DNA of 64,000 bases from Streptosporangium minutum (GTDB lineage Bacteria; Actinomycetota; Actinomycetes; Streptosporangiales; Streptosporangiaceae), in NCBI RefSeq assembly GCF_002149035.1, contig NZ_NGFP01000003.1, positions 301 to 64,300 of the forward strand, written 5' to 3'. Under the pieces are notes generated by a model, which saw only the letters and a list, made by a program, of their open reading frames with translations, was not told the origin of the DNA and ran no database searches. Numbering within the stretch: position 1 is the stretch's first letter; each line of letters starts with the position of its first letter. The translations under genes were made by a program, and so were the position numbers. Of the stretch, positions 1 to 64,000 are shown one piece after another.

Positions 1-120
1 GGGTTGGACGGGGTTGTGCTTCATGCACTGGCTTTTAACACACTGTTGAGTTCTCAAGAAACGGACGCGTTCTCCATCTTCCCGGCCAACTGGCCCGGCG
101 TCCGGGGCGTTCCATTCGTT
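1..120 (-). other. 16S rRNA leader (pre-rRNA), rRNA gene beyond left edge
   Basis: Read on the minus strand, positions 64-39 give a stretch containing TTGAGAACTCAACAGTGTG. This resembles the conserved leader found before actinobacterial 16S rRNA genes, where it takes part in antitermination and RNase III processing. It lies directly downstream of three promoter-like sequences that all face left. No mature rRNA sequence is inside the window, so the gene itself is inferred to start past position 1. Confidence 0.65.
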
Positions 121-126
121 ATTTCG

Positions 127-156
127 ATCTTAGCTCGCCTGCCGTTTTCGTGTCAA
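127..156 (-). promoter_or_regulatory. rrn promoter, proximal (TTGACA / TAAGAT)
   Basis: On the minus strand a perfect -35 hexamer TTGACA (156-151) is separated by 18 bp from a -10 TAAGAT (132-127). This is a strong vegetative sigma-factor promoter. Transcription would start near 120 and run into the 16S leader. It is the best of three tandem promoter candidates. Confidence 0.75.
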
Positions 157-238
157 ACCGCTCATTTCGAGCCACTTGCCACAATCCGGTCAAGCTTGGT
201 TAAGATTTTGACTACCCCTTCTCAAGGGCAACCCTCTA

Positions 239-267
239 AACTTACCCTGCCATCTGGAGCTCGTCAA
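239..267 (-). promoter_or_regulatory. rrn promoter, middle candidate
   Basis: Minus-strand -35 TTGACG (267-262), 17-bp spacer and -10 TAAGTT (244-239). The -35 region shares the string TTTGACGAG with the distal candidate, which suggests a duplicated promoter unit. Tandem promoters are normal for actinobacterial rRNA operons. Confidence 0.55.
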
Positions 268-384
268 ACCCCCTGGTTTTCAAGGGTTTGAGCGGACACC
301 GAAGGCTCAGGCTCGTTCAGTGGGAGTCGGCCCTGGGGCCCGTCCGCCGGATTCGGCGTCCGGCTCGCTCCCGGGGCATTGAGA

Positions 385-413
385 ACATTAGGCGGCCCCC
401 GGAGCCTCGTCAA
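385..413 (-). promoter_or_regulatory. rrn promoter, distal candidate
   Basis: Minus-strand -35 TTGACG (413-408), 17-bp spacer and -10 TAATGT (390-385). It faces the rRNA leader and lies about 90 bp past the tyrS terminator in the direction of transcription, so the rRNA operon has its own upstream control region. Confidence 0.55.
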
Positions 414-500
414 ATCAACCCCTCCGGGGGAACCTGCAGGTCACCGGCGACTCGCGGCTCGATCCGCGCTCTTCGCTACCCGAACGTTACAGAAACAGAC

Positions 501-534
501 GACGAGCGCCCCGGCCGGAGCCGGGGCGCTCGTC
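501..534 (-). terminator. tyrS terminator
   Basis: A perfect 14-bp inverted repeat (501-514 with 521-534) with a 6-base loop lies about 80 bp after the tyrS stop. On the minus strand it is followed by a modest T-rich run (TGTTTCTGT). It separates tyrS from the rRNA promoters. Confidence 0.75.
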
Positions 535-615
535 ACGCGGATCACGACGTCGGTACCGCGGTCAGCCGTGCGTACCGGAGACCACGCATACCCGGACGCC
601 GGCCGTACGCAGGCG

Positions 616-1884
616 TCAGGCGGTGACCTCGACACCGCCGATGGAGCGCTTGCCGCGGCGCAGCACCAGGAAGCGGCCGTGCAGCAGATCACCGGCCGAC
701 GGCACGTAGGCCTCATCGGTGATCTTCACGTTGTTGAGGTACGCGCCGCCCTCCTTGACCGCGCGGCGGGCGGCGGACTTCGACTCCACCAGTCCGCTCT
801 CGGCCAGCAGATCGACGAACGAGGCCCCCACCGCGGAGACCTCGGCGCGCGGCACCTCGGCCAGTGCCGAGCCGAGCGTCCGGGCGTCCAGCTCCTCCAG
901 CGAGCCCTGGCCGAACAGCGCCCTCGACGCCGCCACCACCCGTGCCAGCTCGTCGGCTCCGTGAACGAGGGTCGTGACGTCCTCGGCCAGTGTCCGCTGC
1001 GCCTCACGGGCCGCCGGACGGTCGGCGACGGCCTTCTCCAGCTCGGCGATCTCGTCCTGGGTGCGGAAGGTGAACACCTTGAGGAAGCGGACGACGTCCC
1101 GGTCGTCGGCGTTCAGCCAGTACTGGTAGAACGCGTACGGCGAGGTCAGGGCCGGGTCGAGCCAGACGGCGCCGCCGGCGGTCTTGCCGAACTTGGTGCC
1201 GTCCGCCTTGGTGATCAGCTTGCCGGTCAGGGCGTGGGTGTGCGTGCCCTCCACCCGGCGGATCAGGTCGACGCCGGCGGTGATGTTGCCCCACTGGTCG
1301 CTGCCGCCGAGCTGGAGCGTGCAGCCGTGCCGGCGGTAGAGCTCCAGGTAGTCGTTGGCCTGCAGGATCTGGTAGCTGAACTCGGTGTAGCTGAGCCCGT
1401 CGCCGCCCAGACGCGCGGACACCGACTCCCGGGCGAGCATGCGGTTGACCGGGAAGTGCTTGCCGACGTCGCGCAGGAAGTCGATCGCCGACATCTCCGA
1501 GGTCCAGTCGAGGTTGCTGACCAGGGTCGCGCCGGTGGGCCCGTCGTCGAAGGAGAGGAACTTCTCCACCTGGACGCGGATCCGCGCGACCCATTCCGCG
1601 ACGACCTCGGAGGAGTTCAGCGACCGCTCGGTGCTGCGGCCGCTGGGGTCGCCGATGAGACCGGTGGCCCCGCCGACCAGGCCGATCGGGCGGTGCCCCG
1701 CCCGCTGGAAGCGGGTGAGGATCAGCAGCGTGGCCAGGTTGCCGGCGTGCAGCGACGGAGCGGTCGGGTCGAAGCCCGCATAAACCGTGATCGGCCCCTC
1801 GGCGAGTGCCGTGCGCAGCGCGTCGGCATCGGTGGTCTGCGCGATGACGTCGCGCCATTCGAGCTCATCGAGGATGTCGGTCAC
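616..1884 (-). CDS. tyrS: tyrosyl-tRNA synthetase
   Basis: Class I aminoacyl-tRNA synthetase that charges tRNA-Tyr in the cytoplasm. About 422 residues, normal for the family. The HIGH-type signature appears as PSLHAGNL near the N terminus and the KMSKS-type loop as KFGKT in mid-protein. The last 60 or so residues ([19 protein letters not shown]) look like the S4 RNA-binding domain that recognises the tRNA. I chose the GTG at 1884, preceded by AAGGATC, because it gives the family-typical [12 protein letters not shown] start; a longer upstream in-frame extension has no family support. A terminator sits between the upstream glycosylase gene and tyrS, so it probably has its own promoter. A TATATG at 918-913 is a possible -10 element. 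Confidence 0.96.
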
Positions 1885-1979
1885 GATCCTTGCTTTCCAA
1901 TGTTCGAAGGGACATATACCGCTCCCGTACAGCCTGCCCGATCCCGGCACCGCCCGCCACCCGGAATCTCCCCGGTGAC

Positions 1980-2003
1980 CGGCAGGACAAGCATGTCCTG
2001 CCG
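1980..2003 (-). terminator. terminator after the DNA glycosylase gene
   Basis: Perfect 10-bp stem (1980-1989 with 1994-2003) and a 4-base loop, seven bases beyond the stop codon of the glycosylase gene. It ends the arg operon transcript before tyrS. No strong T-run follows. Confidence 0.7.
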
Positions 2004-2009
2004 AAGGAT

Positions 2010-2695
2010 CTACCGGCGGCGCGGGACGTGTGGCCGGTACGGCGAGACCGTGGGGTCTCCGTCGATCCAGAAGCGCCAGGGGATCTCCCGGGCCGACGAG
2101 ACCCCGGTGCGAGGCCCCGACCGGATCGCCTCGGCCCCGGGAGGATCGCCGCCCAGCACGCCGGCCGGACCGGGCGGGCCTGCCGGAGCGGGCGCGCCGG
2201 CCGGGCCGGGCGGGCAGACGTCGAGCCCGTCGTGCTCCCGGGTGAAGTCGAGTGCCACCGCCAGGCGGGCGGGTCCGCGTGCGAGGTCACGCGCGGCGAC
2301 GGTACGGCTCGCACCCGCCGTCCGGCGGGTGCGGGCCACCTCGGCGCCGGAGACCACCTCGCCGGCTCGGAGCAGCACGCCCGAGCCCACCCCTTCGGGG
2401 AGGCAGACGATGTTGGCGCAGAAGTGCATGCCGTAGGTGAAGTAGACGTACAGGTGCCCCGGCGGCCCGAACATCACCGCGTTGCGCGGCGTCCGGCCCC
2501 GGTAGGTGTGGGAAGCGGGGTCCTCCCCGGGCACGCCGTACGCCTCGACCTCGGTGATGCGGACCGAGACCGGTCCGTGCACGAGCACCCGCCCCAGGAG
2601 GTCCGGGGCGACCTCGTGGCCGGGCCGGTCGAAGAACTCCCGTGTCAGGGGCACGGACCCGGTGAGCACCGGCTCGCCGGGTCCGCCGGCCCGCA

Positions 2696-2696
<1 letters not shown>
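2010..2696 (-). CDS. DNA-3-methyladenine glycosylase (MPG/AAG family)
   Basis: Monofunctional base-excision glycosylase of the AAG/MPG fold, which removes alkylated purines. About 228 residues. Family landmarks are the N-terminal substrate-pocket region [15 protein letters not shown], the catalytic-region string ITEVEAYG followed by [16 protein letters not shown], and [11 protein letters not shown]. The ATG shares one base with the argH stop (TGATG), so translation is probably coupled to argH and the gene is the last member of the arginine operon. A linker rich in Pro, Gly and Ala lies between the catalytic core and the C-terminal [12 protein letters not shown] motif; it is longer than I would expect and probably disordered. 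Confidence 0.92.
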
Positions 2697-5355
<2,659 letters not shown>

Positions 5356-5423
5356 GATCAGTTTCTCCAAAGTCTTCGCGTCACAGATGTTCGGGTGGAG
5401 CTGGGGTGGCCCGCCGTCGCGGG

Positions 5424-5926
5424 CTAGATACGTCGGTCGGCGTGCCGGAGCAGGGCCTCGGCGACCGCTTCTCCCCCCATCGGGTCCCGGCTGATGACGA
5501 GGATCGTGTCGTCTCCGGCGACCGTGCCGAGGATGGACTTCCAGTCGGCGTGGTCGATGGCGGAGGCGAGGAACTGGGCGGCCCCCGGCGGCGTGCGGAC
5601 GATCACCAGGTTGGCGGACGCCTCGGCGGAGACGAGCAGTTCCTCGGCGAGGCGGCCCAGCCGGGCGGCCGGGGACTCCCCGGAGCCGAGCCTGGCCAGC
5701 GGGATCCGGCCGCCGCCCTCGCCGGGCAGGGCGTAGACCAGGGAACCGTCCTCGGCGCGCAGCTTGAGCGCGCCGAGCTCGTCCAGATCACGGGAGAGGG
5801 TGGCCTGGGTGACCTCCACCCCGCTCTCCAGCAGGAGCTTGGCGAGGTCGGGCTGGGAGCGGACCGGCTGGCGCTCCAGGAGCTCGGCGATCCGCGCCTG
5901 GCGGGCGACCTTGGTCATGGGAATCA

Positions 5927-5927
<1 letters not shown>
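5424..5927 (-). CDS. argR: arginine repressor ArgR
   Basis: Arginine-responsive hexameric repressor of the arg genes. About 167 residues. It has an N-terminal winged helix ([21 protein letters not shown], then [16 protein letters not shown]) and a C-terminal arginine-binding, oligomerisation domain ending near [15 protein letters not shown]. The ATG at 5927 shares one base with the argF stop (TGATG) and has GAGG upstream; a second ATG nine bases later lacks a ribosome site. Being inside the operon it controls, it is likely autoregulated through the argC promoter. Confidence 0.96.
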
Positions 5928-8134
<2,207 letters not shown>

Positions 8135-8138
<4 letters not shown>

Positions 8139-9099
8139 TTGTCGCTCCCGTTCAGCTGGATGGTGGCGGTCAGCCGCCGGTTGACCAGGTTCGGCACGGC
8201 CGGCGCCTTCGCGACGTCCGGCAGCACCATGGTTCCGATGCCCTCGTCGGTGAAGATCTCCAGCAGCACCGAGTGGGGCACCCTGCCGTCGAGCACGTGC
8301 GCCTGCGGCACGCCTCCCCGGACGGCGGTCAGGCACGCCTCCATCTTGGGCACCATGCCGCTGGACAGGCCGGGCAGGAGCTTGTCGAGCTCCGTGGCCG
8401 ACAGCTGCCTGATGACCTCGTTGCCGCCGTCCCCGGCGTCGGGGCGCCAGTCGCGGTAGAGGCCCTCGACGTCGGTCAGGACGATCAGTTTGGACGCCTG
8501 GAGCGCCACCGCGACCGCGGCGGCGGCGGTGTCGGCGTTGACGTTGTAGACGGTGCCGTCGTCGCTGCGCGCGATCGAGGAGATCACCGGGATCCGCCCG
8601 TCGTCCAGCAGCGCCTGCACGGCTCCGGCCTCGACGTTGACGATGTCGCCGACCTGGCCGATGTCCACCTGGGCTCCGTCGACGACGGCGTGCTTGCGGA
8701 CGGCGGTGAACAGGTGAGCGTCCTCGCCCGACATGCCGATGGCGAACGGCCCGTGCCGGTTGACCAGGCCGACCACGTCCCGGTTGACCTGGCCGACCAG
8801 GACCATCCTGACCACCTGCATGGCCTCGGGGGTGGTGACCCGGAGCCCGGCGGTGAAGGTGGACTCGATGCCGAGCCTGTCGAGCTGGGCGTTGATCTGC
8901 GGTCCGCCGCCGTGCACGATCACCGGCTTGAGCCCGGCGTAGCGCAGGAAGACGACGTCGGCGGCGAACTTCTCCCGCAGGTGCTCCTCGGTCATCGCGT
9001 TGCCGCCGTACTTGATGACGACGGTCGCGCCGTTGAAGCGGGCGAGCCAGGGCAGCGCCTCGATCAGCGTGTGCGCCTTGGCCAGGGCGTCGCCGGTCT

Positions 9100-9103
<4 letters not shown>
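8135..9103 (-). CDS. argB: acetylglutamate kinase
   Basis: Phosphorylates N-acetylglutamate, usually the feedback-controlled step of the pathway. About 322 residues. The nucleotide-binding [10 protein letters not shown], the substrate loop [12 protein letters not shown], and [15 protein letters not shown] are present. The ATG at 9103 overlaps the argJ stop (ATGA). The C-terminal tail beyond the GTMVLPD end of the usual kinase fold (roughly 25 residues, [20 protein letters not shown]) is an extension whose role I cannot assign. Confidence 0.96.
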
Positions 9104-11356
<2,253 letters not shown>

Positions 11357-11482
11357 CTAGCCGATGCGTCGGCGCCGGGTCAGCCGGATAAGACAAAGGG
11401 CCCAGAGCTGTACAAATAACCATATTTCACCATGTATGATCATGCGTCCTTGAGGTCGGTGATGTTTCGGCACTGTTGCCCG

Positions 11483-11498
11483 TACCTACCGGTCGGTA
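11483..11498. promoter_or_regulatory. TetR-type operator upstream of acyl-CoA synthetase
   Basis: TACCTACCGGTCGGTA is a 16-bp palindrome with one mismatched pair (15th-century-simple form TACCGACCGGTAGGTA on the other strand). It lies 43 bp before the ATG of the acyl-CoA synthetase gene. It fits the TACCGACCGNTNGGTN consensus I recall for TetR-family regulators of fatty-acid degradation. No TetR gene is in the window, so the regulator would act in trans. Confidence 0.55.
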
Positions 11499-11541
11499 TC
11501 GTTACGTTTCCGGTCCCTCCGCCCCCGGGGAGTACGAACAC

Positions 11542-13203
11542 ATGACTGTCACCCATGACCAGGTCCAGGCCCAGCTCACCGGTCCAGGGCAGCTTTTCGA
11601 GATGGAGGAGGTCACCGGCCACGGCGGTGCCGTCAGGACGTGGAAACACGCGCCCGGCCACTTCCGCGCGCTCCTCGAGATGAGCCGGTTCCACGGCGAC
11701 AAGGTCTTCCTGACGTACGAGGACGAGCACATCACCTACGAGGAGCACTTCCGGCGGGCGGCGACGCTGGCACGGCGCCTGGTGGAGGACTACGGCGTGG
11801 TCAAGGGCGACCGGATCGCCATCGCCATGCGCAACTACCCCGAGTGGGTGGTCGCGTTCTCCGCCACGCTGGCCGCCGGGGCGGTGGCCGTACCGCTCAA
11901 CGCCTGGTGGACTGCTCAGGAGCTGGAGTTCGGGCTGTCGGACTCGGGGGCCAAGGTGCTGATCGCCGACGGCGAGCGCGCCGCCAGGATCGGCGGCCTG
12001 GCGCAGTCGCTGATCGTGGCCCGGGGCGAGGCGCCCGAGGGCGCCCGCTCGTTCGAGGACGTGCTGGGCGCCGTCGAGGCCGACGTGACGCTGCCGGCGG
12101 TCGAGCTGTCCCCGGAGGACCCGGCCACGATCTTCTACACCTCGGGCACCACCGGCCGCCCCAAGGGCGCCCTCGGCAGCCACCGCAACCTCGGCCAGTC
12201 CCCCATGACCGTGGCCTACAGCCTGCTGCGCAGCGTGGTCCGGGCGGGCAAGGACCCGGCGGAGTCGGCCGGGCAGCGCCGCGTCACCCTGCTCACCGTG
12301 CCGCTCTTCCACGTCACCGGCTGCTTCGCGGTGATGACCACCACCATGTTCACCGGCGGCGGCCTGGTGCTGATGTACAAATGGGACGCCGGGCGGGCCC
12401 TGGAGCTGATCGAGCGCGAGAAGGTCACCACGTTCAGCGGCGTGCCCACCAACGTGTGGCAGCTCCTGTCCCACCCCGATCTGGACAAGCATGACATCTC
12501 CAGCCTCAACTCCCTCGGGTACGGCGGCGCCCCGGCCCCGCCGAAGCTGCTGGAGCGCATCACCGAACTGCTGCCCAGCCGCTCCCCCTCCAACGGCTAC
12601 GGTCTGACCGAGACCACCGCGCTCACCATCAACAACGCCGGCGTGGACTACCTGGCCAAGCCCGACAGCATCGGCCTGCCGATGCCCGTGGTCGAGGTGA
12701 AGATCTCCGACCCGCTCGGCGACGAGCTCCCGGCCGGCGAGGTGGGAGAGCTCTGCCTGCGCGGCCCGAACGTGATCCTCGGCTACTGGAACCGCCCCGA
12801 GGCCACCGCCGAGACCTTCATCGGCGGCTGGCTGCACACCGGCGACCTGGCGCGGGTGGACGAGGAGGGCTTCGTGTTCATCGTGGACCGGGCCAAGGAC
12901 ATGGTCATCCGCGGCGGCGAGAACGTCTACTGCGCCGAAGTCGAGGCCGCGCTGTTCGAACATCCGGCGGTGGACGACGTCGCGGTGATCGGCATCCCCC
13001 ACGACGAGCTCGGCGAGGAGGTCGGCGCGGTGGTACGGCTGGCGTCCCCGGCGAGCGCCGAGGAGCTGCAGGCCTTCCTGCGCGAGCGGATCGCGGCGTT
13101 CAAGATCCCGGTCCGGTTCTGGGTCCGCGAGACCGAGCTCCCCCGCAACCCCGGCGGCAAGATCCTCAAGACCCACCTCCGCAAGGAGGTCCTGGGCTCC
13201 TGA
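11542..13203 (+). CDS. acyl-CoA synthetase (class I adenylate-forming, FadD-like)
   Basis: Activates a carboxylic acid, probably a fatty acid, to its CoA thioester through an acyl-adenylate. About 553 residues. The ATP-binding loop YTSGTTGRPKG is at residues 199-209, followed by YGLTETTA, then the hinge region GWLHTGDLARVDEEG and DRAKDMVIRGGENVY; the catalytic lysine is in PGGKILK near residue 540. The ATG at 11542 is preceded by GGGGAG; an in-frame start further upstream would sit inside the operator region. Substrate chain length cannot be read from sequence. A TetR-type palindrome precedes it. Confidence 0.93.
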   Translation: MTVTHDQVQAQLTGPGQLFEMEEVTGHGGAVRTWKHAPGHFRALLEMSRFHGDKVFLTYEDEHITYEEHFRRAATLARRLVEDYGVVKGDRIAIAMRNYPEWVVAFSATLAAGAVAVPLNAWWTAQELEFGLSDSGAKVLIADGERAARIGGLAQSLIVARGEAPEGARSFEDVLGAVEADVTLPAVELSPEDPATIFYTSGTTGRPKGALGSHRNLGQSPMTVAYSLLRSVVRAGKDPAESAGQRRVTLLTVPLFHVTGCFAVMTTTMFTGGGLVLMYKWDAGRALELIEREKVTTFSGVPTNVWQLLSHPDLDKHDISSLNSLGYGGAPAPPKLLERITELLPSRSPSNGYGLTETTALTINNAGVDYLAKPDSIGLPMPVVEVKISDPLGDELPAGEVGELCLRGPNVILGYWNRPEATAETFIGGWLHTGDLARVDEEGFVFIVDRAKDMVIRGGENVYCAEVEAALFEHPAVDDVAVIGIPHDELGEEVGAVVRLASPASAEELQAFLRERIAAFKIPVRFWVRETELPRNPGGKILKTHLRKEVLGS

Positions 13204-13282
13204 CGCGGGATCGGCGGTGACCTGCGGTGAGCGGCGTAAAATCGTTTGCCTTGGCGCAGGTCACCGCCGAGACTGATTGACC

Positions 13283-14596
13283 GTGCCTGAAACTCCTGAC
13301 CGATCGCTCAGAACGCTGGTCCGCCGGCTGAAGATGGACCTGGGCCCCCTGCGCGACTCCCGTGACTTCCGGCTGCTCTTCGGCTCGGGACTGGTCACGA
13401 TGTTCGGCACCTTTCTCACCCTGGTCGCGGTCCCGCTGCAGATGAAGGAGCTCACCCACGGCTCCTACCTGGCGGTCGGCCTGGTCAGCGTGGCGGAATT
13501 CGTGCCCATGGTGGTGTGCGGGCTCTGGGGCGGGGCGATCGCGGACGCGCTGGACCGGCGGAAGATCATCCTCTACACCGAGGCGGGGCTCTGCGTCACG
13601 GTCGTGGTCCTGATGGTCAACGCGATGCTGCCGGAGCCGCAGATCTGGGTGCTGTACGTGGTCGGCGCGCTCTCCGCGGGCCTCGGCAGCCTGCAGCGGC
13701 CGAGCCTGGAGTCGCTGATGCCGCGCGTGGTCAGGCACGACCAGCTCACCGCGACCGCCGCGCTGACCAGCTTCCGCTGGAACCTCGGCGCCATCGTGGC
13801 TCCCGGCCTCAGCGGCCTGATCGTCATCTGGTTCGGTTTCGCCGCCGCCTACGGCGTCAACGTGGCGACCTTCCTGTTCTCCCTGGCCCTGCTCTGGCTG
13901 GTGAAGGCCCCGCCGCAGTCCGAGGACGCTCCCCCGGCGTCGATCAGGGCGCTGGTCGAGGGCGTCCGCTACGCCGTGGGCCGCCCGGACCTGATGGGCA
14001 CCTACCTGGTGGACATCGCCGCGATGATCTTCGCGTTCTCCACCGCGCTGTACCCGTTCCTCGCCGACGAGCTCGGCGTCCCCGAGGCGCAGGGCCTGTT
14101 CTTCTCCGCCTCGGCCGTCGGCTCGCTGATCGCCTCGGTCACCTCGGGCTGGACCAGTCACGTCCACCGCCACGGCCTGGGGGTCATCGTGGCGGCGATC
14201 GGGTGGGGCGGCGCGGTGGCGCTGGCGGCCGTCATGCCCACCGTCTGGGGCATCTTCGTCTGCCTGGCCCTGGCCGGGGCGGCCGACATGATCAGCGGCG
14301 TCTTCCGCTCCACCATCTGGAACCAGACCATCCCGGACGAGTTCCGTGGCCGCCTCGCGGGCATCGAGCTGCTCTCGTACACCAGCGGCCCGATGCTGGG
14401 CAACGCCAGGGCGAGCCTGATGGGCCAGCTCGGCGGGACCCGCTTCTCCCTGGGCGCGGGCGGCCTGCTGTGCATCGGCGCGGTGGTCGCGATGGCCGGG
14501 CTGCTGCCCAGGTTCCGCGACTACGACGCCCGCACCGACGAGCACGCGACCAGGGAGCGCGCCCGTCGCGAGGCCCTCGCGGGGGCCGAGACCTGA
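13283..14596 (+). CDS. MFS transporter (EntS/MFS_3-like exporter)
   Basis: Integral membrane transporter of about 437 residues with roughly 12 hydrophobic segments. The first begins near residue 30 (LLFGSGLVTMFGTFLTLV). The cytoplasmic loop GGAIADALDRRKI matches the MFS GxxxDRxGRR-type motif. It is closest in style to the MFS_3 group, which includes enterobactin exporter EntS. The substrate is unknown. Start is GTG 13283 or TTG 13277; neither has a strong ribosome site. It follows the acyl-CoA synthetase by about 80 bp on the same strand and may share its transcript. Confidence 0.88.
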   Translation: MPETPDRSLRTLVRRLKMDLGPLRDSRDFRLLFGSGLVTMFGTFLTLVAVPLQMKELTHGSYLAVGLVSVAEFVPMVVCGLWGGAIADALDRRKIILYTEAGLCVTVVVLMVNAMLPEPQIWVLYVVGALSAGLGSLQRPSLESLMPRVVRHDQLTATAALTSFRWNLGAIVAPGLSGLIVIWFGFAAAYGVNVATFLFSLALLWLVKAPPQSEDAPPASIRALVEGVRYAVGRPDLMGTYLVDIAAMIFAFSTALYPFLADELGVPEAQGLFFSASAVGSLIASVTSGWTSHVHRHGLGVIVAAIGWGGAVALAAVMPTVWGIFVCLALAGAADMISGVFRSTIWNQTIPDEFRGRLAGIELLSYTSGPMLGNARASLMGQLGGTRFSLGAGGLLCIGAVVAMAGLLPRFRDYDARTDEHATRERARREALAGAET

Positions 14597-14709
14597 CGGC
14601 CGCCCGCCGGAACGCCCCAGGCTGCTCCCCGCGGACCTCCGGCCACTCCGGCGCTCCGGAACGGCCGGCCCTCCGCCGGGGAGACCGGGCGGCTCTGCGG
14701 GTCCGGGTC

Positions 14710-14955
14710 TCAGCCGGCCTCGCGCCAGCCCTCGTACTCCTCCGCCAGCGCCTCCAGCCGTGCCAGGTGATCCGTCTCCAGCACCCCGTCGGGGTCCTCG
14801 ACGACCACGACCCACTGGGCGTCCTCGGCGTCGTCCTCGCCCGCGAGGGTCTCCCGTACGACGGCGGGCGTGCCCATCCGCGGAAACTCCTCGGCCACGG
14901 TCTCCGCGACCTCTTCCGCGTCGCCGCGATCGGCGAAGACCAGCAGGTGTCTCAA
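14710..14955 (-). CDS. small acidic protein, RraB-like
   Basis: About 81 residues, very acidic (many Glu and Asp, as in GEDDAEDAQWVVVVEDPDG). The fold pattern, an N-terminal beta strand RHLLVFADRGDAEEVAETV followed by a short second domain, resembles the RraB/ribonuclease-E-inhibitor family found as a single small protein in many actinobacteria; this is a family-level guess. The start is TTG at 14955 with GGGAGG just upstream, at slightly short spacing. It lies directly after the pheT terminator hairpin on the same strand, so it may depend on read-through from pheST. Function is unproven. Confidence 0.72.
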   Translation of the reverse strand: MRHLLVFADRGDAEEVAETVAEEFPRMGTPAVVRETLAGEDDAEDAQWVVVVEDPDGVLETDHLARLEALAEEYEGWREAG

Positions 14956-14973
14956 CGTCCCTCCCGAAGGTGA

Positions 14974-15002
14974 AGGCCCCGGCGGCAGGACCGCCGGGGC
15001 CT
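14974..15002 (-). terminator. pheST terminator
   Basis: A 12-bp perfect stem (14974-14985 with 14991-15002) and 5-base loop, 14 bp past the pheT stop. It sits only about 20 bp upstream of the start of the small RraB-like gene, so termination here must be partial for that gene to be expressed from pheST. Confidence 0.75.
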
Positions 15003-15015
15003 CCGCCGCTGTGGA

Positions 15016-17531
15016 TCAGACGCCGCGGAGCTGGGCTCCGGTGCGCTCTCCGGCGAGCGCCACGGCCGCGTCGCGGGCCGCGCTGGCCTCCTCGGCGGTC
15101 AGCGTCCGGTCCGGCGCCCGGAACCGCAGGGAGTAGGCCAGGGACTTGCGGCCCTCTCCTGCCTGGGCCCCGGTGTAGACGTCGAACAGCCGGACCGACT
15201 CCAGCAGGTCGCCCGCCCCCTCGCGCAGCGCCGCCTCCACCGCGGCCACCGGGGTGGCGGCGTCGACGATGAGCGCGACGTCCTGCGTGGCGACCGGGTA
15301 GGCGGAGATCACGGGCGCCGCCACCGGACCGGCCGACGGCGACTCCAGCCGGGACAGCTCCAGCTCCATCGCGCTGGTCCGCGCGGGCAGGCCGTACGCC
15401 TCGATGACGCGCGGGTGCAGCTCACCGGCGTGACCGACGAGCACGTCCCCGGCGTACAGCGCCGCGCAGCGGCCCGGGTGCCAGGGCTCGTGCCGGTCGG
15501 CGCGGACGTCGAGGGTGACCCCGGCCTCCCGGGCCACCGTGCGGGCCGCCTCGACGGCGTCCGCCCAGGTGCCCGCGCGTCCCTTGCCCCACCAGCCGGA
15601 CCGTTCGAACTCCCCGGCCAGCACGGCGCCCACCCGCAGCGGCTGGGCGGGCAGCGCGGCCTCGATGGAGGCGAGCTCCTCCTCGGTCGGCCTGCGGTCC
15701 ACCCCGAGCACCGGCGCGGTCGCGGGCGCGCCCTGCGAGGGCCGGTAGACCAGGCCCATCTCGAACAGCGCCGCGTCGCCGAAGCCCCGGCCGACGTTGC
15801 GGACCAGTGTCTTGAGCAGACCCGGCAGCAGCGTGGTCCGCATCAGCGGCTCGTCCTCGCTGAGGGGGTTGGCCAGCCGTACGGCACGGCGGCGCGCGTC
15901 GTCGGCGGGCAGCTGCAGGTTGTCGAAGTCACGCTCCCCGACGAACGGGTAGGCCAGGACCTCGACGTAGCCGGAGGCGGCCAGCGCCCGGCCCACCCGG
16001 CGGCGCAGCCGCTGGCTCTCGCTGAGACCGGCGCCCGCCGGGGCGGCCGGCAGGATCGAGGGCAGGTTCTCGTAGCCTTCGAGCCGGATGACCTCCTCGG
16101 CGAGGTCGTTCGGGTCGGTCAGGTCGGGCCGCCACGAGGGCGGGGTGACCGTCAGCATGTCGTCGCCGGTCACCGCCAGCTTGGCGGCGAGCTCGTCGGC
16201 GGGGACGACCGTGCCCGCGACCACCGTGCAGCCGACCTGCTCCAGGTGGCGGATCACGGTCTCGCGGTCGTAGCCGACCCCGGCGACCCTGCCGGGGTGG
16301 CCGCTCGGGATGGAGATGCGGACCGGCTCGACCTCGACCTCGGCGTGGGTCACGCCCGGCTGGATCGTGCCGCCGCCGAGCTCGGCCAGGAGCTGGGCCG
16401 CGCGCCAGGAGGCGTACAGCGGCAGCTCCCGGTCCACGCCCCGCTCGAAGCGCTTGGAGGCCTCACTGACCAGGTTGTGGCGGCGGGACTCGCGCGCGAT
16501 GCCGCTGGCGGAGAAGTGCGCGGCCTCGATCACGATGTCGGTGGAGGCGTCGGAGATCTCGGTGTGCAGGCCGCCCATGGTCCCGGCCATCGAGATCGCG
16601 CCCGACCCGTCGGTGATCAGGATGTCTTCCGGGTCGAGCTTGCGGACGACGTGGTCGAGCGTCTCCAGCGTCTCGCCGGGCTCGGCCCGGCGCACCACGA
16701 TCTCACCGGTCAGCTTCGCGGCGTCGAAGGCGTGCAGGGGCTGGCCCGTCTCCAGCATCACGTAGTTGGTGACGTCGACGGCCAGCGAGACCGGGCGGAC
16801 GCCGGCCCGCGTGAGCCGGGTCCGCATCCACAGCGGGCTCCGCGCCGACGGGTCGAAGCCGTGGACCTCGCGCAGCACGAAGCGGTCGCAGGCGGTCGGG
16901 TCGGCGATGGAGGCCGGGTAGGACGGGCCCGCCTCGGTGGGCGGGGAGACGTCGGCCGGGTCGAGGAACGCCGAGCCGAAGGCGATGGCCGCCTCGCGGG
17001 CCACGCCGCGGATCGACAGCGCGTAGCCGATGTCCGGGGTGATCTCCATCTCGATCACGTCGTCGCGCAGGCCGAGCAGCTCGACCACGTCGGCCCCGAT
17101 CGGGGTGCCCTCGGCCAGCACCATGATGCCGGCGTGCTCGTCACTCAGGCCGAGCTCGCGCTCCGAGCAGATCATGCCCTCGGACATCCGGCCGTAGGTC
17201 TTGCGGGCGCCGACCTCGAACCCGCCGGGCAGCACGCCCCCCGGCAGCACGACCGGCACCCGGTCGCCGACCGCGAAGTTGGTGGCGCCGCAGACGATCT
17301 CACGCGGCGCGGCCTCCCCCACCTCGACCTGGCAGTGCCGGATGGGCTTCTTGAAGCCCTGCAGTTCCTCGATGGCCAGCACCTCGCCGACGACCACGTT
17401 CTTGACGTCGTAGCCGTAGGAGGTGACGGCCTCCAGCTTGAGCCCGGCGGCGGTGAGCCTGTCGGCGATCTCGTGCGCGGTGACGGCGGGGAGATCGACG
17501 TACTCCCGCAGCCATGAAAGCGGGGCCTTCA

Positions 17532-17532
<1 letters not shown>
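15016..17532 (-). CDS. pheT: phenylalanyl-tRNA synthetase beta subunit
   Basis: Large subunit of the (alpha-beta)2 PheRS; it carries the tRNA-binding and editing modules. About 838 residues, normal length. Domain order: N-terminal EMAP/OB-type tRNA-binding domain (about residues 40-150, [11 protein letters not shown] and [14 protein letters not shown]), B3/B4 editing region ([23 protein letters not shown]), B5 domain (GTIQPGVTH onward), catalytic-like core, and a C-terminal ferredoxin-fold anticodon-binding domain ([16 protein letters not shown] to [12 protein letters not shown]). The ATG shares one base with the pheS stop (TGATG), so the subunits are translationally coupled. Confidence 0.97.
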
Positions 17533-18665
<1,133 letters not shown>

Positions 18666-18700
18666 CTAGTCGGGGAAGCCCACCGGGCCTGCATCCGCGC

Positions 18701-19783
18701 TCAGGCGAAGTCGGGGGTGCCGGTGGGCACCATAAATCGGAACTCGGCCCCGCCCTCGGGCCCCCGCTGCACGGAGATGGTGCCGCCATGGGCCTCGATC
18801 AGTCCCTTGACGATGAACAGGCCGAGCCCGGTGCCACCACGGCGACGGGCGTTGCCCCGCCAGAACTGCCGGAACACGCGCGTGGCCAGCTCAGGGGGGA
18901 TGCCCTCTCCCTGGTCACGGACGGACACGGTCACTCCCCACTCGTTCGGCTCGATGGCTATTGTCACCGTACCGCGCCCGTGACGCACCGCGTTTTCCAT
19001 CAGGTTCGCCAGCACCTGGTCGATCTTGTCCTGGTCGAGCCAGGTCTCGGGCAGTTCGCCGTCCACCTCCAGCCGGAAACGATCCTCCGGCTCCCCCGCC
19101 GCGACCCGGCCGGCGATGATCTTGCGGGCCCTCGCCGGGATGTCGACCACCTGGCGGTGGATCTCCAGCCGCCCGGACTCGATGCGGGACACGTCGAGCA
19201 GCTCGGTGATCAGCCGGGTCACCCGGTCGGCGTCGGCGTTGACCGTCTCCAGCATGACGAGCTTCTGGTTGTCGGTGAAACGGGTCCACTTGGCCAGCAG
19301 GGTCGCGGTGAAGCCCTTGACGCTGGTCAGCGGGGAGCGGAGCTCGTGGGCGACGGTGGAGACCAGGTCGGCGCGGCTGCGCTCCAGGCGGGCGCGGGCG
19401 CCGGCGTCCCGGAGCGTGATGACCACCCGGACGACCTCGCCGCCCCGCGCGGGCCTGCGCACCAGGCGGGCGGCCACGAGCATCTCCTGGCCGCCGGGGG
19501 TGCGCAGCGGGAGCTCGGGCTGGCGGCTGCGGGTGGGCAGCCCGCCGTAGGTGTCGAACCACTTCCACCAGTCGCGCCCGTCATGGTCGCGGAAGGAGAA
19601 CACGTCGCGCAGGTGCCGTCCGGCGGCCTGGTCGCGGGTGACCCCGGTCAGGCGGGTCGCGGCCCGGTTGACGGTCAGCACGTGGCCGTCCCGGTCGGTC
19701 ACGACGAGGCCGTCGGGGAGGTCGTCCACGTCGATCACACAGGCGGAATCAGCGCTCCGCTCGTCGGTGTGTTCGCCGTGCAC
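18701..19783 (-). CDS. PAS-domain sensor histidine kinase, soluble
   Basis: Orthodox histidine kinase of 360 residues without any membrane segment, so it should sense a cytoplasmic signal. A PAS domain occupies about residues 20-125 (DGLVVTDRDGHVLTVNRAA). The HisKA dimerisation helix has the phospho-acceptor His146 in VAHELRSPLTSVKG. The ATPase domain has an N box (LANLMENAVRHG), a G1 box (VRDQGEGIPPEL) and a G2 box (GGTGLGLFIVKGL). Start GTG 19783 has GGAGG upstream. There is no response regulator next to it, so its partner is elsewhere. It lies between a tRNA/rRNA methyltransferase gene and pheST on the same strand. Confidence 0.93.
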   Translation of the reverse strand: MHGEHTDERSADSACVIDVDDLPDGLVVTDRDGHVLTVNRAATRLTGVTRDQAAGRHLRDVFSFRDHDGRDWWKWFDTYGGLPTRSRQPELPLRTPGGQEMLVAARLVRRPARGGEVVRVVITLRDAGARARLERSRADLVSTVAHELRSPLTSVKGFTATLLAKWTRFTDNQKLVMLETVNADADRVTRLITELLDVSRIESGRLEIHRQVVDIPARARKIIAGRVAAGEPEDRFRLEVDGELPETWLDQDKIDQVLANLMENAVRHGRGTVTIAIEPNEWGVTVSVRDQGEGIPPELATRVFRQFWRGNARRRGGTGLGLFIVKGLIEAHGGTISVQRGPEGGAEFRFMVPTGTPDFA

Positions 19784-19834
19784 GACCCCGCCTCCTCGAC
19801 GCTACAACGCCGACAATAGCGGGTTTCCCGCGTT

Positions 19835-20665
19835 CTACGGCAGCCTCGGAGCGGGGCTCGGGGAACCGGCCCGCTGAGATCGGGCAGATGCGTACAGACA
19901 CACCGCGGCGGCGGTCGCGAGGTTGAGACTCTCCGCCCGTCCGTAGATCGGCACCCGGACCACCTCGTCGGCCAGCCGCAGGATCTCCTCCGGCAGTCCC
20001 CAGGCCTCGTTGCCGAAGATCCAGGCGGTCGGGCCGGACAGATCCACGTCGTCCAGCGTCTGCTTGCCCGCGCCGTCGGCGGCGAGCACCCGCAGCCCGG
20101 CGTCCTTGAGCCGCTGTACGGCCTGCGCCACCGGGGCCTCCGTGGTGACGGGCAGATGGAACAGGCTGCCGGCGCTGGCGCGGACGCACTTGCCGTTGTA
20201 GGGGTCCACCGAGGCGTCGGTGAAGACGACCGCGTCGGCGCCGGCCGCGTCGGCGGTGCGCAGCACGGTCCCGGCGTTGCCCGGGTCCCGGACGTGGGCG
20301 AGCACGGCCACCAGCCTGGCGTCGGCGGTGACGGCTCCGTCCAGGGGCACGTGCACGAACCGGCACACGGCCAGCAGCCCCTGCGGCGTGACGGTCTGGG
20401 CGAGCTCGGCCATGACCTCTCCGCTGGCCCGGTGGACGGCCAGCCCCGCGGCGGTGGCCGCGGCGACGATGTCGGCGTGCCGCTGCTCGGCCTCGGCCGT
20501 GGCGAACAGCTCCACCACGACGCCCTCCAGCGCCAGCGCCTCACGGACCGCCTGGGGCCCCTCTGCCAGGAAGGAGCGGTCACGGTCCCTGAAGGCCCGT
20601 TTGGTCAGCCGCCGCACGGCTTTGACCCTCGGCGACTTGATGTTGGTCAGCTCAGATCCGGCCAT
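19835..20665 (-). CDS. TrmH/SpoU-family RNA 2'-O-methyltransferase
   Basis: SPOUT-fold, S-adenosylmethionine-dependent RNA ribose methyltransferase of about 276 residues. An N-terminal substrate-binding domain starts at SPRVKAVRRLTKR. The three SpoU motifs are visible: motif 1 HVRDPGNAGTVLRTADAAGAD, motif 2 IFGNEAWGLPEE, motif 3 SLNLATAAAVCLY. The exact rRNA or tRNA target cannot be read from the sequence; position next to the L35/L20 genes suggests rRNA. The ATG at 20665 is chosen because of the GGGGGGACAGG site before it. Confidence 0.93.
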   Translation of the reverse strand: MAGSELTNIKSPRVKAVRRLTKRAFRDRDRSFLAEGPQAVREALALEGVVVELFATAEAEQRHADIVAAATAAGLAVHRASGEVMAELAQTVTPQGLLAVCRFVHVPLDGAVTADARLVAVLAHVRDPGNAGTVLRTADAAGADAVVFTDASVDPYNGKCVRASAGSLFHLPVTTEAPVAQAVQRLKDAGLRVLAADGAGKQTLDDVDLSGPTAWIFGNEAWGLPEEILRLADEVVRVPIYGRAESLNLATAAAVCLYASARSQRAGSPSPAPRLP

Positions 20666-20688
20666 GCCTGTCCCCCCAAGAATGCGAA

Positions 20689-20720
20689 TGCGGCCCACAG
20701 CGGGATCGCTGTGGGCCGCA
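20689..20720 (-). terminator. infC-rpmI-rplT terminator
   Basis: A stem of about 13 bp (20690-20702 with 20707-20719) with a tetraloop, about 20 bp past the rplT stop. It ends the ribosomal operon just before the methyltransferase start. Confidence 0.75.
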
Positions 20721-20738
20721 CGCTCGTCAGTGCCGGAT

Positions 20739-21122
20739 TCAGCCGGCGACCGGCGCGTTCACGTCGGCCGGGAGCGCCTTCTTGGCGGCCTCGACCAGCG
20801 TCGCGAACGTGGCGGCGTCGTTGACCGCGAGGTCGGCGAGGATCTTGCGGTCGACCTCGATGGAGGCCAGGCGCAGACCCTGGATGAGCCGGTTGTAGGT
20901 GATGCCGTTCTGGCGGGCAGCGGCGTTGATGCGCTGGATCCAGAGACGGCGGAAGGTGCCCTTGCGGTCCTTGCGGTCGCGGTAGGCATAGGTCATCGAG
21001 TGGAGCATCTGCTCCTTGGCCTTGCGGTACAGCCTGGACCGCTGGCCCCGGTAGCCCTTCGCCCGCTCAAGAACGACCTTGCGCTTCTTCTTGGCGTTGA
21101 TCGCCCGCTTCACGCGTGCCAT
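20739..21122 (-). CDS. rplT: 50S ribosomal protein L20
   Basis: 127 residues. Primary rRNA-binding protein needed for large-subunit assembly. The start [15 protein letters not shown], the long basic helix and the core [23 protein letters not shown] are diagnostic. In some bacteria L20 also represses its own operon through the leader. Third gene of infC-rpmI-rplT, 24 bp after rpmI. A short Ala/Pro tail ends the protein. Confidence 0.98.
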
Positions 21123-21146
21123 GTGTATCTATCTCCCCGGGGGCCG

Positions 21147-21341
21147 TTACTTAGCGAGCAGCTTCTTGATCTTCTTGGCGTCGGCATCGGAGAGCACGAC
21201 CTCGGACTTGAGACGACGCGTCAAGGTGGAGGACTTCCACTCGTTGTAGTGCGCGCGGTTGGCACGGCGACGCTTGATCTTGCCGGTGCCGGTGAGCCGG
21301 AATCGCTTCTTCGCACCGCTGTGCGTCTTCATCTTCGGCAT
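21147..21341 (-). CDS. rpmI: 50S ribosomal protein L35
   Basis: 64 residues, very basic. [20 protein letters not shown] is the standard L35 N terminus. The 130-bp spacer from infC contains a GAGACC/GGTCTC inverted repeat (about 21413-21432) that could fold in the mRNA. The gene lies between infC and rplT in the usual order. Confidence 0.98.
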
Positions 21342-21471
21342 CTCAGCCGTCTCTCCCTCGATCGTGCCGATGTCCCGGGCCGGTAACCCAAGTCAAGGGC
21401 ATGCCTGACTGCGAGACCGGACCCGGTCTCGGCTTAATCTCGCGACTACCTGACGGTTCAGGCTATGCGAG

Positions 21472-22089
21472 TCACTCCTGCGGAGCGGCCACCTCGTCGC
21501 CGACGGGCGCCTGTTCCTCCACGGGGTCCTCGTCACGCCGCGCCTTGGCCGCCGCCTTCTCGGCCTTGGCCTCGGCCTTCTTCTTGTGCGGGCCGATCAC
21601 CATGATCATGTTTCGGCCGTCCTGCTTGGGCTGGGACTCCACGAAACCGAGGTCCGTGACGTCCTCCGCCAGGCGCTGCAGGAGCCGGAAGCCGAGCTCG
21701 GGCCGGGACTGCTCCCGCCCGCGGAACATGATCGTGACCTTGACCTTGTCCCCCGCCTTGAGGAACCGCACCACGTGACCCTTCTTGGTCTCGTAGTCGT
21801 GCGGGTCGATCTTCGGCCGGAGCTTGATCTCCTTGATGATCGTGTACGCCTGGTTACGCCGCGCCTCACGTGCCTTCATCGCGGACTCGTACTTGAACTT
21901 GCCGTAGTCCATGAGCTTGCACACGGGCGGGCGAGCCGTGGCCGCGACCTCTACGAGGTCGAGGTCGGACTCCTGAGCCAGCTTCAGAGCATCGCCGATG
22001 GAGACGATGCCAACCTGTTCGCCGTTCGGGCCGACGAGGCGGACCTCGGGGACGCGAATACGGTCGTTGATGCGGGGCTCGGCGCTGAT
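21472..22089 (-). CDS. infC: translation initiation factor IF-3, AUC start
   Basis: IF-3 binds the 30S subunit and proofreads the start codon. About 205 residues with an N domain ([19 protein letters not shown]), a helical linker ([19 protein letters not shown]) and a C domain ([17 protein letters not shown] to [12 protein letters not shown]), then a Lys/Ala/Glu tail typical of actinobacteria. The conserved N terminus begins right after AGGAGG (22099-22094), and the codon at the expected place is ATC (22089-22087). IF-3 genes often use a rare start so that the factor limits its own synthesis. A start at ATG 22140 is possible but would place the ribosome site inside the gene. An attenuator-like hairpin lies upstream. 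Confidence 0.94.
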
Positions 22090-22201
22090 GGGGCCTCCTA
22101 GGTTGCGATCCGCCGCCGTCTTTGCGGGCGGCTGCCACATGCTCGATCGTGCCGGGAGGTCGCGGAACGCAGGCCATTTTGCAGGTCTGGATACACGAAA
22201 T

Positions 22202-22226
22202 GCCCCGCACGTCGCGCATGCGGGGC
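22202..22226 (-). terminator. attenuator-like hairpin in infC leader
   Basis: GCCCCGCA (22202-22209) pairs with TGCGGGGC (22219-22226) around a 9-base loop, about 110 bp upstream of the infC start. On the minus strand it is followed by ATTTCGTG, a weak T-rich run. Leader attenuation is known for infC operons in other bacteria; its use here is inference. Confidence 0.5.
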
Positions 22227-22369
22227 CACATGAGCTCATCAGCTTTGACGCCGTAAGCCCTCCGGAGTTACCCGGTGTGATCCTTGACCTGCCGACCTCG
22301 CGGTCGACCAGGTGGGAGGTGACCCTCCGCTTGCGCGTCCAGCAGGCACGCCGGACCGATCGAGTAGTT

Positions 22370-22399
22370 ACATTACCACAACCACCCACGTCCACTGAA
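22370..22399 (-). promoter_or_regulatory. possible infC promoter
   Basis: On the minus strand TAATGT (22375-22370) forms a good -10 element, with TTCAGT 18 bp upstream as a weak -35. This would give a leader of roughly 270 bases containing the attenuator-like hairpin. Apart from these two elements, 22090-22479 contains no gene I can support. Confidence 0.35.
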
Positions 22400-22442
22400 T
22401 CATCCCGCGACATCCCCGCAGGAGCCGCGTCTCGCACGCCCG

Positions 22443-22471
22443 TTGCGCGACATGCCGATGATCTGTATATA
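22443..22471 (+). promoter_or_regulatory. promoter of padR-type gene, leaderless geometry
   Basis: TTGCGC (22443-22448), 17 bp, TATATA (22466-22471). The ATG at 22480 begins nine bases after the -10 hexamer, so the transcript would start at or just before the start codon. The GGAGG at 22474-22478 is one base from the ATG, too close for normal ribosome binding. Confidence 0.55.
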
Positions 22472-22479
22472 ACGGAGGT

Positions 22480-22848
22480 ATGAGCGAACGATCGATGCAG
22501 GAACCCACGTTCCTGATCCTCACGGCCCTGGCCGCCGGGCCCCAGCACGGCTACGGCGTGATCAACGACGTCCAGGAGATCTCCGGCGGCCGGGTGCGCC
22601 TGCGCGCGGGCACCCTCTACGCCGCCCTTGACCGTCTCCAGTCCGAGGGCCTGGTCTCCGCCGACCGCGAGGAGGTGGTGGACGGCCGCCTGCGGCGCTA
22701 CTACCGGCTGACCGGCGACGGCGCCGGCCGCCTGGCCGCCGAGGCCGAACGGCTGCGCCGGCACGCCGAGGCGGCCACCACGCGCCTGCGCGTCCGCCCC
22801 GCCGGTGGGGCGCTGTTCCGCCGCGGCCTCGCCGGAGGTGCGGCGTGA
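22480..22848 (+). CDS. PadR-family transcriptional regulator
   Basis: 122 residues with a winged helix-turn-helix: [20 protein letters not shown], then [19 protein letters not shown] and [15 protein letters not shown], which is the PadR signature layout. The C-terminal part is short, so it belongs to the small PadR-s1 group that often represses an adjacent membrane protein or transporter gene. Its stop overlaps the downstream GTG by 4 bp (GTGA). Promoter geometry suggests a leaderless mRNA. The effector is unknown. Confidence 0.92.
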
Positions 22849-23810
22849 GCTCTCTGGAGGCGCGCTACCGCAGGCTCCTGGCCTGCTACCCCCGCGAGCA
22901 CAGGGCCCGCCACGAGGAGGAGATGATCGGCGTGATGCTCGCCGCAGCCGGGCCGGGCCGCGAGCGCCCAAATCCACATGAGGTGTTCGACGTGGTCAAA
23001 GGCGGGATCCTCATCCGCCTCCAGCGCTCCCTCGGCCCCGAGGCCGCCGCGCACTGGCGCGACGCACTGAACACCGCCGCGATCGTCGCCCCGCTCTACC
23101 TGCTCGTCCTGTCGCTCAGCAGCTCAGCGCTGGTCTTGTGGCCGGGCACGTGGGAGCCGATGGGCTTTCTCCAAGTCGTACTCATCGTGGTGCAACTGCT
23201 GCCCTACCCGTTGATCCTCGGCCTGGCGCTACGGGGCTCACGCTGGGCGGCCGCCGGTGCCTGGATCTGGGCGGTGGCGGAGAGCGCCATCTACACCGTG
23301 TCGACCATGGAGATCATAAAGCACGTGGGCCCGGACGACCCTTCGGTGCACCCGTTGACCCCCGGCGACGTGGCGCTCCAGGCCTTCCCCAACTGTGTCG
23401 TCGCCCTCCTGCTGACCCTTGCGCCCCGGCCGGCCGAGGGAGCGGCGTTGATCGGCCACCGGCGACTGCTCCACTGGAGCGTCGCCGCGGTCCTGTTGCT
23501 CGCCGCCCTCAACGTCTTCACCTACCTCTTCCCGCTCGACAACCCGGACGGGCTCAGGGTCGACCTGACCCTGATCGCGATGGCCTGTGGCGTGGCCAGC
23601 CGGACCCCCGTCGGCCGCCGCGCCATCCTGCTCATGGTCCCGTTACTCGCACAGCTCTACGGCATGGGACTGCTGGACGGGCCGCTCAGGGGCGCATGGC
23701 CGCACTTTCTGCTGCAGATGCTTCTCGTGGCCATGTTCTTCACCGTGGCCCGGCGCGGTTTCCGCCCCTACGGCACCGGGACGGTCAGCTCTCCGGAGCG
23801 ACTCGTCTGA
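22845..23810 (+). CDS. integral membrane protein coupled to PadR regulator
   Basis: 321 residues. A soluble N-terminal segment (about residues 1-70, [20 protein letters not shown]) precedes about six to seven hydrophobic segments. This N-terminal pattern recurs in actinobacterial membrane proteins encoded directly after PadR regulators; no molecular function is known to me. GTG start overlaps the padR stop as GTGA, so the two are translationally coupled. The last 26 bp overlap the 3' end of convergent aroE. Confidence 0.8.
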
Positions 23811-24609
23811 CGATCTCGGCCTTGCCCGCCGCGCGCATCGCCTCCACCGGCACGTCGCTCCGGCCGGTCATCAGCTCGACCTGCCGGACCGCCTGATGCA
23901 GGAGCATGGGGAAGCCGCCGATCACGGTCCCGCCCCGCCCGGCCACGGCCGCGGCCAGGCGGGTGGGCCACGGCGCGTAGACCACGTCGAAGAGGGCCGG
24001 CACCCCGGCCACCAGGACGGCCAGACCGTCGGCGGCTCCCGCCGGCAGGGTCGAGACGACCAGGTCCACGTCCAGGACGGTGTCGAGCTTGTCGAAAGTC
24101 TGGACCGTCAGGGCCGTGCCCAGCCGCTCGGCCACCGCGGCGGTCTCCCCTGCCCGGTCCGGGTCGCGGACCACCAGGTTCGCCTCGCGCAGGCCCAGCT
24201 CGCGGAGCGCGGCCAGCGCGGAGGCCGCCGTCGCCCCGCCGCCCAGGACCGTCGCCGCCCGGGGCGGCGCCACGCCCGCCTCCGCGAGCGCCCGGACGAT
24301 GCCGTGGACGTCGGTGTTCTCGCCGTGGCGGGCGCCGTCCGAGAAGATCACGGTGTTGGCCCCGCCCACCGCCACCGCGAGGTCGGAGACGGTGTCGAGC
24401 AGCGGCAGCACGGCCCGCTTGAGCGGCATGGTCAGCGACAGCCCCGCCCACTCCGGGCCGAGTCCGCCGATCAGGCCGGGCAGCCCTGCCTCGTCGCACT
24501 CGATCGCCTCGTAGCGCCAGTCGTGCAGGCCGAGGCCCTCGTAGGCGGCCCGGTGCAGGTGGGGCGAGAGCGAGTGGACGATGGGCGACCCGAGCACCGC
24601 CGCTCTCAT
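23785..24609 (-). CDS. aroE: shikimate dehydrogenase
   Basis: NADPH-dependent reduction of 3-dehydroshikimate in the chorismate pathway. About 274 residues. GSPIVHSLSPHLHRAAY binds shikimate, the catalytic Lys is in LTMPLKRAV, and the Asp is in ENTDVHGI; GGGATAASALAAL is the nucleotide-binding loop. The ATG at 24609 shares one base with the mltG stop; a GTG three bases upstream is equally possible. Last gene of the alaS-yqgF-mltG-mltG-aroE block. Confidence 0.95.
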   Translation of the reverse strand: MRAAVLGSPIVHSLSPHLHRAAYEGLGLHDWRYEAIECDEAGLPGLIGGLGPEWAGLSLTMPLKRAVLPLLDTVSDLAVAVGGANTVIFSDGARHGENTDVHGIVRALAEAGVAPPRAATVLGGGATAASALAALRELGLREANLVVRDPDRAGETAAVAERLGTALTVQTFDKLDTVLDVDLVVSTLPAGAADGLAVLVAGVPALFDVVYAPWPTRLAAAVAGRGGTVIGGFPMLLHQAVRQVELMTGRSDVPVEAMRAAGKAEIVRRVAPES

Positions 24610-25775
24610 CACCCGCCCGCCCGGTTCTTCTCGAACTCCGCCTTGAACCTGAAGAACTCGGCCTCGGATGCGGTGAACTTGGTGATGCCGCGCTTGGTGT
24701 CGGTGGTCACGAAGAAGATCCAGTCGCCCTTGGTGGGGTTGAGCGCCGCCTGGATGGCGTGGTCGCCGGGGTTGGCGATCGGTCCCGGAGGCAGGCCCTC
24801 CCGCGTGTAGGTGTTGTAGGGCGAATTGCTCTCGAGGTCGGCGTTGGTCGCCGCGACGCCGTACTTGTTCAGCCCGTACATCACCGTGCTGTCCATCTCC
24901 AGCTTGCGCGGCGGATTGCCGTCGAGGCGGTTGTAGATGACGCGGGCCACCTTGCCCATGTCCTCGACGCTGCCGGACTCGGCCTGGACGATGCTGGCGA
25001 TCGTCATGATCTCGTGCGGGGTGTGGCCGAGGGCCTTGGCCTCCTTCTCCAGCCCGTCCTTACCGGCGGTCTGGTGGAAGCGGTCGACCATGGCGGTCAG
25101 GATCTCGGCGGCCCCCATCTTGGGGGAGATCTCGTAGGTGGCGGGGAAGGCGTAGCCCTCCAGCCTGCCCCTGGCGTAGGAGGGCAGGCCGAGCGCCTTG
25201 CCGTCCCTGGCCGCCCGCTGGAACTCCCTGAGCGGCTTGCCGGTCTGCTTGGCGAGCTGCGTCAGGGTGTCGGAGAGGCGCAGGCCCTCCTTGAGGGTCA
25301 CCGTCTCCCGCAGCCGCTTGTCCGGGTCGAGCAGCTTGACCGCGGCGGCGGCCGACATCTGCTTGCGCAGGGTGTATTCGCCCGGCTGCAGGGAGGCGCT
25401 CATGTCCGCGGCGGCGGCGGCGTCGACGAACGCCTCGGCGCTCTTGACCACCCCCTGCTCCTGCAGGGTCCGGGCGACGTCCGAGGCGCTCTGCCCGGTC
25501 TTGATCTCCACGACGACCTCGCCGGCGCCCTCTCCGGTGTAGTCCTCGACGGTCATCGCGTCGCGCAGCCAGGTGTAGCCGTAGAAGCCTCCGGCGCCGA
25601 CACCGCCCAGCAGGACGATGGCCGCGAGCATCGGGGCGAGGAAGCCACCCCGGTTGCGGCGGCGCCGGCGGCGGCGTCCTCGCCGGCTGCCGGAGCCTGG
25701 AGATGTGCGTGAGCCGCGCCGCGACCTGCCATCGTCGTCGTCGCCGACCAGGAAGTCCATATCGAGATCGTTCAT
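24609..25775 (-). CDS. mltG: endolytic transglycosylase MltG, copy 1
   Basis: Membrane-anchored YceG/MltG-family enzyme that cuts nascent peptidoglycan and sets glycan-strand length. About 388 residues: an Asp-rich then Arg-rich cytoplasmic tail (residues 1-43, with a run of about seven arginines), one membrane helix at about 45-66, a LysM-like region (ASDVARTLQEQGVVKS), and the catalytic domain with Glu266 in SIVQAESGS followed by ARVIYNRL. The ATG at 25775 is preferred; the ribosome site is weak. It follows a hairpin terminator and so may have its own promoter; TTGACG around 25820 is a possible -35. A second paralogue lies immediately upstream. Confidence 0.93.
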   Translation of the reverse strand: MNDLDMDFLVGDDDDGRSRRGSRTSPGSGSRRGRRRRRRRNRGGFLAPMLAAIVLLGGVGAGGFYGYTWLRDAMTVEDYTGEGAGEVVVEIKTGQSASDVARTLQEQGVVKSAEAFVDAAAAADMSASLQPGEYTLRKQMSAAAAVKLLDPDKRLRETVTLKEGLRLSDTLTQLAKQTGKPLREFQRAARDGKALGLPSYARGRLEGYAFPATYEISPKMGAAEILTAMVDRFHQTAGKDGLEKEAKALGHTPHEIMTIASIVQAESGSVEDMGKVARVIYNRLDGNPPRKLEMDSTVMYGLNKYGVAATNADLESNSPYNTYTREGLPPGPIANPGDHAIQAALNPTKGDWIFFVTTDTKRGITKFTASEAEFFRFKAEFEKNRAGG

Positions 25776-25910
25776 AGAGTCGCCCGCCAATCTCCCGGTA
25801 GAGGCGGCCTGCCGTCAAGCGGGTATGCCGAACCGAGGGGGGACACCATGCCAGACGTCCCGGTCCGCCGGGCGCCTTTTCCTGGCCTCTCGATGCGAGT
25901 CGCCGCACGC

Positions 25911-25933
25911 GGCGGAACGGGGGGTGTTCCGCC
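25911..25933 (-). terminator. hairpin after mltG copy 2
   Basis: GGCGGAAC (25911-25918) pairs with GTTCCGCC (25926-25933) around a 7-base loop, six bases past the stop of the second mltG. There is no T-run, which is common for actinobacterial terminators. It separates the two mltG paralogues transcriptionally, at least in part. Confidence 0.6.
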
Positions 25934-25938
25934 GGGCA

Positions 25939-26976
25939 TCAACGCGTCCCGAGGTAGCTGTTTAGGTCTTCCCGGTATCTCACGAACTCACTCTCTTTGT
26001 CAGTGAATTTCGTGATTCTATGCTCCGGATCGATTGTGACAAACCAGAGCCAATCTCCTTGGTCTGGGTGGAGAGCCGCATGTAACGCCTTCTCTCCCGG
26101 ATTCGCGATGGGCCCCGGCGGCACGCCACGCCTCAGGTAGGTGTTGTACGGCGATCTCACCTCGGTGTCCTTGTCCGTCACTCTGAGGGTCCTGCGCCTC
26201 TGTGCGTAGAGCACCGTGGTGTCGAGCTGGAGCGGCGTCCCCGCCTTGATCCGGTTGTAGATCACTCTAGCGATCTTCGGATAGTCCGCGTCCCGCCCGC
26301 CCTCGGCCTGCAGGATGCTTGCCACCGTGACGACCTCCAAGGGCGTCAGGCGCCTTCTGGCGGCCCGCGCCTCTAGGTGCAGCTCGGCCGCGGCGCGTTT
26401 GTAACGTTCCACCATCGCCGCGAGCACGTCCTCCGGCGTCATGCCGGGCTCCACCTCGTAGGTGGCCGGGAACAGGAACCCCTCGGCGCTCCCGGCGTAG
26501 GAGGGCAGTCCGAGTCTCTCGCGGTCCGCCGCGGCCCTGGCGAAGCCGGCCCGCCGCATTCCGGTGCCCGCGGCGAGCCTGTCGAGCAGCTCGGGCAGGC
26601 GCAGCCCCTCAGGGACGACCACCCGCCGCACCAGCCGGGACTCGGGCGCGGTCAGCAGTCCGAGGGCCTCGGCGGCCGACATGCCCCTGCGGAGCCTGAA
26701 GCGGCCGGGCCGCAGGCTGCTCTCCCTCGCCTGCTCCTGGGTCACCAGGATGAACGAGCGGGCACTGGCCACCACCCCGGCTCCGGCCAGGACAGAGGCG
26801 ATCTCACCGGCGGTCGCGCCTTCGTCGATCGTGACGGTGACCGTGCCCGAGCCGGGCCCCTCGAAGTCCGGAGGCATCAGGTACGGCTTGACCAGGACGT
26901 ATCCGCCGGCGCCCACCATCAGGGCGGTTACGACCGTCCCGCCCGCCAGCAGCCAAAGCGGCCGCATGCGGCTCAC
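25939..26976 (-). CDS. endolytic transglycosylase MltG paralogue, copy 2
   Basis: 345 residues, same family as the downstream gene. It lacks the long charged tail: a helix at about residues 6-27 follows a four-residue N terminus. The LysM-like part ([20 protein letters not shown]) and the catalytic domain are complete, with Glu225 in [23 protein letters not shown] and the conserved [20 protein letters not shown]. It should therefore be active. Its 3' third has visibly lower GC than its neighbours. GTG start overlaps the yqgF stop by 4 bp. Tandem mltG copies are uncommon in my knowledge of this locus. Confidence 0.9.
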
Positions 26977-27476
26977 CGGGCGGCCCCGCCACCTGGCTCC
27001 CCGCCGGGCTGCCCGCCCGGCGGGGCGAGCGCCCTGCCCGGGGGCCTGCCGGTTGCGCGTTCGGCGTCCAGGGCCGCCTGGAGCAGCACGATGGCCGCCG
27101 CCTGGTCCACCACGGCCCGCTGGTTCTTGGCCTTGACCCCGCTGGCCCGCAGGCCCTGCTGGGCGGTGACGGTGGTCAGCCGCTCGTCGAACAGCCGGAC
27201 GGGGATGGGTGACAGCCGCAGCGAGATCCGGGTCGCGAAGTCGCGGGCGGCCTCGGCCGCCTGCCCCTCGCGGCCGGACAGCGAGGTCGGCAGGCCGACG
27301 ACGATCTCGACGACCTCGTACTCGGCCGCGATCTCCGCGAGCCGGTCCAGATCGCCCCTGCCGCGCCGTACGGTCTCCACCGGCGTGGCCAGCAGTCCCG
27401 AAGGGTCACTGCGGGCCACGCCGATGCGGACCGAGCCGACGTCGACGCCCAGCCGGATGCCGTTTCTCATCATCAT
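26973..27476 (-). CDS. ruvX: YqgF/RuvX family putative pre-16S rRNA nuclease
   Basis: RNase H-fold protein of about 167 residues. [19 protein letters not shown] is the family N terminus with the catalytic Asp, [12 protein letters not shown] follows, and the C-terminal [14 protein letters not shown] contains the last acidic residue. The family is linked to 16S rRNA 5'-end maturation and to Holliday-junction resolution. Three consecutive ATG codons (27476, 27473, 27470) follow GGAGGCGGGG; I use the first. A Pro/Gly-rich C-terminal tail is present. It is in the standard alaS-yqgF-mltG order. Confidence 0.93.
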
Positions 27477-27516
27477 CCCCGCCTCCGAGCCGCCACCGAC
27501 TCGCAGGCGTCCATCG

Positions 27517-30189
27517 TCAGACGACCGTCTGCGCGATCGCCTGCTCGACGGCGACAAGCGCGTCGTCGATCGCCTCAGGGCGGGCTCCACCGCCCTGGGC
27601 GACGTCATCCTTACCGCCACCGCCGCCGCCGAGCGCCTTGGCGGCGACGCCGACGAGCCGGCCCGCCTTCAGGCCCCGGCCGCGCCCCGCGTCGTTGACC
27701 ACGGCGACGACGACGGGCCGGTCGCTGGGGACACCGGCCACGACGACGACCGCGGGCCGCTCACCCGGGAACCGGCCGCGCACATCAAGGGCGAGCTTAC
27801 GCAGATCGTCGGGGGAGGTTCCATCAGGCGCGCGGCGCGTCACGACGGAGACTCCGTGCAGGTCGCGGGCGGAGGCGGCCATCTCGCCCGCCACCGCGAG
27901 CACCTGGGCGGAACGGAGCTTGTCCAGCTCCTTCTCCGCGGTGCGCAGCCGGGTCACGATGCCGTCGATCCGCTCCGGCAGCTCCTCGCGGCGCGCCTTG
28001 AGCTGCTCCGACAGCTGGGCGACGAGCACGCTCTCGCGGGCCAGGAAGCGGAAGGCGTCCAGGCCGACCAGAGCCTCCACCCGGCGCACTCCGGCGCCGA
28101 TCGAGGCCTCGCCCAGCACCTTGACCAGACCGAGCTGGCCGGAGCTGGAGACGTGGGTGCCGCCGCAGAGCTCACGGGAGTAGTCGCCGACCTCGACGAT
28201 GCGGACGGTCTCGCCGTACTTCTCGCCGAACAGGGCCAGCGCGCCCATCGCCCGGGCCTCGGCCTGGGAGGTGTGGAAGGCGTTGACCGTGAGGTCGTTG
28301 ATCAGGACGGCGTTGACCTCGTCCTCGACGTCACGGAGCATGCTGGGCGCCACGGCGCCGGCGGCGGTGAAGTCGAAACGGAAACGGCCGGGCGAGTTCT
28401 CCGAACCGGCCTGCGCCGCCGTCTCGCCCAGCGCGTTGCGGAAGCCGCGGTGCACCAGGTGGGTGGCGGTGTGGCTGCGGGAGATGGCGCGGCGGCGCTC
28501 GACGTCGATCTCGGCCTGGGCCTGGTCGCCCACCCGGATCTCGCCGGCGCGGACCTTCCCGCGGTGGACGACGACGCCGGAGACCGGGGACTGCACGTCC
28601 ACGATCTCGACCTCGGCCCCGTCGGTGCGGATGACCCCCTGGTCGGCGAGCTGGCCACCGCCCTCGGCGTAGAAGGGGGTACGGCCCAGCACGACCTCGA
28701 CCTCGGTGCTGGCGCCCGCGGCCGGGACCGGGACCCCGCCGACGAGCAGGCCGATGACCTCGGCCTCGGCGGTCACCTGGTCGTAGCCCAGGAACTCCAC
28801 CCGGCCGGTCTTCTCAAGGATCTGGCCGAACACCGAGATGTCGGCGTTGCCGGTCTTCTTGGCGGCGGCGTCGGCCTTGGCCCGGTCGCGCTGCTCCTTC
28901 ATCAACCGGCGGAAGCCCTCTTCGTCGACCTTGAGCCCCTGCTCGGAGGCCATCTCCAGGGTCAGGTCGATCGGGAAGCCGTAGGTGTCGTGGAGCTGGA
29001 AGGCCTGATCCCCGGCGAGGGTGCCCTGCCCCTTGCGCCTGGTCTCCTCCACGGCGACGTCGAAGATCGCGGTGCCGGTGCGGAGGGTGCCCAGGAACGA
29101 GGCCTCCTCGGCGTCGATGACGCCGTGGATCTGCGGGGCGTCGGCCTTGAGCTCGGGGTACTGCTCGCCCATCACGTCGATGGTCACCGCGGTGAGCTCG
29201 TGCATGTAGCGCTCCTCGCCCGCGCCCAGCAGGCGCAGGTTGCGGATGGCGCGGCGCAGGATGCGGCGCAGGACGTAGCCCCGCCCCTCGTTGGAGGGCA
29301 GCACGCCGTCGGCGACGAGCATCACGCCGGTCCGGACGTGGTCGGCGATGACCCGCAGCGAGACGTCGGCGCGCTCGTCACGGCCGTAACGCGTCTTGGT
29401 CAGCTCGGCGGCCCGGTCGAGGATCTTGTAGGTGGTGTCGATCTCGTAGATGTTGTCGACGCCCTGCAGGATCGCCGCCATGCGCTCCAGGCCCATGCCG
29501 GTGTCGACGCTCCTGGCGGGCAGCTCGCCGGCGACGTCGAAGTCCACCTTGCTGCGGACCGCGCTGAGCTGGAACTGCATGAAGACGTTGTTCCACACCT
29601 CGAGGTAGCGGTTCTCGTCGGCGACGGGGCCGCCGTCCCTGCCGTACTCGGGGCCGCGGTCGTAGTAGATCTCGCTGCACGGCCCGCCCGGACCCGGGAC
29701 GCCCATGTGCCAGTAGTTGTCCTCCAGGCCGCGGCGCTGGATGCGCTCGGCCGGGACGCCGACCTTCTCGTGCCAGATGTCGTAGGCCTCGTCGTCGTCC
29801 TGGTAGACGGTGACCCAGAGCCGCTCCTCGGGGAAGCCGAAACCGCCCTCGGACTCGGGCTTGGTCAGCAGCTCCCAGGCGAGCGGAATCGCCTGCTCCT
29901 TGAAGTAGTCGCCGAAGGAGAAGTTGCCGAGCATCTGGAAGAACGTGGCGTGCCTGGTGGTCTTGCCGACCTCGTCGATGTCGGGGGTGCGCACGCACTT
30001 CTGGACGCTGGTGGCCCGGTTGAAGGGCGGCTTCTGCTGTCCCAGGAAGTAGGGCTTGAACGGCACCATGCCCGCGGGGACCAGAAGCAGCGTCGGGTCC
30101 TCGGCGATCAGGCTGGCCGAGGGCACGACGGTGTGCCCACGCTCCTCGAAGAAGCGCAGGAAGCGGCGGGCGATCTCTGCCGACTCCAT
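27517..30189 (-). CDS. alaS: alanyl-tRNA synthetase
   Basis: Class II synthetase of about 890 residues with catalytic, editing and C-Ala domains. Motif 1 region [20 protein letters not shown], motif 2 [19 protein letters not shown], the editing-site [13 protein letters not shown] and the zinc-site CGGTHV ([13 protein letters not shown]) are intact; the C-terminal DHHA1/C-Ala part ends at [15 protein letters not shown] with [14 protein letters not shown]. The ATG at 30189 lies one base past the upstream gene's stop; the ATG at 30201 has a ribosome site too close and overlaps that gene. Confidence 0.97.
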
Positions 30190-30190
30190 G

Positions 30191-30445
30191 TCAGCGGCCA
30201 TCCTTTACGTCGTAGTGATAGGTGTTCTCAACAGTGTCGAGCCCGAACCTGGATCGCAACTCGGTTTCCCTCTTGGCCGCGCCGTCCAGGGCGTCGCCGG
30301 CGAATTCCCGCATCTGGTCCAGAGCACCGGAGGCGTTGTGCACGGCGCGCCGGGCCAGGTGGTTCGGATGCAGTGCTTGCAGCTTACGCATGACCCACAC
30401 CGCGCCGAACGCGCCCAGGGACATGTAGAACAGCCGCCGGATCAT
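30191..30445 (-). CDS. small membrane-associated protein (DUF6167-like)
   Basis: 84 residues. An N-terminal hydrophobic segment (residues 5-20, [18 protein letters not shown]) is followed by an amphipathic charged region rich in Ala, Arg and Glu, ending [14 protein letters not shown] recognise it only as the small conserved protein that sits between DUF948 and alaS in actinobacteria; no function is known. The ATG overlaps the upstream stop (ATGA), and its own stop is one base before alaS, so all three are co-translated. Confidence 0.85.
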
Positions 30446-30828
30446 CGCCGCCGCCTCTCCAGCATCCGGAGGTTCGATCTGCCACGGACGTGCAGGGCCT
30501 GCCTGATGCCGTGGCTCAGTGCCGCAACCTTGATCAACGGCCCGGTGACCAGGCTCTGGGTGACGTCGCTGACCTTCGCGACGTGCCCGCTGACCTGCTT
30601 GACGTCCTTGGCGATGGCCTCGACGGCGATCAGCTGGCGGTTGGTCTCGCCAACGGTGGCCGTGACGTCCTCCAGCAACGGCACCACGCGCTCGCCCAGG
30701 TCGGAGACCATCTTGGTGGTCTCGGTGAGCAGCCGGGCCAGCCTCACCAGGACCATGGCCAGGAAGCAGACGAGCACCGCCCATGCCGTGGCCACGATCA
30801 GCCCGGCGACCTCTCCCGCGGTAAGCAT
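30442..30828 (-). CDS. DUF948 membrane-anchored protein
   Basis: 128 residues: one N-terminal membrane helix (about residues 6-31, EVAGLIVATAWAVLVCFLAMVL) and then a long heptad-like cytoplasmic coil with ETTKMVSDLGERVVPLLEDV and ETNRQLIAVEAIAKDVKQV. This is the DUF948 layout, related in style to methyl-accepting chemotaxis coils but without a signalling domain. AAGGAGATC precedes the ATG. First gene of the block running into alaS. Function is unknown. Confidence 0.88.
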   Translation of the reverse strand: MLTAGEVAGLIVATAWAVLVCFLAMVLVRLARLLTETTKMVSDLGERVVPLLEDVTATVGETNRQLIAVEAIAKDVKQVSGHVAKVSDVTQSLVTGPLIKVAALSHGIRQALHVRGRSNLRMLERRRR

Positions 30829-31023
30829 GCGCCGATCTCCTTAGTTCACCCGGCTGGAATGGCAAGACCCTATCGTGTCCCGCCTTGTTCCCCCGGCATG
30901 CCGCCGCACGACGGCCGTCTCCTCCGGGCGGGCCGGAGAGCTCGCGAGGCCGGTTGTCACCGCCGGGCCCTCGTCCGCGCGGGGCGCGTACCCAGGCTAG
31001 CCGCCGGGAAACCCGCCGCGGCA

Positions 31024-31049
31024 CGGTCCGGCACCGGGGTGCCGGACCG
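31024..31049 (-). terminator. rarA terminator
   Basis: An 11-bp stem (31024-31034 with 31039-31049) and a 4-base loop, seven bases beyond the rarA stop. The remaining 30829-31023 is upstream DNA of the DUF948 gene, where I see no gene and no clear promoter. Confidence 0.7.
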
Positions 31050-31055
31050 GAGCGG

Positions 31056-32366
31056 CTACTGACCGCGGAGGAAAGCGCGGATCTTGGACCAGCGGTCGGC
31101 GAAGGCCGCTTCGGCGCCGTGGCGGGTGGGCTGGTAGTAGCGGCGGTCCCGGAGCTCCTCCGGGGCGTAGTCCTGGCGGACCAGGCCGTGCTCGAAGTCG
31201 TGGGGGTATTTGTACCCCTTGCCGTGGCCGAGCTTCTTGGCCCCGCCGTAGTGGGCGTCGCGCAGGTGGGTGGGGACGTGGCCGATGCTGCCGCGCCGTA
31301 CGTCCTCGGAGGCCGCGCCGATGGCGTTGATCACCGCGTTGGACTTGGGGGCCAGTGCGCAGTGGATGACCGCCTGGGCCAGGTTGAGCCGTCCCTCGGG
31401 CAGGCCGATGAACTCCACCGCCTGGGCCGCGGCCACCGCGACCTGCAGACACGTCGGGTCGGCCATGCCGACGTCCTCGGAGGCGAAGACGACGATCCTG
31501 CGGGCGATGAAACGGGGGTCCTCGCCCGCCTCGATCATGCGGGCGAGGTAGTGCAGCGCGGCGTCGGCGTCGGAGCCGCGCATGCTCTTGATGAAGCCGC
31601 TGATCACGTCGTAGTGCTGGTCGCCCTGGCGGTCGTAGCGGACGGCCGCCTTGTCCACCGCGCGCTCCACCACCTCGACGGTGATCTCGCCGTCGGCGAT
31701 CAGTGAAGCGGCCTCCAGGTAGGTGAGCGACCTGCGGGCGTCTCCTCCGGCCAGCCGGACCAGGTGCTCGGCGGCTTCGGGCGCCAGCTTCGCCTTCCCG
31801 TCCAGGCCGCGCGGGTCGGCGACGGCGCGCTCCAGCACCATCCGGATGTCGTCCTCCGACAGCGACTCCAGGGTCAGCAGGAGCGAGCGGGACAGCAGCG
31901 GCGAGATGACGGAGAAGAACGGGTTCTCGGTGGTGGCGCCGATGAAGGTGACCCAGCGGTTCTCCACGGCGGGCAGCAGGGCGTCCTGCTGGGCCTTGTT
32001 GAAGCGATGCACCTCGTCCACGAACAGCACGGTCTGGCGGCCGGACATGCCCAGCTCGCGCCGGGCCTGCTCGATGGCCGCGCGGACCTCCTTGACGCCG
32101 GCGGACACCGCGGAGACCTCGACGAAGCGGCGCTCGGTGACGCCCGCGACCACGTAGGCCAGGGTGGTCTTGCCGGTGCCGGGCGGGCCCCACAGGAACA
32201 GCGACATGGGCGCCTCGGCCTCGACGAGCCTGCGCAGCGGCGTGCCGGGGCCCAGCAGGTGGCGCTGGCCTATCACCTCGTCGAGGCCGCGCGGGCGCAT
32301 CCGCACCGCCAGGGGCTCATGGCCGCGGTGGGCTTCCTCCGCCGCGGAATCGAACAGGCTGTCCAC
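31056..32366 (-). CDS. rarA: replication-associated recombination protein A (MgsA/WRNIP1 AAA ATPase)
   Basis: 436-residue AAA+ ATPase that acts at stalled replication forks. Walker A is [18 protein letters not shown], Walker [19 protein letters not shown], sensor 1 [10 protein letters not shown], and the C-terminal tetramerisation part contains [14 protein letters not shown] and the conserved [11 protein letters not shown]. Start is GTG at 32366 (VDSLFD); the nearest purine-rich stretch, GGAG, is almost adjacent to it, so the start is slightly uncertain. Confidence 0.95.
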
Positions 32367-32412
32367 GCTCCGACAGTACCGTCAGGCCACCCGTCCCGGA
32401 TCCACCCCGCCG

Positions 32413-32435
32413 CGGCCCCGTCCCCGGTGGGGCCG
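32413..32435 (-). terminator. hairpin between DUF2231-like gene and rarA
   Basis: CGGCCCC (32413-32419) pairs with GGGGCCG (32429-32435), about 35 bp after the stop of the membrane-protein gene. It would end that transcript before rarA. Confidence 0.5.
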
Positions 32436-32471
32436 GGGATCCGGCGGTCCGGGAGAGTCCGCCGCCGGCGG

Positions 32472-32933
32472 TCAGCTCCCCCAGACCGCCGTCGCCCCGC
32501 TGTGCCCGGCGCGCAGCACGTAGTAGCCCGCCACGACGGCCGCGACCACGGTGAGCGCCGAGACGACGTGCCCCACCGGGCGGCCGTACCGCTCTGTCCG
32601 CGAGACGTGGACGAGTGCCAGCGAGAGCACGCCCAGGGCGAGGGCGGCCGCCAGCAGCGGCGTGGCGAACCCCTCGTGCTCGGCGATGCGCAGGCCGAGC
32701 GGGCCGTCGACCGAGGAGAACCGCTTGTCCTTCAGCGCCTCGCCGCTCTGCCTGGCCGCGAAGGCGGCGACCGGGACGGCCACCGCGAGTGCCGTCACCG
32801 CCCAGTGCAGCACGGCGCGCGTGCGCGGCGCCAGCGCGTGGACGGCGGCCAGCACGGCCAGGAGCGGCGTCAGGACCACGGCGGCGTGAATGATCAGCGG
32901 GTGGGCGGGCAGGCCCAGGATCTCGTCGAACAT
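32472..32933 (-). CDS. DUF2231-like membrane protein
   Basis: 153 residues with four hydrophobic segments: LIIHAAVVLTPLLAVLAAVHAL, WAVTALAVAVPVAAF, PLLAAALALGVLSLALV and VVSALTVVAAVVAGYYVL. The N-terminal LPAHPLIIHA is the hallmark of the DUF2231 family, in which histidines in the first helices may bind haem or metal. Function is not established. It is transcribed away from the cyclophilin gene. Confidence 0.82.
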   Translation of the reverse strand: MFDEILGLPAHPLIIHAAVVLTPLLAVLAAVHALAPRTRAVLHWAVTALAVAVPVAAFAARQSGEALKDKRFSSVDGPLGLRIAEHEGFATPLLAAALALGVLSLALVHVSRTERYGRPVGHVVSALTVVAAVVAGYYVLRAGHSGATAVWGS

Positions 32934-33003
32934 GCGGGGGCTCCGGTCATCCGTGGCTCGTCGTCACCAAGTACGGAATCTCACCATGAACGGTTCCGAA
33001 ATG

Positions 33004-33044
33004 CACCAGATGCTGGGCAGTTTTCACACCTGCCCCATCTGGTG
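33004..33044. repeat. long imperfect inverted repeat between divergent genes
   Basis: CACCAGATG (33004-33012) pairs with CATCTGGTG (33036-33044), and GGGCAG (33015-33020) with CTGCCC (33030-33035), around a 9-base loop; only two bases (33013-33014) are bulged. The 15-bp stem lies between the DUF2231-like gene (start 32933) and the cyclophilin gene (33135). It could be an operator or a leader structure; it is not downstream of either gene. Confidence 0.6.
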
Positions 33045-33134
33045 GATTCCGTCACTTACATTCAGCACACGCTGAGGCCGGTACGCTTTCGGCCAGTTGA
33101 CAGTCAAGTAACAGTAATCCTGGAGGACATACCG

Positions 33135-34025
33135 GTGAGCGGCGAGGACCGCCAGAGCCAGCTGGCGCGGGAGCACAAAGAGCGCCAGGCCCAGCGTGCT
33201 GAGCAGGCGACCAAGACGAAGCGGAACACCTTCATCGGAGCCGGCGCAGCGGTGGTCGTCGTCGTGGGCGGCCTGATCGCCGCGACGACACTGCTCGGAG
33301 GCGGCGACGGCGAGGGCAAGCCCGCGGCCGCGAGCTCCCCCGCTCCCTCCGAGACCGCCGCGGAGCCGACGGCGTCCGCGACGCCCAGCGCCCCCGTCGA
33401 CCCGTCCAAGGTGAGCTGCTCCTACCGCAAGGACACCAGCGGCAGCCCGGCCAAGAAGGTGGGCATGCCGCCGAGTAAGCCCAACCTGAAGCCGAAGGCC
33501 ATGACGATCACCACCAACCACGGTGACATCGTGATCGACCTGGCGACGGCGCAGGCGCCCTGCACGGTGAACTCCTTCGCCTTCCTCGCCAAGAAGAACT
33601 TCTTCGACAACACCAAGTGCCACCGCCTGGCCACCCCGGAGAACTCCGGCCTGGCCCTGCTCCAGTGCGGCGACCCGCAGGCCAAGGCCGACGGCAAGAA
33701 CCCCACCGACGGCCAGGGCAGCTCGGGTTACGTCTTCGACGACGAGAACCTCGGCGGTATCCCCTTCACCAAGGGCACGGTCGCGATGGCCCAGCCCGCC
33801 GAGGCGGTCAACCAGAACGGCAGCCAGTTCTGGATCTCGCTCGGCGACGAGACCGCCCAGCTGGGCCCGGAGTACACCCCCTTCGGCGTCGTCTCCAAGG
33901 GCGCGGACATCCTCGACAAGGTCTACAAGGGCGGGTGGATCACCAACCCCGACGACATCACCGGTGACGGCGGCTCCAGCGCCCCCAAGATCCCGGTGAT
34001 CATCAAGGACGTGAAGCTCACCTAG
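33135..34025 (+). CDS. membrane-anchored cyclophilin-type peptidyl-prolyl isomerase, copy 1
   Basis: 296 residues. A basic, helical cytoplasmic N terminus (residues 1-30), one membrane helix (about 32-54, FIGAGAAVVVVVGGLIAATTLL), a Ser/Pro/Ala/Thr linker (about 62-95), then an extracytoplasmic cyclophilin domain: TITTNHGDIVIDL, NSFAFLAKKNFFDNTKCHRL, GTVAMAQPAEAVNQNGSQFWI and FGVVSKGADILDKV. The expected catalytic Arg after the FDxxxFHR position appears replaced: here it is NTKCHRL, with Arg in CHRL. GTG 33135 follows GGAGG at eight bases. A paralogue lies at 39330. Confidence 0.92.
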   Translation: MSGEDRQSQLAREHKERQAQRAEQATKTKRNTFIGAGAAVVVVVGGLIAATTLLGGGDGEGKPAAASSPAPSETAAEPTASATPSAPVDPSKVSCSYRKDTSGSPAKKVGMPPSKPNLKPKAMTITTNHGDIVIDLATAQAPCTVNSFAFLAKKNFFDNTKCHRLATPENSGLALLQCGDPQAKADGKNPTDGQGSSGYVFDDENLGGIPFTKGTVAMAQPAEAVNQNGSQFWISLGDETAQLGPEYTPFGVVSKGADILDKVYKGGWITNPDDITGDGGSSAPKIPVIIKDVKLT

Positions 34026-34037
34026 CGGAGTGCCGGT

Positions 34038-34074
34038 CGGACGCCCCGGGGTCGGTCGACCGCCGGGGCGTCCG
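34038..34074 (+). terminator. cyclophilin copy 1 terminator
   Basis: A 12-bp stem (34038-34049 with 34063-34074) followed by CCTTTCC, 13 bp after the stop codon. It isolates the P450 gene downstream. Confidence 0.75.
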
Positions 34075-34123
34075 CCTTTCCGGCGGAGGCCGCCCCCTCG
34101 GGCCGAGAGGCCGCCGCGTGAAC

Positions 34124-34139
34124 TGTGATCCCGATCACA
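34124..34139. promoter_or_regulatory. CRP/FNR-like site 1 upstream of P450
   Basis: TGTGATCCCGATCACA matches the CRP-type consensus TGTGA-N6-TCACA at all ten positions, with an even longer 7+7 palindrome. It is 75 bp upstream of the P450 start. Which CRP/FNR protein binds it cannot be told from the site. Confidence 0.65.
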
Positions 34140-34186
34140 ATCGGATGATCCCCGGAGTGCCGGAGCCACACTTGGAGCAGAGGCAG

Positions 34187-34202
34187 TGTGATCCATCTCA
34201 CC
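34187..34202. promoter_or_regulatory. CRP/FNR-like site 2 upstream of P450
   Basis: TGTGATCCATCTCACC matches TGTGA-N6-TCACA at nine of ten positions. Its centre is 63 bp from site 1, six turns of B-DNA, so both sites face the same side. It lies 12 bp before the ATG, where binding would be expected to block transcription or early elongation. Confidence 0.5.
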
Positions 34203-34214
34203 GAGGGGGACCGG

Positions 34215-35423
<1,209 letters not shown>

Positions 35424-35433
35424 CCGCAGGTAC

Positions 35434-35474
35434 GGCGCGGGCCCCCGGAACGGGTCGTTCCGGGGGCCCGCGCC
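35434..35474. terminator. bidirectional terminator between P450 and aspS
   Basis: A perfect 19-bp inverted repeat (35434-35452 with 35456-35474) with a 3-base loop, placed exactly between two convergent genes. It should stop transcription from both sides. Confidence 0.85.
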
Positions 35475-35484
35475 GCGTTCGGAC

Positions 35485-37217
<1,733 letters not shown>

Positions 37218-37221
<4 letters not shown>

Positions 37222-38483
37222 TTCTTCAGTCTCTCCTTCAAGGTCGTGACGATCTCAGCGAGCGGTACGGCGGCCTGGTCGCCGCTGGCCAGGTCCTTGA
37301 CCTGCGCGGATCCGGCGGCGATATCTCGCTCGCCGAGGATCACCGCATAGCTCGCACCCGACCGGTCGGCGCCCTTCATGGCGCCCTTGACGCCCTTGCC
37401 GCCGAACGACATGTCGGCGTCGAGACCGGCCCGGCGCAGCTCGGTCATGAGCAGGAACATCCGGCGGCGCGCCTCCTCACCCAGCGGCACACCGTACACC
37501 TGGACACGCGACTCGGCGGTCTCGGCGCCGAACAGCCCCTCGGCCTCCATCGCCAGGAGCGTCCGGTCGACGCCGAGCGCCCAGCCGACGCTGGGCAGGG
37601 CCGGACCGCTGAGCATCTCGCTCAGCCCGTCGTAGCGGCCGCCGCCGCCGACCGCCGACTGCGAGCCCAGCCCGTCGTGGACGAACTCGAAGGTGGTGCG
37701 CGTGTAGTAGTCGAGACCGCGGACCAGCCGGGGATCGTCGGTGTAGGCCAGGCCGGCGGCGGTCAGCAGCGAGCGGACCTCCTCGTGGTAGGCCTTGCAG
37801 GCCTCGCACAGGTGGTCGACGACCAGCGGGGCGCCGGCGAGCTGGGCCTGCACCTCGGGGCGCTTGTCGTCGAGGACGCGCAACGGATTGATCTCGATCC
37901 GCTGCCGGGTGGGCTCGTCGAGGTCGAGGGCGCGCAGGAAGTCCTGCAGCGCCGTCCGGTACACGGGACGGCACTCCTTGTCGCCCAGCGTGTTGAGCAG
38001 CAGCCGCACGCCGGTGAGGCCCAGCCCGGCGTAGCCGTCGGCGGCCAGCACGATCAGCTCGGCGTCCAGCGCGGGGTCCTCGGCTCCCAGGGCCTCGGCG
38101 CCGACCTGCCAGAAGTGGCGGTAGCGGCCCTTCTGCGCGCGCTCGTAGCGGAACTGGCTGCCGGAGTACCAGAGCTTCACCGGGAGCTGGCCGTTGTGCA
38201 GGCCGTGCTGGAGGACCGAGCGCACGACCGACGCGGTGCCCTCGGGGCGCAGCGTGAGCGAACGCCCGCCCTTGTCCTCGAAGGTGTACATCTCCTTGGA
38301 GACGATGTCGGTCGACTCGCCGACACCTCGGACGAACAGCGCGGTGTCCTCGAAGACCGGCGTCTCGATGTAGCCGTAGCCCGCGCGGCGGGCCGGGGCG
38401 GTCAACGCCTCCCGCACGGCGAGCGCCTGCTCCGAACGGGGCGGGAGCCAGTCAAAGGTGCCCTTGGGCGCCTGCAAAGTCAT
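37218..38483 (-). CDS. hisS: histidyl-tRNA synthetase
   Basis: Class II synthetase of about 421 residues. Landmarks: [11 protein letters not shown] at the N terminus, motif 2 [20 protein letters not shown], the histidine-binding motif [15 protein letters not shown], and a C-terminal HGTP anticodon-binding domain. The ATG at 38483 lies two bases after the stop of the upstream hydrolase gene. A much longer open frame upstream is the wrong frame of that gene. Confidence 0.97.
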
Positions 38484-38485
38484 CT

Positions 38486-39181
38486 TCAGATTCCCCTGGT
38501 GGGACCGGCGTACGGGGCGGCTTCCGCGAGATACGGGTTGGTCGCGCGCTCGTGGCCGATCGTGGTCTGTGGTCCGTGGCCGGGCAGGACCACCGTGTCC
38601 TCCGGCAGCGGCAGGCATTTGGTCGCCAGGCTGCGCAGGATGGTCGGGTAGTCGCCGCCCGGGAGGTCTGTGCGTCCGATGGAGCCGGCGAACAACAGGT
38701 CGCCCGAGAACAGCACGTCCGGAATCTCCTCGGTGCTGGGCAGCCTGAACGTCACCGACCCCCTGGTATGGCCCGGGGTGTGGTCGACCGTGAGCTCCAT
38801 GCCCGCCAGACGCAGCACCTCGCCGTCGGCCAGCTCCCGCACGTCGTCGGGCTCGCTGAAGGCCAGCCCTCCGAACAGCTGCTGCCTGGTCGCCAACGAC
38901 AGTCCCTTACCCGGATCGGAGAGCAGATCACGGTCCTCCGGGTGGATCCACGCGGGAACGTCACGCGCGCCGCAGACCGGGGCGACCGACCACATGTGGT
39001 CGATGTGACCATGGGTGACCAGCACCGCGACCGGCTTCAGCCGATGCTCGCGCAGCACGTCGTCCAGGTCGCCGACGGCGTTCTGCCCCGGGTCGACGAT
39101 GACGCACTCCTCGCCCGCGGCGGGCGCGACGACGTAGCAGTTGGTCTGAAACGACCCTGCGGGAAAGCCGGCGATGAGCAT
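38486..39181 (-). CDS. metallo-beta-lactamase-fold hydrolase (glyoxalase II-like)
   Basis: 231 residues. The zinc ligands are visible as THGHIDH near residue 57, then HTPGHTRG, the bridging Asp in [14 protein letters not shown], and the last His in [10 protein letters not shown]. The small size without the C-terminal helical domain of true glyoxalase II makes it a general thioesterase/hydrolase candidate. Coupling to hisS-aspS is a common actinobacterial arrangement; the substrate is unknown. Confidence 0.92.
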
Positions 39182-39329
39182 CTGCCTCAGCTGATCTCGT
39201 CAAGAATACGGATGGGAATGTAACCGAAGGGTACCGGTGCGGGTCGGCGGGCTGCGAACCATTACCCTTTGGCCGATACGATTCGCCCACCTCATTAAGT
39301 AATACTCCGGCACTCGGGAGGGCGAAGCG

Positions 39330-40199
39330 GTGAGCGGCAAGGACCGCCAGAAGCAGCTGGCGCGCGAGCACTACGAGCGGCAGAATCAGCGGCGCATCGA
39401 GCGGGAGGCCCGGGCCAAGCGCAACGCGATCATCGGTACCAGCGTGGGCGTCGTAGTGGTCATCGGCGGCGTCATCGCCGCGACGACCCTGCTCGGGGGC
39501 AGTGACTCACCGGCCACGGCCAGCCCGGAGGCCTCTGCGAGCTCCGAGGCGTCGGCGAACCCGTCGGAGACGGACACCGCCGCCAAGCCGACGGCCTTCG
39601 ACCCCGCCAGCGGCACCTGCGGCTACGTCGCCGACGCCGACGGCAGCCCCGCCAAGAACGTGGGCACCCCTCCGGCCAAGGTCGACACCAAGCCCAAGAC
39701 GATGACCCTGAAGACCAACCAGGGCGACATCGTGATCGCGGTGTCGGCCGAGAAGACGCCCTGCACGGTCAACTCCTTCGCCTTCCTGGCGGAGAAGAAG
39801 TTCTTCAACGGCTCCAAGTGTCACCGCCTGGGCTCCGACCAGTTCCCGATGCTGCAGTGCGGCGACCCGCTGGCCAAGGCCGACGGCAAGAGCCAGACCG
39901 ACGGCCAGGGCGGCCCCGGCTACCGTTTCGTCAACGAGAACCTCGAAGGCGCGAAGTACACCCGGGGCGTCGTGGCCATGGCCAACAGCGGTCCTGACAC
40001 CAACGGCAGCCAGTTCTTCATCGTGTACGGCGACACCCAGCTGCCCCCGAACTACACCCCGTTCGGTACGGTCACCAAGGGGATGGAGATCATCGACAAG
40101 GTGAACAAGGGCGGTGTCATCACCTCCGGGGGGGACGGGACCGGAGCTCCGAAGGAAACCGTCGAAATCAAAAACGTGACAATGTCCAACAAGAGCTGA
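39330..40199 (+). CDS. membrane-anchored cyclophilin-type peptidyl-prolyl isomerase, copy 2
   Basis: 289 residues, same architecture as the protein at 33135: Arg-rich N terminus (residues 1-31), membrane helix (about 34-54), Ser/Ala/Glu/Pro linker (about 60-90), cyclophilin domain with TLKTNQGDIVIAV, NSFAFLAEKKFFNGSKCHRLG, VVAMANSGPDTNGSQFFIVYGD and FGTVTKGMEIIDKV. This copy has the more canonical NGSQFFI. The cytoplasmic starts of the two proteins (SGEDRQSQLAREH and SGKDRQKQLAREH) are nearly identical, showing duplication. GTG 39330 follows GGGAGG. Confidence 0.93.
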   Translation: MSGKDRQKQLAREHYERQNQRRIEREARAKRNAIIGTSVGVVVVIGGVIAATTLLGGSDSPATASPEASASSEASANPSETDTAAKPTAFDPASGTCGYVADADGSPAKNVGTPPAKVDTKPKTMTLKTNQGDIVIAVSAEKTPCTVNSFAFLAEKKFFNGSKCHRLGSDQFPMLQCGDPLAKADGKSQTDGQGGPGYRFVNENLEGAKYTRGVVAMANSGPDTNGSQFFIVYGDTQLPPNYTPFGTVTKGMEIIDKVNKGGVITSGGDGTGAPKETVEIKNVTMSNKS

Positions 40200-40258
40200 C
40201 GTAATACAACCAAGGGGCGGTTAGCCTCGAAAGGCTGATGAAAGTGCGGGAGGACACG

Positions 40259-41488
40259 GTGAGCACCGACCCGTGGGGCCGGGTAGACGACGACGGCACC
40301 GTCTACGTGCGTACGGCTGAGGGAGAGCGGGCCGTCGGGTCCTGGCAGGCCGGCGAGCCGGAGGAGGCACTTGCCTACTTCCATCGCAAGTTCGACGAGC
40401 TGGCCGGGCAGGTGACGCTGCTGGAACAGCGGGTCCGCGGCACCGACCTGCCACCCGCCCAGGCCGAGGCGACCATCGTCAAGCTCCGCGAAGCGATCAC
40501 CGGCGCGCATGCGGTCGGCGACCTCGACGCGCTGCTGAACCGGCTGAGCGTCCTCACGGAGCTGGTCGCCCAGCGCCGCGAGGAGGTCAAGGCCGCTCGT
40601 GACGTGGCCCGCGCGGAGGCCAAGGGCATCAAGGAGCGGATCGTCGCCGAGGCCGAGCGCATCGCCGACGACACCACCCACTGGAAGACCGGCGGCGAGC
40701 GGCTGCGCCAGCTCGTCGAGGAGTGGAAGGCGGCCGAGCGCATCGACCGCGTCACCGAGGCGGCGCTCTGGAAGCGGCTGTCCGCGGCCCGTACGGCCTT
40801 CGCCAAGCGGCGCAAGGCCTACTTCGCCGGGCTGGACGAGCAGCGTGAGGGCGTGCGCTCCTCCAAGGAGCGGATCGTCGCCGAGGCCGAGGCACTGGCC
40901 TCCTCCACCGACTGGGGCGCCACCGCCTCCGCCTACCGCGAGCTGATGCAGCAGTGGAAGACGGCGGGCCGGGCCTCCCGTGAGGTCGAGGACGAGCTCT
41001 GGGGCCGTTTCAAGGGCGCCCAGGACCAGTTCTTCCAGGCCCGTTCGGCGGTCTTCGCCGAGCGCGACGCCTCGCTGGCGGCCAACGCCGAGGTCAAGGA
41101 GCAGCTCCTCGCCGAGGCCGAGAAGATCGTCCCGGTCTCCGACGCCCGCTCCGCCAGGGCCGCGCTGCGCGGCATCCTGGAGCGGTGGGAGGCCGCCGGT
41201 CAGGTCCCGCGCGAGCAGCGCGACCGCCTTGAGGGTGGGCTGCGCAAGATCGACGAAGCGGTCCGCAAGGCAGAGGAGGCAGAGTGGAAGCGCTCCAACC
41301 CCGAGGCCCGCGCGCGTGCCCAGAACACGGTCGACCAGCTCCACAAGTCGATCGAGCAGTTGGAGACCCGCCTGGCCAAGGCAGAGGCGGCCGGCAAGGA
41401 CAAGGACGTGAAGGACGCCCAGGAGGCCCTGATCGCCCGCCGTTCCTGGCTGGAGGAGGCCGAGCGCACGCTCGCCGAGTTCTCCTGA
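40259..41488 (+). CDS. DUF349 repeat protein
   Basis: About 409 residues, almost entirely charged alpha-helix with high Glu, Arg, Ala and Lys. DUF349 units repeat: WKTGGERLRQLVEEWKAAERIDR, then WGATASAYRELMQQWKTAGRASR, then the RAALRGILERWEAAGQVPRE stretch. The C terminus (about 355-409) is a coiled coil. No catalytic residues are evident; some DUF349 proteins are thought to bind nucleic acid. GTG 40259 has GGGAGG at ideal spacing; ATG 40238 is an alternative. Convergent with relA. Confidence 0.9.
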   Translation: MSTDPWGRVDDDGTVYVRTAEGERAVGSWQAGEPEEALAYFHRKFDELAGQVTLLEQRVRGTDLPPAQAEATIVKLREAITGAHAVGDLDALLNRLSVLTELVAQRREEVKAARDVARAEAKGIKERIVAEAERIADDTTHWKTGGERLRQLVEEWKAAERIDRVTEAALWKRLSAARTAFAKRRKAYFAGLDEQREGVRSSKERIVAEAEALASSTDWGATASAYRELMQQWKTAGRASREVEDELWGRFKGAQDQFFQARSAVFAERDASLAANAEVKEQLLAEAEKIVPVSDARSARAALRGILERWEAAGQVPREQRDRLEGGLRKIDEAVRKAEEAEWKRSNPEARARAQNTVDQLHKSIEQLETRLAKAEAAGKDKDVKDAQEALIARRSWLEEAERTLAEFS

Positions 41489-41504
41489 CGCGCTGAAAGA
41501 CCCT

Positions 41505-41540
41505 GGAGGGCGTGTCCCCGCTTGCGGGGGCGCGCCCTCC
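41505..41540 (+). terminator. DUF349 gene terminator
   Basis: About 16 bp of stem including two G-T pairs (41505-41520 with 41525-41540) and a 4-base loop, followed by GGCTTTCC, 17 bp after the stop codon. Confidence 0.8.
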
Positions 41541-41805
41541 GGCTTTCCCCCGTACGGCGCAGCCGGCGCCCCCTGGGCGGCCTCGCGGCGGCACGGTGCC
41601 GGCCGCCCCTCACGCCCGTACGGGCGTGCCGAGACCTCGACCGGGCCGTCCCACCCGTGCGGCACAGCCGTGCCGTAGAACCGCCGTGCCGTGAAGAACG
41701 GTCGTCCACGCCGCTCGTACGGCGCGCCGAGGCCCCGGCCGTCCGGGACACGGGGAGCGGCACCCGCGGCGGGTACGGGGACCCCGCCCCGCCCGGTGCG
41801 TGGGG
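41541..41805. other. convergent intergenic region with palindrome and degenerate repeats
   Basis: No gene supported. It contains a perfect 18-bp palindrome CACGCCCGTACGGGCGTG (41611-41628) and several degenerate copies of CCGTGCCGT and GTACGGCGC. It separates the DUF349 gene from relA, which converge here. The open frames crossing it are short and compositionally unlike the genes. Confidence 0.5.
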
Positions 41806-44163
41806 TCAGGCTCCGGCGCCGCTCACCCGGTAGACGTCGTAGACACCCGGGATGTTGCGCACGGCCTTCAGGACGTGCCCCAGGTGCTTGGGGTCGCCCA
41901 TCTCGAAGGTGAACTTGCTGATCGCCACCCGGTCCCTGGACGTCGTCACCGACGCCGACAGGATGTTCACGTGCTGGTCCGAAAGGGTGCGGGTCACATC
42001 CGACAGCAGACGCGGCCGGTCGAGCGCCTCGACCTGCAGGGCGACCAGGAACACCGAGTCGTCCGCGGCCGACCAGGCGACCTCGACCAGCCGATCCGGC
42101 TGGGACTTCAGCTGCTCCACGTTGGGACAGTTGGTGCGGTGCACCGACACGCCGTGTCCACGGGTGACGAAGCCGATGATCTCGTCACCGGGCACGGGAG
42201 TGCAGCAGCGCGACAGCCGTACCCACACGTCCGAGTCACCCGCCACCACCACGCCCGCGCCACCGCTGCCGCGGGGCCGGCCACGCACCTTCGTGGGCAC
42301 CGCGGCCTCGGCGATGTCCTCCTCCGCGCCGTCCACTCCCCCGAGGGAGTGCACCAGCTTCTGCACGACCGCCTGGGCGGCGATGTGGCCCTCTCCAACG
42401 GCCGCGTAGAGCGCGGAGACGTCGGGATAGCGCAGGTCCCTGGCGAGGGTCAGGAGGGACTCTCCGGACATCATGCGCTGCAGCGGCAGGCCCTGCTTGC
42501 GCATGGCCCGGCCGATGGCCTCCTTGCCCGCCTCGATCGCGGTCTCGCGGCGCTCCTTGGAGAACCACTGACGGATCTTGTTACGGGCCCGGCCGGACTT
42601 GACGAACTTGAGCCAGTCGCGCGACGGGCCCGCGTCGGGCGACTTGGAGGTGAAGATCTCGACGGTGTCGCCGTTGCCCAGCCGCGACTCCAGCGGCACC
42701 AGGCGGCCGTTGACCCGGGCCCCGATGCAGCGGTGTCCGACCTCGGTGTGCACGGCGTAGGCGAAGTCGACCGACGTCGCGCCCTCGGGGAGGGCGATCA
42801 CCTGGCCCCGCGGGGTGAAGACGTACACCTCCGAGACCGACAGGTCGAACCTGAGCGACTCCAGGAACTCTCCCGGATCGGCGGTCTCCTTCTGCCAGTC
42901 CAGGAGCTGGCGGAGCCACGCCATGTCGTTGCCGGGCTTCAGCTTCGCCCCGGGAGGACCGGAGGCCGTCATGTCCTCCTTGTACTTCCAGTGCGCGGCC
43001 ACGCCGTACTCGGACCTGTGGTGCATGGCGTGGGTGCGGATCTGCAGCTCCACCGGCTTGCCCTCGGGGCCGATCACCGTGGTGTGCAGCGACTGGTACA
43101 TGTTGAACTTGGGCATCGCGATGTAGTCCTTGAACCGGCCGGGCACCGGGTTCCATCGCGCGTGGATCGTTCCGAGGGCGGCATAGCAGTCGCGGACCGT
43201 GTCGACCAGCACCCGGATGCCGACCAGGTCGTAGATGTCGTCGAAGGCGACGTCCCTGGCGATCATCTTCTGGTAGACCGAGTAGTAGTGCTTGGGACGT
43301 CCCTTGACCACCGCGCGGATCTTGGCCTCGCGCAGGTCGCCGGAGACCTTCTCGATGACCTCCTGCAGGAACAGGTCCCTGCGCGGGGCCCGCTCCGACA
43401 CCATCCTGGCGATCTCGTCGTAGCGCTTGGGGTAGAGCATGGCGAACGCGAGGTCCTCCAGCTCCCACTTGATGGTGTTCATGCCCAGCCGGTGGGCGAG
43501 CGGCGCGAAGATCTCCAGCGTCTCGCGGGACTTCTGCTGCCGCTTGTGCTCGGGGAGGTAGCGCATGGTGCGCATGTTGTGCAGCCGGTCGGCGAGCTTG
43601 ATCACCAGCACCCGGATGTCGCGGGACATCGCCACGACCATCTTGCGCACGGTCTCGGCCTGCGCGGCGTCACCGAACTTGACCTTGTCGAGCTTGGTGA
43701 CGCCGTCGACCAGCAGCGCGATGTTGTCGCCGAAGTCCGAGCGCAGCTCGTCCAGGCCGTAGGCGGTGTCCTCGACGGTGTCGTGCAGCAGCGCGGCGCA
43801 CAGCGTCTCGTCGTCGGTGCCGAGCTCGGCCAGGATCGTCGCCACCGCCAGGGGGTGGGTGATGTAGGGGTCGCCGCTTTTGCGCTTCTGATCGCGGTGG
43901 TGGTAGGCGGCCACATCGTAGGCACGCTCGATCAGCCGCAGGTCTGCCTTCGGATGGGTCGCACGGACCGTCCGGAACAGCGGCTCCAGCACCGGATTCA
44001 TGGCGCCACCCCATTGCCCCCCAAAGCGCGCGAGCCTGCGCCTTACCGCAGGCTTCTCTTCGGTGGCTCCGGACATGGCGGAACCGGCATCGCCGGCCGG
44101 GACGGCCGTCACGGGACCGCCGCCGTCGGCGGTCACGTCGGGGACGACCACATCACGGGGCAC
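41806..44163 (-). CDS. relA: bifunctional (p)ppGpp synthetase/hydrolase
   Basis: Rel/RSH stringent-response enzyme of 785 residues. The HD hydrolase domain has its His-Asp at 127-128 ([12 protein letters not shown]), so hydrolysis should be active. The synthetase domain includes [14 protein letters not shown] and [19 protein letters not shown] domain ([26 protein letters not shown]) and a C-terminal ACT domain ([19 protein letters not shown]) complete the long RSH layout. GTG 44163 follows GAGGAG at five bases. TACACT (44202-44197) is a possible -10 element. Confidence 0.97.
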
Positions 44164-44240
44164 TCAGACTCCTCACATTCGAGTCCAGATCTCCCAAGTG
44201 TATCCAGACCGGCTTCTATGCTTACCCCGGTGGGGTGGAA

Positions 44241-44759
44241 TCAGACGATCACGAGGGAGTGCAGCTCGACGCCGTCCAGCCGCTCGCGCCCCCTGAGGGA
44301 GGCCAATTCCATGAGCACGGCGATGGCGACGACGTCGGCGCCCGCCCTGCGGACCAGTTCCACCGCCGCGCACGCCGTACCTCCGGTGGCGAGCACGTCA
44401 TCGACGATCAGAACGCGATCTCCTGGGGCGAAGGCGTCCCGATGGACCTCGATGGTGGCGGAGCCGTACTCCAGATCGTAGGACGCCTCAAGCGTCTCGG
44501 AGGGCAGTTTGCCTTTCTTGCGTACCGGGACGAACCCGGCACCCGCCTTGTAGGCGGCCGGAGCGGCCAGGATGAAGCCCCGCGCCTCGATGCCGACGAT
44601 CTTGTCGACCCGGTGGAGCCCGGCGAGCTCGTTCACCACCTCCGCGAAGGCGGACGGGTCCGCGAGCAGCGGGGTGATGTCCTTGAACAGCACTCCCATC
44701 TGGGGGTAGTCGGGTATGTCGCGGATCCTGTCGAGGATCAGCTGCTGCAGGTCACTCAT
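44241..44759 (-). CDS. apt: adenine phosphoribosyltransferase
   Basis: Salvages adenine to AMP with PRPP. 172 residues. The PRPP loop is VLIVDDVLATGGT, and GIEARGFILAAPAAYKAGAGFVPVRKKGKLP is the family's second conserved region. ATG 44759 has AAGGGAT at suitable spacing; the GTG two codons upstream is too near it. It is followed by relA after 77 bp, the usual apt-relA pair of actinobacteria, preceded by the secF terminator. Confidence 0.97.
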   Translation of the reverse strand: MSDLQQLILDRIRDIPDYPQMGVLFKDITPLLADPSAFAEVVNELAGLHRVDKIVGIEARGFILAAPAAYKAGAGFVPVRKKGKLPSETLEASYDLEYGSATIEVHRDAFAPGDRVLIVDDVLATGGTACAAVELVRRAGADVVAIAVLMELASLRGRERLDGVELHSLVIV

Positions 44760-44778
44760 GGTCACATCCCTTACGAAA

Positions 44779-44810
44779 ACGCCTCCGCCCCCTGGCGGGA
44801 GCGGAGGCGT
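44779..44810 (-). terminator. secDF terminator
   Basis: A 10-bp stem (44779-44788 with 44801-44810) with inner pairing in the loop, followed on the minus strand by GTTTTCG. This is a good intrinsic terminator for the yajC-secD-secF transcript. Confidence 0.8.
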
Positions 44811-44823
44811 GATCTTGTTCCGC

Positions 44824-45867
44824 CTATTTCTTCTTGCGCTTCTCGGCGTCCGGCACGGAGCCGTTGGCCGCCCCCGCCGTGACCGGCTGGCGGGTGCTCT
44901 TGGCCGCCGTCCCGGCCGCGCCGCCGTGGGCGGCGAGCCTGCGGGCGATCGCCTGGTAACGCGACTCCCGCTCCTTCAACGTGACCAGCAGCGGCGTCGC
45001 CACGCACAGCGAGGAGTACGTGCCGACGATCATGCCGACGAACAGGGCCAGCGACAGGTCCTTCAGCGTGCCGGCGCCGAACAGCGTGGTGCCGATGAAC
45101 AGGATCGCGGCCACCGGCAGGATCGCCACCAGAGTGGTGTTCAGCGACCGGATCAGCGTGTGGTTCAGCGCGTTGTTGGCGGCCTGCGTGTAGGTCATCT
45201 TGGAGGTCGTGCCGAGCTTGGCCGTGACCTCCTTGATCATGTCGAACACGACGACCGCGTCGTACAGCGAGTATCCCAGGATCGTCAGGAAGCCCAGCAG
45301 GGTCGCCGGGGTGACCTCGAATCCGGACCACGCGTAGACGCCGGCGGTGATCACCAGGTCGTGGAGCAGCGCCACGACGGCGGCCAGCGCCATCTTCCAC
45401 TCGAAGGCGAGCGTGAGGTACAGGATGATCGCCAGCATGAAGACGATCAGGCCGACGACGGCCTTGTCGGCCACCTGACCGCCCCACGAGGCGCCGATCA
45501 CCTGGAGGTTGACCTGGTTCTGCTGCAGGCCGAACTTCTGGGCGACCGTCTTCTGGACCGTGGTCACCTCCTCCTCGGGGAGGCTCTCGGTGGTGACCCG
45601 CCAGCCGTTGTTCGTCGTCTGCGCGATGACCTGGTGGACGCCCGCGTCGTTGAAGGTGGTGCGCACCTGCTGGATGTCGGCGGCCGGGGCCTTGAAGGAG
45701 AACACCGACCCGCCCTTGAACTCCACACCCAGGTTCAGGCCGTTGATGACCAGGCCGGCGATGGAGATCAGCAGGAGGACGGCGGAGAGGCCGTACCAGA
45801 GCTTCTTGCGCCCGACGAAGTCGACATTGACCTCGCCTCGGTACAGCCGGCGCGCGATGCCGGACAT
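44824..45867 (-). CDS. secF: protein translocase subunit SecF
   Basis: Uses the proton gradient, with SecD, to help proteins leave the Sec channel. 347 residues: a first membrane helix at about 23-43, an extracytoplasmic domain, then about five helices (VVGLIVFMLAIILYLTLAFEW onward) with the conserved LGYSLYDAVVVFD motif. A Lys-rich tail ends the protein. The ATG shares one base with the secD stop (TGATG). Confidence 0.97.
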   Translation of the reverse strand: MSGIARRLYRGEVNVDFVGRKKLWYGLSAVLLLISIAGLVINGLNLGVEFKGGSVFSFKAPAADIQQVRTTFNDAGVHQVIAQTTNNGWRVTTESLPEEEVTTVQKTVAQKFGLQQNQVNLQVIGASWGGQVADKAVVGLIVFMLAIILYLTLAFEWKMALAAVVALLHDLVITAGVYAWSGFEVTPATLLGFLTILGYSLYDAVVVFDMIKEVTAKLGTTSKMTYTQAANNALNHTLIRSLNTTLVAILPVAAILFIGTTLFGAGTLKDLSLALFVGMIVGTYSSLCVATPLLVTLKERESRYQAIARRLAAHGGAAGTAAKSTRQPVTAGAANGSVPDAEKRKKK

Positions 45868-47651
45868 CAGGCCTCCTGCGGGGTGGGCTTGGAGCCGACG
45901 GACGTCTGGACGCTCATGCGCTCGGCGTCGAGACCGGAGAGCTTGTGGCCCTTGGCGAAGAACTTCCTCTTGGCGAGCAGCGCGACGAACGGCTTGGTGA
46001 ACATGAACACCACCGCGATGTCGATCAGAGTGGTCAGGCCCATCGCGAAGGCGAATCCGGCCACACCTCCGACCGCCAGGAAGTACAGGACCACGGCGGC
46101 GATGAACATGACCGCGTCCGCGATCAGGATCGTCCGGCGGGCACGGACCCAGGCGACCTCGACGGCCGTCCGCAGCGAGCGGCGGCCCTCCTTCATCTCG
46201 TCACGGATGCGTTCGAAGTAGACGATGAACGAGTCCGCGGTGATACCGATCGAGACGATCAGGCCGATGATGTGCGGCAGCGACAGGCGGAAGCCCGCGA
46301 ACGCGCCGAGGATCACCACCGCCTGGTAGGTCAGGACCGAGGCGACCAGGAGGCTCAGCACCGAGACGATTCCCAGGCCCCGGTAGTAGAGCATCGAGTA
46401 GATGAGCACCAGGCCGAGACCGATCGCGCCGGCGATCAGGCCGCCGCGGAGCTGGTCGGCGCCCAGTGTGGAGGAGACCTCCTCGATCGAGCCCTTCTTG
46501 AACTTCAGCGGCAGCGCGCCGAACTTGAGCTGGCTGGCCAGCTCGTCGGCCGTCACCTGGGTGAAGCTGCCGGAGATCTGCGCCCGGCCGCCGGTGATCG
46601 GCTCCTGGATGACCGGAGCGGAGATCACCACGCCGTCCAGGACCATGGCGACCTGGTTGCGCGGCGGCTGCGAGTTGAAGGCGGTGGTGGTGACCTTCGA
46701 CCACTGGGTCGGGCCGTCGCCCTTGAAGGAGAGCTGGACGAGCCACTCGCCGGTGGTCTGGTCGACCCCGGCGGTCGCGGTGTCGATCGAGGTGCCGGTC
46801 ACGGCCGCCTTGTCGAGCACGTACTTGGTGCCGGCGTCCTGGCTGCAGCCGACGAACTGCTTGTTGGGGTCGTCCTGGGCGCCCTGGCCGTTGTCCTTGG
46901 CGCAGTCGAGCTCCTGGAACTGCTTGAGCACCGCCGGGTCGATCCCGGTCGGGTCCACGCCCGCCATCGGGTCGTTCGGGTCCATGGCCGGGGCCGTGGG
47001 CTGCGCCGACGGAGCGGCGCTCCGACTCGGCTCCGCGGACGGGGACGCGTTCTTGGCCGGCTTCTTGTCCGAAGGGGCCTGCGTGGCGCCCGGGCTCGGG
47101 TTGGTGAGCGCCGAGGACAGGGCGCGACCGGCGGGCGAGCCGGTCGGGCTCGGCGTGGCCGTCTGCCCCGGCTTGGGGGCCTTGGAGTTCTGCTTGCCGG
47201 TGGCCGTGGGAGAGGCGGACGGCGCCGGTGTCGGCGCCTGGGTGGGCATCTGAGCGGGGGGCGGCGGCGACCCGGCCGCGACCGCCATCACCTGGCGGAA
47301 TCGCAGCTCCGCGGTGGTGCCGACCAGCTTGACGACTTCCTCCTGCCCGGCTCCGGGAACGGAGATGACGATGTTGTCACCGGACTTGGCGACCTCGGCG
47401 TCGGAGATTCCGCTGCCGTTCACCCGGTTCCGGATGATGCCCACGGCGAGGTTGAGGCTCTCCTCGGTGGGAGGAGTGCCATTCGGGGTGACGGGCTGCA
47501 GCGTCACTGTCGTGCCGCCGGCGAGGTCGAGGCCATATTCCGGGGTGAATGCCTTGTTGAAGAACATCACCCCGCCCATGGCGAGAATAATCGCCAGAAG
47601 CACCAGGAGCATGCGCCCCGGTCTGCTCTGGCCGCTGGTCGGTCGGGCCAC
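45867..47651 (-). CDS. secD: protein translocase subunit SecD with Pro/Ala/Ser/Thr-rich insert
   Basis: 594 residues. Membrane helix at about 12-32, the family signature GLDLAGGTTVTL, the P1 domain, then transmembrane block LRGGLIAGAIGLGLVLIYSMLYYRG to VFMFTKPFVALLA with ADSFIVYFERIRDE. Odd feature: residues about 127-225 are a low-complexity insert rich in Pro, Ala, Ser and Thr, placed in the extracytoplasmic domain. Two nearby cysteines (about 250 and 269) could form a disulphide. GTG 47651 has no obvious ribosome site. Between yajC and secF. Confidence 0.96.
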   Translation of the reverse strand: MARPTSGQSRPGRMLLVLLAIILAMGGVMFFNKAFTPEYGLDLAGGTTVTLQPVTPNGTPPTEESLNLAVGIIRNRVNGSGISDAEVAKSGDNIVISVPGAGQEEVVKLVGTTAELRFRQVMAVAAGSPPPPAQMPTQAPTPAPSASPTATGKQNSKAPKPGQTATPSPTGSPAGRALSSALTNPSPGATQAPSDKKPAKNASPSAEPSRSAAPSAQPTAPAMDPNDPMAGVDPTGIDPAVLKQFQELDCAKDNGQGAQDDPNKQFVGCSQDAGTKYVLDKAAVTGTSIDTATAGVDQTTGEWLVQLSFKGDGPTQWSKVTTTAFNSQPPRNQVAMVLDGVVISAPVIQEPITGGRAQISGSFTQVTADELASQLKFGALPLKFKKGSIEEVSSTLGADQLRGGLIAGAIGLGLVLIYSMLYYRGLGIVSVLSLLVASVLTYQAVVILGAFAGFRLSLPHIIGLIVSIGITADSFIVYFERIRDEMKEGRRSLRTAVEVAWVRARRTILIADAVMFIAAVVLYFLAVGGVAGFAFAMGLTTLIDIAVVFMFTKPFVALLAKRKFFAKGHKLSGLDAERMSVQTSVGSKPTPQEA

Positions 47652-47699
47652 TGGTCGTCAGTTCTTTCGGCTATAGGGGATGGTCGGTGAGCCTGTGCA

Positions 47700-48065
47700 T
47701 CACTTCTTCGGCGAGTCCTGGTCTTCGTGCGGCTTCACGGTGTCCACCACATTGTCGTCCACGACGTCGACGCTCTTGACATCTTCCTCGTGCTCGACGT
47801 CGTCGACCGGGGTCAGCACACGGCCGATCGCGGCCTTGACCCAGCGGGTCTCGACACCGGGAGCGATCTCCAGGATCACGTCGTCGGCGTCGATCGCCAC
47901 CACGGTCGCGAAAAGCCCCGTCGTGGTCATGATGCGGGTTCCGGAGGTCAGGGAGTTCTGCATCTGAGCCTGCTCCTGCTGCCGCTTGCGCTGCGGCCGG
48001 ATAAGCAGGAAGTAGAACACCACGACCATCAGAGCGATCATGATAAGGCTTGAATAGTCGCCCAT
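47700..48065 (-). CDS. yajC: preprotein translocase subunit YajC
   Basis: 121 residues with a single N-terminal helix (about 5-22, SSLIMIALMVVVFYFLLIRPQ), the YajC hallmark RPQRKRQQE, and a small soluble domain (GTRIMTTTGLFATVVAIDADDVILEIAPGV). An acidic tail rich in Asp and Val follows. ATG 48065 has AAGGAG upstream. First gene of the secDF group. Confidence 0.95.
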   Translation of the reverse strand: MGDYSSLIMIALMVVVFYFLLIRPQRKRQQEQAQMQNSLTSGTRIMTTTGLFATVVAIDADDVILEIAPGVETRWVKAAIGRVLTPVDDVEHEEDVKSVDVVDDNVVDTVKPHEDQDSPKK

Positions 48066-48230
48066 AGGGCCGCTCCTTAGGCTTAAGAATGACCGGCCTG
48101 GGGCCGGACGTCGTATGCGGCCACGCCGCTCAGCACGTCAGCCTACACAGCCAGCCAAGCCACGGAGTTTAGGCGAGCTGTTAGAGCGCGGCAACGAAGT
48201 CACGGACAGGCGCGCAGGGAAGTTCCCATT

Positions 48231-48260
48231 TCGATACCGTTGTCACCGATCTGTGATCAA
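48231..48260 (-). promoter_or_regulatory. possible yajC-secDF promoter
   Basis: Minus-strand TTGATC (48260-48255), 18 bp, TATCGA (48236-48231). It would give a leader of about 160 bases before yajC. The rest of 48066-48291 shows no gene. Confidence 0.4.
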
Positions 48261-48291
48261 CTCTGTACGGTTTCCCCATCAAAACCCAACG

Positions 48292-49350
48292 TCAGACCTG
48301 CCCCAGATCATCCTCAAGATCGACGAGCATCGAGGCGCCGAACGCGTCCGGCGGCGGCGTCAGCCCCAGGTGGACCCAGGCCGCGGCGGTGGCGACCCGG
48401 CCCCGGGGGGTGCGCGCCAGCAGGCCCTGGCGGACCAGGAACGGCTCCGCGACCACCTCGACCGTCTCCGGCTCCTCCCCCACCGCGACCGCCAGTGTGG
48501 AAAGACCCACCGGGCCGCCGCCGAACTTCCGCAGAAGCGCCCCGAGCACCGCCCGGTCCAGCCGGTCCAGCCCCTCGGCGTCCACCTCGTAGAGGTTCAG
48601 CGCCGCCGAGGCGACGTCCCGGGTGACCACCCCGCCGGCCCGCACCTCGGCGAAGTCGCGGACCCGGCGCAGCAGCCGGTTGGCGATACGGGGCGTGCCC
48701 CGCGACCGTCCGGCGATCTCGTGCGCCGCGTCGCCGGGGAGCTGCAGGCCCAGCAGCCGTGAGGAGCGGTGCAACACCTGCTCCAGCTCGGCCACATCGT
48801 AGAACTCCATGTGCGCGACGAAACCGAAGCGGTCGCGCAGCGGCGCGGGCAGCAGCCCGGCCCGCGTGGTGGCTCCGACCAGGGTGAACGGCGCGACCTC
48901 CAGCGGGATCGCGGTCGCCCCTGGCCCCTTGCCCACCACGATGTCGACGCGGAAGTCCTCCATCGCGAGATAGAGCATCTCCTCCGCCGGACGGGCCATC
49001 CGGTGGATCTCGTCGATGAAGAGGACCTCTCCCTCCGAGAGGGTCGACAGGATCGCCGCGAGGTCACCGGCCCGCTCCAGCGCGGGCCCGGAGGTGATCC
49101 GGAGCGGCACGGAGAGCTCCGTTGCGATGATCATGGAGAGGGTCGTCTTGCCCAGCCCGGGCCCACCGCTCATCAGCACGTGGTCCGGCGGCCGGTTGCG
49201 CCGCAGCGCGCTCTGCAGCACCAGTGACAGCTGCTCGCGCACCCGCGCCTGGCCGATGAACTCGTCCAGCCGCTTGGGCCGCAGCGCCGCCTCGATCAGC
49301 CGCTCGTCGCCCTCGGCGTCCGGCGCCACCAGATCCCGATCGAAGCTCAC
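48292..49350 (-). CDS. ruvB: Holliday junction branch migration ATPase RuvB
   Basis: Hexameric AAA+ motor of branch migration, 352 residues. Walker [11 protein letters not shown], Walker [10 protein letters not shown], sensor 1 VGATTRAG and the arginine finger region APLRDRFGF are intact; the C-terminal winged helix contains the [18 protein letters not shown] region. GTG 49350 follows AAGGTGG. Unlike the usual tight ruvAB, it is 172 bp after ruvA. Confidence 0.97.
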
Positions 49351-49450
49351 GCCGGTCCACCTTCACTCACGCGGGTCCTCCCCGCCTCACCTGACCCGCC
49401 CCGGCCGCCTCGGCCCAGGAGGGCGTTCCCCGTCCCGCCCTGCCGGTCCC

Positions 49451-49476
49451 GGCCGTCCAGACCCGGGCGGACGGCC
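49451..49476 (-). terminator. hairpin in the ruvA-ruvB spacer
   Basis: GGCCGTCC (49451-49458) pairs with GGACGGCC (49469-49476). A second smaller hairpin (TCCCGC with GCGGGA) lies nearer ruvA. They could weaken read-through into ruvB; no T-run follows. Confidence 0.4.
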
Positions 49477-49522
49477 TCCATCCCGCCGCGTCCCTGCGGG
49501 ATCCGCATCGCAGACCCCGTCC

Positions 49523-50143
49523 TCACCGCACACTCAGGGCGCGGAGCGCGGCCTTGAGCAACACCGCCACCTGCGGGGAGCGGCCCTCCGCCACCTCGGC
49601 GTCGGCCTGGGGGGCGACGGCCGCCACGGCCTCGTCGGCGTCCCGGGCCGAGTAGCCGAGGCCCACCAGTCCGGAGTGCACCTGGTCCCGCCAGGCGGGC
49701 GCGGCCGTAGCGCCGTTGAGGACGGCGTTGACGGCCTGATCGGGCGTGCCGAGCTTGTCCTTGAGATCGACGATGATCCGCTGGGCCCCCTTGGGGCCCA
49801 CCCCGGGAACCCTGGTCAGCGCCTTGACGTCGGCGCTCGCCACGGCCGTCCGGAGCGCGTTGGGGGTGTGGACGGCCAGCATCGCCAGAGCGACCTTGGG
49901 GCCGACCCCGTTGGCCGTCTGCAGCATCTCGAACACGCCGCGCTCGTCGTCGCTCCCGAAGCCGAACAGCGTCAGCGACTCCTCCCGGACCACCAGCGAG
50001 GTGGCCAGCCGGGCCTCCTCGCCCACCCTGAGCGTGGCCAGCGTGCCCGGCGTGCAGTGGACCAGCATGCCCACCCCGCCGACCTCGACCACCGCACCGT
50101 CGGGCGCGATCGCGGCCACCCGTCCCCGCACCGAGGCGATCAC
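49523..50143 (-). CDS. ruvA: Holliday junction DNA-binding subunit RuvA
   Basis: About 206 residues. N-terminal OB fold ([25 protein letters not shown]), the helix-hairpin-helix region ([13 protein letters not shown] and [20 protein letters not shown]) and a C-terminal RuvB-contacting domain ([19 protein letters not shown]). GTG 50143 overlaps the ruvC stop by 4 bp. Confidence 0.96.
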
Positions 50144-50742
50144 TGCGTGGTTCCTCTCGAATATCCGGCCCGGCCCCGCCCCCGGAAATAGGCGGCGGCG
50201 GTCGTCCCCGGCCCGGTCTTGGTCCTGGCCACGGCCTCGGCCAGCCGGTTCTGCGCCCCGCCCCGCCACACGTGGCAGATCGCGAGCGCCAGCGCGTCGG
50301 CGGCGTCGGCGGGCTTGGGCATCGCGTCCAGCCGCAGCAGCCGGGTCACCATCGTCCCCACCTGCTGCTTGTCGGCCGTGCCGCTGCCGGTGATCGCTGC
50401 CTTGACCTCGGACGGCGTGTGCAGGGCCACCGGCAGTCCCCGGCGGGAGGCGCACAGGATCGCCACGGCGGACGCCTGCGCGGTGCCCATCACGGTCCTG
50501 AGGTTGTGCTGGGCGAAGACCCGCTCTACAGCGACCGCGTCGGGCCGGATCTCGTCGAGCCACTGCTCGATACCCGCTTCGATCGCCACCAGCCTGGCCC
50601 CGATCTCGTCGTCGGCCGGAGTCCTGACGACTCCGACCTTGACGAGGTTGAGCGGCGCTCCGGGCCGTCCCTCGACCGCCCCGAGCCCGCACCGGGTCAG
50701 CCCCGGATCGACCCCCATCACCCGCAGCTCGGGCAACCGCAC
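50140..50742 (-). CDS. ruvC: crossover junction endodeoxyribonuclease RuvC
   Basis: Holliday-junction resolvase of the RNase H fold, about 200 residues. The catalytic acidic residues are visible in [22 protein letters not shown], and [15 protein letters not shown] 50742 is preferred because GGAGG is seven bases away; the GTG two codons earlier is only one base from it. A 25-residue Arg/Gly/Thr tail follows the core. Confidence 0.95.
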
Positions 50743-50827
50743 CGACACGCCTCCGCTCGCCGAACACCTGTTCGGTGCCCGACTCTACCGCGTGTGAGCG
50801 CACCGCGCACGGCTACCTCACCGCCGC

Positions 50828-51985
50828 TCAGAAGTAGTCGAGCATGTGGGCTCTGGCCTGGAAGGCGGCGTCGAGGGCGTCGTCTCCGTCCGCCGGGCCG
50901 GCGAGCAGGCCCGAGCGGCGCAGGGTGGCCGCCGGGACCCCGGCGAACAGTGCGGAGAAGCCTCCGGCGGTGAAGGTGGGGGTGGACTCCGGCAGGGTGC
51001 CGGCGGGCTCGGCCGTACCGGAGCCGCCGGAGACCGACAGGTGCCACGGACCGGAGTTCGCGGGGCGCTGGGGGTCGTCGACCCGGACGACGGCGTCGAG
51101 GGCGACGCCCGCCGGGAAGCCGCGTCCGGCGACGGCCGGGGCGAGGTCGACGACGCGGAACATCCAGCGGGTCTGGCCGACCTCGTCCCTGGGACGGTCC
51201 CCGATCAGCCAGAACACCGGGTCGTCGGGGGCGACGACCGCCCGGACCGACTTGGCGATGGAGGCCGACGAGCCGACCATGGCCCACAGCGCCCGCGCCG
51301 TGGCCTCCGAGCCCGCGACGAGGTTGGAGACCTCGATGTCGCCGCCCTGCCAGCGGTAGACCACGAAGCCGTCGTCGGCCAGGTAGAGGAAGTCGTCCTG
51401 CTCCTCCAGGCGCAGGCGCCAGCTTCTCTCGTCCCAGCAGACGGGGCCGGAGGCGCGGGTGGCGGCGTGGACACGGCCGAGGACGGCGACCACCTCGGCG
51501 GCGTCGGCGGGGCCCATCCGGCGGATCTCGACCTGTCCGGTGGTCCTGATCGCGCGCAGGGCCTCGGCCGGCAGGGTGGCCCGGTGCATGGCGCCGGCGT
51601 GCTCCCAGCCGAGCGACCGGTAGATGTGGGTGGTGGCCGGGTAGAGCGCCGAGACCGGATGGCCCAGCTCCGCGCAGCGGTCGACGGTGGCCCGCATCAG
51701 CGTCCGGCCGACGCCGCGTCCGCGCTCCTCGGGGGCGACGGTCACCGACGCGACGCCGCCCATGGAGATCGGCCTGCCATGCCACCACTGGGTGAAGTCG
51801 TTGACCCGGCTGGTCGCGACCAGCCGGGAGCCGTCGACGATCCCGAGGTATCTCCCCTCTTCGAGCATCGGGGTGACCAGCTTGCGCCAGGTCTCCAGAT
51901 CCCCTCCCGAGATGGGCCCGAAGGCGCGCTTGCGGTTGTCCAGCACCGCGTCGAGGTCGTCGGCGGTCAGATCACGTAGCTCCAC
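50828..51985 (-). CDS. Eis-like N-acetyltransferase
   Basis: 385 residues with the tripartite layout of the Eis (enhanced intracellular survival) family: an N-terminal GNAT domain (VASVTVAPEERGRGVGRTLM binds acetyl-CoA), a second degenerate GNAT domain, and a C-terminal sterol-carrier-protein-like domain ending HMLDYF, where the terminal carboxylate is used in catalysis in known members. Eis proteins acetylate aminoglycosides or proteins at multiple sites; activity here is inferred. GTG 51985 follows GGGGGC. No link to the neighbours is evident. Confidence 0.88.
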   Translation of the reverse strand: MELRDLTADDLDAVLDNRKRAFGPISGGDLETWRKLVTPMLEEGRYLGIVDGSRLVATSRVNDFTQWWHGRPISMGGVASVTVAPEERGRGVGRTLMRATVDRCAELGHPVSALYPATTHIYRSLGWEHAGAMHRATLPAEALRAIRTTGQVEIRRMGPADAAEVVAVLGRVHAATRASGPVCWDERSWRLRLEEQDDFLYLADDGFVVYRWQGGDIEVSNLVAGSEATARALWAMVGSSASIAKSVRAVVAPDDPVFWLIGDRPRDEVGQTRWMFRVVDLAPAVAGRGFPAGVALDAVVRVDDPQRPANSGPWHLSVSGGSGTAEPAGTLPESTPTFTAGGFSALFAGVPAATLRRSGLLAGPADGDDALDAAFQARAHMLDYF

Positions 51986-52032
51986 AAGCCCCCAACCTAG
52001 GCAGGGCGGGTCCGGAAAGGCGAATCGATCCC

Positions 52033-53307
52033 CTACAGGTGGCGGGCGGCGGGCTCGGTCCCCGCGTCCCCCGCCCTGTCGCGCAGGCGGTCCAGCCGCG
52101 ACATGATCGGCGTCGCGGTGACCCCGTGCAGGACCAGGGAGACCAGCACGGTGAAGGCGACCACCGCCCAGAGCTCCTCGGCCGGCACGCCGAAGTCGGC
52201 GTGGCCGAGGGCGTAGGCGAGGTAGAACAGCGAGCCGATGCCGCGGATGCCGAAGAAGGCCGTCACGCCGCGCTCGCGCGGCCCCGCCCGCCCGCCGAGC
52301 TGGGCGACCCAGCCGGTCAGCGGCCGGATGACCAGCAGCAGGAGCAGGCTGACGGCCGCGCCCCGCCAGGTGAGGGCGGCCAGGCCGCCGACCGCCACGA
52401 AGCCGCCGAGCAGCAGGATCAACCAGGCGGTGAACAGCCGCTCGATCTGCTCGATGAAGCCGTGCAGCACGCCGTTGTACCCGTGGGTGCGCTCGGCGGC
52501 CCTGATGGTGCACGCGGTCACGAACACCGCGATGAAGCCGTATCCGTGCACCAGCTCGGTGAGGCCGTACGCCAGGAACGTCGCGGCCAGCGCGACGAAG
52601 CCGTCCCTGTGCTCGGCGAGCCGCAGGTCGGACACCTGTGCGCGGAAGAACAGCCGGCCCAGCAGCTTTCCGGCCAGCAGGCCGCAGAGCAGTCCCGCCC
52701 CGCATCTGTAGAGCAGGTCCACCAGGACCCACTCGCCGGCCCATCCGGAGCCGCCGGCGGCCGCCATCGCGATGGCGGCGAACACCAGGGGGAAGGCCAG
52801 GCCGTCGTTGAGCCCCGCCTCGGAGGTGAGGGTGAAGCGGACCTCGTCGTCGGCCTTCTCGGAGTCGACGGGCTCGCCGACCTGCACGTCGGAGGCGAGC
52901 ACCGGGTCGGTCGGGGCGAGCACCGCGCCCAGCAGCAGCGCCGCGGCCGGGGGCCAGTCCAGCAGGAGGCAGGCGGCGCCGGCCACTCCTACGACGGTCA
53001 GCGGGAGCGTCCATCCCAGCAGGCGCCAGGTGGAGGCCCAGGCGCGCGGCCCGAAGCGCCGGTTGATCGCGAGCCCGGCGCCCATGAGCGAGATCAGCAC
53101 GCAGATCTCGGTGGCGTGCTCGACCAGGGCGCGATGGGCCACGGGGTCGGGCGTGGGCAGGTCCAGCGGCAGGAGGTAGAGCAGGATCCCGCCGATCAGG
53201 CAGGCCAGCGGCAGCGAGAAGGGCCGCCGGTTGAGCAGCCGGGGCAGGACGGCCGCGAGCAGGGCTCCGGCGCCTGCCAGCGCGAAGATCAGATCAGGAT
53301 TCCCCAT
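52033..53307 (-). CDS. CPA1-family sodium/proton antiporter
   Basis: 424 residues with about 12 hydrophobic segments. APTDPVLASDVQVG and LTSEAGLNDGLAFPLVF are the conserved ion-binding stretches (Asp in SEAGLND) of NhaP-type exchangers, and GIRGIGSLFYLAYAL is the later conserved loop. The cytoplasmic tail is short. ATG 53307. Exports Na+ or K+ for protons at the cell membrane; ion choice is unclear. Confidence 0.93.
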   Translation of the reverse strand: MGNPDLIFALAGAGALLAAVLPRLLNRRPFSLPLACLIGGILLYLLPLDLPTPDPVAHRALVEHATEICVLISLMGAGLAINRRFGPRAWASTWRLLGWTLPLTVVGVAGAACLLLDWPPAAALLLGAVLAPTDPVLASDVQVGEPVDSEKADDEVRFTLTSEAGLNDGLAFPLVFAAIAMAAAGGSGWAGEWVLVDLLYRCGAGLLCGLLAGKLLGRLFFRAQVSDLRLAEHRDGFVALAATFLAYGLTELVHGYGFIAVFVTACTIRAAERTHGYNGVLHGFIEQIERLFTAWLILLLGGFVAVGGLAALTWRGAAVSLLLLLVIRPLTGWVAQLGGRAGPRERGVTAFFGIRGIGSLFYLAYALGHADFGVPAEELWAVVAFTVLVSLVLHGVTATPIMSRLDRLRDRAGDAGTEPAARHL

Positions 53308-53370
53308 CGTCCGCCTGGTCTGCCCCCACCTGGGGGGACAAACCTCACAGACAACTCGAAATGCTCATCA

Positions 53371-53424
53371 GACGGCGGAGCGCCCGCCTCCGCGGGGGGG
53401 GGAGACGGGCGCTCGGAGGCCGTC
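53371..53424 (-). terminator. yebC terminator
   Basis: A 9-bp stem (53378-53386 with 53406-53414) extended by GACGGC/GCCGTC (53371-53376 with 53419-53424). The hairpin begins within the yebC stop codon, so it should end the pdxT-yebC transcript before the antiporter gene. Confidence 0.6.
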
Positions 53425-54175
53425 ACGCGTCGAGCTTCTCCAGAACCTCGTCGGACACATCGAAGTTGGCCCAGACGTTCTGGACGTCGTCGCTGTCCTC
53501 AAGGGCGTCGATCAACCTGAAGACCTTGCGGGCGCCGTCCTCGTCGAGCGGGACGTTCATCGTCGGCAGGAAGCTGGACTCGGCCGAGTCGTAGTCGATC
53601 CCGGCCTCCTGCAGGGCCTTGCGGACCGGGACGAGGTCGGTGGCCTCGGAGACGACCTCGAACTGGTCTCCCAAATCGTTGACCTCCTCGGCGCCCGCGT
53701 CGAGGACCGCGGTCAGCACGTCGTCCTCGGACAGCTCACCCTTGGGGACGAGCACGACGCCCTTGCGGTTGAACATGTAGGACACCGAGCCGGGGTCGGC
53801 CAGGGAGCCGCCGTTGCGGGTCAGGGCGACGCGCACCTCGGAGGCCGCGCGGTTGCGGTTGTCGGTGAGGCACTCGATCAGCACCGCCACGCCGCCCGGG
53901 GCGTAGCCCTCGTACATGATGGTCTGCCAGTCGGCGCCGCCGGCCTCCAGACCGCCGCCGCGCTTGCGGGCGCGCTCGATGTTGTCGATCGGGACCGAGC
54001 TCTTGCGCGCCTTGGTGATGGCGTCGTACAGCGTCGGGTTACCGTCCGGGTCCGGGCCGCCGGTCCGGGCCGCGACCTCGATGTTCTTGATGAGCTTGGC
54101 GAACAGCTTGCCGCGCTTGGAGTCGAGCGCGGCCTTCTTGTGCTTCGTCGTCGCCCATTTGGAGTGGCCGGACAT
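53423..54175 (-). CDS. YebC/PmpR-family regulatory protein
   Basis: 250 residues. [22 protein letters not shown] is the invariant YebC start, with the conserved [19 protein letters not shown] in mid-protein. The family acts in translation of proline-rich stretches or as a DNA-binding regulator; literature assigns both. It lies three bases after pdxT and is likely co-transcribed, as in many actinobacteria, where ruvC usually follows; here the Eis-like gene and the antiporter intervene. Confidence 0.95.
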
Positions 54176-54178
54176 CGC

Positions 54179-54769
54179 CTAGAGCTCCCTCACCATCTCA
54201 ACAAAGTATGAATGCACGCCGACATCCCCGGTAAGTTCTGGATGGAAGGACGTGGCGAGCAGCGGTCCTTGGCGGACCGCGACGATCCTATCCCCAGCTT
54301 CGGCCCGAGCCAGCACTTCGACGTCGGAACCGATGGATTCCACCCACGGGGCGCGGATGAAAACCGCGCGCAGCGGGCCACGACCGGCGAAATCGACGTC
54401 GGCCTCGAAGGAGTCGACCTGGCGGCCGAAGGCGTTGCGGCGGACCACCATGTCGATGCCGCCGATCGTCTGCTGGCCGTCGACGCCGCCCTCGATCCGG
54501 TCGGCCAGCATGATCATGCCGGCGCAGGAGCCGTAGGCCGGCATGCCGTTCTTGATCCTCAGCCTGAGCGGTTCGAGCAGGTCGAAGGTCTCGGCGAGCT
54601 TCCACATCGTGGTGGACTCCCCGCCGGGGATGACCAGGGCGTCGACCGCCTCCAGCTCACCGGGCCGCCGTACGGCTACCGCCTTGGCGCCCGCCGTCTC
54701 CAGGGAGCGCGCGTGTTCGCGCACGTCTCCCTGCAGAGCGAACACACCGATCGTCGGGGCGATGGTCAC
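54179..54769 (-). CDS. pdxT: pyridoxal 5'-phosphate synthase glutaminase subunit
   Basis: Supplies ammonia to PdxS. About 196 residues of the class I glutamine amidotransferase fold: [11 protein letters not shown], the nucleophile Cys82 in [11 protein letters not shown], and the His-Glu pair in [13 protein letters not shown] 54769 follows AAGGA at six bases. The partner gene pdxS is 2 kb away, separated by marR and MFS genes. Confidence 0.95.
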
Positions 54770-54839
54770 CAGTGGTCCTTTCAAGGTGCTCGGAATGCCC
54801 TCTCAGCGTATGGCCACTGCGCAGGTCTCCCCAAACCGG

Positions 54840-56048
54840 TCAGGCGACCACGGGGGCGTCCTGGAAGGCGTGGTCGGCGTCGACGCGCTCCAGGCTCCGC
54901 ATGTGGTGGCGCCTGCCGTACAGGACGGCCATGCCCGCCAGGCAGCAGAGCGCGCCGAGGAGGTACGGCAGCGCGGGGGCGACGTCCTCCCCCAGCTTGG
55001 TGGCGATGTACGGCGCGAGGGCCCCGCCCATCCAGCGCACGAAGTTGTACCCGGCGGAGGCGACCGGCCGCGGCGCGTCGGAGACCTCCATGGCCGCCTC
55101 GGTGAACACGGTGTTGTTCAGGCCGATCGGGATGCCCGACAGGATGACGAAGACGACGATGCCGGCGTGGCCCGACAGCGCGATGCCGACCTGCAGGAGC
55201 GCCAGCACCGCCAGGGACAGGTGGAGCACCTTGACCGAGCCGAGCCGCCGTTGCAGGGCGGGGGCGGCGAAGACCGAGGCGAGCGCGACGCAGGCGCCCC
55301 ATCCGAAGAAGACCGCGCCGATGCCGTAGGGCGACATACCGAGGATGAAGGGGGTGAAGGCCAGGATCGTGAAGAAGGCGAAGTTGTAGAAGAACGCGGT
55401 GAAGGCGGTCGTCGACAGGCCGCCGTGGGCGAGGGCGCGGAGCGGGTCGCCCAGGCGGGTCTTCACGGCCGGCGTGGGGGTGGTCCTCAGCAGGGTGGCG
55501 ATGAGGACGAAGCCGACGGCCATGAGGGAGGCGGTGCCGAAGAAGGGCGCGCGCCAGTTCCAGTCGCCGAGAGCGGCGCCGACCAGCGGGCCCATGGAGA
55601 TGCCCAGGCCGAGGGCCGCCTCGTAGAGGATGATGGCGGACTCGGCGCCGCCGCTGGCCGCGCCGACGATGACGGCCAGGGCGGTGGCCACGAACAGGGC
55701 GTTGCCCAGGCCCCAGCCGGCCCGGAAGCCGATCAGCTCGCCGACGCTGCCGGAGGTTCCGGCCAGGGCAGCGAAGATCACGACCAGGGCCAGGCCGAGC
55801 AGCAGGGTGCGCTTGCCGCCGATCCGGCTGGAGACCCACCCGGTGACGAGCATGGCCACGGCGGTGACCAGGAAGTAGCTGGTGAACAGCAGGGAGACCT
55901 GGCTCGGGCCGGCGTGCAGCCCCTGGGCGATGGAGGGCAGGATCGGATCGACCAGGCCGATGCCCATGAAGGCGACGACCGCGGCGAACGCGGTGGCCCA
56001 GACGGACATCGGCTGGCGCAGGATGCTGCCGCCGCTCTGTGCTGACAT
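54840..56048 (-). CDS. MFS transporter, drug-efflux type
   Basis: About 402 residues with 12 hydrophobic segments. It begins QPMSVWATAFAAVVAFMGIGLVDPILPSIA, typical of 12-TM drug:H+ antiporters, and has a Gly-rich motif C-like GAALGLGISMGPLVGAALGD. Encoded downstream of a MarR regulator on the same strand (112 bp gap), so it is probably the regulated efflux pump. ATG 56048 follows AAGGAG. Substrate unknown. Confidence 0.92.
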   Translation of the reverse strand: MSAQSGGSILRQPMSVWATAFAAVVAFMGIGLVDPILPSIAQGLHAGPSQVSLLFTSYFLVTAVAMLVTGWVSSRIGGKRTLLLGLALVVIFAALAGTSGSVGELIGFRAGWGLGNALFVATALAVIVGAASGGAESAIILYEAALGLGISMGPLVGAALGDWNWRAPFFGTASLMAVGFVLIATLLRTTPTPAVKTRLGDPLRALAHGGLSTTAFTAFFYNFAFFTILAFTPFILGMSPYGIGAVFFGWGACVALASVFAAPALQRRLGSVKVLHLSLAVLALLQVGIALSGHAGIVVFVILSGIPIGLNNTVFTEAAMEVSDAPRPVASAGYNFVRWMGGALAPYIATKLGEDVAPALPYLLGALCCLAGMAVLYGRRHHMRSLERVDADHAFQDAPVVA

Positions 56049-56160
56049 GGGGGTGGACTCCTTCTCGGGCGGAGCCGGCACGGGGGCCGGGCCGTCCGAT
56101 CGTGCGGTTTTCTGCGGTGGTTCGCGGGACGCGGCCGGCGGCGGGAGCGGCGGCCGCGGG

Positions 56161-56577
56161 TCAGACGTCGCCGAGCTTGGCGAGGGCCGGGAGCGCGGCG
56201 CCGATCGCGGCGCGCTCCTCGGCTGTCAGCGCCTCCAGCTGCTCGGTCAGGTAGGCGACGCGGGCACGGCGGACGGCTACCAGGCGGGCGCGCCCCTCCT
56301 CGGTGAGCTCGACCGTGCGGACCCGGGCGTCGGACGGGTCGGTGCCGCGCGCCACCAGGCCGGGCTCCTCCAGCCGGTTGATCTGCACGGTCATGGTGGG
56401 CAGCTGGACGCCGTGCTCCTCGGCAAGCCCGGTCATCCGGCGGGGGCCGCTCTCCAGCGAGCCCAGCACGGCGTACTGCTGGCTGGTGATGGGCTGCCCG
56501 GCCGCCACGCGGCGCAGCAGCAGCACCAGGTGCCGCAGCTCCCTCGAAAGGCTCTGTGCCAGATCGTCCGTCGTCAT
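56161..56577 (-). CDS. MarR-family transcriptional regulator
   Basis: 138 residues of the winged-helix MarR fold: helix alpha1 ELRHLVLLLRRVAAG, SQQYAVLGSLESGP, RMTGLAEEHGVQLPTMTVQINRLEEPGLVARGTDPSDARVRTVELTEEG. ATG 56577 has no ribosome site; the operator and -10 region abut it, which suggests a leaderless mRNA. Likely represses itself and the MFS gene downstream. Confidence 0.95.
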   Translation of the reverse strand: MTTDDLAQSLSRELRHLVLLLRRVAAGQPITSQQYAVLGSLESGPRRMTGLAEEHGVQLPTMTVQINRLEEPGLVARGTDPSDARVRTVELTEEGRARLVAVRRARVAYLTEQLEALTAEERAAIGAALPALAKLGDV

Positions 56578-56579
56578 AG

Positions 56580-56606
56580 TTAGCCAGTCTAACTTAGTCT
56601 GACTAA
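56580..56606. promoter_or_regulatory. tandem MarR operator and promoter
   Basis: TTAGCCAGTCTAA (56580-56592) and the perfect palindrome TTAGTCTGACTAA (56594-56606) lie one base apart, directly before the marR ATG at 56577. On the minus strand TAGACT, about nine bases before the ATG, is a -10 candidate lying within the first site. Occupied sites would block the promoter. Confidence 0.7.
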
Positions 56607-56686
56607 CTATTATTCCGGACAGAGGGCGGTGCTCCGCCGGACGCCGCCCCGCAACGGTCAGGGACGCCCGTCACCGCTCCCGCCGC

Positions 56687-56716
56687 GATGCCGGCGACAG
56701 GGATGCCGGCGACAGG
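56687..56716. repeat. 15-bp tandem direct repeat
   Basis: GATGCCGGCGACAGG occurs twice in perfect tandem (56687-56701 and 56702-56716). The surrounding region 56611-56825 has no gene I can support; GGACGCCCGTCA also occurs twice (56662-56673 and 56766-56777). Confidence 0.8.
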
Positions 56717-56825
56717 GAACGTCGGGTGAGCCCGGGCGTGGGGGCCTCCCAGGACGATCGGGCACGGACGCCCGTCAGCCTCGCGGAGGATCATGGCGGC
56801 GGAGCGAACTCCGCCGGACACGAAA

Positions 56826-56856
56826 AAAGGCGACATCCTTCACGGATGTCGCCTTT
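56826..56856 (-). terminator. pdxS terminator
   Basis: A perfect 13-bp stem (56826-56838 with 56844-56856), 5-base loop and, on the minus strand, a run of six T. This is the best intrinsic terminator in the window. It blocks transcription from pdxS into the marR-MFS-pdxT side. Confidence 0.9.
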
Positions 56857-56867
56857 CCCGAAAATTC

Positions 56868-57782
56868 CTACCAGCCGCGCTCGGCCAGGCGGTGCGGGGC
56901 CGGGATGTCGTCGACGTTGATGCCGACCATGGCCTCGCCCAGACCGCGGGAGACCTTGGCGATGACGTCCGGGTCGTCGTAGAACGTGGTGGCCTTGACG
57001 ATCGCGGCGGCGCGCTGGGCCGGGTTGCCGGACTTGAAGATGCCCGACCCGACGAACACGCCCTCGGCGCCGAGCTGCATCATCATCGCGGCGTCGGCCG
57101 GGGTGGCGATGCCGCCGGCGGTGAAGAGCACGACCGGCAGCTTGCCGGTCTTGGCGACCTCGGCGACCAGCTCGTACGGCGCCTGCAGCTCCTTGGCCGC
57201 GACGAACAGCTCGTCCTCGGGCAGCGAGGACAGGCGCTTGAGCTCACCCCGGATCTTGCGCATGTGGGTGGTGGCGTTGGAGACGTCACCGGTGCCCGCC
57301 TCGCCCTTGGAGCGGATCATCGCCGCGCCCTCGGTGATGCGGCGCAGCGCCTCGCCCAGGTTGGTCGCACCGCAGACGAAGGGCACGGTGAACTGCCACT
57401 TGTCGATGTGGTTGGCGAAGTCGGCGGGGGTCAGCACCTCGGACTCGTCGACGTAGTCGACGCCGAGCGACTGGAGCACCTGGGCCTCGACGAAGTGACC
57501 GATGCGGGCCTTGGCCATGACCGGGATCGAGACGGCGGCGATGATGCCGTCGATCATGTCGGGGTCGCTCATCCGGGAGACGCCACCCTGGGCGCGGATG
57601 TCGGCGGGGACCCGCTCGAGCGCCATGACGGCGACGGCTCCGGCGTCCTCGGCGATCTTGGCCTGCTCGGCGTTGACGACGTCCATGATGACGCCGCCCT
57701 TGAGCATCTCTGCCATGCCGCGCTTCACCCGGGCGGTTCCGGTGACGGCGGTCTCGGTGACTTCGGGCGTGCTGCTGGACAC
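56868..57782 (-). CDS. pdxS: pyridoxal 5'-phosphate synthase lyase subunit
   Basis: Forms PLP from ribose 5-phosphate, glyceraldehyde 3-phosphate and ammonia in a dodecamer with PdxT. About 304 residues, a TIM barrel. [19 protein letters not shown], the signature [19 protein letters not shown], and [10 protein letters not shown] lysine/arginine sites are intact. GTG 57782 follows GAGG. Followed by a strong terminator; a long palindrome lies upstream. Confidence 0.96.
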
Positions 57783-57872
57783 GGTCTCTACCTCACGACG
57801 GCTGGTTGCGGAACATGGGCCGTCCGCGGGGACGGCCACCACGTCTCCATGGTAGGCGCTGATCCGCCTGTC

Positions 57873-57901
57873 CCCTTACACGACAAGTTGTCGTGTAAGG
57901 G
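57873..57901. promoter_or_regulatory. perfect 29-bp palindrome upstream of pdxS
   Basis: Half-site CCCTTACACGACAA (57873-57886) and its exact complement (57888-57901) flank a single central base. It is 90 bp before the pdxS start and 86 bp after the stop of the lipoprotein gene, and lacks a T-run. It could be an operator (a regulator of PLP synthesis is a guess) or a terminator. Confidence 0.65.
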
Positions 57902-57987
57902 CGATCTTCTTGGACATCATGTAGGGCGGCGGCGCGGCCGGGAGGGCCGGCGGGCCGGGACGCGGCCGGCGGCGCCGGGCCCGGAGG

Positions 57988-59001
57988 TCAGGGGATGACG
58001 GGCTTGCGGGCGGCCAGGACGACCCACACCTGCCCGGGGGCGAAGTTCATCGGCTCCCCCGCCTCGGTGGTGAAGACGGTGCCGTCCTCCTCCGACTCAC
58101 GTGACCACCTGGCCTTGAAGGCCTTGCCGTCGCGGAGCACGATCGCGCTGCCCTTGCCGGTGCTGTGCACCAGGGGCGTGTAGCTCTGGTTCTTGTCGTG
58201 GAACTCCGAGCGCTCGGTCTTGGTGTACTGCACGACGATCGTCGGCGCGCCGAGCTGGCCGCCCTCGGCCGCCATGTCCTTCGCGCCGTCCTGCCAGATC
58301 AGCCACTTGCCGGTGGCCTCCGACCAGCTGAAGGTGAAGCGGGCGGCCGGGTACTTCACGCTGAACGTCTTCTTGGGCACGCCGCCCTCGGGGGCGTCGC
58401 CGAAGGTGAATCCGACGTCCTTGGCCCTGGTCGCCTTGGGCGCCTGGGCCAGCAGCTCCCTGGTGTTGGCGAACAGGTTGTAGGGCGCGTAACGGCCCGG
58501 CTGGCGGAAGTAGGCGCCCGGCGCCCGGCTGTCGGAGACGTCGAACAGCGACGACTGCGCGATGATGGGAAGCATCTTGGTCTGCGCGCCCGAGTAGGCG
58601 AAGGCGGGCTTGCCGAACTGCGGCACGATGTGCAGGTCGGATATCCGGGCGCTGCGGACCGGGCCGATCTTGGGCGGGATCTTCGAGGAGAAGATCGCCA
58701 TCAGTCGCGTCAGGCCCGCCTCGACCTGCTCGACATAGACGATGTCGGCGCTTTTGAGGCCGAGCTGCGGCTTGCCGGCCGAGGTGTTCTCGATCTTCGC
58801 CGCGAGCACGGCCCTGCGGGCGGCCCCGGGGAGCCCGGTGAAGGGATGGGTCGGCTCGGGAGTCGGGGTCGCGTCCGCGGGCGGGGCGGTGGCCGCCTGC
58901 GGGTTCTTCCCCGGGGCCGGTTCATCGGAGGAACAGGCCGCGGCCGGAGCCAGGACGGCGACTCCCGCCAGCGTGACGGCGATCATCCGGGGCACCCGCA
59001 C
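57988..59001 (-). CDS. DUF3048 (YerB-like) lipoprotein
   Basis: 337 residues. A type II signal peptide with the lipid-modified Cys23 in LAPAAACSS is followed by a Pro/Ala/Thr linker (24-53), then the DUF3048 N-terminal domain (LAAKIENTSAGKPQLGLKSADIVYVEQVEAGLTRL) and the C-terminal part FTFSWSEATGKWLIWQDG. Family is of unknown function, cell-surface in Gram-positives. GTG 59001 has GAGGAG seven bases upstream. Confidence 0.92.
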   Translation of the reverse strand: MRVPRMIAVTLAGVAVLAPAAACSSDEPAPGKNPQAATAPPADATPTPEPTHPFTGLPGAARRAVLAAKIENTSAGKPQLGLKSADIVYVEQVEAGLTRLMAIFSSKIPPKIGPVRSARISDLHIVPQFGKPAFAYSGAQTKMLPIIAQSSLFDVSDSRAPGAYFRQPGRYAPYNLFANTRELLAQAPKATRAKDVGFTFGDAPEGGVPKKTFSVKYPAARFTFSWSEATGKWLIWQDGAKDMAAEGGQLGAPTIVVQYTKTERSEFHDKNQSYTPLVHSTGKGSAIVLRDGKAFKARWSRESEEDGTVFTTEAGEPMNFAPGQVWVVLAARKPVIP

Positions 59002-59119
59002 GGCTCATCTCCTCAAATCGGCCACGAAACGCCCAAGAGCTTACCTGTGCCCGACTTACCGGATACCCCCCTTTGTGTGCGTCCTATTCACCTGACCGAT
59101 ATCTCGCTGCCTGCGCGTC

Positions 59120-59659
59120 CTATTCGGCGGCGAGGGCCTGCGGGGGCGTGTCGTCGATCTCGAAGAAATCCGGATACTCCGTGTGCCCGGCCAGTCGTAA
59201 CGTGCGCGCGAGCCAGCGGCGCTGGGCCGCGCGGGTCACGCCGACCGCGTTGTTGTAGAAGCGGCGCGAGTAGAGCACCTTGGCCACCGCGGCGCCGAGC
59301 TCCTCCAGCAGGTCGGTGCCCGCCGGGGTGGCGGCCACCCGGTCACGGAAGCGCTCCTGGTCGACCACCGCCCGCAGGGTGCGCGACAGGTCGCTCTCGG
59401 CGTGCTCGCGCTCCTCGGGCCCCGCCGTACGGGCCTCGTGGGCCGCCGCGGCCAGCACCAGGCTCGTGGCCGGGTCGAGGACGCGGGACGCCGCCAGTTC
59501 CAGGCAGACGGCGGTCCGCCGTACCAGGGCGGCGTCCAGGGACTCGCGGGCCAGCTCCAGCCGGATGTGGAGCCGGTCCAGCCGGCCCGCCCGCCAGGAG
59601 ATGTAGACGGCGGTGAGCAGCACGATCGCGCCCACCACCAGGATCAGCGTGGTGGTCAC
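59120..59659 (-). CDS. small membrane-anchored protein in pimA operon
   Basis: 179 residues: one N-terminal helix (about residues 4-22, LILVVGAIVLLTAVYISW), then a soluble helical domain with the string RLDRLHIRLELARESLDAALVRR, reminiscent of LemA-type proteins, but I cannot assign a family firmly. GTG 59659 overlaps the pimA stop by 4 bp (GTGA), so it is translationally coupled to PIM synthesis. No catalytic motif is seen. Confidence 0.85.
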   Translation of the reverse strand: MTTTLILVVGAIVLLTAVYISWRAGRLDRLHIRLELARESLDAALVRRTAVCLELAASRVLDPATSLVLAAAAHEARTAGPEEREHAESDLSRTLRAVVDQERFRDRVAATPAGTDLLEELGAAVAKVLYSRRFYNNAVGVTRAAQRRWLARTLRLAGHTEYPDFFEIDDTPPQALAAE

Positions 59660-60783
59660 GGCGTGTCGTCCTCCTCCACCCCGGCTGTGCTGGCCACGGT
59701 CTCGTAGACGCGCAGGACGTCGCGGGCGACCGTGGACCAGTCGTACTTCCGGACGGCCTGGCGGGCCTCCTGCGACAGCTTGGCCCGGCGGTCGGGAGCG
59801 TCGAGCAGTGCGGCGGCCTCGCGGGCGAGCGACCCGGCGTCGCCGGTCTCGAACAGCGCCCCGGCCTGGCCGTCGTCGAGCACCTTGCGGAAGGCCGGGA
59901 TGTCGCTGGCCAGGATCGCGGCACCGGCCGACATCGCCTCGGTGAGCACGATGCCGAAGCTCTCGCCGCCCAGGTTGGGCGCGCAGAACACGTCCACCGA
60001 GTGGTAGGCGCGGACCTTGTCCTCCTCGCTGACCATGCCGAGCAGGCCGATCCTGTCATGGAAGCGGGCCGGGACCTTCTCCAGCACCTCGCCGGCGTCG
60101 CCGGGCCCGGCGACGAGCAGGCGCAGCCGGGGCCGCTCGGCCGCCAGCAGGGTGAACGCCTCCAGCAGCACCGGCAGGCCCTTGCGGGGCTCGTCCATCC
60201 GGCCGAGGAAGCCGATCACCTCGCCCTCGTCCCAACCCGGCAGCGGCTCGGCCTCGCTGTAGCGGCTGACCGTCACCCCGTTCGGGATGAGCACGGCGTC
60301 GCCGCCGATGAACTCGACCAGGGTCTTCCTGGCCGCGTCCGACACCGCGATCCGGGCCGTGATCTTCTCCAGCGCGCTCGTGATCACGGGCGACGCGACC
60401 GAGAACGCCCGGGAACGGCCGTAGGAGGCGTGGAAGGTGCCCACGATCGGCCCCCTGGCCACCCAGCAGGCGAGCAGGCCCACCGAGGGGATGAACGGTT
60501 CGTGCACGTGCAGCACGTCGAAGCGGCCCTCGCGCACCCAGCGGCGCACCCGGTTGGCCGACAGGAACCCGAACGACATCCTGGCCACCGACCCGTTGAA
60601 GGGGACGGGGACCGCGCGGCCGACCGAGGTCACGTACGGCGGCAGCGACGCGTCGTCGCCCGCCGGCGCGATCACCTGAACCTGGTGACCGTCCTCCATC
60701 AGCGCCTCGGCGAGGTCGCGGATGTGCACCTGCACGCCGCCCGGCACGTCCCACATGTAGGGACAGACGATGCCGATCCTCAT
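59656..60783 (-). CDS. pimA: phosphatidylinositol alpha-mannosyltransferase PimA
   Basis: GT4-family GDP-mannose-dependent enzyme that adds the first mannose to phosphatidylinositol. 375 residues of the GT-B fold. MRIGIVCPYMWDVPGGVQVH, RAVPVPFNGSVARMSFG, the substrate-site His118 in TFHAS, GRMDEPRKGLPVLLEA and CAPNLGGESFGIVLTEAM closely follow mycobacterial PimA. Start ATG 60783. Follows patA by about 90 bp. Confidence 0.93.
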   Translation of the reverse strand: MRIGIVCPYMWDVPGGVQVHIRDLAEALMEDGHQVQVIAPAGDDASLPPYVTSVGRAVPVPFNGSVARMSFGFLSANRVRRWVREGRFDVLHVHEPFIPSVGLLACWVARGPIVGTFHASYGRSRAFSVASPVITSALEKITARIAVSDAARKTLVEFIGGDAVLIPNGVTVSRYSEAEPLPGWDEGEVIGFLGRMDEPRKGLPVLLEAFTLLAAERPRLRLLVAGPGDAGEVLEKVPARFHDRIGLLGMVSEEDKVRAYHSVDVFCAPNLGGESFGIVLTEAMSAGAAILASDIPAFRKVLDDGQAGALFETGDAGSLAREAAALLDAPDRRAKLSQEARQAVRKYDWSTVARDVLRVYETVASTAGVEEDDTP

Positions 60784-60874
60784 TGCTCTCCCACCGCCCC
60801 TCGTCCGCCTCGCGGAGAGCCCGCTCCGTCGTGCTCCCCCCTCCGCTCACCGTGCCGGACCCGGCCGCGCCTTC

Positions 60875-61789
60875 TCATCCGCGGGGCTCCAGATCCTCGA
60901 GCCAGAGCCGCTGGAGCATGTGCCAGTCCTCCGGGTGCTCGGTGATGCCCTTCTCGAAGACCGTGGCCAGGTCCTGCATGACGGCGGCCACCTTCTCCTT
61001 CCGGGTGCCCTCGGCGGGGACCGCGATCTCCTGGTGGAACTGCAGACCCCAGTCGCGCCCCTCGAAGTAGAGGATCGCCGGGATCAGAGCGGCACCGGTG
61101 TGCACCGCCAGCAGGCCGGGACCGGCGGGCATGCGCGTGGCCGAGCCGAAGAACTGCACCTCGACGCCCTTGGCGGTCAGGTCGCGCTCGGCGGGCAGGG
61201 CGACCGGCCGGCCGGCCCGCAGCCGCTGCGCCAGGGTGCCGAAGGTGTGGCTCTCCCCGCCGGTGAGCGGCAGCACCTCCATGCCCAGTCCCTCGCGGAA
61301 GGCGGTGTAGCGGTGGAAGAGCGACTCGGGCCTGAGCCGCTCGGCGACGGTGGTGAACGGGTGACCCTTGGCGACGAACCAGGCGCCCGCCTGGTCCCAG
61401 TTGCCCATGTGCGGCAGGGCCAGGACCACCCCGCGGCCCTTGGCCAGGTTGTCGTAGACCTGCTCGTCGCCGACGACCTTCATCCGGGAGAGGATCTCCT
61501 CGGCGGGCATGGAGGGCAGCCGGAACACCTCGTGGAAGTAGCGGAAGTAGGAGCGCATGCCCTCGCGGCTCAGCTCCCGGATCGCCGGATCGTCCGGCGA
61601 GGTGCCCCTGACCCGGGCGAGGTTGGCCTCCAGCCGGCGGACCGATCCGCCGTGGCGCTTCCAGAGACGGTCGGCGGCCTTGCGGAAGGCCCAGGCGGTG
61701 AGGCGTTCGGGGAGGCGGGGCACGAGCGTCCAGCCGGCGCCGAAACCGGCGGCGACGAGACGATCCTGCAAGGACGGCTTGTCGGTCAT
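60875..61789 (-). CDS. patA: phosphatidylinositol mannoside acyltransferase PatA
   Basis: Acylates the mannose of PIM1/PIM2 at the inner membrane face. About 304 residues of the lipid-A acyltransferase-like fold. The H-x4-D motif is His127/Asp132 in ALPHMGNWDQAG, and the catalytic-base Glu201 is in VALPAERDLT, near-identical numbering to the mycobacterial enzyme as I recall it. ATG 61789 follows GGGAGAG. Second gene of pgsA1-patA-pimA. Confidence 0.93.
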   Translation of the reverse strand: MTDKPSLQDRLVAAGFGAGWTLVPRLPERLTAWAFRKAADRLWKRHGGSVRRLEANLARVRGTSPDDPAIRELSREGMRSYFRYFHEVFRLPSMPAEEILSRMKVVGDEQVYDNLAKGRGVVLALPHMGNWDQAGAWFVAKGHPFTTVAERLRPESLFHRYTAFREGLGMEVLPLTGGESHTFGTLAQRLRAGRPVALPAERDLTAKGVEVQFFGSATRMPAGPGLLAVHTGAALIPAILYFEGRDWGLQFHQEIAVPAEGTRKEKVAAVMQDLATVFEKGITEHPEDWHMLQRLWLEDLEPRG

Positions 61790-61800
61790 CGCTCTCCCGA

Positions 61801-62418
61801 TCAGCGGAGGGTCTGGGGCGGGACGGAGACGGCCTGGCGGCGGACGTGCAGCAGGCGCTGGCCGACGGTGACCGCGCTGGCGGCGGCGAGCAGCCAGAGC
61901 CCGGCGGCCAGGATGTAGGGCACGCCGAGGCCGCCGAGACCGGCGGAGACCAGGCCGACGACCAGGCGCTCGGGCCGTTCCGCCAGGCCGACGTCGCACG
62001 TCATGCCCAGCCCCTCGGCCCTGGCCTTGACGTAGGACACCACCGCGCCGGCCACCAGGCAGAACAGCGCGACCCCGGCCAGCACCCGCTGGTCGCTCAC
62101 CACGAACCAGATCGCCAGCCCGGAGAAGATCCCGGCGTCGCCCACCCGGTCGAGGGTGGAGTCGAGGAAGGCGCCCCAGAGGCTTCCCTTCCCGACCATC
62201 CTGGCCATGACCCCGTCGAGAAGGTCCGCCAGCACGAAAAACGTGATCACCACCGTGCCGGGGAACAACTCACCACGGGGGTAGAAGAAGAGGGCCGCGG
62301 CGACGGTGCCGAGCGTGCCGACCGCGGTGACCACGTTGGGGCTGATCCCTCGGCGGGCGAGCGCCCTGCCCAGGGGGGTCAAGACTCGGGTTACGGCGGG
62401 GCGCAGAAGTTTCAGCAT
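61801..62418 (-). CDS. pgsA1: phosphatidylinositol phosphate synthase
   Basis: CDP-alcohol phosphatidyltransferase of about 205 residues that makes phosphatidylinositol phosphate from CDP-diacylglycerol and inositol phosphate. The CDP-OH-P motif is complete in DLLDGVMARMVGKGSLWGAF and DSTLDRVGD. Six hydrophobic segments. The position before patA and pimA supports the PI branch rather than phosphatidylglycerol. ATG 62418. Confidence 0.93.
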   Translation of the reverse strand: MLKLLRPAVTRVLTPLGRALARRGISPNVVTAVGTLGTVAAALFFYPRGELFPGTVVITFFVLADLLDGVMARMVGKGSLWGAFLDSTLDRVGDAGIFSGLAIWFVVSDQRVLAGVALFCLVAGAVVSYVKARAEGLGMTCDVGLAERPERLVVGLVSAGLGGLGVPYILAAGLWLLAAASAVTVGQRLLHVRRQAVSVPPQTLR

Positions 62419-62614
62419 CGCGCTCTGATCGTAGGCCAATCCGCATGTGAGCGTGCATCCAACGCTCCGCAAGCGGATCGGCCCGGAGCTCTTGTGATAT
62501 TCGCCACATGGGTATTTGGTGAACAGACCGCGTCCTCGCAGTGTACGGACGCGGCAGCGGACCCGAGGGTGTGGCCGCACCTGGCCGCGCTCCGGCAACG
62601 ACGCGGGAGGCGAC
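62419..62614. other. divergent promoter region pgsA1 / EF-G-like gene
   Basis: About 196 bp between two divergent genes must hold both promoters. I see no strong hexamer pair and no palindrome. It is a little less GC-rich around TTTGGTGAAC (62516-62525). Confidence 0.4.
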
Positions 62615-64000
62615 GTGGCAGAGAAGGCAACCGGCGGGGCAGCGGGAGCCGCGGGGAGGGCGCCCGCGGCCGACCGGCCGGACATGGTGAGGAATGTCGT
62701 GCTGGTCGGCCATTCCGGTGCGGGGAAGACGACGCTCGTGGAGGCGCTCCTGGCCGCCACCCGGACCGTCCAGCGGCCCGGCCGGGTCGAGGACGGCACC
62801 ACGGTCAGCGACTTCGACGAGGTCGAGGTGCGCCAGCAGCGCTCGGTGAACCTGACCGTCGCCCCGGTGGTCCACAACGACATCAAGATCAACCTGCTGG
62901 ACACCCCCGGCTACGCCGACTTCGTCGGCGACCTGCGCGCCGGGCTGCGCGCGGCCGACGCGGCGCTGTTCGTGGTCTCGGCGTCCGAGGGCGTGGACGG
63001 CCTGACCCGGATGCTGTGGGAGGAGTGCGCCACGGTCGGGATGCCGCGGGCGGTCGTGATCACGAAGATCGACCACCAGCGGGCCGACTTCGAGGAGGCC
63101 CTCACCGCCTGCCAGGACCTCTTCGGCGAGGGAGTGGCCCCGCTGTACCTCCCGGTGGTCACCAACGGCCGGATGAACGGCCTGATCGGGCTGCTGACCC
63201 AGAAGTTCTACAACTACGCCACCGGCACCCGGACCGAGAACGCCCCGGGGTCCTCCTACGAGGACCAGATCGAGCAGTACCGCGGCGCCCTGATCGAGGG
63301 GATCATCCAGGAGAGCGAGGACGAGTCCCTGATGGACCGTTACCTCTCCGGGGAGGAGATCGACACCAAGGTCCTCATCGACGACCTGGAGAAGGCGGTC
63401 GCGCGCGGCGGCTTCTACCCGGTGCTCGCCACCGGGACCGGCGTGGGCGCGACGGAGGTCCTCGAACTCATCACCCAGGGCTTCCCCTCCCCCCTGGAGC
63501 ACCCGATGCCGGAGATCACCGAGATCGACGGCACGCCGGTCGCCGGCATCGCCTGCGACCCCGAAGGACCGCTGGTGGCCGAGGTCGTCAAGACCACCAG
63601 CGACCCCTACGTGGGCCGGATCAGCCTGGTGCGGGTGTTCTCCGGGACGCTGCGCCCGGACATGACCGTGCACGTCTCGGGACACGGCATGGCCGACCGC
63701 GGTCATGAGGACCACGACGTGGACGAGCGCATCGGCGCGCTGTCCTCGCCCCTGGGCAGGCACCAGCGCACGACCGGCAAATGCGTGGCCGGCGACATCG
63801 TCGCGGTGGCCAAGCTGTCGCGCGCGGAGACCGGCGACACCCTTTCCGACAAGGACCGGCCGCTGCTGATGACCTCCTGGACGATGCCCGAACCGCTGCT
63901 GCCGGTGGCGATCCAGGCCAGGTCCAAGGCGGACGACGACAAGCTGGGCCAGGCGCTGCAGCGGCTGGTCGCCGAGGACCCCACGCTCCGGCTGGAGAAC
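62615..64000 (+). CDS. elongation factor G-like GTPase, cut by window edge
   Basis: The first 462 residues of an EF-G-like (FusA2/EF-G2 type) translational GTPase; the frame runs off the window without a stop. After an Ala/Gly-rich lead (residues 1-22) the G domain has the P-loop VGHSGAGKTTL, switch-region and DTPGYADF, and TKID in place of NKxD. A second domain with FSGTLRPDMTVHVSG follows. GTG 62615 has GGGAGG upstream. The role may differ from canonical EF-G; a second EF-G is usual in the lineage. Confidence 0.9.
   Translation, partial: MAEKATGGAAGAAGRAPAADRPDMVRNVVLVGHSGAGKTTLVEALLAATRTVQRPGRVEDGTTVSDFDEVEVRQQRSVNLTVAPVVHNDIKINLLDTPGYADFVGDLRAGLRAADAALFVVSASEGVDGLTRMLWEECATVGMPRAVVITKIDHQRADFEEALTACQDLFGEGVAPLYLPVVTNGRMNGLIGLLTQKFYNYATGTRTENAPGSSYEDQIEQYRGALIEGIIQESEDESLMDRYLSGEEIDTKVLIDDLEKAVARGGFYPVLATGTGVGATEVLELITQGFPSPLEHPMPEITEIDGTPVAGIACDPEGPLVAEVVKTTSDPYVGRISLVRVFSGTLRPDMTVHVSGHGMADRGHEDHDVDERIGALSSPLGRHQRTTGKCVAGDIVAVAKLSRAETGDTLSDKDRPLLMTSWTMPEPLLPVAIQARSKADDDKLGQALQRLVAEDPTLRLEN

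Follow-up and report, generated by a model that had tools for sequence, protein, structure and literature searches.

The window, that is, the whole 64-kb stretch of DNA analyzed here, contains pdxS, the vitamin B6 gene encoding the PLP synthase lyase subunit, on the minus strand at 56871–57782 (NCBIfam PdxS, 527 bits). Its GTG start at 57782 was assigned from the conservation of the N-terminus and the GTGAGGTAG ribosome-binding region. A DUF3048 lipoprotein gene lies upstream of pdxS on the same strand (57988–59001), and these two minus-strand genes, the lipoprotein gene and then pdxS, flank a 29-bp palindrome at 57873–57901. The nearest genomes are those of Streptosporangium, and the PdxS protein of S. 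canum is identical. pdxT is found at 54179–54784, separated from pdxS by a MarR/MFS pair and by a hairpin 3' of pdxS (56826–56856); in several relatives, pdxS and pdxT are closer together than in the window (54179–57782). The MarR gene (56161–56577) is a regulator gene near the palindrome, where an earlier note on this DNA had seen none, and it is followed by the MFS transporter gene (54840–56081). A near-perfect 33-bp palindrome, TAGTTAGCCAGTCTAACTTAGTCTGACTAACTA, abuts the start of the MarR gene at 56577–56609 and is likely the operator of that gene itself.

The 29-bp palindrome, CCCTTACACGACAA-G-TTGTCGTGTAAGGG, is as exact as the earlier note had claimed: all 14 pairs are complementary around a 1-base spacer. 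From the base composition, perfect inverted repeats with an arm of at least 14 and a spacer of 0–1 are expected 0.0044 times per 64 kb and 0.66 times per genome. The palindrome is notable within the 64-kb window but unremarkable genome-wide, and its meaning therefore depends on its location. It is present as a single copy in the 9.58-Mb assembly, even with three mismatches allowed, and a genome-wide search with the palindrome returned this site only. DNA similar to the site was not found in the plasmid collection, the 25-bp inner palindrome pattern had zero copies in the viral contigs, and an Rfam family search of the site gave chance matches only. Longer perfect inverted repeats occur elsewhere in the window, with arms of 20 bp at 35433–35475 and 15 bp at 501–534; the former, whose loop has 3 bases, is the longest in the window.

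The location of the palindrome coincides with a conserved element. The pdxS upstream regions of Streptosporangiaceae align as one block, CA...tGtcCAA....GACA...tGG.gtGT..GGgg....CAgcgCCTACnATGGA, which is kept across Streptosporangium, Planomonospora, Planobispora, Microbispora, Nonomuraea and others. This conserved promoter/operator of 80 bp consists of box 1 (TGTCCAA), followed by GACA-N7-GTGT-N-AGGG and a TAcNAT -10 hexamer. In the window, the whole block spans 57844–57924 on the minus strand: box 1, which comparison of the pdxS upstream regions places in the upstream half of the operator, lies at 57910–57916, GACA at 57889–57892, the conserved -35-region block GTGTAAGGG at 57873–57881 and the -10 hexamer, TACCAT here, at 57849–57854, in conserved alignment columns. 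The palindrome overlies the core of this operator, extending over GACA, the TGG/TTG region and GTGTAAGGG. Relative to a predicted pdxS transcription start near 57842, it occupies about -30 to -60.

A sequence-only model of the block, R1, was built from 24 training sequences with this genome and S. canum left out, and it matches the window site with 70.1 bits (E 1e-18). In 16 of 16 Streptosporangium genomes, R1 has a single strong match, located at pdxS, with all other matches at or below 18.7 bits; the scan scores the best first-look candidates with a model that spans the whole promoter, so that it could overlook sites that are spaced differently. The second match in this genome (C514:31333, 18.7 bits) falls in what reads as coding sequence and was discarded.

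What is conserved in this block is not its symmetry. In 18 aligned sequences, GACA, GTGT, a central G and two of the flanking G's at the end are invariant. Variation is seen in the outer part of the left arm (CTTAC) and in the inner T's of the right arm (inner TTGTC). At homologous columns, 14/14 positions pair here and 13/14 in S. canum, compared to 3–8/14 in the 16 others (5/14 at the S. saharense or G006 site), where chance would give about 4. In a broader set of 21 sequences, the share of paired cells is 56%, which does not exceed the level in shuffles. Perfect or near-perfect symmetry is limited to this genome and its closest relative, S. canum; since pairing in the relatives is near chance, symmetry is not the conserved property. 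The earlier note had proposed an operator for PLP synthesis, and both the alignments and R1 agree with it as to place, which is that of a conserved pdxS regulatory site. They do not bear out the perfect palindrome, or its half-site CCCTTACACGACAA, as the recognized unit: the short groups named above are the only invariant ones. We conclude from these comparisons that the conserved control site is the finding, and that the perfect symmetry is probably incidental. A small ORF running through the palindrome, ATGATGTCC...GTGTAA, was considered and rejected, given that it lies upstream of the -10 and that in several relatives stop codons close the frame early.

The comparison with S. canum suggests how the symmetry may have come about. 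From S. canum to this genome there are two differences in 29 bp: a change from G to A at arm position 8, by which the arm becomes complete, and a change from G to C in the spacer. Copying the S. canum right arm back through the spacer yields the sequence of this genome exactly. Template switching between short inverted repeats is described as leaving a signature of homogenized arms and an inverted spacer (PMC8604942; for such quasipalindrome mutations, see also PMC7202029), and relative to the near relative both changes are seen here: the arms are identical, and the spacer is inverted between the sister species. The case differs from described template-switch mutations in being read from two species and their relatives by sequence alone. 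The direction of change was read by comparison with relatives on a tree built from pdxS and the lipoprotein gene, in which the closest outgroup to the S. canum pair (G004) has 3/14 pairs. The perfect symmetry looks like a local mutation product of template switching. Its presence in two species may go back to a single evolutionary event, and selection may have favored the symmetry.

Several features of the block point to transcriptional activation. TAcNAT rates as a good -10 hexamer, no TTGACA is present 17–19 nt upstream of it, and a standard sigma-70 promoter scan at pdxS found nothing because the -35 is poor. A good -10 lacking TTGACA at that distance makes the promoter look activator-dependent. 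GACA...GTGTnAGGG, which follows box 1, overlaps the -35 region, and a transcriptional activator centered near -42 would most likely bind the element and recruit RNA polymerase to pdxS.

To consider which protein this might be, we compared the site to that of PdxR, a MocR-family protein that activates pdxST in Corynebacterium glutamicum and others (PMC5320631). MocR motifs comprise two or more boxes, direct and inverted, most of which contain TGG or TGT (PMC5320631; PMC4494728), and the PdxR operator at C. glutamicum pdxST reads AAAGTGGW(-/T)CTA (quoted in PMC4494728). The site described here resembles that operator in lying within the promoter region in front of pdxS, in its activator-like position, in its TGG/TGT boxes and in the possibility of direct plus inverted boxes. 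It differs in that AAAGTGG is absent, no pdxR gene adjoins pdxS, strong sites seem limited to pdxS and the regulator is putative. The TGT of GTGT is invariant in the 18 aligned sequences; most relatives have a TGG where this genome has TGT. Within the operator, repeats spaced by 31 and by 22 bp score high (P 0.067 over all spacings), which is only suggestive of MocR-type boxes placed at helical turns. Beyond the family, 19 of 68 pdxS promoters of other actinobacteria have an [AT][CT]TGGC box that precedes the -10 by 29–30 nt (0.1 in shuffles), close to the hand-counted distance of 31 nt for the TGG of Streptosporangium. The box at 29–30 nt upstream of the pdxS -10 reads TTGGC or CTGGC in Micromonosporaceae, Nocardiaceae and a Saccharothrix (pdxS loci L016–L078), and it is possibly a shared pdxS activator site.

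A search for MocR regulators, which the earlier note had suggested, yielded seven MocR genes in this genome, two of which pass the NCBIfam PdxR cut-off, and linked none of them to the site. The gene for a cognate MocR regulator usually, if not obligatorily, shares the site through divergent or autoregulated transcription, and no match to the pdxS motif was found at any of the seven. C240, the best conserved of the PdxR-like genes, passes the cut-off and has an orthologue in 16/16 Streptosporangium; upstream of it lies a conserved three-box operator, AAGTGGA/TCCACTT/CCACTTT, unlike the pdxS site. This operator (L141:1890–2040) is kept in 16 Streptosporangium genomes, and C240 is divergent from a gene that resembles, by eye, a pyridoxamine-oxidase-like gene. 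Two further candidates were set aside: C296 is patchy in the genus, and the MocR-like gene C387 adjoins genes that resemble, by eye, inositol catabolism genes. On the motif comparison, a MocR/PdxR activator is our best guess for the bound protein.

A serious rival is a non-MocR regulator that reads the conserved block through ACA-N8-TGT half-sites at about -42. The ACA and TGT groups hardly vary and mirror each other about -42, none of the MocR genes carries the motif, and the PdxR-like C240 appears to recognize a different sequence. However, only three base pairs per side are shared and the next pairs are not, and TGG boxes like those of MocR motifs stand at almost this position in pdxS promoters of other actinobacteria; we regard such a regulator as possible, if rather doubtful. 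It is unlikely that the palindrome itself serves as the operator, with a homodimeric regulator of the two species binding the 14-bp inverted repeat and repressing or activating pdxS. Although the palindrome is near-perfect in both sister species, overlaps the promoter and is unique in the genome, the symmetry is missing from relatives that share the promoter and have an almost identical PdxS, there is no second copy in the genome, and the conserved bases are asymmetric about the palindrome center. The operator of a homodimer would keep its symmetry at orthologous promoters or in other copies, and neither is observed. The MarR gene was rejected as the cognate regulator, given that its own palindrome (56577–56609) differs from the 29-bp palindrome and that the gene is also near pdxS in species without the latter.

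Even less probable, in our judgment, is a role as a hairpin terminator or 3'-end stabilizer for the transcript of the DUF3048 lipoprotein gene, the stop codon of which lies 87 nt upstream of the palindrome. As in intrinsic terminators, a strong stem, evident from the RNA fold, stands between two same-strand genes, downstream of the lipoprotein gene. In contrast to such terminators, the site has no T-run on the transcribed minus strand of pdxS and the lipoprotein gene, in agreement with the earlier note, and it is not conserved: relatives have no comparable hairpin at this place. The palindrome also sits on conserved promoter bases. The plus-strand tail CGATCTTCTT passes a loose terminator scan, and no gene transcribed from the plus strand was seen there.

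Taken together, we consider it fairly probable that the palindrome is a lineage-specific version of a conserved pdxS element that binds an activator, likeliest of the MocR/GntR type, and that its symmetry arose by template switching. The activator would most likely be a PdxR-type regulator acting when PLP is short, and perfect symmetry would be unnecessary to it. The symmetry would have arisen in the lineage common to S. canum and been perfected in this genome, the simplest route being a template switch between two inverted arms that did not yet match perfectly; this would leave identical arms and an inverted spacer. PdxR-type proteins reportedly favor direct repeats when free of PLP and inverted repeats when PLP is bound (PMC5320631). 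Because of that preference, the conversion of a compound operator with little symmetry into a perfect inverted repeat could have changed the logic of pdxS control in this species pair, with a PLP-bound regulator able to hold the promoter; of the ideas raised here, we give this one the least credence.

The analysis defines a conserved pdxS control element in Streptosporangiaceae, possibly related to the TGG box before pdxS in several other actinobacterial families. It illustrates how mutation can leave a conspicuous perfect palindrome in a promoter as a by-product rather than a recognition site. The element also provides a defined bait with which to seek the protein that regulates de novo PLP synthesis in these antibiotic producers.
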